Source: Alitta virens (lineage: Eukaryota > Annelida > Polychaeta > Phyllodocida > Nereididae). Taken from it: a stretch of 64,000 bases of DNA. The notes under the pieces are model-generated. The model worked only from the letters and a program-made list of their open reading frames with translations. It searched no databases and was not told where the DNA came from. A program made the translations under genes and the position numbers. The stretch is taken from contig OW028573.1 in the NCBI GenBank assembly GCA_932294295.1, positions 54,687,829 through 54,751,828 on the forward strand, in the 5' to 3' direction. The first letter of the stretch is position 1, and each line of letters opens with the position of its first letter. Of the stretch, positions 1 through 64,000 are shown one piece after another.

Positions 1-192
1 CGCTGCTTGAAATACTATGCAATTTACATTAACAGAAAAAAAAAATCAGATTGTCAAAGTATTAAGAGCATACACTGATATCACGAGCATATTATCGGGT
101 GACAGATTTCCTTTTGTATTAAATACACTGTTGGCTTCTTCGTACATTTTGTATGACTCTGACATTGCCCTCCAAACAAATATATAAAATCA

Positions 193-193
<1 letters not shown>

Positions 194-235
<42 letters not shown>
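194..235. repeat. (TA)n microsatellite
   Basis: About 20 uninterrupted TA units. A similar shorter run lies near 4296-4314. Confidence 0.95.
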
Positions 236-236
<1 letters not shown>

Positions 237-1255
237 GTACCATGGTGTCAAAATGGTCTCTCTTTTTTTGGAGGGCGTTGCACATGAGTGGTATCTTCCC
301 AGGAGTTGCACTATAGGTAGCACTAGTGATGTATAATATGCTAGATGCAAGAGTCCTTCGTCATTTATAGGCACCTTTTATGTGTCATATGCAAATGCTC
401 TCTGTCATATCCATTAGCCGTGGTGTCTACAACATCACAACGATACGAAGATGTGATGTAAAAAGTGCCTCAAATCTGTCAAGTCATTGTGCATATGCTC
501 ATGCGACGTTATTTGGTAGTCTCTGTTCAATTTCGGCCTTGCGTGATGTCTGAAGTCCATCTAAACAAAATGCTAAACCATTACATAAACTACCTGGCTG
601 CTAGCCATGCCAAAACAAAAATTGAGTTTTGGTGCGAAGTCAAGGCTGCATGTTAAACTGGTCTGCCTCGAACTGTGTACAATGTTGGTTAGATATTGAT
701 AGTTTATTTCAAGATACATCTAAATGAGTAATTCCCGACATTTGACGAAATGGCTATTTGAAGCCTGTTGTGTAAATAGAACATATGGTATGAATGTGTA
801 TATTGAGACAACTAGAAAGATTTAACCTTATCACAAAAGTGTATCAAGGTAAGAACTCATTTCCATCAGATCAAAACACAACCTTATATAACAGGGCGTA
901 TACAATGTTGAATCAGCATGGATCATGTTGTCAACCTGAGTAACAGACCTCCCACATCACGTCCAGCTCTAACATCACATACTCCTGACACTTAGGTCGT
1001 AGGTGTGTCAGCTGCTGGCATATGATGACAGGCTGCAAATGACAGCCACAGCCCAAGGAAGCCAAAATAATACTCGAGGCGAATGCTCCATTACTCAGAT
1101 ATCAATAAACCCCAAAGGTCAAGCAAGTGTATGAGTTTGCCATTCTGGTATTACAACATGGTTTTGTTAATATGGTACCATTAAAGCTGCAGTACAAGTC
1201 TGAGTAACAAATGAGTAACCAACAGTGTCATGTACAGTACAATATTTTGAAGGAA
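236..1255. other. Noncoding, probably RIM intron
   Basis: Short open frames only. A minus-strand open stretch near 960-1050 after a TTTGCAG has no matching donor. Nothing else is supported. Confidence 0.5.
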
Positions 1256-1930
1256 ACGGGACGACTCACCGCCAAAATATTTGGTTGAGTCACCACCTCT
1301 TTTTTGTACCTGATGGTTACTCACCGCCTGCAGAAATTGGTTAACTCACCGACCCTCATTTTGGTCTAGTCACCGCCCTCATTTTGGTCTAGTCACCGCC
1401 CTTATTTTGGTCAAGTCACCGCCAATATTTCGGTCAAGTCATCGCCGATATTTTAGTCAAGTCACTGCCTTTTTTTTTTTGGGTCAAGTCACAGCAAATA
1501 TCTCTTGAATTTGATTGTCTCACATGTTAAAGTTGCAGTATTAGCAGTTGTAGTATATACATTTATTGCAACCAGAAATTTATAAAAGTTGTACAAATAT
1601 TATCTTATGGTATTCTCAGTGGGCTAGATATACACAAATAAATTTACTTGTCTTTTTTTAATTGGGTTTTCTGTTATTATGGCATAAGCAACTGTAATGT
1701 TATAAAGATTCCTAATTGAATGTCCATTGGGAGAAGCAGAAGCCACAATTAAGGAGAGGTGGTTAGTCCACCAATAGAGTGGCGGTGAGTCAACTAATGG
1801 TTGAGGTGAGTTAACCAAAAGTTTGTGGTTAGTTAATCACAGAACAGCGGGGAGCTGACTATAAAATGGCAGTGAGTCAACTAATTATTTTTGGCAGTAA
1901 GTTGGAAAGTCGGTGAGTCGTCTGGTATTC
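1256..1930. mobile_element. Foldback-like element with minisatellite arms
   Basis: The left arm (1262-1497) is an imperfect tandem array of about 26-30 bp units containing GACTCACCGCC. The right arm (1764-1925) carries the reverse complement (GGCGGTGAGTC) in the same repeated form, with about 270 bp of unique sequence between. The outermost pairs are nearly exact (ACGACTCACCG on the left, CGGTGAGTCGT on the right), as in foldback-type DNA transposons. No transposase and no clear target duplication. Confidence 0.6.
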
Positions 1931-2253
1931 ATTTTGAAAGTGGCTTATCATTATAAGGAGCTGAAGTTATCTTGACAATTATATAAAAACTCAGCTCTTC
2001 CATGAAATCCAGAAATACTCAATGTGCCCAAAGCAGACAATGCAATAGATAGCTTAAGTCAACCACTTGCAAAGTTGTACTGCTGTAGTTTTTCCTAAAG
2101 AAGTCAAAATACACCAACATAACAAATACCAAATATATTCAGCAAACACTCATCCTTAAGACCTGCTTCGACCACAGTTATAAATCAAATCTATAGTTAA
2201 GGTAAAGGACCTATGTGACAAACCCCTAGGTGCCCAGTAAATGTGACACTCAC

Positions 2254-2333
2254 CGGTACTTTGGGTAGAGACCTCTTGTGTTGTGTGGGGGTCCCTGGTC
2301 CTGATCCAGTGTTCATGCTTCTCCTTATTTCAC
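2254..2333 (-). CDS. RIM: Probable RIM exon between PDZ and C2A
   Basis: An 80-nt open block lies between a pyrimidine-rich acceptor (TCTACTTACCTCCAG, with TACTAAC-like branch sequences upstream) and a perfect GTGAGT donor. The only open frame reads EI, then RRSMNTGSGPGTPTQHKRSL, then PKVP. A Ser/Pro/Arg-rich stretch of this kind precedes C2A in RIMs. Its entry phase (1) does not match the phase-2 exit of exon 8, so at least one exon between 2333 and 4455 was not found. Confidence 0.45.
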
Positions 2334-5300
2334 CTGGAGGTAAGTAGATATTTAATGAATGTGTCAGTTATATATTAGTCGTTAGTAAAGCCTACACATT
2401 AAGAGTTCTTCAGCAAATTTAAAATCGACCTACTTTTTGAGTGCCAATCTGGTATTTTTGACGATTCCTCATTCTTATTTTCTCCAGATTTTCTGAAATT
2501 GGAAAAAAAAGGAGACCCTAATGAAGCGAATTTGTCAAATGTGTTGCACCAGAAGACAAAGATCATTGACTAACTTAAAGGAACTGCTTTTGGAGATTAC
2601 CCCAAAAGTTTCTGCACTATTTGATAAGCAACTGGACCAATATTTGGTCAGCCCAAAGTTTTTCGCATTTTCAATCTTTTGTAGGGCAGTCAGTATGTAC
2701 ATATTTCATATATTTTACATAGTGTAACGGAGCATCATTTGATTTGCACCACATTTGCTATATAACTTCTATTGTAAGTCACACCTGTTGTCACTGGATT
2801 CCCCAGGGTTTCATTATATATTTGCAAGAGCTATTATATCTTAGTCACGAACTTCTCAAAATAATTAGGCGGGAGGTGAATGACTGACGACCTCTGCGCC
2901 GAACGTATACTCATTTTATGCATTTTTGACACATTTCCAGACTTCAAATTAAAATATCCAGGTTGAACGGTTTGGGGTTGAGACTAGCCCCGTCATATTC
3001 ACTACAGAAAACGTACCTCCAACCTCCTCAAAAAGACGATTTTGCAAGCATTGCTCTGGAGAGACTACATTTTGCTCTGGAGAGAATCCATTATATTTTC
3101 CATCTCACCACCTCCATTTCAACACCTCTGACCGACTGTTTAAAATTACTAATATCATAGGCGTAGGGGGACCTCTTGCATTTGTTGAGGGGGGGGGGGT
3201 TGACCAATGCTGCCGAAAAATATTTGAACCAAAATTACTATCTTGGATAAACACAGGAATATTTATTACTGAATACAATTCGCTGTAATGTTTAACATTG
3301 AAGTCCTTTTCTGATGTTTTAAAGTACACTTTCACTCATTTACACAGTTAGTGTTTATCAACAGTGTCTATCAGTGCAAAGTTCCACATTTTTCCCAAAT
3401 CATAGCCTGCGGCACATGCATCTAGCATACTGTGAGTATGAGCATATTGTAAGACCTGATTATTTCAAGTAAGCTAGTTTATAGTATTATACTGATTTTC
3501 ACTTGAGCTTATACTAAAATCTAGGCATATGTTTTTGGGAAATCCAGGAGAATAATTGTTTAAGATATTCTGAGGAAATATCAATATTAGCTGGCAAAAA
3601 CGGTGGGAATATCAACTGCATGTAAAGAATTAAGAACAAGCGGCACAAGTAAAAGATAGGAAAATTCTGAAAACATCAACATATAAGATGGTGCAAATTT
3701 GGGAAAACATCGAAAAAAACATGAGATGCCTCCTACGCCTATGACTAATATGCTATATGTCACGGTCTAGGTTAAGTTATCACAATGTGCTGTCAAAATA
3801 TTAAAATGTTATCAATGGTCTACGTTATAGAAATGTCAGCCTCCACTGATTATGCTATTATGTAATAAGGTAGTGTGCTGCCAACTCGACTGCACAGTAC
3901 GTCTCTCCAAAATATAAGACCCGGATGAACAACTTGAGTATAATATATTATATACACAATGTTCAAACTGGTCTAATATATTTGTAGGATGATGGCAGTT
4001 TTACTTGCCAAGTTAATGACTGTGAGGTTTAAAAATACAGATTGCATCAAACGGTTTCATAGTGACATGGTCTTAATTTTGAAGGGTTCCCAACTGGGAC
4101 TCAGCCTTTCAAATATGGCATTATATATGGAAGTATTATGACGGTATTTTTTAATTTTTTAATTAAGCACATTTTGAGCTGAGCTGAATGTGTTGAATGT
4201 GTCATATCATCCTATATATCACATCATATTGATTGGTATAGTACTGTATTGCATCGTATCGTATCCTATTTCATATGCTCAACAACAATCTTTATAATAT
4301 ATATATATATATAATTGAAAAGTAGATGTCAGACAAAACATATATGTCATACTAAATAAGATAACACTAATAAGCCTCCAGGCACAATATTAAGGTTCAG
4401 TGACAAGATCATCCAGCAGATGACTGACAATTAATAACATAAAAAAAAACCTACTTTCTCTTTGAACGAAGAATGACCAATTGTACGTTGTCTCCAGTTT
4501 TCTCCATAATTTGACGCGTTTCTTCGAAAGTTGCATTTACCAGACTCTGGCCATTCCATTCAACAATCTGATTTCCTGAAAATGACATAACATAAATATG
4601 ATGAACAAAACAGATCACATTTATTAATCACAGTTCGCGAAATTACATTTTTGTGTAAATTTTAATCCAAAAACTTTGGTAGCAAAGGAGTTTTTTCTTA
4701 TCCGTTACCAGTTCATATTTCTTCGTAAACATTTCAAATTTCTTCGAAATTAATTGAAAAATTCCACTTACCTTCTTCAATGCCACTGGCCTCAGCAGGT
4801 CCCCCCTTAGCAACATAGGACACGAAAGCACCAAGTTTTCCATCAGGCCCCACTTTTCCTCCTACAACTCTCATTCCAAGACCGACAGCTGAAACATCGC
4901 AAATTTAGCTTCATCAATCAGCAATATGGTTGTTTTACTTTCTATCTTTACAGAGCGAATATATGGTGGGCTACACACCCATCCTGGAGGTACACCATAG
5001 TGATATCCTAAATAAATGTATCCATATTTTCAATTAAAACCTCATATCAGCTCCACACCAAGATACAGTAATTCAATTCCCAGTCATGACAAATTTAAAG
5101 TATTCACTTCGTTTACAGTGTTACTAACTGATACAATTTTTGTATTTTTTGGATTGCTCTATAATACTGTTCACATTTGTTCCAGGGACAAACGAAATTC
5201 CAGCTATGATCATCACTCAATCACTCATAATGCAAAGGGACACAATCGAGGGGTGTTACTGCACACAAGAAATGCACAATAATGCAGGTGTGTACATTCT

Positions 5301-8300
5301 GCAGTGTAAGACTAAGCCCACTTTTTTACATCAATGTAGAACTCAGACACTACCATGGAATAACCAGTCTAAAATATTTACTCGTTAACCTGTTGCAGGG
5401 CTAATGTTTTCATTATTTACTGCCAAATAAAGTTGAAAATGAGAGTAATATTGAAATTATGTTAGATCATTTTTCTGATTAAAGCCAGAGCAAACACTGT
5501 CTTTCCCAAAAAATAAAGCAATCATTCCATTCTGTGGGAGCAATTCCAAGTTATTAAGCCATTATGAATGGAATCACACAACGAAACAGCTCATTAAAGG
5601 GACAGGCTCAGAAGGAAGGCATCTTTCTTTCTTAGTTAATAAGGCCCTTTTAAAATCTTGAATGTGGAGATACTCACTGCGACAGTTGTCATCATTTTTG
5701 TCTTTGGAAAGAACAACCTTAAAAGGAGCAGATGGACCGGATACCACACCTAGTGGAAAAAGAGATGTTCAAATAAAAGCAATCTTTAAAGAATGACACT
5801 TCTGCTACATGGATATTGGGAGGAAATTCAACCGACCAGCTATTTATAAAGATCTAATGAGATGATGCCTCGCACACAAAATATATATACTCACTGGTCC
5901 TTCTGCAGCGTTGAGCCATCTCAGGCGGCAAGGAGGCTGGCAAGTCTTCTATGCTACTTGAGCGAGACTCGGTGTCTTTCTGCGACTTGTCTTTGCTCTC
6001 TCGAACTCTGTCTCTACTCTCTGATCTCCTTCTCTCACGAACTCGACTTTCAGACACACGTCTGCCCTTTTCCCTCCCCTCCTTGTCCCTCTCTCTATCT
6101 CTGACTTCACTATATCTTCTTTCTCTTTTTGATTCCCTTGTCTCTGATGCCCTCCTATCTCTGTCTCTGTCCCTGTCTTTGTCTCTATCCCTATTCCTGT
6201 CCCTATCTCTATCCCTGTCTCTATCACGATCTCTGTCACGATCCCTGTCTCTATCTTTGTCTCTATCTCTATCCTTGTCCCTATCTCTTTCTCTGTCTCT
6301 TGCTTTGTCTCTATCATGATCTCTTTCTCTTCTGTCTCGTTCACGTTCTCTGTCCCATCGTTCATGAGAAGTGTCCCGAGAAAAATCACGTAATTCCGAT
6401 ATTCTGCGAGATTCTCTGCGAGTCTCTCTGTCTCTGTGGTCATTGTGTCTCTCACCATCAGTGTCTGTGTCTCTATGGTCAGACCGAACCTCTCTGTCTC
6501 TACGGTCTCTTTCCCTGGGATCAGACGACCGCCTTTCGCGATCTCTGGGATCAGATGACCTCCTTTCCTTATCACGTGGGTCAGATGATCTCCTTTCACT
6601 GTCTCTGTCAGATAGTCTGTCACGTGGATCAGAAGATTTACATTCCTTCTCACGTGGGTCAGATGACCGGCGTTCTTTTTCTCGCCCATGTTCACGAGGG
6701 TCAGAAGGTTTTCTTTCATGTTGACGATCTCTTATTTGTGAAACGCGCCTGTCAGATTCTCTTTCTCTAGGGTCTGACCCCCTTCTTTCTCTGTCTCTGT
6801 CTCTATCCCTAGCTCTTTCTGATTCCCTGTCTCTTGGGTCAGATGGCAACCTTTCCCTCCTCCGAGTCTCTCTTGGTTCTGAGATTTTCCTCTCAGCGCC
6901 AGGAGAGTCTAAATTGAAAATAGACTTCCTTAAACTCTCAGAGGAGGATCTGCGTTGGTCTTCAATTCGTCCAGAGTAGCTGGATCTCGTTGGACGAGGG
7001 GGGTTGTTATTCTGGTAAATTTGGCCAGGAAGGCCAGAAAGGCCAGAAAGACCAGGAAGGCCAGAAAGGCCAGAAAGGCCAGGAAGGCCAGGGTGAGGAC
7101 TTCGTGCACTTGTTGAGTCTTCAAACACACTGCTCCGAGAACCATGAAAACTAGCTATATCCTGACGAGAACTTTTCCTACTGATCATCTCTTCACTGTT
7201 TGTGAGTTTGCCACTGGGTGACATTGGGGCACTCATAATTCCATCTGGCCCTATAGGTTGTCCAATGGATGGAGAGTCTGGGCTATTGCCCAACATATCA
7301 GGGCGTGTGAAATGCGGTGGATAACGACCTTTTCTGGGTTTGTTCAGATCGGATGCTTCTGAAGAACTTCTCATATTTAATCCAGGCATTCGATAGCCAT
7401 GTACTTTGCAGAATTTGTCGTGGGAATTCTGTAATGGGTCGTCGGGTTTCAGGGGGTTAAATGGATCAGTCACTTGGCAAGCAAAGTCAACAGTGTCATT
7501 TCGGGAGACTCTTCTCTCCTTGCGTGGTTTATCCATAGTTTGTGAGCCTTCAGGCTTGGGTAGGTGGTCGGCCATGTTGTCTTCAGTACTTCGAGACTTC
7601 TTGCGGCTATGTTTGCGTTGTGACTGGATGCGCTCTTGCCAGCACTTGTGTCTCTCTTGCCAGAATTGTTCATCGTTGAGTTCGAGTTCTTCCTCCTCCT
7701 CCTCTGTTCTCATGCTGTCCTCCGACAGCGTCCGTCTCCGATGCAGGGCCCGAGTCGTTCTCGGAGAGAAGTCGTGTTCTGCTTGTGAGAAACTCAGTTC
7801 AGTGTCTGTCTTGCTGTCTCGACTGTGTCCATGTTCAAACCCACCTGGTGCACTTACATGACCCTGAAACAATTCATTATTAACCATTACTCCTAGGTCA
7901 CAAAACTATAACAATGACCACATTCACGTTGCATACATACCTATATTCCTAATACTGGTCAAATAAAACAGGTTTCATGGAATCTCTCTTGTTTATGCAC
8001 AAACGATGCTAAATTCTGGTGAATCACTGGACTAACCAAACATTATGATGGAAATACATTGTTACTCTGTCATCGAACTTTGCTTTGTTCGATTTTGGCA
8101 ATATATATAACAAATTTACAACTTCTGGTAATGAAACCATATCCGTTGCTTGTACTCTAAATGTGCAGAAATGTGACAAACTTGATAAGCGTCAGCTAAT
8201 TAGCCCAACCAACAAATCAATTAACACATAACAGCCAACATAACAGGCCAACACAGAGCCTGACCCACTGGCTTACTGCCATCCGTGCTTCCAAATCAAG

Positions 8301-11300
8301 TCGCAATGGTGCAAGGTTGCATGTTCAGACAAACACCATAATGTTTTCAGCTGTCTTGCAAAGTTTTCAGACTCATTTTATGTCTTAAGGCGCTTTAACA
8401 TATTTCCAAATCAAGAACTCCCTTGTTAATCTGGCTTCAACGTTATTACTTTCTTTACAAAGGGAGAAGAAACAAATCATGAAACAAGGGAGATTATCTT
8501 CTTTTTCTTTTCCTCAAACAAGGAAGTCTGTCTTGATTAAAATCACAGACTTAGCAACTCCATCAAGAAAGAAATCGGACAGTTCTCATCAGTTCTTGCA
8601 AAACCATAATATCACGTTAATATCACGTTTCCCATCTGATTAGGCTGCAGAGACAGAAATAGCATAGTGCTCGCGGTTGACAGTTTGCAAGAAGCTAGCA
8701 GAAAAGGAATGAGCTATGAATGGCCCTGGAATTAGTTTCATTTTATCAAAGAGGCGTTTAGTGCATCGTTTCCTTCCAATGCAAAGAAATATGCTGGCTA
8801 GGCTCTTCAGGCAAGCTATACATACAAAATATCAACAAGAAACAAAATATGAGCAAGCTGACAAGTGAACATATATCATTCTTTATTGGTCCAATAAGCA
8901 TGATAAGTGAATTGGGCGTCGCGAAGACCATATTCCTTCTCCTGAACTGCATCTCAATTGAACTGGTATATTCCCATAAAAAAAAGAAAAATACAAAGCC
9001 AAATTGAAAGAGCACGTTGGTGGAATTGCACCCACCTCTACTTGACGAAGCTGATTATGCGTCGGTACTAGAAACTGTCAAGTGAACAAGAATGGAATGT
9101 TTTGAAAAGCAGGATTGACATTGCAACTGTCACAAATTTTTGAAAATGGATCTAATCATTCTGGTTCATTGTGTTGCTCTGTATAGTGCTGAATAAATAC
9201 TTATTCCCCATATGTTTTTTTATAGTAGCCTAACAATCAAGACATGCATTCCATATAAAAACTTTCCTTGCAATCAGTTTTGCGAGCCAGTAAATGACCT
9301 ACACTGGATGATCCTAACTGCATTCAGTAGAATCATATACTATACCTCATCATCAGAAAATAGGTCATCACTCACCCAGTCACTCTCTGTGCCACTCCAG
9401 ATGTCGCTGACTTTGCGTTGGAACACGTTCTCGTTGAGTGCAGGTTTGGCTTCCGGTCCGTGGAACCAGCCGCCAGTCGCGCATGCGTACTCGCGTCGTT
9501 TTTGGCACAACAGACACTGCCACTTCCCTTTGAGATCCTGTGGACAGACGGACACAAAGATAGACAGGTGAGAATGTAAACCAACCAGAGTAAATTGTGT
9601 CAATTTCACATTATTCCACCTAAAATAAGGACGACGTAATTTACCTTGTTGCCTTCTTTGTGCTGGAGATTGAGGCTGCTAAATCAGCAATAATGGCAGA
9701 ACATAGCAGAACAAAAGCAAAGCCACCAGAGGGTCCTTGGTTGGCAAAACATCAAAGGATGGAATTAGAGAGAAGGTCTAAACTACCAGGAGCACAACTA
9801 AAAGCATTACATCTGCTACAGTCTGGTAGAATTACACAGGAGTGAAAGACTACTAACCACAACACTGAGGCTGATGAGACATGCATGTTGAGCAAGGAGT
9901 ACTACAAGGACACACGCTGACTGCTACTCACCCTGTTCTTCACCACCGATTCGCCCTGGTCAACAGGTTGGTAGGAGCCACAGCGTGTACACACCCGTCT
10001 ATTGCAGTCGCTACAGACCCGGCCGATTTCATCATCAAATCTGACTTGATAGCACAGACGACACACTCCTCCTCCTCTCAGGTCCAACTGCTGTCTGCTG
10101 CCAGCTCCTGTTTTGTTTCTAGCTCCGCGGGCCACCTGATCTTCCAGACATCTCAGCTCTCTCTCCAGGCGTCTGCAAATACACACCAAGCTATCCCTGC
10201 AGCTTCACTCTTACATTGTCTGTGCTCCTCTGTCCTGGGAGGAACACCCGCCAAGACCACCCTTGAGCAGCATCCGCATCAACATCAGCAGCAGCAACAG
10301 CCCCTGCAGACGGTGGACTGGACCAGATGCTCTAATTGACCACTTTGCGACGATTCGCCCATTGATGTATAGAGCCCCTCGCGCCAGAGCAGCTTCAGCT
10401 TTCTCCCTCAGCAAAACACACGGCTTGTCGAGGGGTCAGGCCTAAAAATAGCTCGGTAACGTCTCTTCACTAAACGACGTCGCAAGAACCGATTCTCGTG
10501 CACTGTACCTGTCAAGCAGCGCCGCCCCTCGGCCAACCTGTGTTCTCGAACGCCTAGCTCGGTGGTGACTCATGCTCTTAAAGCACACCTGAGCTGCGTT
10601 GAATGACCTATGTCACTCTTTACAGAGGTGACAGCACCGACACTGAGCATGCTTCTGGCATTTCAACTCAGCAGATCACTTCTGTGTCTTGTGACAACTG
10701 ATTATCTTTTAATGTGAATGTGTCCACTGAGTTTCGGAAGAGAAAGTAATAAAACTGGATTAGTTCTTCAGGAGCCTCTACTGCATAGTGGTGTAAATTT
10801 AGACCTTTAAATTTGTACATCATTTCCCCAAAACAAATTGAAAACTGCTGTTGCATTACATTTTTCCAACAGATAATTGAGATTTGACACCACCGACTCT
10901 GAATAAATAGAGAGCCGGCATAAGCTGACAGTTGTTGCCTTTGAGGTATAAAGTTCACAGCTGACTTAAGACGCTTAGTTTCCAGACCTCTCTTATGTAA
11001 TTGGTTAACCTGATGGATTTTAAAACCCTTAAATATTTACTGGGTTTGTAAGATAAGATAAGATAAGATAAGATAAGATAAGATAAGATAAGATAAGATA
11101 AGATAAGATAAGATAAGATAAGATAAGATGAGATGAGATGAAAGATAAGATATAATTTGAATTTATATTTCATTAAGCTAAAAAAAAAAAAAAAAAAAAA
11201 CATCAGCCAATGCCACAAGAAATTATATAATGAAGTAGGTATTAAAGTATTCAACATGTTTTGAAACTCAGTTCTACAAATTTGTCACATCTCTTGAAGC

Positions 11301-14300
11301 GTAGGCATGCTATCTGTTGTCTTCAGCAAACAAGAAAACTAAAGAAACATAATCCTGACCACAGCATCACGCAATGAGACTCCTGATGACAACCATCTGC
11401 TGAAGAACAAAATATTCACCAAACTGAGACTAAAGAGATTGCAGTCCGCCATTGCCAACCGTAGGGCAGCCTCTTTGTCAGATACAGAACTAATTGCTAA
11501 ATACGCTGCATGATGTACCTGAGGCGCCTGAATAATTTGCAAGACAGCACGTTATAATGAGTAGGGGAGAGTGGAACAATAAGACACTTTTTTTCGTTTT
11601 TGATTATGACAAAAATTCTCAAATCAGGGCATAGCTGGCTTCCCACCTCAGATGTAGGTTATACAGTAGTGCATACCTTCCAGCAGTTTCAGGTTTCTAC
11701 CTTTTGTAAGATTACAGTTCTTCAACACAACGTCAATGCAAGTCATTTGTTTGATTGTTTGATTGTTTCCCACTGGTGGGGAACTGTGAGACAAGCTAAG
11801 GGGTACAGTGAGACATGGCTTGATTGTACAACAGTGCAAAATGTCTCCAAATATACTTATTTTAGGTGGCAAGTTCCTTTTATTGTCCATTGCTACTGGT
11901 CTGAAACCTAGCAGGTTATTTTACCAGCAGTCAGAGGAAGATGTAATGATGAGATGGTAGGTCTTAAGTCCACAAAATATTATGCATATTACCCAATGGC
12001 TGGGATCATTCACTTAGCTTGGCATGGACATTGTGTATAACGTACAATTTATTAAACATGTCATGCAACCAAAATCCAACTGTCATTTCCTTTATGAAGA
12101 GTTACATTGAATTGACTGTCTCACTGTGCCCCACTCACACTTTGACTTACTCTTCCCTGTGCTGGTTTTAATATGAAGTTGTGACCATCTGAGGTCCACA
12201 TGGCTACAGCACTGTTTATTATTATCTGGTATTAAAGACAACTATCCAATGTTTTGTATACTATCATCCATTATCGCCAGTTATTGGAGAATACGATTAA
12301 AAACTCAGATGCGTAAACAAATTACTTGACCAGGTGTAAAACCCAAAAGTGAAATTACAAGCACGAAGTGCTTTATAATTCTTGCAGGTAATGAAACATT
12401 CTAGTGGTTATGTAGTGTTGGCATAAATGCTTAAAGGGCAGTGTTATAACCTTCACTCTGTTGAAACTAAGGGGTTTGTCTAACTGTTCCCCGTGTCTCA
12501 ATGTTCCCCATTCTCCCCTACCTTTGTATTATGTATTACTCATCATCCCCAATGTACCCAGACACGTTCAAGATTGAAGATGATGTTATTCATATTCGGC
12601 ATAAGCAACTGTTAGGTCATACGAATCGAGATAAACAATTAGGCAGATATTACATTCAAATTAGCCACAGCATGTATTTTACTCTGTAGAGGCTTGGCAC
12701 AGCATGGGCACAAGAAAACAGCACGTAAGCAAGTCAATTGTTCTGCAGTGCAGAGAATGTTCCAGGAAAACTTTGTCATAGTCAGGAACCTGTTTATAAG
12801 TTGCTGCTTCTGCACAAATTTCAGGAGACACGCCCTGTGTAATTTTCTTTACACTTTACAATTATGAATACATAACTATTAAATCATTTGTCAATTTTAC
12901 AGAGAAAGGATACAGTAAAATATAACTATTGATACAAACAAGCCAGATGAATCAGGTCTGACCGGGAATGTACAAATGTAATTCACTGACTGACTAAATG
13001 GATGAAATTTGTATATCTAAGGCCATTCTTAAAAATATTCCTGTTGAAGGTTACAGAACAAATCAGTGAGTATGATAAATTAGTTCCTTGCCTTTATGTT
13101 ATTTTATTTTAGTTTAGTTTTCAATCTGTTTCGAGAATATTCTTCTGAAAAATAAAAATTCCTACCTACCTGATTTAAGTGTCATGTTCAGACAGTACAA
13201 TTACAATTGGGACCATTCCATCTGTAGAGTTACTTTTTAAATGTAGTCAAAGTTACAGAACTTAAACTTCGTATAGAATATGTTGCCAAGTGTTGTATAT
13301 TTAATCTTATTTGTTGAATCTGGGTACTTTTCAAGCATCTCGTATTCCCTGAATATCATTCTACCTATAGAACGTCCTTCATAAAATTTGGATTCCTGCT
13401 ATAAATTCAAAGTCTTACTTATTAAACACTTTGCAGGCAATCGTTCTGATCTGATTATCTGATGAGCTAGCATGTAATGTTTCATATCATACAGACCTCA
13501 CAAATCTCTGTAATAATTTAACGCATTGTTAATTGATTATGATAATAATGTAGTTCTAAACAAAAACGAAATAATTAAATTTCGATAAAATGGTAAAATA
13601 AATTCAACGGATCACCCATTTTAATACAATTATACACTTTCTCCTCTCTGGATAGTGGGTATTCTGTAATATTTCAGAGGGTCTATTACCTGTTACATTT
13701 CTACAGATCACAGTCAGCACATCTGTAACGAATTACGAAAGCTGAGTCAACAATCAAATGCCCTTCAAGCTGCAGCTATATTTTCCTAAATTATCTTTTC
13801 TTATTTTAAAAATAGCTAGATTTAAGATGAACGACCTAATTGACTGACATCATGCAATCCTACATCAACCCATGTAGTGGTCATGTAATAGCCAGCTAAA
13901 CATATTTCCCAGATATTCAAATGCATCTGAATGGACTTGTTGAAGCGTTACATAGCTGTTTCACATCAGCTTTTAAGCTTTGTTGTTGTAATCATCAGGT
14001 AATCATGTTTAAATAAATAGTTTCTGAACTAGTCAAAGGAGTGTGCAAGCCAGACTGAAAGAAATCCATAACGCCATCCTACCAATGTCGAATAACATTT
14101 AGCAATTGAATGAAGTTCATGGCATTAGCAACTGAATTAAGTTCATGGCATTAACAACTGAATTAAGTTCATGGTATTAGCAACTGAATTAAGTTCATGG
14201 CATTAACTAGGCTGCTGGCCTAACTTTAACATCATATATGTATGCAATGCTGGGATCCAACCTGATGACAGGAAAACACAAAAACCGCTATAAAAACGGA

Positions 14301-17300
14301 GCTTTAGACTAAGCATGCGTTAATGGCAAACGGACTTAAGCTAATACCAGCAGTAAATTAGCCTTAGCGGTCATTCATAACTGTTGGTGATATTGATTCA
14401 TACCCGTCACAATCTTGAGCACACTCAGCTGAAGCAGATTACTCGTGAGGAATTAATTAACCGAGGTGCGCAGAGAATTGAAAGCTGAAACCTTTGATAT
14501 TATTCTGTGTCCAGTGATATACCAAGCATGTGCGTCACATGCGAATCATGGCTACTCACTGCAAGTCATACTGGGTGAGCCAGAAGGCCATCTCACGATC
14601 TTTGACCACCAGGGGCGCTGCATTGGCCAGTCTACAATGAAACCGAGGCTTTTCACAAATCTCGTCCGTTCTCGCCACAAGACGAGAGGCCACTAGAGGC
14701 CACCAACGACCCTGGCGATGCCGCGACACACACATCCACATCAAATTTTGAGTTATACACAGAGCAAAGTAGGTCATTAGCTGACCTTGCTGACAGACCG
14801 CCAGGTCGGCAATGATTACGCCTTGACATCTGACGCCGCTCGTGAAAATAACGTCATGCAGAAGGGCACGAACGTCACAGACAGCGTAGGGCGAGTCAGA
14901 CCACGTCTCTTGTAGTGGGGAGCGCAGCGTCTTGGTCGGCTCCTATCATCTGGCTCATCAACCAGTAATCTCTGAGCTCAGACCTCATATCACGGCCGTC
15001 GAGGCTGGTTACCACACCTCGCCTTTTAGCAGCACACAAAAACAAACTGCTCAAATGGGCTGTGATAAGAGCCAGGGCAGCCTGGGAAGCTCTGGGCAAA
15101 TTACCTAGGGCAGGCAGCCAGGTCCTCTCTTTTCGCTGGCTATCGTATACCTAAATTAGCACCTACTCGTAGCCCGATCCTATACTATGTACATTTATGT
15201 TAAATATTGACCTTAGATTTTTCTATGAGTCATGAAATGTACTCACAATGTACTCAGTGAGTACCACTACATTTTGAAGTGTGAGTGTAATGTACTTGGT
15301 GAGTACAAATACTTTTTGAAGAATGAATACAAGTTCGAGCACAAGTATCTAGACATTGATTGACGTACTTTCGAGTACAAATAGAAATGCTGTGCTCGAG
15401 TACATCTGTACACGAGTACACGAGTAGGCCTACTCTGTAACATACAGCCATGGCCATGACCTTGGATAACAACGAGGTAAAGGTGAGTAACTTGTCAGGT
15501 CGTCACACGAACTAATTACGACTGGTCCGTTCATAAACACACTGGCGGCAAGGAAGCTAATCTAAAAAAATCAGCTGGATATCCAAAGATAGATTGCACA
15601 CCCACAGAGACTAGGTTAAGAACGCATGATCAATATGGTATGAAATTAATCTCTTTTACAGGTGTCAACAATAATGCAAGTGTTAATCCCGTTTGATACA
15701 TCAGCCAGAAGCCAACCGCAATAAATATTACTATACCTAAAAGTATAAATGTTAATCATTCACTGCAATATTTTCTTATAAAGGTTAATTATCAAAGGCA
15801 GATGCTGTCTATTTAACTCATGGATATGATGTGACAAGTAAAACAAAGATACAATATATGATGGGACAAGTAGAATAACCATGATTTAACTGCATGACAT
15901 CGTGTGGACTCCAAGTATTATCCGCTCATCGCGTCTGCCCTAGGACTTCAGACCAGCAGGTTCAATGCATTACTTGGAAATTTCATAATTGCACAAACTT
16001 CACCTATGTGATCCGCAGACGTGCATGTGTTTAAATGCCACGAACCTATAATAGTTTTTGAGGGCCGCATCTGTGGCGTGTATTACATTTCCTTCAGCTA
16101 ATGTATCTGTGTCGTCTGCAAGTTAAAACACCACAACGGAATTCTTTGAAACATTCCTTTGCAGTCTGAGCACAGAAGCTGTTCAAACAGAACGTGCTAA
16201 TGTGAAATTATGTTTGCGCATGTTTGAATTGGGGTTGATATCTGCCTTGTTGTTGACATGCAGTTAAGATGTAGCAGCAGATATGTCCAAGGGAGGCGTA
16301 CCCAAGTATCGGTTTGATAAATCAGTTTTTCTTAATAGGTCAGTTATTCTAAATTAGACCAATACCAGGTATTGACCACGCCAACTGATGCTTCAACAAC
16401 TAGGCCACCCAGCCGCATGTTCGGCATGAAGCTAGTAGGAAACCAAAGACGTTTCTATTGGCTCTGTAGAAACCATCTTGTGAGAGGATTTACGCTGCTA
16501 GTACAGTGTCGTGGTGGTGGTGGATTAGGACTTTTAAGTCCTGTATTTCTGCACCTGATGGGCTAATTAGGACAGGTAGGGACCATGGCAATGAGACGAA
16601 GGGATGAAACAGCCATCCAACATAGGCTTGACCGGGAATTGACCAAGTGGTTGGAAGCCCAGCGCGCTACCACTGAGCTAGGCCCCCACCCGCTAGTACA
16701 GTGTCAGTGCTAAGGCAAATAATAGACATCATCCATGGAGTAAAGTAACATGGGATGGACTCTAAACCAGACTAAGCTCCAGATCAGCAACATAACACCA
16801 CACATGGATAAAAAATTCAGATTTTACATCGTAAGAAGTTGAATGATGACCTACTTGACCCTGTTGTTCTCCTCTTTCTCAAATATCTCCTGCTTCTTGA
16901 GCACCCCTTGTAGGATCTCGATCTCTTCTGGGGTCAGGTGTTCCAGGGTGGGTGAAGGGGGGCAGGCGGGGGTCAGAACCCCCTGCAGGTGAACCGGGGC
17001 ACTAGCACGGCGACGCCCGCATCCTGGAGATGGCTTCGACGCCAACTAAGCAAAAAATTAATAAATACACAAAACTTAAAGGTGAGCATATATGTGAATA
17101 TGAAGCAGTATCATATTACAGGAACTCACGCTAGAAATTAATATCTTATGTACACTGGACTAAAAACCTAAGGATATGGCATGTTCTAGACGCGTGTTCA
17201 TCAATTTAAAAAGAAGGAAGTTTTTTTTTCTGATTTTGCAAAATGGACATAAACTAAAATCGGTAAGTGTAAAAACTATAAATACGTAACATTATTATAA

Positions 17301-17629
17301 AATTGAACCTTGTTTAAAAGCAACCTAAATAATATGGACACCTCTCCATTAAGACTTAAACATGGTGGTTATCTTTTCTTTTACTGGTATCACCCCAATA
17401 GAAAAATCGACTACCCAGAAAACAGAGGTTGGCTTAGCGTTGCCAAAATAGCTGACATATATAGCATACCTTAATCTAACACCCGTACAATGTAATTACA
17501 CCCCAATTATTATTGCATGCACCTCTAGATAGGCCTATTGTGTAAAAAATGTCAGTAATTGCACCAATGTTGTAAGGAGGCAGTAATTACCTTGTTGAAA
17601 ACAGTGCTCATTATAGAGGAGCATATCAT
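2254..17629 (-). CDS. RIM: RIM (Rab3-interacting active-zone scaffold) homologue, spliced, incomplete at the 3' end
   Basis: RIM is a presynaptic active-zone scaffold: its N-terminal helices and zinc finger bind Rab3 and Munc13, its PDZ binds ELKS and calcium channels, and its C2 domains bind other partners. The joined exons give, in order, an acidic/basic helix (about residues 47-95), an eight-Cys FYVE-type finger (C114-C168), a G-x-W-F motif (about residue 180), a linker of about 650 residues rich in Arg, Ser and Asp, and a PDZ (about 875-970). Helix, finger and W-F motif together separate Rab3 effectors from other FYVE proteins, and the PDZ points to RIM rather than rabphilin or Noc2. All main junctions use GT/AG and keep phase. 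No C2A or C2B was found, so the gene probably continues past the left edge. Numbering here omits the two candidate cassette exons. Piccolo/Fife-type proteins are the main alternative. Confidence 0.86.
2340..4450. other. Intron-like DNA, no supported feature
   Basis: At least one RIM exon should lie here to bridge exon 8 and the 2254-2333 exon, but none could be phased. A short block near 3010-3050 (GTACGT donor on minus) was considered and not accepted. Confidence 0.5.
4455..4575 (-). CDS. RIM: RIM exon 8: end of the PDZ domain
   Basis: A 121-nt exon begins after a TTTCAG acceptor and codes GNQIVEWNGQSLVNATFEET then RQIMEKTGDNVQLVILRSKR. G-x-x-I-x-E-W-N-G and T-x-E-E are hallmarks of the RIM/Piccolo PDZ. 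The exon either ends at the GTAGGT donor (phase 2) or reads through to AAG TAG, which would end the protein just after the PDZ. Splicing is preferred because RIMs continue to C2 domains, but a short PDZ-terminal isoform by intron retention is possible. Confidence 0.9.
4772..4888 (-). CDS. RIM: RIM exon 7: PDZ core with G-L-G-M loop
   Basis: A 117-nt exon between TTTCAG and GTAAGT codes VGLGMRVVGGKVGPDGKLGA then FVSYVAKGGPAEASGIEE. GLGM is the carboxylate-binding loop (GLGF type); R-V-V-G-G-K and G-A-F/Y-V-x-x-V-x-x-G-G-x-A-E are typical of RIM/Piccolo-class PDZ domains. Phase 1 in and out, consistent with both neighbours. Confidence 0.92.
5678..5749 (-). CDS. RIM: RIM exon 6: start of the PDZ domain
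   Basis: A 72-nt exon (TTTTTCCACTAG acceptor, GTGAGT donor) codes VVSGPSAPFKVVLSKDKNDD and NCR. Its first two bases complete a Ser codon with the last base of exon 5, and its last base makes Thr with the first two of exon 7. It supplies the first beta strand of the PDZ and the lead-in to the ligand loop. Nothing else fits the phase in this interval. Confidence 0.85.
5895..7863 (-). CDS. RIM: RIM giant exon 5: Arg/Ser/Asp-rich linker between zinc finger and PDZ
   Basis: A single 1,969-nt exon (TTGTTTCAG acceptor, GTGAGT donor) codes 656 residues joining the Rab-binding domain to the PDZ. In order: an acidic Glu-rich block, a Lys/Arg-rich Ser/Pro linker, a collagen-like G-L-P/S-G run (about residues 467-490), at least eight repeats centred on S-D-P-R (about 545-665), then nearly pure Arg-Asp/Lys-Asp alternation (about 715-800) and more R-R-x-S sites up to RRTS. 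Vertebrate RIMs also have a long Arg/Glu-rich linker here that carries a PKA/14-3-3 serine. The first Met, at 7887, lies in the intron and is not the start. The long frame overlapping at 5949-6719 is a purine-repeat shadow. Confidence 0.85.
7870..9030. other. RIM intron
   Basis: AT-rich DNA between exon 5 and the candidate microexon; no repeat or second gene seen. The shorter interval 4889-5677, between exons 7 and 6, is likewise featureless. Confidence 0.6.
9036..9074 (-). CDS. RIM: Candidate 39-nt RIM microexon
   Basis: Within the intron between exons 4 and 5, a pyrimidine-rich acceptor (TTGTTCACTTGACAG) is followed by 39 open nucleotides (FLVPTHNQLRQVE) and a GTGGGT donor. Phase is 0 at both ends, the same as the flanking junction, so inclusion adds 13 residues without a frameshift. 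Short in-frame exons are common in neuronal synaptic genes. There is no homology evidence and a chance match is possible. Confidence 0.35.
9376..9537 (-). CDS. RIM: RIM exon 4: last cysteine pair and G-x-W-F Rab-effector motif
   Basis: After a CCGTCTGTCCACAG acceptor the exon codes DLKGKWQCLLCQKRREYACA and then TGGWFHGPE. W-x-C-x-L-C-x-K-x-x-E followed by G-x-W-F is the conserved end of the RIM/rabphilin/Noc2 zinc finger (family form S-G-A-W-F). Two in-frame donors exist: a perfect GTGAGT after ...SDW (exon end 9376) and GTATAG ten codons later, after the acidic VSDDLFSDDE (exon end 9346). Both are phase 0 and fit exon 5, so alternative donor use is possible. Confidence 0.88.
9932..10172 (-). 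CDS. RIM: RIM exon 3: helix end and first six cysteines of the zinc finger
   Basis: The exon runs from a TATTTGCAG acceptor to a GTGAGT donor, 241 nt, phase 2 in and phase 0 out. It codes RLERELRCLEDQVARG, a basic linker, then C-x2-C-x12-C-x2-C-x4-C-x2-C (CRLC, CSDC, CTRC), the first three metal pairs of a FYVE-type finger. The last pair, CLLC, is in the next exon, 23 residues on. In RIM this finger lies between the two Rab-binding elements and binds the Munc13 C2A domain. Confidence 0.9.
10440..10610 (-). promoter_or_regulatory. CpG-rich intronic block, candidate internal RIM promoter
   Basis: Just upstream of the zinc-finger exon, this intronic block carries TGAGTCA (AP-1-like), GAGGGGCGG (GC-box-like) and GACGTC sites and a CTATTTTTAG run in minus orientation. 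RIM genes in vertebrates use internal promoters for shorter isoforms; applying that here is inference. Confidence 0.2.
11049..11200. repeat. (GATAA)n microsatellite followed by a poly(A) run
   Basis: About 17 pentamer units (11049-11136), a short degraded part, then 21 A's (11180-11200). It lies in RIM intron 2. The pentamer array reads L-I-L-S-Y on the other strand and is not a gene. Confidence 0.95.
11561..12521. mobile_element. Non-autonomous TIR element (GTAGGGGAGA ends), 961 bp
   Basis: The left end GTAGGGGAGAGTGGAACA is mirrored at the right end (TCTCCCCTAC at 12512-12521). Subterminal copies of GGGG-x-ACA-x-TGAGACA also occur inside in both orientations (about 11775-11818 and 12115-12150). 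No transposase frame. It lies inside RIM intron 2. The multi-copy subterminal motif resembles the layout of the element at 51750-52593. Confidence 0.65.
12522..14100. other. RIM intron 2, mostly unfeatured, with one repeat end
   Basis: 13016-13190 begins GGCCATTCTTAAAAATATTC and later holds CCTACCTACC. Both motifs recur in the inverted-repeat element at 40175-40505, so this looks like a diverged copy. Nothing else stands out. Confidence 0.45.
14101..14204. repeat. 26-bp minisatellite, four copies
   Basis: Four head-to-tail units of A(G/A)CAACTGAATTAAGTTCAT plus GGCATT, with one to three differences between units. Confidence 0.95.
14560..14631 (-). CDS. RIM: Candidate cassette exon between RIM helix and zinc finger
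   Basis: A 72-nt open block lies between an acceptor (TTTCATTGTAG) and a perfect GTGAGT donor. It begins with one base completing a codon and ends with two, exactly the phases of the exon 2/exon 3 junction, so inclusion adds 24 residues (LANAAPLVVKDREMAFWLTQ then YDLQ) without a frameshift. Vertebrate RIM1 has an optional insert at the same place, between the helix and the zinc finger; that is family knowledge, while homology of this insert is inference. The peptide itself is not recognisably conserved. Confidence 0.5.
15236..15432. repeat. Cluster of GAGTAC/GTACTC palindromic words
   Basis: At least ten occurrences of GTACTC or GAGTAC and variants in both orientations within 200 bp, including GTACTCAGTGAGTAC. 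Probably a decayed repeat with foldback potential. Confidence 0.6.
16511..16691 (-). mobile_element. tRNA-derived SINE (family 1), recent insertion
   Basis: On the minus strand a tRNA-like head with A box (TAGCTCAGTGG) and a degraded B box is followed by a body shared almost exactly with the element at 62066-62255 and ending in (CCA)n. The direct repeat GCTAGTACAGTGTC is perfect on both sides (16497-16510 and 16692-16705), a 14-bp target-site duplication showing LINE-mediated insertion. It lies in RIM intron 2. Confidence 0.92.
16855..17045 (-). CDS. RIM: RIM exon 2: N-terminal Rab3-binding helix
   Basis: The exon follows a TTTTTTGCTTAG acceptor and ends at a GTAGGT donor, 191 nt, phase 0 in and phase 2 out. 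After a Pro/Arg-rich start it codes LEHLTPEEIEILQGVLKKQE and a charged continuation, matching the start of RIM proteins (L-x-H-L-T-x-E-E followed by a long charged helix). This helix contacts Rab3 in the family. The exon's last AA joins the first A of the zinc-finger exon to make Lys and continue RLEREL in frame. If the donor is not used, the reading frame meets TAG at once (AAG TAG). Confidence 0.85.
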
Positions 17630-18285
17630 TAATCGACCTCATCCAGCCACATAAGCAGCTAACCGGAATCTGAAAGAAAAACAAAACAGAAGGATATGAC
17701 AACATAACATGATGACATGACAATTTTCATTAAAAAAATGTAGGACAATGACGTCATCACTAATTTGGATAAGATGAGATGTGATTCTACAGCAAAAAGA
17801 AAAAATAGATTATTAATATCTCTGCTTTAGCAGCGACGATTTTTTTAATATAGTTTTGTAATTAAAATGATCAGCAGTTATGTTTCAGTGCGCGGGCATT
17901 AGATTGCATATATTCAAGATGACAAAAGGTCTCACCCGGATGTAAAATATATCATGCGGCCAGCAGTTGCGCAATCAAAAGCAGACAGTTTGTCTGTCTG
18001 ACCAAAATAATGCATTACCCGACTGAATCATTTGCTCTTTGCATTCTTTGTTTTGGACAATTATGTAATGAATGAAAGGAGTTTTTCTCAAATCCGATTA
18101 ATTACTTTTTTTACGATTAGTCTAGACAATTAATTGTGATGGTCTTAATTCTTGCAAAACAACCGCTTTCCAATTAATCAATATTAATTTGCACTATCTG
18201 TTCGGCTTCAAATATTAATGAAATTAGTTCATGCTTTGTTCTTGGTAAACTAGCTAGCGATTGTGATGACCCAAAAAGCTTGTTG
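17050..18285. other. RIM intron 1 and upstream DNA
   Basis: Apart from the exon at 17591-17669, AT-rich with no repeat or gene recognised. Confidence 0.5.
17591..17629 (-). CDS. RIM: RIM candidate first coding exon (13 codons)
   Basis: A minus-strand exon of 79 nt runs from 17669, after a long pyrimidine tract ending TTTCAG, to 17591, before a GTAATT donor. In the only frame compatible with the next exon there is a stop, then ATG at 17629, then MICSSIMSTVFNK, ending in phase 0 as exon 2 requires. The stop upstream of the ATG and a good acceptor suggest a 5' UTR/start exon preceded by at least one more noncoding exon. The peptide is not a conserved part of RIM, so the start rests on splice logic alone. 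A different upstream exon joining straight to exon 2 remains possible. Confidence 0.5.
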
Positions 18286-18289
18286 CTTG

Positions 18290-18510
18290 AGTACGCTAGT
18301 TGGGTGCGTCACACGCACGTACACACGTCGAACGACGCTCGTTGAGGAACGTCACAAACCCAATGACCTTCAAGTCTGACTTCCGAGACTGGAGAGCACT
18401 CGACAAACAGCTATACTCACGCACTACCGCCCCCTGACTATCACCGAATTTGAACAAAACATCGTGACATTCGGTGTGGATATGTCTTCACAAACTGTCA
18501 TTGTGTTATA
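18290..18510 (-). promoter_or_regulatory. Candidate RIM promoter and noncoding first exon
   Basis: A CpG-richer block just upstream of the 17.6-kb exon has several TGACG/CGTCA half-sites (18305-18355), a GGGGGCGG GC-box-like run and a perfect GTGAGT donor just below 18421 on the minus strand. A noncoding exon ending at 18421 could splice to the exon starting at 17669. Composition and splice site only; no start site can be seen directly. Confidence 0.3.
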
Positions 18511-19139
18511 GTGCACATAATATTATATTTTTATCCCTGTATATTTCATGCAAGTATGTTTTAATAATTGCTTTATGTTATTACTGATCCTATTGCTGCC
18601 TGATTATTTCTTCATTATATGGAGGTGGAACTAAATAAATAAATATATAATTAAGTCAGTAGAGTTATGTAAAAAGCTGTTACTTAATAATGCTTAAAAA
18701 AAGACACCTTCGGCAATGGCTAACCTGATTTCAAAAAAAATGTTTTTCTAATTTTATATGTTAAGTCACTATATCTAGAAAACGTACTCATGGCTTGGGC
18801 GTCATAAACTGATAAAACGCATACATGTAGGCACAGCTTTTTGAAAATTGGACATCCAATGTTTCAGCAAAACAGCTACTAATTATTAGCGAGGAGTAGG
18901 CTCGAAGAACAAATGAACCGCCATATTTATTTTTACAATGCATTGTGGTAATGAAACACCAGAGGGCGTGCGAATGCAATTAGCAGTGGCGACACCACAC
19001 TAACATAACAGAATGTTTATCGAACGTCGCAATTTAAATACAACGAAACACTAGCATAAAAGCTATTTGAATAAAAAAAATGTGTACACATGTAAACAAA
19101 CTGAAAACAAGAGTGAATCATAAAAGAGTAGACTATCTT

Positions 19140-20345
19140 GACCCATAGGCTGTCATAGGGTAAATTCCAATTATAAATAAAATCTTTAAAACTGTCGACA
19201 TCCTCAACATTTTTTTGAAGTTATTGGGCAAAAGGTTCCACAATTTGGCACCTAGATAAGTTAGGCTGAAAATTCCATATTTAGTGGTTCGTGGAGATCT
19301 TAGATTTAAAGTTTTACAATAACTTTGTAAAATGAATTATTTACATATAAATACAGGTAACAGGTTTTGAATACTTTTGTACATTGCTATGGCAACCTTT
19401 ATCAAAAGCACACTATGCAAAGAAGTCATATTACAGTTTTTGTTATTTATCCATATCGGTTTTTGTACAGAAGCACCAAATTAAAGGACAGTAGTTAAAA
19501 TTAGAATTAATAAAGCATTTGTAAATCAGAAGTTTGGTATCATAATCTGGTAAATTACATAGATGTAAAAGATAACTTATTGTCTATGACAACATCCAAA
19601 TACTTTATACTTGACTCACTTTTTAAGATAGTACCACTGAAATTAATACTGGGTAAATTACAAGAACCATGACAAAAAGAAATTAATTGAAATTTATTTG
19701 GATAAGCCTTCATTCTGTTTAAGGTAAACCAGTGTAACATGTTACTGACATTGGATTCCGGATACATTTTAAGATTGATAATACTAGTCGATGAACATGA
19801 AATGACATTGTTATCAGCATAATTAAAAATGATACAGTCACTGACAAAATGAAAAATATCATTTATAAACACATTGAACAAGATCGGGCCTAATACTGAC
19901 ACTTGGGGGACGCCCTTCTTAATGGTGGTCAAATCACTTTTGACATTATTGATTTTAACGTTGTAAACTGTTAAGGTAATTATAGGACAGAGCAACTGAT
20001 TCGTAATTGAGGCCATAGGCTGTGAGTTTAGCTAGCAGTAAACCATGAGGTAAGACGTCAAAAGCCTCACTAAGATCCATACTGATGGCTGCAACATGTT
20101 CACCAGTATCTAAACAGAGTTTCCATTTTTCAACAACATTTAAAATGACACATTAGGTATTGTGACATTTCTGATAAGCGGATACATGTTCATTGTAGAC
20201 ATTGTTAAAATGGTTACAAAGCTGATGATTTATGGTTCTTTCAGTTAAGATTGATAAGCATGGAAGAATACTTATGGGTCTGTAATTAGTCGTCTCAAGT
20301 TTCTAATTACATTTAAAAACATCTCTAATTGCTTAAATAAATACA
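19140..20345 (-). pseudogene. LINE reverse transcriptase fragment (degenerate)
   Basis: Minus strand. Motif A appears at about 20050-20090 (MDLSEAFDVLPHG); motif B (KKGVPQVSVLGPILFNVFIN) and motif C (NYADNN, from Y-A-D-D) lie in a 153-codon frame at 19555-20016, followed by the thumb-like YLDVVIDNKLSF. The C-terminal part decays toward 19140. Endonuclease and 5' parts are missing, and frames are broken. Jockey/CR1 superfamily-like. The D-to-N change in the catalytic box makes activity unlikely. Confidence 0.85.
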
Positions 20346-21611
20346 GCCGTATTTTAACAAAAATGATTAGATTGTTAAAGAAGCTGTAAATGACAATCTA
20401 AATTATCATTAGCCTTTTTCAGCACTGTAATAATTTCATACGACGCTACGTGGCGTGGTAACAACGCCATTTATTGAGGAAACTCATTCTGAAACCAAAA
20501 CAAACATGGTGGCTGATTTGGCTGTGTTTGATGGTCAGCTCATTGGTATAAATATCATTTTAACGACACATAACTCAATTAATTATATATGAAGAATATT
20601 TCAAAAACCTATGCAGAAACATTTTATCTCGTGAGTAATCAACTTTGTTGAATGATGCTGTCCATAGTGAAAATATAAGGAAAATTCAAGTTTTAAGTGA
20701 CCTAACATGGCCATCCTGAATCTCTGTTGAGGTAATGCATGTATATACTTCCAGTAGTTTAGAAACTACAGCAGTAACATAAATCTCCGAAATTTGACTG
20801 CTCAAAACAGGCTGACGTGCCAGTCAAGCGCCGCACAACCCAGAGCAAGAAGCACACTGATGACCTCATGGTTTCTTTACCTCTCTTATTTCTTTAGACT
20901 CAGTGATAATATTCATTTAGAAATAAACTGCCATTATTATTCAGCCACGTATAATATAAAGAACTCTAAATGTGGCCGGACACTGATAGAAAATAAATTA
21001 GTTATGTAACAATAGGGCTGAATAATAAAATTAACTGCAGAGGACGCAATAATGCGATGTTTGTTTAAGGTTGTTTAAGGTCACCAATTTGGCATTAAAT
21101 CAGAAGTATTTATAGAAGCAGAGGTGTAATCCTTATTGGGAAGCTGATTATTTTGCATTACAAAGAACGTATGTCCGAGAGCCTTTATTCGAACTTTTCT
21201 ACCTGGAATATACTAACTGGCTAATTCAGTTTTTTTAGGCTTCTTTCGAAGAAAAGGGTAGATCTGTCTAGTCTGTTTTTCTGCCATGTTACGAAAGCTT
21301 AGTATTTCAAAGCAATGCATCTTCAAAAGAGAGAAAGACAGCTTTGAACAAAATAGGATTTGTGATAGGCTTATTTGGATTTTTTTTTTGGGGGGTTTTT
21401 TTTTTCAAGTAGAAACTGGCCTGACTTAAACCTCCTCATATGAGACAAACTATGTGCACAAACGAGACGAGCAGTATTTGTATTCGACTCGCTGAATAAT
21501 CAGTTGGCAGGCCATGTTGGCTAAATGACACATCTAATTTCTGGGTATCGAGGATGGTATGTACATCGTAATTAAATCATATTAGCGAAAGTGATTCGCT
21601 GCACCGGAAGT
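20346..21611. other. No feature recognised
   Basis: AT-rich intergenic or intronic DNA up to the satellite. Short frames only. Confidence 0.5.
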
Positions 21612-23108
21612 CATCAGTCCAGCGCAACAGCCTTCCCAACTTAACACCAGAATAGAACGTTACCAAGAAACAAAGGAAGGACGTCACAGACGATTAGTCA
21701 GTGGTTGATCGTTTAAAGAACGCGAAAATAACCCCCCAATAAATGCTTGTCAGCTATATTCAGAAAACGCACAGAACCATCAGTCCAGCGCAACAGCCTT
21801 CCCAACTTAACACCAGAATAGAACGTTACCAAGAAACAAAGGAAGGACGTCACAGACGATTAGTCAGTGGTTGATCGTTTAAAGAACGCGAAAATAACCC
21901 CCCAATAAATGCTTGTCAGCTATATTCAGAAAACGCACAGAACCATCAGTCCAGCGCAACAGCCTTCCCAACTTAACACCAGAATAGAACGTTACCAAGA
22001 AACAAAGGAAGGACGTCACAGACGATTAGTCAGTGGTTGATCGTTTAAAGAACGCGAAAATAACCCCCCAATAAATGCTTGTCAGCTATATTCAGAAAAC
22101 GCACAGAACCATCAGTCCAGCGCAACAGCCTTCCCAACTTAACACCAGAATAGAACGTTACCAAGAAACAAAGGAAGGACGTCACAGACGATTAGTCAGT
22201 GGTTGATCGTTTAAAGAACGCGAAAATAACCCCCCAATAAATGCTTGTCAGCTATATTCAGAAAACGCACAGAACCATCAGTCCAGCGCAACAGCCTTCT
22301 CAACTTAACACCAGAATAGAACGTTACCAAGAAACAAAGGAAGGACGTCACAGACGATTAGTCAGTGGTTGATCGTTTAAAGAACGCGAAAATAACCCCC
22401 CAATAAATGCTTGTCAGCTATATTCAGAAAACGCACAGAACCATCAGTCCAGCGCAACAGCCTTCCCAACTTAACACCAGAATAGAACGTTACCAAGAAA
22501 CAAAGGAAGGACGTCACAGACGATTAGTCAGTGGTTGATCGTTTAAAGAACGCGAAAATAACCCCCCAATAAATGCTTGTCAGCTATATTCAGAAAACGC
22601 ACAGAACCATCAGTCCAGCGCAACAGCCTTCCCAACTTAACACCAGAATAGAACGTTACCAAGAAACAAAGGAAGGACGTCACAGACGATTAGTCAGTGG
22701 TTGATCGTTTAAAGAACGCGAAAATAACCCCCCAATAAATGCTTGTCAGCTATATTCAGAAAACGCACAGAACCATCAGTCCAGCGCAACAGCCTTCCCA
22801 ACTTAACACCAGAATAGAACGTTACCAAGAAACAAAGGAAGGACGTCACAGACGATTAGTCAGTGGTTGATCGTTTAAAGAACGCGAAAATAACCCCCCA
22901 ATAAATGCTTGTCAGCTATATTCAGAAAACGCACAGAACCATCAGTCCAGCGCAACAGCCTTCCCAACTTAACACCAGAATAGAACGTTACCAAGAAACA
23001 AAGGAAGGACGTCACAGACGATTAGTCAGTGGTTGATCGTTCGAAGAACGCGAAAATAACCCCCCAATAAATGCTTGTCAGCTATATTCAGAAAACGCAC
23101 AGAACCAG
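21612..23108. repeat. 166-bp satellite, nine near-identical copies
   Basis: Units starting CAGTCCAGCGCAACAGCC recur at 21615, 21781, 21947, 22113, 22279, 22445, 22611, 22777 and 22943, exactly 166 bp apart. Only two differences were seen by eye: CTTCTCAAC in copy 5 and CGTTCGAAGAACG in copy 9. Each unit has an AATAAA word and stops in all frames over two units, so it is noncoding. Such uniformity means recent amplification or homogenisation, or possibly an assembly effect on copy number. Confidence 0.98.
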
Positions 23109-24382
23109 TCATCTTGTTCTATCTTATCGACAAAAAAAAAATACATTTATTTTGAAGCTAAGAATTATATATATGATCCATAGATATCTAGGCTTCACGA
23201 TTCACGATGTAAAATTTAGCTTAGAGCACGGATTTCTTAAAGTGCTTACTGAATTCAACATTTCAACAATCCACACAGAGAAACATAAAAATGTTGCCAG
23301 ACGTTGGATGAATCACTCCTCTTTGCTGCAGATGGAAGATACATGTTATGGTACTAAAGACAATACATTGTTGTAATGCGAAATGATAGTCACGCCATAC
23401 TTTGCAAAACATGCTTATGCTTCAGGACAAGTTTGAATAAGCAATTCTTCTTAAAAGTTTGCAGTTTATTCATTATGACTAATGGCATGCATATCTAACG
23501 CCGACTAACTTACAGTAAGTTTCATAAAATATGGTTGACTCCAGACAGCTGAAGCTAAAGCCAGCTGCTATTGTCTACTCCTAACTTATAGTTGGCTTAG
23601 CCCAACAAATTGGGCAAAATCTACAATTCAAATTTTTGCACCTTGGTAAATGTATGAAACTTATCTGATATGGTGCTGCAAGTACTTAAGATCTGACTTA
23701 TGAATAGCCAGCTGTATGTATAGCCAGGCAGTTCTGGACAGTGGCAGGTAGAACCATACACAGCAGAAGTTGTCCAGCTTTGCCTAGCCGTTTTTAACTA
23801 AACTGACTGTATTTGATTAATTAAGCAGGGTATGCTGGTACATCAGATGGCTATGGGGTCAGTCTTCCTGCGAATTTGTATAGTCAAAAGTGGCAAGAAT
23901 CAAGTTAAAATGTCTGCTGAGTTAGCTGTTTTGACAAACTTATGTTCAAAGAGATTTTTCAGTGTATACTTTCCATTTCCATGTTGATTTGGGCATAAGC
24001 TAGACCGAAACATTGCTGTCATTTGCAAGCACGCCGATATCTGGTCGTGAGGCAGTTTGTCGGACTAGCCATAAGCTACAATTCAAACTCCTGCACGAAT
24101 GTCACTTAACTCATAATTATACACAATATTATATACAATCTATGCCACTGGTATAAATGTGCAGGTCTATATGCTTGCTGGTACAACGTAAATTCCTAGC
24201 AATAGTATACAGTATTACTCTTGTTTTATGTTCACCCTGCTAAATATAAAACAATCTATGTATAGCTGTCAGCTGACCTCTATAACAAAAATACTCCACC
24301 ATGCTTAATATTTGTAAATAAGGTATATCACAGGTAATTCATGGAAAGTATAGCAACAGTGTAGATATTAGGTATCTGCTGC
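23109..24382. other. Intergenic, with one repeat end
   Basis: From 23512 the sequence ACAGTAAGTTTCATAAAATA TGGTTGACTCCAGACAGCT matches, in inverse, the right end of the composite element near 53185-53231; the other end of this copy was not found. A 101-codon frame starting in the satellite (23071-23376) shows no recognisable protein. Confidence 0.5.
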
Positions 24383-24764
24383 TGCACTGTGTGCTGTCAC
24401 ATAACAGCCCAGCGACCTAATTATGGACATTCTTTACTAGTTTACCTAGTTAAACAAAATCATTGGTTAAACTAAGTAGCCGATAGGCTGAGTATAGACT
24501 TATGAAATATTCTCTTAAAAATACATTTGGATTCATATTTGTTGAGTTTAGGCAATTCTTCTGAATTGCCTGCTTGTCAGAACAAGAATTGCGTAAATGC
24601 AGCACATGTACATCTACTTATTCTGTAATTTCATTGTTGGACCTTTAATACCATAAGCCAGCCTATAGACTATAACATAAATTGATTATTTTACTTTAGA
24701 TGAGTAAACGAGCAAAACATGTACATAATTAGGTCGCTGGGCTGTGAGGTGACGACACAGTGCA
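24383..24764. mobile_element. MITE with about 45-bp terminal inverted repeats
   Basis: The left end TGCACTGTGTGCTGTCAC through CAGCCCAGCGACCTAATTAT is mirrored at 24718-24764. Inside is a perfect hairpin GGCAATTC-TTCT-GAATTGCC (about 24552-24571). A second copy of the left half lies at 63783-64000. No coding capacity. Confidence 0.8.
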
Positions 24765-25639
24765 TGTACCAAGGTTTGCTTTGTAGCAGCTTCAGGTAGA
24801 AGTTCTTAGCCATGGATAGCTAAACTTGAACTTTCTTTATGAGTTGTACTGTTCATAAAACCTAGGCTACTAACTACATAAATGAATTCCACAATGGTAG
24901 AGTTTGTTGTAGTAGCAGTAGTAGTTTTAAGTTGAGGTAAATTTGGTGAGTGCAAAACATTTCGACAGACACATACATTGAAAGTTTCGAAGATATTGCT
25001 CAACATGGAGTAACAGATTTCACCTTTTACAGATGTCAAAAGGTGAAATTGAGAAGTAGAAAAAATTCCCAAACAGTTTGCAACAATTGGAGGAAATTTA
25101 TATAAACGGCTAGAGTTGTATATAGGTGCATACAATCCACCTCCAGCCTGATGCTGAGGACAATTTCAGGCCATCCATCAATGTCACTCTGGAGGCCTAT
25201 ACAACAACTGCATCTGTCAGACTTACTCAAATCTCTAGAATCACACATGAGGCGGAATAGATGCTGTATGCAATTCAAACACCCATCCTACTTCAAGGTC
25301 ATATGGATCTGGGCAGCCCTTCCTCCTCATTTTGATGTTAATTGTGGCCCGGAGCAAAGGGTTGATGTCGGTTTGGACAGGGCAATTTCCGGACTGCCAA
25401 AAACTCCTTGATGAGAATCGCACGAATTTCCCTTTTTAGATTCAAAATGGGCAACGCTCCCAAGATTAGGACTTTAAATTGGACCCAACTTTCTTAAAAG
25501 GGCACCCACACATTTATATTACTAAAAGAAAAAGCTGACAGAAATGGTGTAATTACCAACTTTAATGAGAAAAAGACTATTCATGTTAGAGGAGAGTACT
25601 TGCCAGAGGTAAGACACAATATGTGTTATGAGAGATAAG
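24765..25639. other. No feature recognised
   Basis: Several overlapping short frames on both strands near 25036-25423, without domain or convincing splice structure. Confidence 0.45.
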
Positions 25640-25918
25640 TGGGAGTGGTTAACAGAGACATATGTAACGAACTATGTGTAGCATCCCAGGCCCGGGAACA
25701 CTTCATGAGCAACATCCCAGCTGGATGTCGTTCGGATGAGATGTTAAATTGGCGGTCCCCTGTACTCAGAGCCTATGCTGAGGCAAGTAAAATATCCCGC
25801 CAATGGGGTAAATGTGTAACATAGGTGGTAAATTTGTAACATGGGTGGACTCCTTCTCTCTCTCACCTGATCAATTAACCCTCAATAGTGGCAACAACTT
25901 GCCATAGAGGGCTGCATT
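25640..25918 (+). mobile_element. SINE family 2, decayed copy
   Basis: Shares with 38968-39260 and 46861-47095 the body words CCAGCTGGAT, GTTAAATTGG, TATGCTGAGGCAAGTAAAA and GTAAATGTGTAACAT. The tRNA-like head is degraded. The 3' part (CTTGCCATAGAGGGCTGC) is shared with the 46.9-kb copy. Confidence 0.75.
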
Positions 25919-27227
25919 TTCCATATCTATCTATCAATATCTACCTATACATACATGCAAAGATTCGGTGTTCTTTTTGTTGGAACTGCAAGTTATTCAC
26001 ACCTGTTGATGTCCTTAAGTTTATTGATCCACAATTTTATGAATGCTGTCACCTTCAGATGCAAATGGTGCATTTACATATGTAAGCCTTCACAAATTCA
26101 ACGGTTCTTTGGTCCTTATTTCGCCTATACTTTGGCACATACCTCAGTTTGTGTCTGTCCCCTCACAGATTTGATATAATGGATAAAATTACAAATATTT
26201 CAAACATGACGATTTTGTTGCTAAAACTATACAATTGCCTGACCTTATTGTCTCAAAGAGTGAGCAAAAAAAGCGATAGAAACTTTTGGAGAAAATGTTA
26301 CTGTTCTTAATGACGTTGTGGTCTTCATAGTGAGAAACAATACAATAGCAAGAACAAACTTGGTAGGAGGGGGAAGGGGGGGGGGGCTTAATAGTGAGGC
26401 TACCTTACTATTTTCTAAAACTTCATCAAAGGATTGAAAAGCACATTATTTGATTAAGGTAATGTGTGTAAGCTAGTGAACCTATCAGGCATTAATTAAA
26501 AAAATAATGATACATTGAAAGAAATCAAGTCCAAAACATTGGAAATACAATGGAAATGGCATCATCACCTATTGCTCAGTATTGTGACATCATCATTTGG
26601 TTTGTTTACATATTGAATTTTGGATGACATGAAAAATGAAATACTACATAGTGAACCCAAAAAAGCTCTGGATGGTAGGTAATAAGTGTTAAGAAGACCA
26701 TGAAGTGATTGCAATAGGTTTTGGCTACAGTGACTGTCATGTTGAGTCTTTACTGCTAGTTCGCCGTGCACATTTTTGTTCATCAATGAAGTTTTTTTTC
26801 TGGAAGAATTTCCACCATATACACAACCAAAAATTATGTGCAACCCAAAATGCTACTATATGTGTGATTGAGCAGTCGACAGGTCTCTTATCTGGGAGAG
26901 CTGCTTTGCTCTGCCTGTGATGCCGTGTTAGACTGTCTGCTGCTGAAGCAGGGAGAAGTACAGCACTGAGCATCACCCAAGGATGCTACAAGCAGACTAC
27001 ATCTGTGTTGCTTCCCTTTGATGCCAGTTTATCACACTTTAAATCGCCTCCCTACAGTTAGTGTGGGGCTTCCCCATCACAACTGTCATATACGGCGAGT
27101 TCTGCTCTTGATTAACACACCTCAGCAAAGCCATAAAAGGGAAGGGTTACGGAGTAAATGGTTAGTTCTATGCTTCATATGAGGACACGTGGCTCAACAA
27201 TTGACATACGAAACCACCTGACCCTTA
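25919..27227. other. Intergenic; one dispersed repeat
   Basis: 26480-26600 is the inverse of 45625-45745 (shared words TCCAATGTTTTG, TTTCTTTCAAT, GATGATGTCA), an old dispersed repeat of about 130 bp. The rest holds a G run (26375-26387) and short frames only. Confidence 0.5.
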
Positions 27228-27353
27228 TCTCTGATATCAGAACACAGGCGCTAGCCGGAAAATTACACTAACAACCTAGTAGTTATTATAAGCCAAAGAG
27301 CAAGCAATGATAAAATTATTTTCCGGCTGGCGCCTGTGATCAGATGTGAGAAA
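27228..27353. mobile_element. Small palindromic MITE
   Basis: Terminal arms CACAGGCGCTAGCCGGAAAA and the inverse of CACAGGCGCCAGCCGGAAAA frame a loop of about 60 bp. No target duplication is clear. Confidence 0.7.
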
Positions 27354-27383
27354 CAGGACAGTACTTTGCTTTGTCATAACACG

Positions 27384-27473
27384 AACTCATTTGATACATT
27401 ATGATAATTAGCTAACTCATTTCATACATTATGATAATTAGCTAACTCATTTCATACATTATGATAATTAGCT
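27384..27473. repeat. 30-bp minisatellite, three copies
   Basis: Three units of AACTCATTTCATACATTATG plus ATAATTAGCT, one base different in the first. Confidence 0.95.
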
Positions 27474-27969
27474 TATATACTGCAAATGCAATTAACGGAT
27501 ATCTGTTGTTTGGCAAAATATGTCATCATGATAGTAAACACCGAGTAATGACGTGACGGTCAGCTTCCATTGATATGCCAAAATTGTTAATGACCAAAAA
27601 ATTAGTCTTGTCTAATATTAATAAACGCAGAGAATACCTCAAACATGCATGCCACACTGTGATTCATATCTTATTCACATCCAACAATAACACCCACAAC
27701 AGTTGTATGCTGTGCAATGGTGGTCCATTGACAACTAAGCACAGATGAGCTGACACAAAAGACCTGCAATTTTAGGCAAGGTAAAGGGAGCTTTTTAAGT
27801 ACTGGAAACCAAGGATTTCAGGCCCTGGGTATTTCAGTGGCCTCTTTAGTTCAAGATGCACCTAGTTGCTTCATGGAGTATCTTATTGGAAAGTGGTTTG
27901 CTTAAGTGTCATTTATATATTTTATCTGTCAGCTTCTGTCCTAGTGAACAAGGCAAACTACTGTATACC

Positions 27970-28113
27970 TACATGGCCAATTGTGCCAGGTGCGTTTTCC
28001 ATGCGTTTGGATAAACGCATGGTTTTTGCCTCATTGTAATTAGCTAAAAACCATGCGTTTTCCACGCGTTTATCCTTCTCATGGAAAACGCACGTGGCAC
28101 ATTTGGCCATGTA
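27970..28113. repeat. 144-bp near-perfect hairpin
   Basis: Arms start TACATGGCC and end GGCCATGTA; about 60 bp per arm pair, including GTGCGTTTTCCATG and ATAAACGCRTGG, with a short AT-rich loop near 28035-28050. It is either a palindromic MITE or, if transcribed, a pre-miRNA-like stem. Confidence 0.8.
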
Positions 28114-28799
28114 CTATTCATATCAGCTCTGTATCATACAATCTGCATACTGCAATATTAAACTTAATATTGTGGTTTTTGTTTCTACAATCGTGCATCA
28201 TCAGATTAATTAGTTTCCATGATTATGTCTAGTAAAGTTGTCTGAAAGCAGCTACAATTACTTTTGTGGTTTGCAAACTTCCGCGAAGTTAAAACACACA
28301 GTGCAAGTAAACAAGTCAGATTTCAATCGAACAAATTCGAAAGTTAATTTTGATGATTTCATGAAATAACATTTCATATTATGACAAAGTATCATCTATT
28401 TTCATTCCAGCAAATATTAATGTTTAAATGCTCTCTTAATTACCTTCTAATCAGTTTCTATGTGGAGATGAAAATGCTGATCCTTTTCAACCTTATCTGG
28501 AAAGCAATCATTCCTAAGCTTTCAATTAATCAACCACTATTAATTCTCTTGCAGAAGAAAGTAAATTACATTTTGGTTCAATTTGGTATGCACATTCATT
28601 TCCTCTACCAAAATGCATCCATTATCTACTTAACTAAAAAAGAAAAATTGAGGGTCTTCAATATGATTCTGGGGTTCATAAGCACATTTGGTGATCAGAT
28701 AAATTGTTTGATTCTTGCAGTGGGAACACCATAGCTGGAGAGAAATTCTTTTCTCCAACTGCTGAATTAGTTTCAGTTCAAAAGTGGAGATATCTCACC

Positions 28800-28890
28800 T
28801 CCACCGGGATTTGAACCTAGGACCCTTCGTGTATGGCACCTATTCGCCAGCACTCTAGGCGAACATGCTACCAACTGTGTGTGATTTCAC
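28800..28890 (-). mobile_element. tRNA-like SINE head
   Basis: Minus strand: A-box-like CAGTTGGTAGCATG and B box GGTTCAAATCC at tRNA spacing. The body was not matched to the other SINEs. It does not fold into a complete tRNA by eye. Confidence 0.5.
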
Positions 28891-29609
28891 ACCAACCTCC
28901 AGTACCCCACGAGGGTTTTTTTTGCTAACATAATATAGATAATAATATTATTATTATAAATATTGCGTAATAGTTTACCATAGCACACATCCACTGGTCA
29001 ATGTTCACGATAACCCCAGTCAACATGGACCAGCAACCCAGAAAAAGATTTATCTTTAGCTACATTTAGTGATATAATGCACTGAAAACGGTATGCGTTT
29101 ACCAACAACATAGTTTCGTCTAAAACACAATGATCTTAATGTAAATTATGTATGGGTTCGGGGATGTAGCTTAGAGCTGTATTCTGTTTGAAGTTCTAGT
29201 AACGTTGGCTTCTTTGGTATTTAAAAAAAAAAAGGTAAACTACATTTGTGCACGGAAGAACATTGCTACCAGGCTGTGAGCAATATTACTTGGTACTTCT
29301 TCCATATTTAAATGTTGCCATGGGAACAACATAAATATAGAGCGTGTAGTGCACTAGTGTCACATTGGGCAACTTCAAAGGAGTAGTTTCATTCACATAA
29401 CGTTACATAATTATATAATTATTTCAGGTTCACTTTTAGATTTTGCACTGAATGTGACAATTTGAGATGTAAACAACACTTCCAACCAAAAAAAGCATTT
29501 TGTTGTAAATATTGTCTCCATGCTACATATGTACTTGGTTTGAAGCTAATTAGTTAGCTTATTTGACCAGCTGTTAGAGGCAAACGTAATAATGAGATGA
29601 TAAGGATTT
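28891..29609. other. No gene; one isolated X-box-like palindrome
   Basis: AT-rich. GTTGCCATGGGAAC at 29314-29327 is of the type found in the arrays at 30.3 and 57 kb. Confidence 0.5.
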
Positions 29610-29760
29610 TTTTTTTACACATTTGCCCCATGTGTGGGGTATGTTACTTGCCTCAGCATAGACACCAGGTACAAGGTATCTCTGATTGACATGAAAGTGG
29701 GATGTAGCTCATTGGCCGGGATTCGAACCTGGGACCTTCATCAGAGCTGGCCAATATGGA
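29610..29760 (-). mobile_element. SINE family 2 fragment
   Basis: Minus strand: B box GGTTCGAATCC, then TATGCTGAGGCAAGTAACA and GGGGCAAATGTGTAA, the body of the 38.97-kb SINE, ending in an A run. Confidence 0.75.
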
Positions 29761-30269
29761 ATTGATGGACGACAATACATTTCAATCATTCTAGTTTTAG
29801 TATTTAAAAGCAGAATTAGAAACATCATATCCAAGTAAGATAATAAAAAGTTTACAATTATTTATTTCATGCTGCGAAACTTACGCTACTAGAACTATCT
29901 CACGACCAGTCTACCTCCTGAGCATTCTTTGTCAAATTACTCTCAAAGGCTCTTGCTATATATGTACAAAGGAAAAGAAAAGAAATAAAGAGGAAATGAA
30001 GATCGAGGAATAAAAGTGCACATGGTCTTCTGGAACTAATTAGTCTACTCTTGGTACTATCTGCATCTGCTCTACATTTTATCATATAACATATTTACAA
30101 GACATTAGACATCCTAAGCACGCAAAATTCAACCCAGTAGTAGATTAATTACTTATGAAATATCTGAGTGAGATAAAAAAGGAGTACAAAGCAACTGATT
30201 TGAAAGAGCAAAAACACTAATATAGGAGCAGCTAGGTCGGTGGTGTAATGGAATCAGTTTGAAATATTT

Positions 30270-31290
30270 TAGGGAAATTCCAGCCTGCTGGGAACCTTCA
30301 AAATCTGGGTTAAAAAGGTGCATTCTGCTTTTGTAGATACTACCAAATTCACAACCATTTCTTTAATAACTTTATTAATACAATGTGGATATCTTTCATT
30401 TTTACAGGATGAAACAATTACCATATGCCACAGGCAAGCACATTTTTTCACTTCACTGTTTTCCTTGTTGCTATGGTAACCAACATGTTGGATATTGCCA
30501 ATTTTAAGCAAATAGACTTCGAAAAGTTAATTATGCTGCAAAATCTACATAGAAAAGTTGAGCTATTTCCCTACAGGATACAATTAGAACCCATACCATT
30601 TTTAATTTTACCAATTTATGAGGTTACATGTGATTCATTGGTTGATATGGTAACAGGGTATGGTTACTGTTGAAATTTTATCAGTAACAGGAAAAAGCTG
30701 AATTTTTCCAATATTAACAAATGTCTTATGTTAATCAGCTTCAAATATCATGTACTATCTGTCACAAATAGATAATTTCTATAAATTAAGGAGATTACAA
30801 TAATCACCGTTGCCATGGAAACAGAATCAAATTGGCCTTTTTGGTTACCTGTGTATGTTGGAAGGTAATACCAATGTGCTCTATTTTAATTGCAGGAAAT
30901 AAGAGATTTTCACATATGAAAAATAACTGTAAATGTTGAAGTACACATGTACTTGAAATGGTAATCTCAAGTGGTTGTCATGGAAACAGGGTACTGATAC
31001 CTCTTATTAAACTCATGCAATGTTAATGCTATTGCTCGGCAATTATTTTCTACAGACATGCCAATGTGGATATCCTTCATTTTTACAGGATGAAACAGTC
31101 ATCCATATGCCTTCCAAAGGCAAGCCAACATTTTTTTATTTACAAATCTGCCATCCTTTGTTGATCAGTTTTAAGTATTAGATACTATCTATCACTGACA
31201 GATAATTTCTAGAAATTAACGAGATTTCAACCAATGTCTGTTGCCATGGAAACCGAATTAATTGAGACCTATTTTCATTGTTGCATTTAA
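30270..31290. repeat. Diverged repeat array with X-box-like palindromes about 170 bp apart
   Basis: Near-palindromes of the form GTTgCCATGGaAAC start at 30467, 30641, 30809, 30974 and 31240 (spacings 174, 168, 165, 266). Other words recur too: GGATATCTTTCATTTTTACA near 30388 and 31070, and ATAGATAATTTCTA/ACAGATAATTTCTA near 30768 and 31198. Motif and spacing match the 56.9-61.4 kb array. Confidence 0.8.
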
Positions 31291-32374
31291 TAGATTATTA
31301 AGTCAATATTAATGCACATTTTCATTGTTGTTGACACAAGACAAGGCACGGAGAGCGTTTTTGATGTGTTTTGTTTTTTAAATAAAAGAGTTGGCTTCGT
31401 TTCAGCCCAAAGTCAAAGAACCAGCCGACAGAAAAGATCCAAGTCTTTGTGAGAATTATATTCGTATATACCTAATGCAGTCACACACAGTGGGGGAGTA
31501 AGGAATTCAGCATCATAAATGATTTTATATTAACCACTAGAATAGATTTCGACAGGTTTCTGTGTCAAGATAAGCAGAACAACGTCAGATTCGGCGATAA
31601 TTAAAGAACTACTTTATTCGCCATTGCGTTGAAATCAATCAATGGACCTACTTTCGTCGCCTATAGAGCACCTAGTCTGTAATGCAGTAGTGGTCAAAAT
31701 TTGATGTAAAAATTCACTCTTGCATCCAGAGTTTCATATTCCTTATGACAGTCTCAAATTCAGGTCTTCGGGTAATTCTTAAAATTATGCCGATCAAGTA
31801 CACGATGATGTCAAAAATTAATACTGAATTTCATGTAATTTCCCAGCCAAATGACTTCAGATGAAATAAAAAGAAAGTAGCTCAGAACATTTCGTTAATC
31901 TTATTGTCAAACAAACTGCTGTATCATGCGAGAGGTTGTCCTAAAAAACTTAAAATTTGCAAAATGTACTCCAAATTTTGTTCCTTGAAATATAAAGCAT
32001 CTTACACTGGCACAAATATAGTTGTATAGTGTTGTTGGTTAGCTTTCACGAGTGGATGTCAAAGGCCAACCAAATAATATCTTGGCTGATTTTAAACAAA
32101 ACTTTGGATAGACACCAGCTAAACAATTATTTTTCTGAAACAGACAATCATTTCTAAGAGTGTGGGTCCATCATGAAGTTGCACAGAAATTATCTTTATA
32201 ATATCAAATACATAGGTCATGAAGTAATGGAAACATCATACTCTTCACTGAGTGAATCTGTAATGTAATTACCAATAGAAGTTACCACGGAACAGTTATG
32301 AAGCTCCCATCAGCCATTCACATTGTCATGATTGTATTTAATTGTATGTATTATTTTGACTCTGATCAAAAACG

Positions 32375-32404
32375 ACATTAAATAAAATTTTACTACTACT
32401 ACTA
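32375..32404 (+). mobile_element. LINE-like 3' end with (ACT)n tail
   Basis: ACGACATTAAATAAAATTTT followed by (ACT)n matches the 3' end of the LINE at 48.5 kb (CCGACTTGAAATAAAATTTT then (ACTT)n). A further tail of this type lies at 32640-32670 (ACTTACTT...). These are 5'-truncated insertions. Confidence 0.5.
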
Positions 32405-32919
32405 CCCGTACACCTTCCTTACTAATTTGATGCTTCAATAGTTGTAAATTTCGTATCAAGGGACCATTATATAAGCAAGCCTATGAAACTCACTAAAATT
32501 AAATGAATAATATAAAATGAAACTAAACGTCATCGCTTTCCAAGAAATAATAACTTCAGTGAAGACATCTGCTGTTTTAATCGACTAATAGCTTTTAGCT
32601 AGTGTTTCTTGTTAACCTGTATGTTGATTCAAAATACATTTTTACTTACTTTACTTACTTACTTACTTATACTGAGAATTACCTACAGGTGCACGACAGA
32701 AGTGATCATTTCTCGTTAATTAAATAACACATCTTCGATATGATTTTGACAGTATGTTTTAATACACCACAGCATCTGTATATTTCTTTTAAATGTATTT
32801 CTACCGTATCTCAGCCTTCTCAGGACAGACAAAGATTACAGCCCACTGACAGTAGTGGGTTTCATACCACTCGACACCTCTTCCAGCCAATCACAGGCCA
32901 GTATATGGCCTTGATAATA

Positions 32920-33430
32920 CCCATATTCCTTGTAATACCATTCAAGACCCTCCTCAGCCAATCAGAAGGCAGTATTTGCTGGTGACAATATCAGTTATCA
33001 GCTCATCCAGGCTGATGTTTTCCGCTTCAGTGATTACAAGGGAGTGATAACTATGTCAAACAAACGCTGAAGGATTTGTACCAACTAAGGCAAACAATAA
33101 ACTATCTTATTAGTAACAGTAAGGTTATTGAAAACAAAAGGCACTATTAAACAACATCACCACTATATGCAATCCTCAGCATAAGACCACCTCACAATTA
33201 AGACCACCTCACTATCTGGACCACTTCACTAGTGAGACACCTCACTATTAAGACCACTTCATTATCAATACCACATCTCTACCAGAAGAACACCTCGATT
33301 TAAGATTGCCTCACAATTTAGACCACTTCACTACTATAAAAACACCTCAATATAAGACCAACTCACAATTATGACCACTTCACTATTTAGACTACTTACT
33401 ATTATGACCACTTCATTATTAAAACCACAG
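32920..33430. repeat. Dispersed repeat with GACCACC minisatellite (copy 1)
   Basis: The unique part (32930-33150; CAGCCAATCAGAAGGCAGTA then TTTGCTGGTGACAATATCAG) and the following imperfect array of AAGACCACCTCACTATT units (about 16-18 bp) both match 55445-55990. Confidence 0.85.
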
Positions 33431-34059
33431 GGTTAAGTGCTGAATAGCTGACCCAAATTTATGCCCATATTTGGCATTCATGAAATATAAAAAGAATACA
33501 TTTTTTACCAAATTTTGTTCTACGACACAATAAGAAAAATATTTATATAGCGTGCTGGGGGTTTGGGGTGGTGCCGTTGATTGTTTGTGACGCCATTTAA
33601 ATATAATTTTTTTTTTTTTAAATAGTGATTTCTAGAAATCATGAATCAGAAATTTGTGGCTGTGTGTTTCAGTGGAATGGTAATTGGTAATATTTCTCAC
33701 GTGTCGTATATCTTCCAACGACAATAATTTGGAAAACAATGATGATGGGTATCATTGAGTCCAAGCACTGTCTTGTGACTGGCCAGAAAAGGTGTCAAAT
33801 TGTAAAGTTTTGTTTTGTCTGAAATCATAAATAAATGTCAGTATTTACCTTGTAAGCCATTCATCTCACTTCAGTTTTTTTTCCCTATGTAAGTAGTAGG
33901 AATCTAAATATTTGTAAAAAGTGAACAATAACATTCCATCAAACAAAAATATGCTGGAATTACTAATAACTACTTTGGAGCTCATTTCAAATTTGAAAAA
34001 AACTCTAAAAAAAAAACAACGCTCTTCGTGCCTTGTCTTGTGTCAACAACAATAAAAGC

Positions 34060-36210
34060 TGCCATGTGAATTGCCATCCATCCTTTTCTAATATCAGTTA
34101 CAAAAGCATTGTTGACCCCCCACAATACACATGTGAGCTTTCAGACCCTGCCCTCCTTTTTTACCTTTGACCTACACGTCATGGTCAAATTGAAGATTTA
34201 ACGTTTTCATACAAAGTGATGCTCTACTTTGTTTACATGTTTCTTGGATTTTAAGTTTGTGGTTTACATGTTTGAGTGTTTGTCTCATGGTATAGTGAGT
34301 GTTTGACCACGGGAGAGATGACATGGGATCAGTGTGGCCAGCTCATGGCAGACCTATAAGTAACAACAGATTCAACTAGAATGCACATGGGATGTGCGGA
34401 GCTCTGCCTATAGCTGCAGAACACTTTGATCCCAATGGGATCGAAACCGCGACATTTCCCGCGACTTTAGCCGGCTGGCTGCATGTGGTGAGAAGAAGCG
34501 GATTTTGCAAGTGTTTTTCGCCTCGCCGCTTAGTATCTACCAAAATTTTCAACTAGGAGTCTAATTCCATCGACACCGACCAGGGGCGCTGCAATTGCTC
34601 CACCAGCGGGCTGCATTGTGGGCTACGTCCTTGATTCACGCAGGGTTCCCCCAATGGGAATTCCGTTGATGACGTCATACGGCAGTCTCGGGCAATGGCG
34701 AGATTAGGTAGCAAGTGAAGGACGCAAACAGGGGTATGAAATGGCTGTGCGTAGGAAAACCAAGCAACGAAAAAGGCCCACAAGCAATAGCAGCCTGTAC
34801 AAGAGGAATATGTAGCGTTAAACCATGGGATGTAGCGGAAGACGACATGTAAGTTCTGTTATCACACGACGTATGTTTTTGTGGGTAGGCGACGTTATCT
34901 CGCGAGATCGATGTACTAACAAAAGCTCTGCCCACTCCGTGCGTGGGGCAGAGCTAATGACAAATAGATCATGTTCTGATGATGAAAATGTGCATTAAAA
35001 AATACATCCTGACCTCCAGTTGTCAACAGATGTGCCAATCACCTGCAATATATATACAATATCGATACTTCAAGGTGGCACCTAACACAACCCACTGAGG
35101 TTCTTTGGGGTCTCTTGGCAAGTATAACACATTGTAATTACATATTCTATGCAATAAATTTGTAATATATTATGTCAAAATAACACAAAATCATGCTGTA
35201 GTTTTGTTTCAAACTGTAAAATGCCAAAATAATATTATTAACATCGGTACTTGGTACGGTAAGTGTGAACATCCCTGCCATGAGGAGGCCTAGGAGTGTT
35301 ATGTTGCTGAGAAATGTGCTTGAGGCTCATCAAATATTATTAATTCATACAATATTTTGCATTTTCATTGTAAGTTTAAAGCTAATGAAGCTTCTTAGTA
35401 TCCAAGATTGCTTGGAAAAATTCGGAAAGATGCATTATAACTTTGGATGATTATAGCCTACAGAAGAGCGCAGTGTCAACAACTTAGTAGAACACTTAGC
35501 AAATATGTATAATTCAGTGGATCGATATATTCATCACAATACAGCAATATTGGTATTCATATTAAAGCTTGTGATCTCCTGAATCCATTGATGGCATTGT
35601 TATTTTCAATCTCTTCCCACAGCCACAATATCTCACACCGTGTAATCGTTAAAATTTAATAATATTAGTTATACAAAAGTGCCAGTAGCAGGCTAGAGCA
35701 ATGAGCATAATTTAAAGCAGTTGCATGAAGATTTTGAGGAAAAATGACATTCAGGAGCAAGTCAGTATCATTTCATGAAACGTCCCTAATCTAACAAGAG
35801 ATGGTCATTGGTCAATGACTTCGTAATAAATTAATATTCAAAAGTGGCACGGGCGTGGATTATACAATTCAGCTGCTTTTTTAAAGCAGCTCCCCTTGCC
35901 TCAAACTTAGTTCCCTTGGTAGTATAAAACCATTCACACTAAACTTCATTCTGAAACATTCCTGTATCTGAAGAGCCAGGTTTCATGACTACGATGTAGC
36001 TAAGAATTCCCTTCTTCCCTTCTTACGAAACTTAATCTTGAGCAGATATTCACAACGTACAGAATAGCAGCGTCATTCTTTGTACGGACGTTGACCCTCT
36101 TTGTGGCTCATTCTCTCATATTGCTAAAGACCATCCATCATAACTCCGTCTTTCAAGCAAACATACTGTCAGATATAATAATGCTACATGGAAACTTGCT
36201 GAGTGTTACT
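34060..36210. other. No gene recognised
   Basis: Includes a GC-richer block at 34380-34960 with short minus-strand frames and a tRNA-B-box-like word (inverse of GATCGAAACC), with no supported product. Confidence 0.45.
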
Positions 36211-36213
36211 CAC

Positions 36214-36279
36214 TGGCCAACCATTAACAGCCGCAATGACCGGTAACTCAGGCAAGTTTAGCTGCGGGTCATATTTGCT
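36214..36279 (-). CDS. Isolated candidate exon of unknown gene, possibly a distal RIM 5' exon
   Basis: A 66-nt block between TTCTCAATTTCAG and a perfect GTGAGT donor is open in only one frame, phase 0 at both ends: SKYDPQLNLPELPVIAAVNG then WP. Codon-like composition and both splice sites support an exon. It could join RIM exon 2 directly in phase, skipping the 17.6-kb start exon, or belong to another minus-strand transcript. No family is recognised. Confidence 0.35.
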
Positions 36280-36299
36280 CTGAAATTGAGAACAAAGAA

Positions 36300-37730
36300 A
36301 ATACAATGCAGAAAATGTGGCCTGTCAGTCAGTTAAGGTGCTGCATAGCTCATCCAAGGGTCAGACTTAGGTTACCCAAACAGGTACCCAATTACAGAAA
36401 ACACCCTTTAAGAACAACTCACTATCAAATCAATATCGACCACCTGATCACCAAGACCACTCATTTTGTCACCCAATGTAACATTATCATGGTACTTTAC
36501 CTTACCAATAGAACAACCTAGCAATTAAGACCAGCAATATAGTACCAGTGTATTAACTAATCTCACTAAGATGTCGTTAGTGGTTTCTCAGTTACAACGT
36601 TAGAACATGGTGTGGATATGTGTACTTATAATCGCATCACTACATTTGCCTCCTGCATATAGTATTGGAACAAAGCAAATACAATGCACAAAATGTGGCC
36701 TTTCAGTCAGCGTTTATCTAAGCAACGTATTTTGCTGTCAACAATATCTAACCAGTTTGCAATGGCGAACCAAACATGTTCATGAAAAAAAAAAAAAAAA
36801 AAAAAAAGAATAAAAACCCACAAGATTAGGAACACCAGCTAGCAGGAAAAGTGCAAGAAAACACTGGATTACGAATGAAACTTTGATAAGGCCCATCAAG
36901 ATGCACTGATATTTGCAAAGTCTATTTCCGTCGAGCTGAAAGTAGTATTGCGAAACCTAAGAGTGTCGACTGAAACCACAGAAACCTTACCCGGTCGCTG
37001 GAGTTCACACTATCACAGTGTCTGGTTTGATACACTTCCTTCTAAGCTGCAATTACCCGACCCTGAGACACTGTACTATGTTTCTCTGTCTGGAATTTAA
37101 GTTCAGAAGGTCCAGAGGTCACCTAAGCCCCTAGACAGCATATTCAGATGTACACCGTCTCAGCAACTCAGTGCCAATAAGTCTCTACTCATGCTGTCAT
37201 TATGTCCAATTTCCCTCTCCCCCACGTCTCCTTTGTTCAGTAGTCTCACTGGTCATATTTTCATGTGGAGAACTAGGAACTGTCTCACACTGAATTGCAA
37301 CATTAGCACATAGGATGCTGTACAACAAAGAGCCAGTATACTTCTGAATTTAAAGTCAACTAAGCTTTCTATTCTAGTATTCTGGGGTACACCATCTGTG
37401 TCAATCATAATAACTAACTTCGTCAAAACCATGTAATTTATTAGACAAAGCTGATGACCAACTTGATAGTCAAAATGCATTGAAGCAGTTTTTCTAGAAA
37501 AGCACGGAGTTGTGGTTTTCTGTCAGATCCTATTTGACTAACAACTCCAAGTAGATGGAATCCTATCTTGGCTGAGATATCTTGGCGAAACAGAGCTTAC
37601 CCAGATTTTGCGTTGCCAAGTCTGTGGTACACAAGGAAAGCCTTCAGAGAGATCAAACACTTTTTTTTTCTGTTCAAAAATCTTTGTTACAAAAAAGACT
37701 ACGCAACTTTGAATAAGCCTGTCAGGCAAG
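36300..37730. other. Noncoding; short duplication and poly(A)
   Basis: AATACAATGCA(G/C)AAAATGTGGCC is present at about 36301 and 36678, a direct repeat of about 33 bp. GACCAC-type words lie at 36425-36540. A run of about 22 A's is at 36785-36807. Confidence 0.6.
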
Positions 37731-37737
37731 CACATAA

Positions 37738-37800
37738 GTAAGTAAGCAAGTAAGTATGCAAGTAAAACCTTATTTGATGTCGGATTAAAAGCTAAAAAAA
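37738..37800 (-). mobile_element. Truncated LINE 3' end
   Basis: Minus strand CCGACATCAAATAAGGTTTT followed by ACTTGC/ACTTAC units, the same 3' end type as the LINE ending at 48485. The sequence upstream is unrelated, so it is a very short 5'-truncated copy. Confidence 0.5.
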
Positions 37801-37919
37801 AAAAACCTTTTATATCCTACTTTCATGTATTGCTTTGTGTTTAATTAACAGTGCATTACAATACATAATAGATGTAAAGTTAATCTATTCCTGAATAATA
37901 ATTACTATTTTTTCTTTAT

Positions 37920-38800
37920 GTTAATTTATTTTATTTATTTATTTATGTATAAAACATATATATACAGGGTATAAACATTTTGAGCGGCAGCTCTTTCACA
38001 AAATGGCCCTGTTACAAGTAAATAAAAACATTAAAAAGAAAAATATAACAGAAACTAAAGCTAACAAATAAAAGCTTGTGTATAAATAAAACAATTATAA
38101 TGATGTAAGATAAAAACACTTCCTGGCCTCTTTTTTAAAAATATCTAAACTGCTACACTGCTGAAAGGAGTCAGGTAGAGAGTTCCAATTTGTAGCACCA
38201 ATATATGAATAACAATTCTTGGTAAATTCCAAGTTTACACTTGGGACATGTACATTATTTTCATTACATGACCTTGTTTCTCTGTTTGTCACTTCTATCT
38301 GCATGGTAATAACATTAGTCAGATAATCTGGTACTAAACCATGTATAGATTTAAACATTAAAACTGACATAAAATAATCACGTCTTTGCTTTATATTTAA
38401 CCAGTGTAATTCCTTTACAAGATCAACTCCTCTAACATTGAAATAATCATAATTACTGAGTATTACCCTAGCAAAGCGTTTTGCATGTGCTGGATTTTAT
38501 ACACCCCACACTGTGATTCCATAATCAAACTTAGGCTGAATAATGCCATTATAAATTTTCAACAAAGTTTCAACAGGTAAGAAGTGTTTAAGTCTTGAAA
38601 ATAATCCAACCTTTGCTCTGAGTACTTTACATAAAGAATCAATCTGGTTTGACCACGAGAGGTTATTGTTTATTTTGACACCTAAGTAGTCAATACAATC
38701 AGTATCAGAAATTACATTTTCATCGATACAAACATTGAAATTCGCATCTTTAACATGTGTTCTAGACCACTGTCTAGAGATTGTGATCATACCATTCTTT
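37920..38800 (-). pseudogene. LINE 3' half: RT thumb and C-terminal domain
   Basis: Minus strand. The frame at 38497-38790 has DYLGVKINNNLSWSNQI and a following charged helix (RT thumb region); the frame at 38095-38370 ends with YSYIGATNWNSLPDSFQQCS and a Lys-rich tail, typical of Jockey/CR1 superfamily C-termini. The 3' end is an AT-rich UTR closing with TAAA repeats (37920-37945). It is 5'-truncated, and frames are broken between the two parts. Confidence 0.85.
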
Positions 38801-38967
38801 TATGTTAATATAGGCCTATGATGAAAAGACGAAAGTGTCCATCTAACTACGCATTTGTGAAAATGTCACACCGTCTGAAAAACAATATTATTCTGGTTCA
38901 TCCTTACATTTTTCGCGTCAAAATCAACGCAGTCAAGCTGCGATAATGATCATAATTTACACACCAA

Positions 38968-39260
38968 GATGAGCAGCTGGTGGCCTATTGGTTAAGGCAT
39001 CCGCCAATTCCATATTTGCCAGCTCTGCTGAAGGACCTGGGTTCGACGCCCGGCCCGGACACTCTTCATGGACTACACCCCAGCTGGATAAGACGTTAAA
39101 TTGGAGGTGCCTTGCACTCAGTGTATATGCTGAGGCAAGTAAAAGATCCCACCCATGGAGTAAATGTGTGACATGGTGTGGACCCCAAGCCTTTTCATTT
39201 CATCATTACATCTGCCTCTGGCAGCTGATCATATAAGCTGACTAAGCTTCAGACTCAGTA
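38968..39260 (+). mobile_element. tRNA-derived SINE (family 2), best-preserved copy
   Basis: A-box-like TGGCCTATTGGTTAAGGC and a B box within GGGTTCGACGCCC begin the element; the body has CAGCTGGATAAGACGTTAAA, ATGCTGAGGCAAGTAAAAGA and GGAGTAAATGTG. Further copies are at 25640-25918, 29610-29760 and 46861-47095. An 82-codon frame across it is fortuitous. Confidence 0.85.
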
Positions 39261-40174
39261 GAATTTAGACTTAGACATAAGAAACTTTCAAGCAGGATTT
39301 GGAGTCAGTCACATCATGGTATTTTTAACATAATAAAATACAACGCAAATTTAAATCTCTTTACCAATTTCGTAAAATCAGTATTGCCTGCATTAAAAGA
39401 CAGAAATGCAAAAGGATCGATATTTACTTTCTTTGAATGGAAATCGGCAGTGTCTGCATCTAAAGACCGAAAATTAAAAAAAGGGTGGTATCAAGACTAG
39501 TTTTTAAAGCATCAGCATCCAAAATGTCAAGATGGCTGGCAGTCAAGAATGACAATTAACTGCTTCCACTCCACATTGTCATCACTATCTCACCCAAAAA
39601 GCTTAAGAGGCAAACACTTAGCAAATAACGCAGAAGGTATGGTTGAAGAAACGGATTGAATTATTGACACGCCATAACTGTTTATTGATGGTTTAAACAG
39701 AAATAAAAAATTGTTTTGACTTAGTTGGTAGTCATAATGGATAAATGACTAACATGCCATTGACTAGCTAAAATCAAAAGTGACTACGGGGATCCAAAGC
39801 TACCAGCTTTGGCTGACCTTTTACTCAATGAGACTATTTTTGATACCAGCATGAACAAGAACTGAGGGAGGCTCATAATACACAGCACGGCTAAGGCAAA
39901 GAGGAAACAAGATAGTATGAGTGTAATCTCAGCTACGAGCATCAATGGATCATCCTGCTCTCCTCAGCAGATATGCCTGCAACCAGCCTCCTTGTGTGTG
40001 CATCACCTGCATACACACTGACGAATCCCCTGCAGGTGTGTTACACTTACATATTATCAACACAAATCCTTGTTTAGCATATATAGTGTATTCATAGCTC
40101 ACATTATAGCATCATGTAAAATAATGATGCAGGATCCGTCAGGCTTAGACAGGCCAAATCATGCAGTGTTTATT
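39261..40174. other. No feature recognised
   Basis: AT-rich intergenic DNA with short frames only. Confidence 0.5.
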
Positions 40175-40505
40175 CTGAGGCCAGTCTTAAAAATAATCCC
40201 TGCTTCGGGTTACATTAGACTAGAAAAATCTAGCAGGTAGGTAGGATTTTTTATTTAACTAACCGGTACACAGACACAGTCGCACTAATATTAAAGAATA
40301 AAACGATGCAGTAAGTTTTAAACTTATCTAACTTTTATACTAATAAGCTTCCACAAAAAAGGCAAATAGAAACATGTTCTGGAAAAAATAATAGCAAAAC
40401 AGTTTTTTTCTATGGACAAGCTGTAAAAATATGTCATGCGCACTGACTTTTCTGTATGGTCGTGTTACCCGCAACAGGAATATTTTTAAGACTGGCCTGA
40501 TGTCA
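40175..40505. mobile_element. MITE-like element with GGCCAGTCTTAAAAAT ends
   Basis: AGGCCAGTCTTAAAAATAATCCCTG on the left is the inverse of the right end (40465-40505). A related end is at 13016. CAGGTAGGTAGGA inside is shared with that copy. No coding frame. Confidence 0.7.
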
Positions 40506-41695
40506 TGTTGTCTCAATTTCAAATACATATACTAACATATAATCATGTGTATCAGTTACTGGCGAGCTGAATACCTTATAGACTACTTAACAAGAACATT
40601 CGCCTTCAAATTAACAACAAAATTGTACTTAAACTGTTGGATTACCCTTTTTGTGTTTTGTATTGTTCTATTTTCTCGATGCTACTGATTTGAAGCTTTC
40701 AGTTGGGTTTTTCACTAACAGCCAAAGCCAAGTTTAATGATAAGATTGGACTTCACTTTTACTGAATAGGTGTAGTCTTTTGCAAACGACCTCTTGCTGA
40801 GATGCAACCCACAATAGAACGAACCCAGGACTTTCAAAGAAGCTGGTCAGGGCCTTTTAGCCACTGGAACACAGTGACCACTCAGATGGGTAAGAGCTCT
40901 GAGGATTTTTCAATCAAGAAATTCAACTCATCCGTACTGGGGAACTAAACTATCAAGTCATGTGTGTATAGTGAGATGCTAATTCTAAGCATATTTACAA
41001 ACCGTAATAAAGCCACTACAAAGATAACGTCGAATCAATACCAAGACCTTCAAATAGAAGATAATGTACACGTTACAGGTGTGCATCACCTCAAATTCCT
41101 AAATCTATATTCATTGAAACTATATAGGGTCATCCCAGCTGGCCTCTCCCGGGTGACCATCTCTGTTTTTCATGAATATTATTCCCTCGGTACATATGTA
41201 TGACTGATGACCACATCCAAAATTTTAGGACCTAGCTCCCAGTAGTTTTTGAGATATGAATCAGGAGTTTTACTCCTATTTTTTACAGGCTAATTTTGAC
41301 AATTTCGCACTAATGCAAAGCTGTACTGTAGAATCTAATCATCTAATGAAAGGTTCTGGGATTATTGCTGCACAATTAATGTAACTTTGGGAAAAATGAC
41401 AAAAAAGCTAGAAAAAGTCTAATTATGTCATGACTATTGCTAGCCCCCCCCCACCCCCAAATATACAATAACTGTGCAACAATAAGCCCACAATCAGATG
41501 AATTAGTTGTGCACAATACAAACATTCATTACTGCAGTATGGCTCTCCAATAGTGGGAAATTGTACAAAACCAGCACATGCATCTGCAACATAGGAGCAA
41601 AACACCAGATTAAAAAAAATCATATCTAACAAGAAAATTCTTTAAAAAAAAAGAATAGATATCTGGCAATGTGAACAATATGGTGACACTAGTCT

Positions 41696-41732
41696 AGTCT
41701 AGAGCTCACTTCACTGAAGTAAGCTCTAGACT
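41696..41732. repeat. Short 18-bp-arm hairpin
   Basis: AGTCTAGAGCTCACTTCA is followed immediately by its inverse with one mismatch. Confidence 0.9.
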
Positions 41733-41782
41733 GATTTCAGACACTTGTGAATTATGATAAAATATAATAAATATATATATTT

Positions 41783-41870
41783 TGAGCTTGATTCGAACCA
41801 CTGTCAGTGCCGTCGCACATCTGTAATTGCGAGTGTTGTACCCACTGTGCCACGAAATCTGGTTATGATA
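41783..41870 (-). mobile_element. tRNA-like SINE head
   Basis: Minus strand: GTGGCACAGTGGGTACAACA (A-box region) and GGTTCGAATC (B box) at tRNA spacing. The stems are poor, so a true tRNA gene is unlikely. Confidence 0.45.
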
Positions 41871-42372
41871 ACTTTTTTTTAAGTGTAGGCTCTGTGTTCT
41901 ATAAATAGCTGTTTACTTTTTTTACTGCAGTAATACTCCATAGTTACAAGTTCAATTATGCCTTAATCTTTAATTTATGAACTTTGGAAGTCGTAACCAA
42001 GGATTTTAACCCAACATTAAGGTGAATACTGCCTATGTTAGTTGAGCATGAGAATTCTGAGGTCGAATACATTAAAAAAAAAGTCAAGAGGCCCCCCGAC
42101 GGGTTATTCATAATTGAACAACCAATCAAATCAAAGAGCCTGCAAAACTACCTGGGTCCTTGACCTAATTGCTTTCACACTCAAACCTAGTGTTCGTAAT
42201 ATATATCTGACATTGGAAACAAACCATATCAGTTATAGATCTATTGTGGTCATAGGTCTAGACGCCAGATATAAAAAATTACTAGGAGCTAGATCCTAAA
42301 ATTTTGCATGTGGTCATTATTCATATATAGGTACCTAGAAAAAATATTAATGAAAATCTGAGATGGTCATGC

Positions 42373-44539
42373 ATATACAACGTAATTAGTTCATGAACCA
42401 GTTGTGCAACACAGACCACAAGGACACGATTGCAGCGGATGTAATTTATTGATTATTGCTCTTCACAAAAGTATGAGACATCAAAAGCCACAATACAGTC
42501 ATTACTATAGAAGATATATTTGCAACACGTCATTACCCATACTTGCTTCACATCAAAGACACCCACTACAATGCTTATGTCAGCAGCAAATCGTCAGTTT
42601 AAACATAACCTGGACTTCTCTATTTTTTTTATGAGAAATTGCTATTGCATACTAGTAGGTGACATAATCAGAAGTTATTGTATTCCTCTTGTAAAAAAAA
42701 TTATCTGTTAATTACGAAACCTTTTCATTATGATCACCCTTGATGCATAATGCTGGTCTTTGTGGTAAGGTGGCGTTATTTGAAAAATTATGGAAATAAT
42801 ACAATAGGTTGCAAAGTCTTTGTAGTCTTATATATTCGAGGTGGTTGCACTGTATAATATTGTAAATTGCATTGCACCAAACTTGTTTTGCAAGGCACGA
42901 AGAGCAGCCTTAAGAGACAAAATCTCATTTGTCAAAGTAGCATTAAAAGACAATTTGATATTTACGATAGACGAAAACTATTAAAATCAAAAGGCAAAGA
43001 GCATTCTTCCACATAGTATTAATAACATTAACGCTGTGGCTAGATTGAATAAAGCTTGGGGAAAAAAAGAAGATAAAAAATCCCTAAGAAGGTGGGAAAT
43101 TCGTGCTCTGCTAATTCGTTGTCCTGGTTAGCAGGAATTGTCGTTACCATGGCGACAGGGACCTTAAATTAAGTACTAATTAAAATAAGCTTGCTAGGCC
43201 AACGAAATTACCAGGATGAGAAATGCCAGAAGCATCAACTTATATGTCATGTCCGTCTGTAAAACATCTAAGAAACTATTCTAAATAGAGCTAACTGATT
43301 ATCAATGGAGCATTCAATTATCTGAATAGAACTGGCTCATTTCCTACACAACAACAGAGCGGCCATATTTGGTCTGGGAAAAATCTCCAACTGGCACTGA
43401 AGTTTATTTTTAGCATCTCGTTTGCTTTTATAAGTGGCTGAGCTAAAATGGCAGCCTCTCCCGGAATAAACGACGTGTTCTAGAAATCAGAGCTCCAGTT
43501 TTCCTTGCATCTGCTTATGAATATCTATAAGACAATACAATGATAGTTTCGTATTATGAATGAGAAAAAAATACTATTTATAAACACGGGTCCAGAGTAT
43601 GGATATCAAAGAGTCATGCGAATTGCCACTTGTGTTTACTTCAAGTACGATAATCTTTAGCTTACGTTTTCAGAGAAGAAACCTTACAATATGTGTAGCA
43701 AAACTACATATTTCATCTAACAGTCGGTAATCCAGCTTGGAGTCAATGACTTTCCCCCCATTTTCTACTTGTTTTTTGCCAACATCATTTTCCTTGCTCT
43801 ACTTCTTTGGTAGCATTTTTTTTCCCCCAAATTACTGTCAGATTGCAATTATCCAGGCAATAAGGAATGTAGGAGCGTGGAGTGAAATCAAATAAGGGAT
43901 AACAGCGCTAAGTGGAGTGAATTAGCGACGGAATCTGATTGGATAAAAAGCACATAGCTCCGATTATCTACGTCAGGAATTAATGACTCTTAACTATGGA
44001 AAAATAGCAACTGTTTGCTGCTGCTGCTGCTGAAACTATGGCTAAAAGACATTTCTGCAATTCCCTGCCCTTTATGTTCACATCATCTTCAATTATTGTC
44101 GCTTGGGGACACTCGGAAGCCTGCAGCCTAATGTCTGAATGCAATTGAAAGCATCCTAAATATGATCCCAAATATAATCCACAAATATAATCCCTAATAC
44201 TTCACGTGAATATGCTAGCTATAATCGTTGAAAGACTGGCTAAAGCCACATTCTATATGGGATAAAATATGTTATGCCTCAAATAGGTTGCTTTGCCAAA
44301 TGGATTTCTGTTACATTGCATTAATATTGCGATGACAGGCGAGCAGGATTAAGAGTAAATTGTCTGCTCGCGACAGAATATGATTCATGTATAAGACAAC
44401 AACATCATTCACGGATGCAAAGACTTACTTCGTTCAACTAGCGGACATCACAAACTGTCAGCACACGCAAAGGTCACGATGTAGATGCTTCCTTTGACAC
44501 GAATCAGGAGTATTCAAGAGAAATCAGATAAGCATAATA
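42373..44539. other. No gene recognised
   Basis: Contains AAGGCACGAAGAGC near 42893 (part of the 31.3/34.05-kb repeat end), a GTTACCATGGCGAC X-box-like palindrome (43143-43156) and a (CTG)5 run near 44017-44032. Confidence 0.5.
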
Positions 44540-45060
44540 ACTGACCTTGTTTGCAGTGGGATTGAGAGGTGAGTAACCGGAGTAGAAGCTTCTTACAGAG
44601 AGGTCCGGAAGCGATGGCAGCGGGTCACAAAGTCCTCAGTGAATGTCCCCCGGGTGTAGGTCAGCAGGAGGGCCACTTGGGTGTGTCCTAATGTCCACTG
44701 TGGTGTCCAGTGTGGAGTCCAGTGTCTCAAACCACCATTAGCACGCTGTGTGGACTCCGTGTCACGATCCAGTCCACGTTATCGCAGAGCTAGAGGGCTA
44801 TCGCAGAACATCAACAGTCTGGCCGGCTGTGTGATCCTGTGATAAAAGGCACCTGTGGCACCTTGTGGTGACTGACTGAATGCTGCTGGCACATGCATAG
44901 GGACACAGCGACAGAGCAGCTAAGGTAAAAGAGGGGAGCAGTAAGATTGCATGCAGGCAGCAGGCGCCATCACCTGGCCATGAGCAACAGGCTGCAGTTG
45001 ATGCAGCTGCTGCTGCAGTTGGTGATGCTCATTGCAAGATGCATTCGTCATCAGCATCAT
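44540..45060 (-). promoter_or_regulatory. GC-rich block, candidate distal promoter or first exon
   Basis: This block is clearly richer in GC than its surroundings, with CAG/CTG runs, and on the minus strand holds donor-like GTAAGA (just below 44597) and GTCAGT (just below 44546). A short minus-strand frame from ATG at 45051 begins MTNASCNEHHQLQQQLHQLQ and reaches a GTGATG donor-like site at 44973, followed by a strong CCCCTCTTTTACCTTAG acceptor at 44920. The reading frames beyond conflict, so no gene model is offered. It may be the true start of the minus-strand transcript or an unrelated transcript. Confidence 0.25.
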
Positions 45061-46860
45061 CACTGCAGCCTCTCACAATTACACTCCGCATATCTGTTAT
45101 CCTGATGGAGATGCCATCCTCTCAATATACATTAGGTCCACGAGACGGTCTCCCCCTCTATTGCGAACACCCTATTCTCCATATACACCACACACAACTA
45201 CAATTTGAAACCCTACATAAATTATGATGACCAAAATTAACCATATACACATCAACAGGTAACCTTGCACAGTGGCTTTAGGCTACTGAAGATTGCGCTC
45301 ATGCAAAGGAAAAAGAAAATGCAAAGGCAAACTACAAACTTGACGGCAAATGCAAGACCATACCCTACTGAGACTCAGAACGTGCTTGCTCAACCATATG
45401 ACATGATAAATGGCGAACTATTTCGACTATTTCTCACGCAAGACAGCCATGCCTTCTTAAATAACAATGCTAACATTTACTTAAAGTGCCTATGTCTCTA
45501 GATTTAGCATAGGCAAATAATTATATAAACCAATACTCCCTTCTTGTCTCATGATCTTTGTTACCATTACATGCTCATTTTGTGCACAGCAATTTAACAA
45601 ACATTCAATGTGTAATCAAATCCAAGTGATGACGTCATAATACTGAACAATGGGTGATGATGTCATTTCCATTATGTTTCCAATGTTTTGATCTGGATTT
45701 TCTTTCAATTTATGATTTATTTTTTGTAATTATTGCCTGATGACTGACTAGCTGATGTTAATTTAGTGTGTCTTGATTTATGAAGGCAATTTCAAACTAT
45801 TTGATAAAGTATTTTGACAGACAGAGCAGCTTCAACAGACACATGTATTTATAATTACAATCTTAGACTCACTATTTGTCTTTACACAAATTATGCACAA
45901 TCAACAATAGCTGACGTTTGCTGCTTATTGCAATGTCTATCCTCTGCATGACAATATAACTCCCCTGACAGGTGATTTATCAATCGGAAATACAATACAA
46001 TAGCATTGTGGATATGCGATTTTATTTTCGATTTCTATTTACAAAACGTATATACATAAAAATATATAAAACCCCATATAAAGCGGAAAATATATTACAC
46101 ACGCGGCGACATTGATTTTCGCCACGACATCGAGATTCGCCACTTGGAATAAAGAGCAATAAACACTTCTTAGATTGCTGTCGGAGTGATAGAATACTGT
46201 CAGTGATACAAACAATTCGTTTTCTAACAAATCATCAACTTGCAATGTGTAGGATCATGTTTTAGGGGGTGGCGAATATCGATGTCGTTAAATGTACCCG
46301 AATAGCACGCAGTTGGTTATAATGATGCAATCCATAGACTCTATTTACTCCGGCAACTCTCACGCACACCCATTAATGAATCCGCCATGAACATACGATA
46401 TGCCCAGTACAAGTACAGTTAGCACACCAGGCTAGACAATCGCGTAAAAACGTAACCGCAACATTGAGACTGGGCTGCATTGATTGTGATGCACAAAAAG
46501 GTTGCCATACTCTAGCCGTTCGGTCACCCTGCCAGGAGTAGCCTCTGTGAAATTGGCCTGTTTACCTTATACCAAATTGGTATATCTACGCCAAACTGGC
46601 ACATTACTAGGTCTGAATTTGCATAAAGGTGTTCGATTGACAGCTAGCCTGTTGAACCGTGACAATGTTTTGTTTTAAATTGGACATTCAATTGGAACTT
46701 AAGTAATTTGTAGCGGAATCCTGGCTCAAGATTCAATTAAATTAGCCTTGGGCTAAACACTATCTTTTCATATATAAATACATCAGAAATATTAGATAAT
46801 CATAAAAAAATTTATTTAACTAATCGTATTTAGAATATGGCCAATAAACCTAAAGTTTAG
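45061..46860. other. Intergenic with small repeats
   Basis: 45625-45745 is the inverse partner of 26480-26600. CGACATCGAGATTCGCCAC (46125-46143) and its inverse with one change (46269-46287) frame about 125 bp, a hairpin or small MITE. No gene. Confidence 0.6.
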
Positions 46861-47095
46861 GTGCAGCCCTCTATGGCAAGTTCTTACTGCTAGCGAAGGT
46901 ATTCGGATGAGTTCAAAGAGAGGGGATCACCCATGTTACACATTTACTTAATGGGTGGGTTCTTCTACCAGCCTCAGCATCGACACAGAGTATCTTAGGA
47001 AAATATTATATTACGACTCTATGTCCTATTTACAGGGGACTGCCAATTTATTGTCTCTGAACGACATCCAGCTAAGATGTAGCTCATGTATCCAA
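46861..47095 (-). mobile_element. SINE family 2, decayed copy
   Basis: The inverse of 25680-25918, sharing GCAGCCCTCTATGGCAAGTT, CATGTTACACATTTAC and GAACGACATCCAGCT. No clear target duplication. Confidence 0.75.
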
Positions 47096-47784
47096 TCCAA
47101 CCCAATCCTATCCTATCTTCAATTAATTATGACCTTCCGTCATACCCTCTTATCCATTCTGATGAAGTTTTTTTTCCTGTCATTGAGTTGCACTGTATCA
47201 ACATTCTAGGATGTTTGGTTATCAATGGCAACAAACAGCCCTAGTTTAATCCTCGGTTCACTTCGGACTTAATCCTGACCTATGACCTGCTTTTGAAAAC
47301 AGTCCAATCCCATAATCACAATATAGCAAGCTTGGCAGTATGTAAGGTTGCCTGAATCCCATGGCCGCTGCTTCATTGGTCATCCTTGGTGGCCACTTTG
47401 GTAGGATACAGTCAAGGAGACTGCATTGTATTGTCTAAAGGACTGTGAAGTATCACGGCCGAAATACACTCTTAACTTTTGTTCATGGACGTTATGTCCA
47501 ATGGAATTGTTAGCATAATGAGTGTTATATTAGTGAGTGTCAGTATGATGAGTGTGCCACCGCCATCCCTAAAGTATGTCGTCATACGAATCTACCTAGA
47601 GTGGAACCAAACGGAAAGACCACCTCCCTACTAAAACCACTTTTCTAGAGACCACCGATTTTGGGATCCTAGCTTAAGTTAATCACCAAATTTCTATATA
47701 AGACTACCGCACGCCTTGCCATCAAGACCACTAAATTTGCACCAAGAGTGGTCTTGACAACGTCAGCTGCAAGGACTTGTATGT
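47096..47784. other. Intergenic; GACCACC-type words
   Basis: 47595-47760 has AGTGGAACCAAACGG then several GACCACC/GACCACT words, perhaps an end of a pogo/Tigger-like element. No frame. Confidence 0.4.
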
Positions 47785-48484
47785 ACAGTTAGTTTCATTA
47801 AAAAAAGGCCTGTCGAATTGAAGCTTGACAAAGCTAGATAACTTCTGCTATATGATGCTACCTGCCACTAAACAAAACTGTTTGGCTATAGCTGGCTCAA
47901 AGCCAGATCTAAAAGTACATGCAGCACCATTTGGTCCATAAGTTGAGAGTTACATATATTTGTCATTCTTTGTTGAAAAACATTGCACATACATATTTGT
48001 GATATATTAGATAGGGTGTATGGACCTAATTCCAGCCACTTTTTATTTCTTCCTTTTTCTATGTTCCCATGAATCAAATTGTGCCAAAATTGGTAAATTC
48101 TATATTTTGTGTATGTTTTCTTGGGCATTGATTTGTTTTGAGATTGTATTTAATATGATGAGATAATGTATTTAATATGATGAGATACATATAAGTATGT
48201 CAAATGAACCTAATTCCAGCCTACCACGCCCTAATTCCAGCCATTAGGTGACCTAATTCCAGCCTATTTAAGACCACTTATTATGCTTATGTCTAAAAAT
48301 GCAAAATGTGGCTCCTGTGTTTTGGGGGTTAAGGCCTGGATAATGCTAAAATTACTTGTTATTTAGGTATATGTCTTGCACACAAAGAATATATATTTGG
48401 GAATGGGATGATCCAACCGAAGTAAGATGTATGTACACTTCAAGTCTTCATGATTTTATAGATGTCATTGTAAAGTGTTAGATA

Positions 48485-51430
48485 TAGTAAGTAAGTAAGT
48501 AAAATTTTATTTCAAGTCGGAAAAGACCATCAACAATAAAACAGAAGTGCACAGCACTTGTGTCTGACAATAACAAATAAGCACAATGTGTATTTACAGA
48601 TGAAAGATGAATGAATTAAACTATAAGGTACATAAAAGGCACGTGCCACATTGACACTCAGGTTGCCACTTAAGAACATAACTTTTAAAACCATTAAAAT
48701 CCAAAGCCTTAACATTATCAGGAATCTTGTTCCATAACATAGCACCTTGGTAACGCAGTGAATGAAATCCATGTCTTAGAGTCTTATACGTTGGTTGTCT
48801 TAGCATATTGACATTTCTAAAATTGTATGACATATCTTGTACAGCGAAAAAATCTTTTGACATTGGTGGACATTTGTTTTGTAAAATCTTGTAAACAGTT
48901 AAAATCATTATTCTTTGTCTATACACATACAGAGGTGATCTTTTTGCTTTATCTAAAAGTTCCTTACATGTCGAGGAAAAATCTAAGTACACAAACCTTA
49001 GAGCATGTTTAAATAAATTTTCTAACTTCCGTGCATCTTCTACTTTACAATGATGGTATACAATGCTAACCTAAGTTTGATAATAAATGCATCTAGGATT
49101 TTGATCTTACATGGCAAAGTAAGTACCCAAGACAAACGAGATAATACATTGATTTGCTTAGCTGCTTGGATAGATATATTCTTAATATGATTAGTAAAAT
49201 TTAAATCAGACACCTAATAGTTTAATATTCTTTGTTGGACTCATTATACTTCCATTTACAGTCAGTGTAAGATTTTCATGTTTTCTAGCGAGGATCATAA
49301 ATTGAAACTTTTCAGCATAAACTTTTATGTAATTCTTTTTAAACCAGTCAATGGCAAGTACACAAGCTCTTTCTAAATTAAATTGAACAACATTAATATC
49401 ATCATAACAAAAAGACAACGTATTATCAACATAAATTGAAACTCTTCAGCATAAACTTTTATGTGATTCTTTTTAAACCAGTCAATGGCAAGTACACAAG
49501 CTCTTTCTAAATTAAATTGAACAACATTAATATCATCATAACAAAAAGACAACGTATTATCAACAGCATAATTATATAACTGACAAAAATTTTGCAATAA
49601 TGATCATTTACATAGATGTTGAATAGTACAGGTCTCATAAGACTACCTTGTGGGACACCTATGAATATTAGACCATTCACTGTAACAGCCATTTAGCTTG
49701 ACTCTTTGTTTCCTAGATGACAAATAACTACTAACAAAATTACATGAATTCATTAACACACCATATGCTATGCATTTAGTTTAGCTCGCATAAGATTATG
49801 TGGTATAGAGTCAAAAGCTCTTGAAAGATCCATGGCTACACAGCCTACAGTCATCTTATTATCAATGGCATATTTCCAATCCTCCACACATTTAGAGATA
49901 ACATTATTTGTACTGTTCATACCTCTATAGGCAGAAAGCTCATCAGAGATAGTATCATTAAAGAAAATCATAAGTTAGTCACATATAATGCTTTCTAGAA
50001 CTTTAGACATTGCAGTAAGAACACTCACTGGCCTGTAGTTATCTTTACATAAACAGTCATTCTTTTTAAAAACAGGAGACACTGCTGCATGTTTACAATG
50101 ATCAGGAAAACATTCATCATCAATACATCTATTGATTATAACAGCCAGTGAAACACTAAGTGCATGCCCACCTATTTTAAGAATACGTTCAGGAATCCTG
50201 TCATAGCCACAGGCTTTACCAACTTTCAGTTTGTTGATACTTTAAAGCACTGTATCAGAAGTGACTTCAGAAAATTGAAATTTATTTTTACTTTCAGCTT
50301 TTATATTTACTATAGATGGATGACTCTTATAGAAATCTATAACAGATTTAACAGATTTGCCAACAACTTCATTTGGCTCTCTTAAGTCATTTGCTATATT
50401 GATAAAGTAGTCATTGAAGATGCTACACACATCCATTTGCTTTGTTACAATTTTGTTTTGCTCCAATAGTGATATACTATTTCCTGAGGTCTGACTATTT
50501 GTCATGAATGGACGTACAGTGTTCCAAAATTGTTCTTTATGTGGTTGATCATTACATCTCTTATTGAAATATTCTTTAATGGATTTGACGCTTAAGTGAA
50601 GTCACTAAGTTGCGTTGTTTTCTGTACTCATTCCAGTTTTGCCCTTACATTTCATAAATTTTCTTCTCAGCATACCTTTGACAGTTATAGCTCTTCGTAA
50701 TTATCCATTCATGTAAGGTAGCTGAGGTTTTTTCAGGAACTTTGTCTTTGTTGGAGTATGAATTTCTACTACTTCATTTAGTAAATAATGATATGACCAA
50801 AATACATCATCAGTATCATCAAAAATGCTACAGACATGGAAAGGGACCATTTGCAGGTCACCATTGAAATTTGTTTCATTGAAATGTTTAAATGACTGAT
50901 ATGTTATTTGCCTTTTACCATCATATGGTGCATGCATTTTTGTAGCGGCACATATGAAATTGTGAAAGTCACCAACACCAATGGATATATTCAGATGAGA
51001 TACATTTCTTTGTGGAGTATTTGTCAATATTACATCTATAAGTGATGGATTTTGAACACTTTTATGACATGTTGGTTCTTTTACTATATTCTGGAGATTA
51101 TACTGGGTTATGAAATACAACACATTGTCTGGTAGATTATTAAAGTTGATATTTACGTCACCCAATATATAGACACTTTTGCATTCGACATAGCATTTGT
51201 CTAACATCAACCCTAGTTTACTGATAAAATCATCATTTCTCACATTTGGCGGTTTGTATATCAATATAACAAAATTTGTTTTCATTTTTTAACTTAATTT
51301 CGAAGACAATAGATTCAATTCTAGACCCAACACCACACTCCAGATCTTTTCGTAATCTACGAGGTATGGTAGATCTGATGTACAACATAATGCCACCATC
51401 ATTTGAATTTCTATCAGTTCTGTACATGGT
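48485..51430 (-). pseudogene. Nearly full-length degenerate LINE (endonuclease and reverse transcriptase)
   Basis: Minus strand. The AP-endonuclease-like part lies at 50701-51285 (YILGDVNINF, LIDVILTNTP, GVGDFHNF). The linker is at 50242-50505. RT motif A is at about 49790 (VAMDLSRAFDSIPHNLM), motif B at about 49640-49690 (GVPQGSLMRPVLFNIYVND) and motif C reads YAVDN where Y-A-D-D is expected. The C-terminal part (48621-48992) has the FHSLRYQGAMLWNKIPDNVK block. The 3' end is AAATAAAATTTT plus (ACTT)n. Frames are broken at least five times and a catalytic Asp is replaced, so it is dead. Jockey/CR1 superfamily-like. Confidence 0.9.
49297..49564. repeat. 134-bp tandem duplication within the LINE
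   Basis: ATAAATTGAAAC(T/C)TTTCAGC begins copies at 49297 and 49431; the following 134 bp are nearly identical. The duplication repeats the segment after RT motif C, so the protein motif ACVLAIDWFKKN appears twice. Confidence 0.95.
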
Positions 51431-51749
51431 ACATTAAATTGAGAAGAACTGAAAGAAGCATCTAGCTATGTCTCTGATAATATCAGTCAATTCATGAGAC
51501 AGTATTTCATATATTTCCAGGAACTTATTTCTTAAACTGTTTATATTGAGGTGACCAAACACTAATTGTTTGTCGTGTGTTCTCCGATAATTATGCAATT
51601 GGGGGAAAGCTTATTGACTGGTACTGTTTTGGCTTTAATGTAGGTGACATTCAGTACTGATAAAGATTCTGAGTTACTGCTATCAATGAAACCATGATAA
51701 AATATCATTGCACAATGAGTGATTAAGAACATTAGAACAAGATAAAACG

Positions 51750-52593
51750 ATATAGGGTAAAGTTGGGTAATATGGGTATACTTTTGTCTCGCTAATGCTG
51801 TGATGGAAGTTAAATATGGAAAATGCATAATTCTTTTTGCTTGATTTTAATTAGGTAATGAGCTATACACCCTGAGCATATAATACATCCATAATAGTTT
51901 TGGAATAGCATGGCTTAGAAAAATGAAATATAAAGCCCATATTTAACCCCAATGATGCATTATGGGCACCTCTTTCTGAAAATATGAGCACTAAAATGCC
52001 CATATTAAACTTTACTAATTTCAGCTAAATGCCAAAGTTTAATACAGGCAAGAGAAATGTTTAATATGAGCAGTGCCCATATCTATTTTTCACACTTTAT
52101 AATCCTACACAAAAGCACAAAAGTGGCATGAATCTGAGCAGTCTGATATTATCCGAAAGTGATAGTTTTTTTTTAATCTTTCACTCTTTACATGATGACA
52201 ATAAGTTTCCCAAAGAAAGCATAAATCACCTATGCCCATATTACCAAACCATGTGTGTCTTCCATTTTTTGGCTGAGAATTGCTGACATCACATGGCCAT
52301 TGCAAATGAGTAGGAAAAAAAACTTCAGGTTGATATATCTACACAAAATTAGCGTATACTACAGGCTTTTACCCTCAACAAAAACAAGGAATCAAAGAAA
52401 TTAAGGGTAAATATTTAAGTCTGCATTACAAGAAAACAATAGCAGCCTCAAATGTGCTGTATACTCTACAGTTAATGACCTTGAATATACTTGAAAATTC
52501 CCCCAGGTGTGAGCATGTACCACTGCTGGTTTTCAGTTACTGCAAGGTGCCCATATTATACTGCTGCCCATATTACCCAACTTGGCCCTATAT
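51750..52593. mobile_element. 844-bp TIR element with GCCCATATTA subterminal repeats
   Basis: Ends ATATAGGGTAAAGTTGGGTA and the inverse of ATATAGGGCCAAGTTGGGTA, each continuing ATATGGG. GCCCATATTA-type words are scattered through the interior in one orientation. No coding frame. It sits between the LINE and the right arm of the host element. Confidence 0.85.
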
Positions 52594-53231
52594 TGGAAGG
52601 CTATCATACTTGCTGCCATTTTACAACACTATGAATTCAGGCAAATGGTTCAAAATTGCAAAATATGAACAGTAGGCACCAAACGATAGTGATATATCAT
52701 GGTAATCTGTTAACTGACATCACCACATATACATGTGCACCATCAAATCCCATTTCCATAGCACAGGCAAGTAGTTAAAGAGTGCAGGAATTGTTTGCAA
52801 GAATATGGCTGGAATTTGGTACACCCTAGGCTGGAATAAAAACTAAAGGCTGGAATTTGGTCAATTTATGAGGTTTTGACATGTCTGATTTGAAGTTGTT
52901 TGGCATCAATGTAAATCAATATCTTTTACTCAGTTATAAGCAAATGTGTTACAAATCACATAATTTTTCAATTCCAATCAACTTATTTCCCCCCAAGTAT
53001 GTCCAGGAATTATGTTATTTTGAGGGAAGTTAACGGCACTGTGATTTGGGGCTGGAGTTTGGTCCATCCACACTACATTACTTACATTTATGAAAGGTTT
53101 ATATATTTTAAGTGGTGTTAGGTGTAAGCTGACAGTGGAAAAAAGTGGCTGGATTTAGCAAGTTATAGCTACAGCCAGGAATATGTCACTAAAGCTGTCC
53201 AGAGTCAACCATATTTCATGAAACTAACTGT

Positions 53232-54179
53232 AATTTTGAACTGTTATTTACATTGAATAAAAGTATGTTGCAATTAAGTAACGAATCATTATGTGAATTA
53301 TATTGCTAAGTAAGGTTTTCAAATATGATTTATTGAAGCGTCTGTTACAGCTGTTAGTTTGAGAACAATGTATAATGTGAAAACTATCTCAAAAATTTGT
53401 AATTTTCCTAATTTCCACATATATTTATATTTTAGTTGTTATTCATTTATTTCTCTGCCAAACTACTAAATTCTGTGCAGTAATAATGAACAAATTTCCT
53501 CAAATTCTGTTAATGAAATAATCATAATACCATAACCAAAAATAAATCAAGATGATATATTACGATTTCTTACGTAAAATCGTTCAGGTCACAACTACTA
53601 CTTCACTTTAAATAACATCCATAGAACTTGCTCCTGAGAGGACATATCTAAAAAATATTACCTATCGCAACTTAAGGTCAATTTTTATGTCAAAACATTG
53701 AATCAAAATAGTACTTCAAAATGTCAAATGTAATTTCAATTTTGTGGCAGATTATTTTTAATTTAAATCTTTATAAATCTAAAGAATGAGCAATAATGTA
53801 CAGCAATATGGACTTTGTAGCGTTTTATGCACCCTATATTGGCGTTCTTTGGAGTCTGTGGCTTTCTGTTAGTCACCAAGGCGCCCTGTATGTTTCCTGT
53901 GCATAGCTGCCCATAGTATATATAGGCAAGTGGCTTGCGTGGCAACTGTAAACATCATTATTTGGCAAAACCTAAAAAAAGAACGTTGACAAGCGCAGTG
54001 TTGGAAGAGGTAAGAAATTTCCTACAAATTGCTCTTAGCAGTTTGTCGCATGTAACACTTTAGTGACCAAATATTGCTACGATGACAAAAATCACAACAA
54101 TCCATCATGTTCAATTTCAAAATAGTATTACTGCTCATAAAAACATTGAATCTCAATTTAGTGCATCCTTGACCTCGAG
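53232..54179. other. No feature recognised
   Basis: AT-rich; short frames only. Confidence 0.5.
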
Positions 54180-54390
54180 GTACATATTGACATCTTAACA
54201 TCTAGATGTTAAAATGTTAGCATCTTGACATGTAGGCAGCATCTGAACATCTAGATGTTAAAATGTTAGCATGTTGACATCTAGATAGCAACTTAACATC
54301 ATCTAGATAGCAACTTAACATCTAGATGTTAAAATGTAAGCATATTGACATCTGGGCAGCATCTTGACATCTAGATGTTAAAATTCACCA
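54180..54390. repeat. ACATCTAGATGT palindromic-motif array
   Basis: ACATCTAGATGTTAAAATGT recurs four times, together with CATCTAGATAGCAACTTAA variants, in about 200 bp. Related TGTTGATGTCAACATG-like words occur at 55140-55310. Confidence 0.8.
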
Positions 54391-54504
54391 TATGGTTTAA
54401 CATGTGTAAACATTTTGAAGCTTGCATGCCTTACCCCCACCACTGGAGGAATATGTGATTTGCTGCTCCAGAGCAGCTGTCTGCTGCCCGACTGCAGCCT
54501 GCCA

Positions 54505-54560
54505 GCTGTTTGCTGCTGCCTGCTGCCTGCTGCCTGCTGCCTGCTTTCTGCCTGCTTAAC
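54505..54560. repeat. (CTGCTGC)n-type heptamer array
   Basis: About six units of CTGCTGC/CTGCCTG. Confidence 0.85.
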
Positions 54561-54596
54561 TCAGCAGAGGCAATTAAACACAGTGCTGACATAAAT

Positions 54597-54790
54597 TCAG
54601 TGGGACTCCACCTAATGACCACCCCAGCTTTACGACCACCCCACCCCGCTTGTACGACCACCCACGTGATTCCCAATTTTGAATAATTTTATTGAAGTCC
54701 CAGAATTACGACCACCACGTTGTTCACTAAGAGCCCCAAAGCCTAACTTCAACCCGGAAATGCGACCACCTGGCGTGCTCCATTATGTGT
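54597..54790 (+). mobile_element. Possible pogo/Tigger-like TIR end
   Basis: CAGTGGGACTCCACCTAATG followed by ACGACCACC words resembles the CAGT-x-GACTC...ACGACCACC ends of pogo/Tigger elements. No opposite end and no transposase were found. Confidence 0.35.
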
Positions 54791-55444
54791 GGTACCCCCA
54801 TATTTGAGTAATGAAATCCTACAGTAGCCCATTCACATGCATGAACGCCATCATACTTCCAAAAAAACTGGTTATACATTTCTAAAATTATTATAATTGT
54901 TCTCCATTGATTTCACAATTCATTCAAATGCAATAAGCTGTGCAATTAGCAAACATGTTCTGTTCATTCAAGTTTACATTCATATTGCATATTGCATATT
55001 GCGGGTTTCACTATAAATTAGTGTTAGTTTGGTTAGTGACCACTAGAGCACATTCTTTTAAATTGCTATATCCTTATTGTGAATTTATTTATCATATATA
55101 TTGGGCCTGGCAGTAAAAACTGATTGCACCCTTTTTCTGCAGAAAGTCCTCTCTGTGTAGATGTTAATCTGTGTCAGCATGTTGATGTTAAGACGCTGAA
55201 ATGTCAAAAATGTCACTCACTGATAGATGTCCAGATGTTGACATGTCAAAATGTTAATTTCAAAATGTCAAGATGTCCACATGTCAAGATGTTGATGTCA
55301 ACATGTTAACATTTAAGGAAATTAAGTACTGCTGCCGCTGCACAATACACACTACCTGTTATGGAACAGATGAGAATGGCCACACAGGTTAACAAGCTTT
55401 CAAACATAATAACAAACAAATCAATTCAGCTCAGTTTGGGCCAG
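54791..55444. other. No gene; motif-rich noncoding DNA
   Basis: Apart from the TGTTGATG/CATGTCAAGATG words at 55180-55310, nothing stands out. Confidence 0.5.
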
Positions 55445-55990
55445 TCATAACAATAATACCATTCGAGACCCTCTTCAGCCAATCAGAAGGCAGTATTTGC
55501 TGGTGACAATATCAGTTAACTCAAGCAGGCTGATAATGTTTTCCGCTTCAGTGATCACCAGAGACTGAAGAATTTGTGACAACTAGGGCAGCCAATACAC
55601 ATTCTTAGCAACAGTAATTGAAAACAAAAGGCAACATTTAACAACATCATTACAATCAGAGCACCATCAATATAAGACCACCTCACAATTAAGACCACCT
55701 CACTATTTAGACCACTTCACTAGTGAGACCACCTCACTATTTAGACCACTCACTATTACAACCACTTCATTGTCAAGTTTACCTTAATACAAGACGACCC
55801 CACAATCAAGACCACCTCACTATATTTAAACCACTTCACTAGTGAGAAACCTCAATATAAAAACCACTTCACTCATCATTAAAACCACTTCACTCATCAT
55901 TAAAACCACTTCACTCATCATTAAGTCCACTTCATGAAGACCACCTCACTATTAAAAGCACCTCATTATTTAGCCACAAAATTTTGAAAA
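55445..55990. repeat. Dispersed repeat with GACCACC minisatellite (copy 2)
   Basis: Matches 32920-33430 in both its unique part and its array. The array includes three exact 18-bp units ACTCATCATTAAAACCAC near 55870-55925. Confidence 0.85.
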
Positions 55991-56505
55991 CTTGACCATT
56001 GTATTTAAATGACTATTAATTCCATCATTAAAACCACTTAAATTTGCATTAAATGGGCAGGTTTTACATCCTGCAGGCCAAATTTCCATAACAGCAAGAA
56101 TTAAATAATTATAGTTAGATATTTATTTCTACATACCTGGCCATTCAATAATATTGTGAAAAATAAGATCCATGTGCGTAGGAGTACTCATGCATCTGAT
56201 ACACTCATTGCAGACAATACCTATTCTGTTTCAAATCTACCACCTGATGACATACAATTAACAATGACACATGTATCAATTCCTGATATCAGGCTTGTCA
56301 ATAAAACGATATATATATATATATTAACAATCAATTCTAAGAGGGATTAAGTTTCTGTTTTAATTTGTTTTTAAGTTGTCTACTCTCGCAGTTTTAGTGA
56401 GTCATTGCCCTTGGGAGGCTGATTCTGGCTTATATATAACACTCGAGCGCTTGAGGTAAAGGACTTTTGGGATGATTAAGATTTAAGACTTTATTACCAT
56501 ATAAC

Positions 56506-56536
56506 CATGGAGACAAGAGTAGATCTTGTCTCCATG
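56506..56536. repeat. Perfect 13-bp-arm hairpin
   Basis: CATGGAGACAAGA, 5-nt loop GTAGA, then TCTTGTCTCCATG. It lies at the left margin of the X-box array. Confidence 0.95.
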
Positions 56537-56906
56537 ATATAAAAATTATACGATTTTATGTTGCCTTGACAATAAAAAAAATTACATTGCAATAATAGTT
56601 CCATGATATAGAATTTATTTTTCATAGTAGATACTGTAACTGGCTCTGTTAATCACGTATAAATTCTTTCCACGATCGTACGAGGGCCTTAGTCAGGGGG
56701 CCAAGGCCAGAAAATGTGAATAAAAAGGGCACTTTGTTTGCACCGATCCACACCTCCTCAAATTTGGTATCATCGAATTGGAAATTTTCTGTACTTTTTG
56801 TAATCTGTACTTGTTTTGTCAGTTTCTTGGACCGGAGATGTTTTTTTCTTGTATCCATGGCAACAAGTACGTTTTTGTATTGAACAAATTAACAAAAATA
56901 ATTTTG

Positions 56907-59900
56907 GTGGTATACTGTTAATTACAATGCTTGACAATTGTTGGTACCATGGCTAATCTGCATGGCTGATCTCATTAAAGTTTTGCAGTAAACACTAGTT
57001 TTTCTCCATTTCCTGTTGCTATGGTAGCAGTTTTACAAATATTTTCATAAATTTTATTAATTTGCTTTGATATCTTTGACTGTCAAGCTTTTATAACACA
57101 GTAAAATAATATACATTTGGTATCTCAAGACACCTTAGGAGAAACTATCTCAGAAAGAAAAGCATCACTGAAAGTTCCTTCATTTTTGTGTGTTGCTATG
57201 GAAACTCTTTTTAAAATTGTCACATTTTCAGAGAAAGTCTCAGTAATATGGGAATATACATTTTATAAGATATATTGAACATAGGAAGGTGATATTTAAT
57301 AATTTACATGTAAAAACCTCACTGATTAAAGAAATATACTTTTTGCAGTCTCTGGTTGCCATGAAAATGTGTATCTGACCCCGGTTTCTTTATATGGGTA
57401 AATTTGCAATTAGATTGATATAAGCAGTCTGTAAAAGAGAGAAAATCAGCAAATTGCTAGTTAATAAGACTTTTGTGAAGGCTGACACCCATTTTACCTT
57501 GCACGGATATCTGAAAGGTGGAAATGTTACATTATTCATATCTCTGGACCTATGACAGGTACAACCATAAATTTCTTATTGAACACCATGTTTTCAGGGT
57601 CAATGAGTTCATTTCTGATAATTTAAAATGGCTAATTTGCATATATTTCATTGTATTGTAAATCTAGATAGGTCAATTTGCATAATATTTCCTTATATGG
57701 CTACTGCAATGGGCAGTCAAGGTGCCGAAGCATTTATATTTTTCTTTTTATTCTCAACAATGTTTCAAACTGTTTCCAACAAATTACTGAACTTGAATAA
57801 TAAGTAAATAAAATTAACTTGCATGGACTGGTTACCATGGTAACAAAACCACCAATAGTCCTGATATAGATTTATGCCAGCATATATGATTCATAAAGCC
57901 TCATTATATAGGTGCCTTGATTCTATTCATATGGCATGATTGTTTCCCCAAACATATATTGATATGGATGTATGCTCCTATGATAAGTTGATTTGAAACC
58001 TGGTATCCATGGCAACCAAATTGAAAACAAATATGGACAAGATATTCACAGTTCTGTCCCTTTTTTGTCTGCAGATAACCACTTAAAGCAATTACTGGGC
58101 TTGTAACATAGGCAATATTTAGCAATATTTGAAAACTTGGCAGTGGTTCTCTGAATTATACACAGGGTTGGCATAGTTGCCTAGGTAACACATATTTCAG
58201 TCTATTTATAGTAACCATTGTGAATTCGAACACAAGTCCAGCAAGGGCAATATTCTAGAAGTTAGTACATCAGCAAGTTGCACATATCAGTATATTTGCA
58301 AGAAAGCAAACTTTCTAGAACCGGCCATGAAAACTGTCATTTACTGGGATATTACCAATGACAACTGTTTCCATGGCAACCAATTAATGAAATTATGAGT
58401 AAATTATATGTCCATTTATATTGATATTGTGTCTCTCTGAATGCCAGCAAGTACCAACGAGGCATCAAATTTTGAAGTTCCAAAGATTACTGTACTTGTT
58501 GTTAATCAATATTGACTGGTTATTGCACTGGGTTGCCATGAAAACATTAAATTATAACAAAATTGGATGCATTTTTGAAATAGTTTCACCTTTATTTTGT
58601 TAATACGTAAAAAGTTGAGACAATCTCAAAATTTATTGTGATGGTTCAGGAAGCCAACTTTATGATCTTTCCAATGACACCTTATATGTTGACTTTTGCA
58701 GTATATCTATATATGAAAAATGATCTCCAAGGTAACCCATCCTCTCATAATTTCCCAGCAAAATGCCATGTTTTAAAGATTCTTGTGTGATATTGTTAAC
58801 CATAAAATGTAATAGATTGATTTCAGGAACCAAAATGGCTATAGGGTGGGGTAAAAATCCCTGTAGTTGCCACTTTTGCATTTGCAAATAGGCAGGTTTC
58901 CATAGAAACAGCCAGTTTAAAAATATCTTTAAAAATCATGTTTTTTTGGAAAGGTGCTTTTATTGATTCAAAAAAATATCAAGGCATGTTGCTGTTATAT
59001 GGAGCCTTATCGAAGCATTGTACAACAGTTTCCAGCAGCTCTGAGACTACGTACATAACTGCTTGAATCTGATTGCCAAGGCTACAGTTTTGCTTACATA
59101 CATAACAACAGGTTTTACTCAATGTTGCCAAATAAAGTAATATTTGTTTTATCAGTACAGTAAACTGTACTATAATAACCAACTCAGGTATTTCTATGGA
59201 ATTAATTGCTTGAAAGAAACAATGACTTTTACACCTCTGCATCACACTTTTCAAATGCTCATTACTAGAAAATGCTACATTGTTCATTTCTCTGCACCTA
59301 CGACAGGTACATACATAATTTGCTTATTAACCATCATGTTTTCTGCGTTAATGAGTTCATTTCTGATATTTTAAGAAGCATACACTGTGTTACATTGTAT
59401 GGCAAATCTAAATAGGCTAATTTGCTTATAATTTATAAATACTTTCAAAAATGGCTGTCTTCATGAAAACTTGCTTATCTGTGAATGTAAAAGTGGCAAT
59501 TACTGGGAGTTTCACCCCATCCTTGCCAATTATGTTTCTTAAATTAATATTTTATTACCCGATACGGTTAACAATATCACACAATAATCTTCTTTAAAAA
59601 AATGGCATTTTGCTGGGAAATGTTGGAGGCTGGGTTTACCTTGGAGTCCATTTTTCAAATATAAATATACTGCAAAAGTAAATAAAATATGGTGTCATTT
59701 GAAAGATCATAAAGTTGGCTTCCTGAACCATCACAGTAAATTTTGAGATTTTCTCAAATTTTCTGCATTGACAAAAGAAAAGAAAACTTTTTAAAATAAT
59801 GCATCCAATTTTGTTATGATTTTATGTTATAAATGGACAGATAACATAATTTCATTAATTGGTTGCCTCGGAAATGGTTGTCATTGGTAACATCTCAGTA

Positions 59901-61387
59901 AATGACAATTTTCATGGTTAGTTCCAGAAAGTTTATATTCATGCAAATATACTGATATGTGCAACTTGCTGATGTGGTAACTTCTTCAATAACACCCTTC
60001 GTGGCATTCTGAGGCTCCACTTGTTACAGATCCACGAGGGTTACTATAAATAGACTGAAATAATGTGTTACCTAGGCAACTATGCCAACCTTGTGTATAA
60101 TTCCATTGTCATGTATTCAAATATTACCAAATATTACTAAATACTTTCTATGTTACAAGCCCCAGTAACTGTTTTAAGATGATAGCTGTAGACAAAAATA
60201 GTGACAGAACTGAATATCCTGTCCATATTTGTTTTCAATTTGGTTACCATGGATACAAGTTTTCAAATTAACTTATCACAGGAGCAAACATCCTCATATC
60301 AATATATGTTTGGGGTAAGAATCAAGGCACCTATATAATGAGGCTTTATGATGAAATCGTACATGCTGGCATGGATCTATATCAGGACTATGATGGTTTT
60401 GTTACCATGGTAACCAGTCCATGCAAGTTTATTTTATTTACTTATTATTCAAGTTCAGTAATTTGTTGGAAACAGTTTGAAACATTGTTGAGAATAAAAA
60501 GAAAAATATAAATGCTTTGGCACCTTGACTGCCCATTGCAGTAGCCATATAAGGAAATATTATGCAAATTGACCTATCTAGATTTGCAATACAATGAAAT
60601 GTATGCAAATTAGCCATTTTAAATGATCAGAAATGAACTTCTTGACCCTGAAAACATGGTGTTCAATAAGCAATTTATGGTTGTACCTGTCATAGGTCCA
60701 GAGATATGAATAATGTAACATTTCTACCTTTCAGGGTCTCTTACTGTTATTTTAGGTTGCTAGAGTAACACAGTCAAAATAAAAAGATATCCGTGCAAGG
60801 TAAAATGGGTGTCAGCCTTCACAAAATACTGTATAACTAGCAATTTGCTGTTGTTCCCTCTTTTACAGACTGCTTATATCAATCTAATTGCAAATTTACC
60901 CATATAAGGAAACCGGGGTCAGATAAACATTTCCATGGCAACCAGAGACTGCAAAAAGTATATTTCTTTAATCAGCGAGGTTTTTACATGCAAATTGTTA
61001 AATATCACCTTCCTATGTTCAATATATATTATAAAATGTTTATTCCCATATTACTGAGACTTTCTCTGAAAATGTGACAATTTTAAAGAGTTTCCATAGC
61101 AACACAAAAAAGTGAAGGAACTTTCAGTGATGCTTCTTTTCTGAGAGAGTTTCTCCTAAGGTGTCTTGAAATACCAAATGTATATTATTTTACTGTGTTA
61201 TAAAAGCTTGACAGTCAAAGATATCAAAGCAAATTAATAAAATTTATGAAAATATTTGTAAAACTGCTACCATAGCAACAGGAAATGGAGAAAAACTAGT
61301 TTTAACTGCAAAACTTTAATGAGGTCAGCCATGCAGATTAACCATGGTACCAACAATTGTCAAGCATTGTAATTAACAGCATACCAC
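56907..61387. repeat. 4.5-kb inverted repeat made of about 170-bp X-box-palindrome units
   Basis: The left arm (56907 to about 58935) is the inverse of the right arm (about 59437-61387), visible along the full length, with scattered substitutions and small gaps and a spacer of about 500 bp. Left-arm palindromes of the type GTTnCCATGGnAAC start at 57015, 57192, 57355, 57831, 58003, 58176, 58367, 58532 and 58896; right-arm ones at 60067, 60243, 60401, 60929, 61090 and 61266. Neighbouring spacings are 158-192 bp or about three times that. GTTACCATGGTAAC at 57831 and 60401 is a perfect palindrome. The unit continues left to 56851. No coding frame. Confidence 0.92.
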
Positions 61388-61399
61388 TTTCAAGCAATG

Positions 61400-62040
61400 A
61401 ATCGGCTTCACTCTTGGACATTTGATGCCTAGTGCCAGTGAGAAAAAGCAAGTCAGCAACAACTCGCCAATTGCTCGTCCACTGCTTGCCGATTAATTCA
61501 AGTGTGGACCCAGTGTTGTTGCCGTGTGACAAAGAGTGAACAGGATTGAAGGAGAGTGAACACGAGCACTCTGTAAAAACACGCCAAACATTCGCCGACC
61601 GCTCCCCAACAACTCCTCGACCAATCACTCCTCTTATGTCCCGAGTGTCTAGCCAATAACTCTTCTTTACACGCCGACCACTCGGCGAGGAAATCACATC
61701 CACACATCAGCACTGCATATGACCAAGAGTACTTGCTGAGGGACCAAGTGTACTCACCAAGTGCACGGCGAGTGAACAGCGAGTGCATGGCGAGTTAACC
61801 CCATGTAAATCCCGAGCGATTCCAGAGCAAAGTTGCTTGGCGACACTCCATGAAAATTTTAAACATGTTTAAAATTTGTGGGTCCTTATTCTACTAACCA
61901 AGAGTGGTCCTGATCGGTCAACAAGTATTGCTGAGTATTGCCGAGCTTTTCCAGACCGGTTGGCGTGCAAAGCTGAGTATTCCCGACTGGCTGATTTTTG
62001 AGGTACTTGGCATCACTCGGCATCGCTTGGCATTGTCACT
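61400..62040. repeat. Degenerate repeat of CACTCGGCGAGTG-type words
   Basis: Many variants of ACTCGCC, CTCGGC and GGCGAGTG in both orientations over 600 bp. Overlapping minus-strand frames here (up to 121 codons) follow from the GC-rich repeat. Confidence 0.55.
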
Positions 62041-62065
62041 CGGCTATGTGAGATAGACCCTTTAT

Positions 62066-62255
62066 GGATGGGGGGCCTAGCTCAGTGGTAGCGTGCTGGG
62101 CTTCCACCCACTGCGTCCCGGGTTCAATTCCTGGTCGAGCCTATGTTGGATGGCTGTTTCATCCTTCGTCTCATTGCCCTGGTCCCTACCTGTCCTAATT
62201 AGCCCATCAGGTGCAGAAATACAGGACGTAAAGCCCTAATCCACCACCACACCAC
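62066..62255 (+). mobile_element. tRNA-derived SINE (family 1) with intact promoter boxes
   Basis: The tRNA-like head has an A box (TAGCTCAGTGG) and a perfect B box (GGTTCAATTCC); the anticodon position reads TCC (Gly-like). The body and (CCA)n end match 16511-16691. A perfect 15-bp target duplication, AGATAGACCCTTTAT, flanks it (62051-62065 and 62256-62270). Confidence 0.95.
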
Positions 62256-62567
62256 AGATAGACCCTTTATACGTGATAGTGTGAACGTCCCTTAAGAGCC
62301 ATACACCAACATGCTGGTCATGAAGGCCGCCAGTTTTTAGCCTTTCATAAGTTGATTTAAAATTGTGCATTTCCGAAAAGATACCACAGATTTACTTTTT
62401 TTCCTCCATTGTAATTAACAAATCCGATATTCTTCCCATCATGGGTTTTCTCTGAAATAGTGTAATGAAGTACTCAAATTATTACCACATTTTATTTATA
62501 AACGTACACTATCTATTGTTTAAAGATAGCTCATTATAGGGCCCCACAAAAAAAAAATATATATATA

Positions 62568-63309
62568 CAGGGTGCGGCCTAAAAACTTGCACTGGGCTTC
62601 TCCTCTTTCAGGATAGCTCTAGGTTACTCAAATGCTTACGAGGTCTTTTAAAGTTTTGCCACATTTAGTAAGGGGTATAAGCAGTTGGTCATTGTGATAT
62701 TTTTGATCTTGTAATGTCAGACAATATTAGTGTCTGAACTATTGAGAGGGCGCATGCTGCAAGGCTTGTTCTGAGAGACACATGTCACTGAAGTAAGAAT
62801 TATGTCTGCTTGCATGGTGTCTCTAGTTGCAGAAAAGTTTACAAATTAGAGATTTCCTAGGTAATACACCTCTGAAGCCACAGTAAATAAAATATTTGCA
62901 GAGAATCCTCCTTCCGTGTTTTCTATACATGCATATGTATATTATGGTATTAGCTGATAAGAAGGTTGGTTTCAGTTTTGATCCAGCAAGGTCATAAAAT
63001 TAAAACAGAGATATGAATCAACAACTAATCTGGAAAAAATTACATGATTTTCAGGAAGATGGGCTAGTTAATAAGACAGAAAAGACAGAAAATTGATCAG
63101 ACCTGGAGGTGTGATAAGTGTGCATGTGCCATAATTAGATCCATATTATCAATAATTCCTGAGGAAACAAGAAAATATATTAATAAAGATAATTCAGGAC
63201 TATAATTACTTTTGGTGTATGATTGCAGCTGCATGTGTTGATTATCAATTGAGATAATAACAGAAGAGGTAGCAGTAGCTGCCGGTGCAAGTTTTTATGC
63301 CGCACCCTG
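62568..63309. mobile_element. Mariner-like non-autonomous element, 742 bp
   Basis: CAGGGTGCGGCCTAAAAACT TGCAC at the left is mirrored at the right (63279-63309), both inside (TA)n runs, fitting insertion at TA. CAGGGTG ends are typical of mariner/Tc1-type elements. No transposase frame, so probably a MITE. Confidence 0.8.
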
Positions 63310-63782
63310 TATATATATATATGGTATTTAGTGTAATCGGAAATGAATTTTATGATGCTGAATGATCTTTAATTCCCAATTTTCCCGTTTTAAGTTTTCA
63401 AGACAAGTTAATTTATTTAATGATTAATAAACAATTGAAAACCAGTACATTTGCATTTCAATGTGACCAAATAAGGAGAAATATGTTATACCATAATTCC
63501 ATTTTTTTTTACACTTCATGTTTACATTATCCGCTTAAGTACAATTGATTTTTGAGCGACGAATGAGCTCACTTAGGCCGGGTCCATGTTTTTTTTTTAA
63601 TTGTATATATTAGGTTCCAATTTAACTGTTAATTACGTTTAACTTAATTCCATTGGCTATCAGCAAGTGAAACTTTATTTGACTGGACCTGGTTGTAACC
63701 AAATTGATGCCTGGTTCCAGTTCAGTGGGCAGCTCATTCACATGTATTTAACTTCCCAATTAAACCAACTGATTTGCCTACC

Positions 63783-64000
63783 ACTGTGTGTGTCACCTGT
63801 TAGCCAAGTGACCTAATTATGTACATTAGTTGCTAGTTTACCTAGTTAAACAAAAAGATTGCTTAAACTATTTAGCCGATAGGCTGAGTACAGACTTAAG
63901 AAATGTTCTCTTAAAAATACAAGAGAAATAGATTAATATTCTTTTACTTTAGGCAGTTTTTCTGAATTGCCTGCTTGTCAGAACATGAATTGCGTAAACT
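63783..64000 (+). mobile_element. Second copy of the 24.4-kb MITE, cut by the window end
   Basis: From CACTGTGTGTGTCACC through GACCTAATTATGTACAT to GAATTGCCTGCTTGTCAGAA, it matches the left half of 24383-24764 in the same order. The right half would lie beyond 64000. Confidence 0.85.

Follow-up and report, generated by a model that had tools for sequence, protein, structure and literature searches.

A truncated foldback DNA transposon in Alitta virens bearing a 14-bp palindrome at intervals of about 170 bp

The element, its arms and its dispersed copies

The window, that is, the whole 64,000-nucleotide stretch of Alitta virens DNA analyzed here, contains at 56690–61387 a dispersed DNA transposon copy of the foldback type: truncated, with very long inverted-repeat arms, and with no transposase of its own found (Table 1). 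The element has 14-bp ends, TAGTCAGGGGGCCA, and its copies lie between target duplications of 3 bp (sometimes 4 bp); we hold this assignment with great confidence. It is apparently non-autonomous. The inverted repeat described in the first-pass annotation is real, and comprises an outer and an inner pair of matching segments; its left boundary, however, had been placed wrongly at 56480. Arm-to-arm identity per 100 columns is 89–100% across the outer 1.1 kb, 77–92% further in, and near chance at the center. The 50-bp segment present only in the right arm was most likely lost from the left, since L016 and L042 both have a palindrome at that step.

Table 1. Coordinates of the transposon copy, its palindromes and a second ladder in the window
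Feature	Position	Strand	Basis or remark
Truncated foldback (long-TIR) DNA transposon copy, ~207 bp of right end absent	56690–61387		Matches full copy L016 save L016 positions 4884–5090; other copies show the ends and target duplications
A-type terminus TAGTCAGGGGGCCAAGGCC..., true left end	56690–56735	+	9/22 listed arm ends of this type; 19-mer has 68 exact genome copies
Left arm, outer part	56907–58420	+	Inverted match to 59828–61387, 86% over 1599 columns
Left arm, inner part	58543–58933	+	Inverted match to 59432–59828, 81%
Center (loop), unrepeated between arms	58934–59431		Inverted-match and identity profile
Right arm, inner part	59432–59828	-	Inverted match to 58543–58933, 81%
Right arm, outer part	59828–61387	-	Inverted match to 56907–58420; identity profile
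50 bp with palindrome 60756, absent from left arm at 57511/57512	60735–60784		L016 and L042 keep palindrome there
169-bp unit-length segment, sole unit duplicate found	57522–57690	+	78% direct copy at 59270–59434
Copy of 57522–57690	59270–59434	+	
Palindrome GTATCCATGGCAAC	56851–56864		GTTNCCATGGNAAC match
Palindrome GTTGCTATGGTAGC	57015–57028		GTTNCCATGGNAAC match
Palindrome GTTGCTATGGAAAC	57192–57205		GTTNCCATGGNAAC match
Palindrome GTTGCCATGAAAAT	57355–57368		GTTNCCATGGNAAC match
Palindrome GTTACCATGGTAAC, perfect, strict X-box	57831–57844		GTTNCCATGGNAAC match
Palindrome GTATCCATGGCAAC	58003–58016		GTTNCCATGGNAAC match
Palindrome GTTGCCTAGGTAAC, strict X-box	58176–58189		GTTNCCATGGNAAC match
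Palindrome GTTTCCATGGCAAC	58367–58380		GTTNCCATGGNAAC match
Palindrome GTTGCCATGAAAAC	58532–58545		GTTNCCATGGNAAC match
Degenerate palindrome ATCTCCAAGGTAAC	58723–58736		
Palindrome GTTTCCATAGAAAC	58896–58909		GTTNCCATGGNAAC match
Degenerate palindrome ATTGCCAAGGCTAC	59072–59085		
Degenerate palindrome GTCTTCATGAAAAC	59457–59470		
Degenerate palindrome GTTGCCTCGGAAAT	59862–59875		
Palindrome GTTACCTAGGCAAC, strict X-box	60067–60080		GTTNCCATGGNAAC match
Palindrome GTTACCATGGATAC	60243–60256		GTTNCCATGGNAAC match
Palindrome GTTACCATGGTAAC, perfect, strict X-box	60401–60414		GTTNCCATGGNAAC match
Degenerate palindrome GTTGCTAGAGTAAC	60756–60769		
Palindrome ATTTCCATGGCAAC	60929–60942		GTTNCCATGGNAAC match
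Palindrome GTTTCCATAGCAAC	61090–61103		GTTNCCATGGNAAC match
Palindrome GCTACCATAGCAAC	61266–61279		GTTNCCATGGNAAC match
Second ladder (array B), palindromes at 30467, 30641, 30809, 30974, 31240	30360–31330		Different, older dispersed family; homology to first not detected

As in other foldback (long-TIR) elements the arms make up most of the entity (~2.2 kb each in full copies of ~5.1 kb), and copies are dispersed with precise ends and target duplications. The arms are not built of sequence-alike tandem repeats, the flanks of the units being without homology; we know of no requirement that every foldback element have such repeats. The end 14-mer has 187 exact matches in the genome, against none for the reversed pattern. 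Among 19 copies having both ends (the B/B-ended copies L019 and L039 are left out of the count) 14 carry exact 3-bp target duplications, two carry 4-bp duplications and three carry none; with the flanks re-dealt, 1.2 duplications of 3 bp are expected, and the maximum in 10,000 deals was eight. A search with one arm segment yielded 40 scored matches of 176 candidates: two are the window's own arms and the rest are 94–98% identical. Besides the window's own pair, these 40 include eight inverted pairs, seven of them spaced 1.9–3.2 kb. Of 21 A-ended copies, 17 have their first palindrome 159–163 bp from that end. L043 is a 325-bp derivative with a single palindrome and a flanking 3-bp duplication: the ladder of palindromes is thus not needed for transposition itself.

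No autonomous partner was recognized among the fetched loci, and the long copies examined contain nested elements. Nor was a mobilizing transposase recognized in the inserts of L021, L038 or L041; the first of these (3.9 kb) has two ORFs, neither of which reaches the Pfam cut-off. By eye, the L038 insert has long, recombinase-like ORFs and the L041 insert an RT-like ORF; all three inserts appear nested or foreign. Rfam gave no match at gathering score in the window.

Spacing, conservation and form of the palindrome

A 14-bp word, GTTnCCATGGnAAC, recurs along the arms ~170 bp apart or double that, with about ten copies per arm in a full copy. The pattern GTTNCCATGGNAAC, with up to two mismatches, matches the window 24 times against 3.0 expected from shuffles (0 of 100 shuffles reach 24): 16 matches fall in 56851–61279, six in 29314–31253 and two elsewhere. 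Twelve left-arm sites, chosen with a tolerance of three mismatches, give a peak coherence of 0.875 at 168 bp, a value reached by one of 20,000 random placements (these being scanned on a coarser period grid). Over six sets of palindromes 39 of 48 gaps are within 150–205 bp, with a median of 170 for those gaps. Genome-wide, exact palindrome pairs number 257 at 160–190 bp, compared with 52 at 110–140 bp and 17 at 210–240 bp (bins of equal width). The near-nucleosomal spacing proposed in the first-pass annotation holds. TTTGCA-like words occur 17–37 bp ahead of some palindromes, too few to rely on.

The same annotation had called the units satellite-like. This is not supported: the sequence is a single dispersed transposon with 3-bp target duplications, and, the 169-bp duplicate aside, no homology was detected between unit flanks (flank information 0.138 bits vs 0.135 shuffled). 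Units alike in sequence and arranged head to tail, as in satellite DNA, were not found. Tandem Repeats Finder returned no array of ~170-bp period in the stretch, and on these two grounds, flanks and finder, a satellite array was rejected.

Conservation was assessed by comparing palindrome identity with that of equally spaced neighboring (shifted) 14-mers in aligned copies. Between L016 and L042 the palindromes score 0.900, 0.900 and 0.940 and the shifted 14-mers 0.778, 0.702 and 0.760, with none of 134 shifts as high in each case. All 11 aligned sites (of 12) are identical between L058 and L054, against 0.923 for shifts (0/124 as high); L054 and L064 give 0.982 against 0.843 (0/91). In a second family, array B compared with L059 gives 0.946 against 0.819, with 0/104 shifts as high, and 1/124 in the other direction. 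In the L016–L054 comparisons 8/124 and 2/124 shifts were as high as the palindromes. There was no palindrome contrast in the cluster II pair L057/L062 (42/124 and 14/124 shifts as high) or between the two inner parts of L042 (0.971 vs 0.972), no clear contrast between the outer part of L042 and its inner part 1 (p 0.26), and in a short L054–L058 comparison 48/124 shifts were as high. The window copy's two arms, taken alone, show no notable contrast (5/98 palindrome columns differ vs 111/1391 others), so copies from elsewhere are needed to see the constraint. Across 33 arm segments, palindrome blocks diverge at 0.71, 0.53, 0.97, 0.61 and 0.46 times the flank rate in five divergence bins, where pairs are non-independent and blocks were chosen by the number of copies showing the word, which favors slow palindromes. 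Together these results leave us confident that the word is better conserved than its surroundings whenever diverged copies are compared, save in a minority of cases. The suggestion that the palindrome is kept while the unit diverges is mostly upheld by the refuting condition set in the first-pass annotation: between subfamilies the palindromes exceed flanking 14-mers, with exceptions in L057/L062 and some close comparisons.

X-boxes occur as elements of promoters and are not known to form ladders at nucleosome spacing in transposons. The ladder word shares with the RFX X-box, for which an excerpt of PMC5752003 gives the consensus GTNRCC(N0-3)RGYAAC, palindromic half-sites (GTTnCC/GGnAAC) and an AT spacer, but only 18 of 54 sites match this strict form and two thirds do not. 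A looser pattern, GTHNYYATRRNAAC, which appears in none of the papers listed for it, fits 38/54. The variable half-site base is C in 0/54 left halves and G in 1/54 right halves. Of the earlier description the X-box-like palindrome stands, with strict agreement with the RFX consensus in a third of the sites.

A ~10-bp A/T-dinucleotide signal is at its strongest, within the window, in the two mirror-image arms. It is equaled in 0/60 shuffles of the window arm, 1/60 of L016 and 19/60 of array B; half of L042 gives 0/60, its two similar parts alone 16/60 and 12/60. The signal keeps no fixed phase with the palindromes and is absent from array B, and the L016 peak is at 8.7 bp. As a nucleosome code in the arms it is a hint only.

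Other repeat families carrying the word

The genome search for further arrays, suggested in the earlier reading, found other loci and clusters with the same word and pitch, as well as array B in the window. About 16 unit types can be told by eye among 50 exact palindrome pairs listed, and sampled pair loci fall into several sequence clusters, mostly without mutual homology, one of which includes array B. At E 1e-6 no between-cluster homology was found except one 74-bp match, palindrome included, between L062 (cluster II) and L064 (cluster I). At L056, L042-like sequence, its end included, directly abuts L055-like sequence. This match and this junction cast some doubt on the independence of the clusters. 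L016, L042, L054 and L064, all of cluster I, are homologous at 67–78%; homology of L055, L060 and array B to cluster I was not detected. The 10-base end core occurs in one of the 13 loci L054–L066 (the L042-like L056), where ends may fall outside the fetched stretches. L054, L058 and array B have the ladder without inverted arms >150 bp. Taken together, the comparisons make it probable that repeat clusters of this genome whose sequences are at most slightly related, as far as can be detected, share both word and spacing. In viral contigs, seven stretches match two half-palindromes at ~170-bp pitch, by estimate about the chance number.

Interpretation and comparison with known elements

The explanation we favor joins the foldback transposon, the conserved word, the several families and linker sites for a dimeric factor; as a whole we give it not quite an even chance. 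The word is predicted to bind a dimeric sequence-specific protein, most likely, we infer, a host winged-helix factor of the RFX type. Sites one nucleosome repeat apart would place one site in each linker, and a bound element would form a regular nucleosome array. Such an array would keep the element open to transcription, replication or the transposase, or else label it within germ-line chromatin, and linker sites of this kind may be exploited by several repeat families. Judged from sequence, that the word is a binding site of a host factor is a reasonable possibility, somewhat below even, and that this factor is RFX in particular is rather unlikely. We also think it unlikely that several families without common sequence converged on encoding phased nucleosomes, each linker bearing an RFX-type palindrome, so as to hold their own chromatin in a given state, with selection acting on word and spacing and not on the intervening sequence.

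The palindromes could instead be bound by the transposase of the element itself, or by a helper that an autonomous partner supplies; all ladder families would then belong to one superfamily, their flanks having diverged too far to be recognized. The 14-bp constraint between source lineages, the position of the first palindrome in A-ended copies and the homology within cluster I agree with this, as do the 74-bp link between clusters I and II and the union of two sequence types at L056. However, the single-palindrome derivative still moved, no autonomous copy was found among the fetched loci, L055, L060 and array B are without detected homology to cluster I, and the end core is scarce in L054–L066, even if some ends there may have escaped the fetched stretches; we regard a transposase site as possible, yet doubtful.

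It is improbable that the ladder descends from an ancient satellite or higher-order repeat with decayed units, in which the palindrome persists by promoting its own duplication or repair: unit flanks are without homology, clusters without detected homology share the word, and a duplication mechanism leaves the fewer palindrome substitutions between aligned copies unexplained, even though one unit duplicate exists in the element and array B has an internal duplication at 430 bp and, by eye, another at ~685 bp. That the palindromes matter solely as DNA or RNA structure (as cruciform nuclei, or as the hairpin or dsRNA origin of the long arms) and not as protein sites might be argued from arm stretches up to 97–100% complementary, but a specific word is conserved, its variable base is often not its partner's mirror (by eye), and ladders occur without long inverted arms at L054, L058 and array B; this we consider very improbable.

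Transposons carry scattered transcription-factor sites. A ladder of a single palindrome at nucleosome pitch, conserved amid DNA turnover and common to dissimilar families, would if true amount to a chromatin-level code in selfish DNA, and on the linker-site reading makes a testable claim: that one protein binds every linker of such elements. It also urges caution, for nucleosome-length periodicity in 'satellite-like' DNA can reflect the spacing of protein sites and not unit duplication. Judged by titles and abstracts, the open-access literature searched gave no description of a nucleosome-pitch palindrome ladder in repeats. Of six exact palindrome variants one was found there, in two papers on ciliary genes; among the matches listed for a shorter half-palindrome text, none is about repeats by title.

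Helentron and pearl elements are not known to make target duplications and have similar central tandem repeats, whereas 3-bp duplications and unlike units were found here. The comparisons that follow draw on excerpts of the papers named. Oyster Helentrons (PMC7492417) also bear ~170-bp satellite-like repeats on dispersed elements, but their monomers are alike in sequence and accompanied by microsatellite and 3′ palindrome modules, in contrast to the unlike units, inverted ends and target duplications of the present element. The AcademX lineage of Academ (PMC10045372) has 3- or 4-bp target duplications, as do 16/19 copies here; its transposase carries a nuclease, whereas no transposase was found in our element, and the likeness, which rests on duplication length, is a lead only. 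Galileo, of the P superfamily (PMC4168063), resembles the present element in having long terminal inverted repeats that differ among copies in length and structure, but has mostly 7-bp target duplications and a known transposase, and the excerpts describe no one-palindrome ladder. Tetris of Drosophila virilis (PMC4079207) likewise has long inverted arms, is non-coding, carries a regular repeat in its arms, and has rearranged copies and a shorter derivative with common ends; its arms, however, hold true tandem repeats of ~220 bp and its target duplications are 8–10 bp, where here the sole repeated unit is a 14-bp word spaced at ~170 bp and the duplications measure 3 bp.

Arms, ends and dispersed copies of the element

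By its ends and target duplications the element under study is a foldback transposon. Its inverted repeat, reported by the first-pass annotation as the frame of a satellite-like array of ~170-bp units, is real, and beyond the pairing listed in the table continues inward at 81% identity. Per 100 columns, identity is 89–100% in the outer and 77–92% in the inner arms; the centre of the window copy is unpaired. A 344-bp left-arm query against 671 Mb of genome in 23 contigs (the window is on contig 1) gave 40 scored matches of 176 candidates, including the window's own two arms; the others were 94–98% identical. Besides the window's there were eight inverted pairs, seven of them spaced 1.9–3.2 kb, and 20 regions taken from these matches served for comparison of copies.

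The limit of homology with other copies sets the true left end of the window copy at 56690; by the same comparison it stops on the right at 61387, ~207 bp short of the full end. Full copies measure ~5.0–5.3 kb. Relative to the ends, the bodies of L016 and L017 lie opposite to those of the window copy, L018, L020 and L033, which suggests recombination between the arms; such recombination would also maintain the similarity of the outer arms. Other repeats adjoin the truncated end, and the loci sharing them (L021, L032, L039) hold copies of the transposon too.

The two end types, A and B, share the 14-mer TAGTCAGGGGGCCA and then differ over 20–30 bases. This 14-mer occurs 187 times in the genome (reversed control, 0) and the A-type 19-mer 68 times. 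Nineteen copies bear one A and one B end; exact 3-bp target duplications flank 14 of them, 4-bp duplications flank two, and three have none. The 19 include L052, which a one-letter rule classed as B/B although its left end aligns as A, and exclude the B/B copies L019 and L039 (both without duplication) and loci missing an end. When flanks were re-dealt 10,000 times, 3-bp duplications averaged 1.2 and never exceeded 8, against the 14 observed. Derivatives of 325–2004 bp kept both ends in 9 of 11 regions. Locus L053 carries three B-type ends spaced 545 bp apart, which may be the beginnings of a tandem array built from the end of the transposon.

The element works like a foldback transposon, and is neither a satellite nor a Helentron. 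Nearest in plan is Tetris, which, unlike the Alitta virens element, has true tandem repeats and 8–10-bp duplications (PMC4079207). The 3-or-4-bp duplication of AcademX (PMC10045372) fits, a likeness by duplication length alone. No description of a comparable palindrome ladder was found in the literature searched.

Coordinates of transposon copies and other features (window positions unless a locus is named)
Feature	Position	Remarks
Paired arms	56907-58420 / 61387-59828	86% identity
Full copy	L016, 821-5910	
Full copy	L017, 772-6027	
Full copy	L018, 689-5645	
Full copy	L020, 752-5864	
Full copy	L033, 762-5952	
Dispersed repeat	61391-62067	matches in L021, L032
Repeat sequence	62071-62255	matches in L021, L032, L039
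Triple B-type end	L053, C1:33566900-33568600	
Self-inverted stretch	L065, 1854-2178	87%, imperfect
Array B (second ladder)	30360-31330	
Minisatellite, 17 bp	33182-33428; 55673-55950	TAAGACCACCTCACTAT
Repeat, ~500 bp	32933-33415 / 55454-55913	74%
Tandem repeat, 166 bp	21612-23107	nine copies, 99% identity
Open frame, 683 codons	5854-7905, minus strand	rich in RS/RD/RE repeats

The palindrome ladder and its conservation

Along one arm of L016 the palindromes step by 164, 177, 163, 173, 357, 178, 176, 204 and 158 bp. L042, from a related subfamily (~73–79% identical in longer matches), has 22 sites, with steps of 164, 176, 162, 177, 329, 200, 163, 179, 162, 169 bp and so on. Spacing is less regular in rearranged copies (150–592 bp in L040; some steps of 46–794 bp in L033). 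In 17 of the 21 copies that have an A end, the first palindrome is 159–163 bp away from it. No homology was detected between unit flanks, save one 169-bp duplicate; it is therefore the word and its pitch that recur, not the unit.

Constraint was measured at sites defined in one sequence only, with 14-mers shifted by 14–80 bp as control. Three comparisons of L016 with L042, which share sequences and are not independent, gave palindrome identities of 0.900, 0.900 and 0.940 against 0.778, 0.702 and 0.760 for shifted 14-mers; 0/134 shifts reached the palindrome value in each, and identity returned near flank level ~10 bp from the palindrome centre. Fisher tests on the same pairs gave p of 0.042, 0.001 and 0.0002, and a fourth arm 0.00004. 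Between the L016 arms the values were 0.979 and 0.914 (Fisher p 0.004), or 0.955 by the other arm's sites (p 0.095).

Against the more distant L054 (65%), L016 gave 0.905 versus 0.617 (8/124 shifts as high) and 0.893 versus 0.654 (2/124), and against L058 0.905 versus 0.607 (1/124). Two parts of L054 gave 0.786 versus 0.571 (0/124), L054 and L064 0.982 versus 0.843 (0/91), and array B and L059 0.946 versus 0.819 (0/104; reverse direction 1/124). Eleven of 12 sites aligned between L058 and L054, all 11 identical (shifts 0.923, 0/124 as high); a shorter stretch of this pair gave 0.946 versus 0.910 (48/124). There was no contrast between the L042 inner arms (0.971; flank 0.972) or between L057 and L062 (0.940 versus 0.917, 42/124; reverse direction 14/124), and L042 outer versus inner arm gave 0.871 against 0.814 in the flank (Fisher p 0.26).

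One word in several repeat clusters

Exact pairs CCATGGNAAC...GTTNCCATGG, every family copy counted separately, number 257 at centre distances of 160–190 bp, 52 at 110–140 bp and 17 at 210–240 bp; reversed-pattern controls gave 0. Among the 50 pairs listed out of the 257, ~16 unit types were told apart by eye, several being parts of one family; 15 pairs were L055-like and 8 belonged to the foldback family. Clustering at E 1e-6 of 14 loci or arrays, some from the comparisons above and others selected for 160–190-bp palindrome pairs, grouped L016, L042, L054 and L064, with L058 joining L054 (cluster I), L057 with L062 (II), and L059 with array B (III); L055 (IV) and L060 (V) stood apart, and L061, L063, L065 and L066 (2–4 sites each) were unclustered. 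The sole between-cluster match at this threshold, 74 bp between L062 and L064, has a palindrome inside. At L056, L042-like sequence with its end passes directly into L055-like sequence; the two may form a single element, or one may be nested in the other.

In six sets (three from cluster I; L054, L055 and L057 chosen for a pair at ~170-bp pitch) 39/48 gaps fall in 150–205 bp, with a median of 170 among these; five are near double and none is under 120. In the eight loci added later, each selected for a pair at that pitch, some gaps are shorter (down to 28 bp) and some longer. The self-inverted stretch of L065 arranges the word differently: its four X-box-like words form pairs with a spacing of 28 bp.

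With its two-base spacer, the palindrome is the kind of site that dimeric DNA-binding proteins require. The same word recurs in clusters that share little or no sequence, which makes a host factor somewhat likelier than a transposase as the presumed binding protein, but the clusters may instead owe the word to old common descent. In its sequence the word resembles the RFX X-box: 18/54 sites fit the strict consensus GTNRCC(N0-3)RGYAAC (PMC5752003), and 15 of the 17 window sites of a looser X-box form fall in the two arrays. One palindrome is enough for movement, as the 325-bp derivative L043 shows, so the ladder should have some role besides transposition. With sites one nucleosome repeat apart, each would fall in a linker, and the bound factor would phase nucleosomes across the element, conceivably for expression, access or marking.

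Array B and other features of the window

No homology between array B and the first ladder was detected. Array B is part of an older dispersed family (52 genome matches including itself, the others 70–88%), and has internal duplications at 430 bp and, by eye, ~685 bp. The 17-bp minisatellite sits inside the ~500-bp repeat found near both ladders. The 166-bp tandem repeat is a true young satellite-like array. By its reverse-transcriptase fragments and its style the DNA looks to be animal. The first 330 residues of the open frame gave one protein-search match, at 33% identity.
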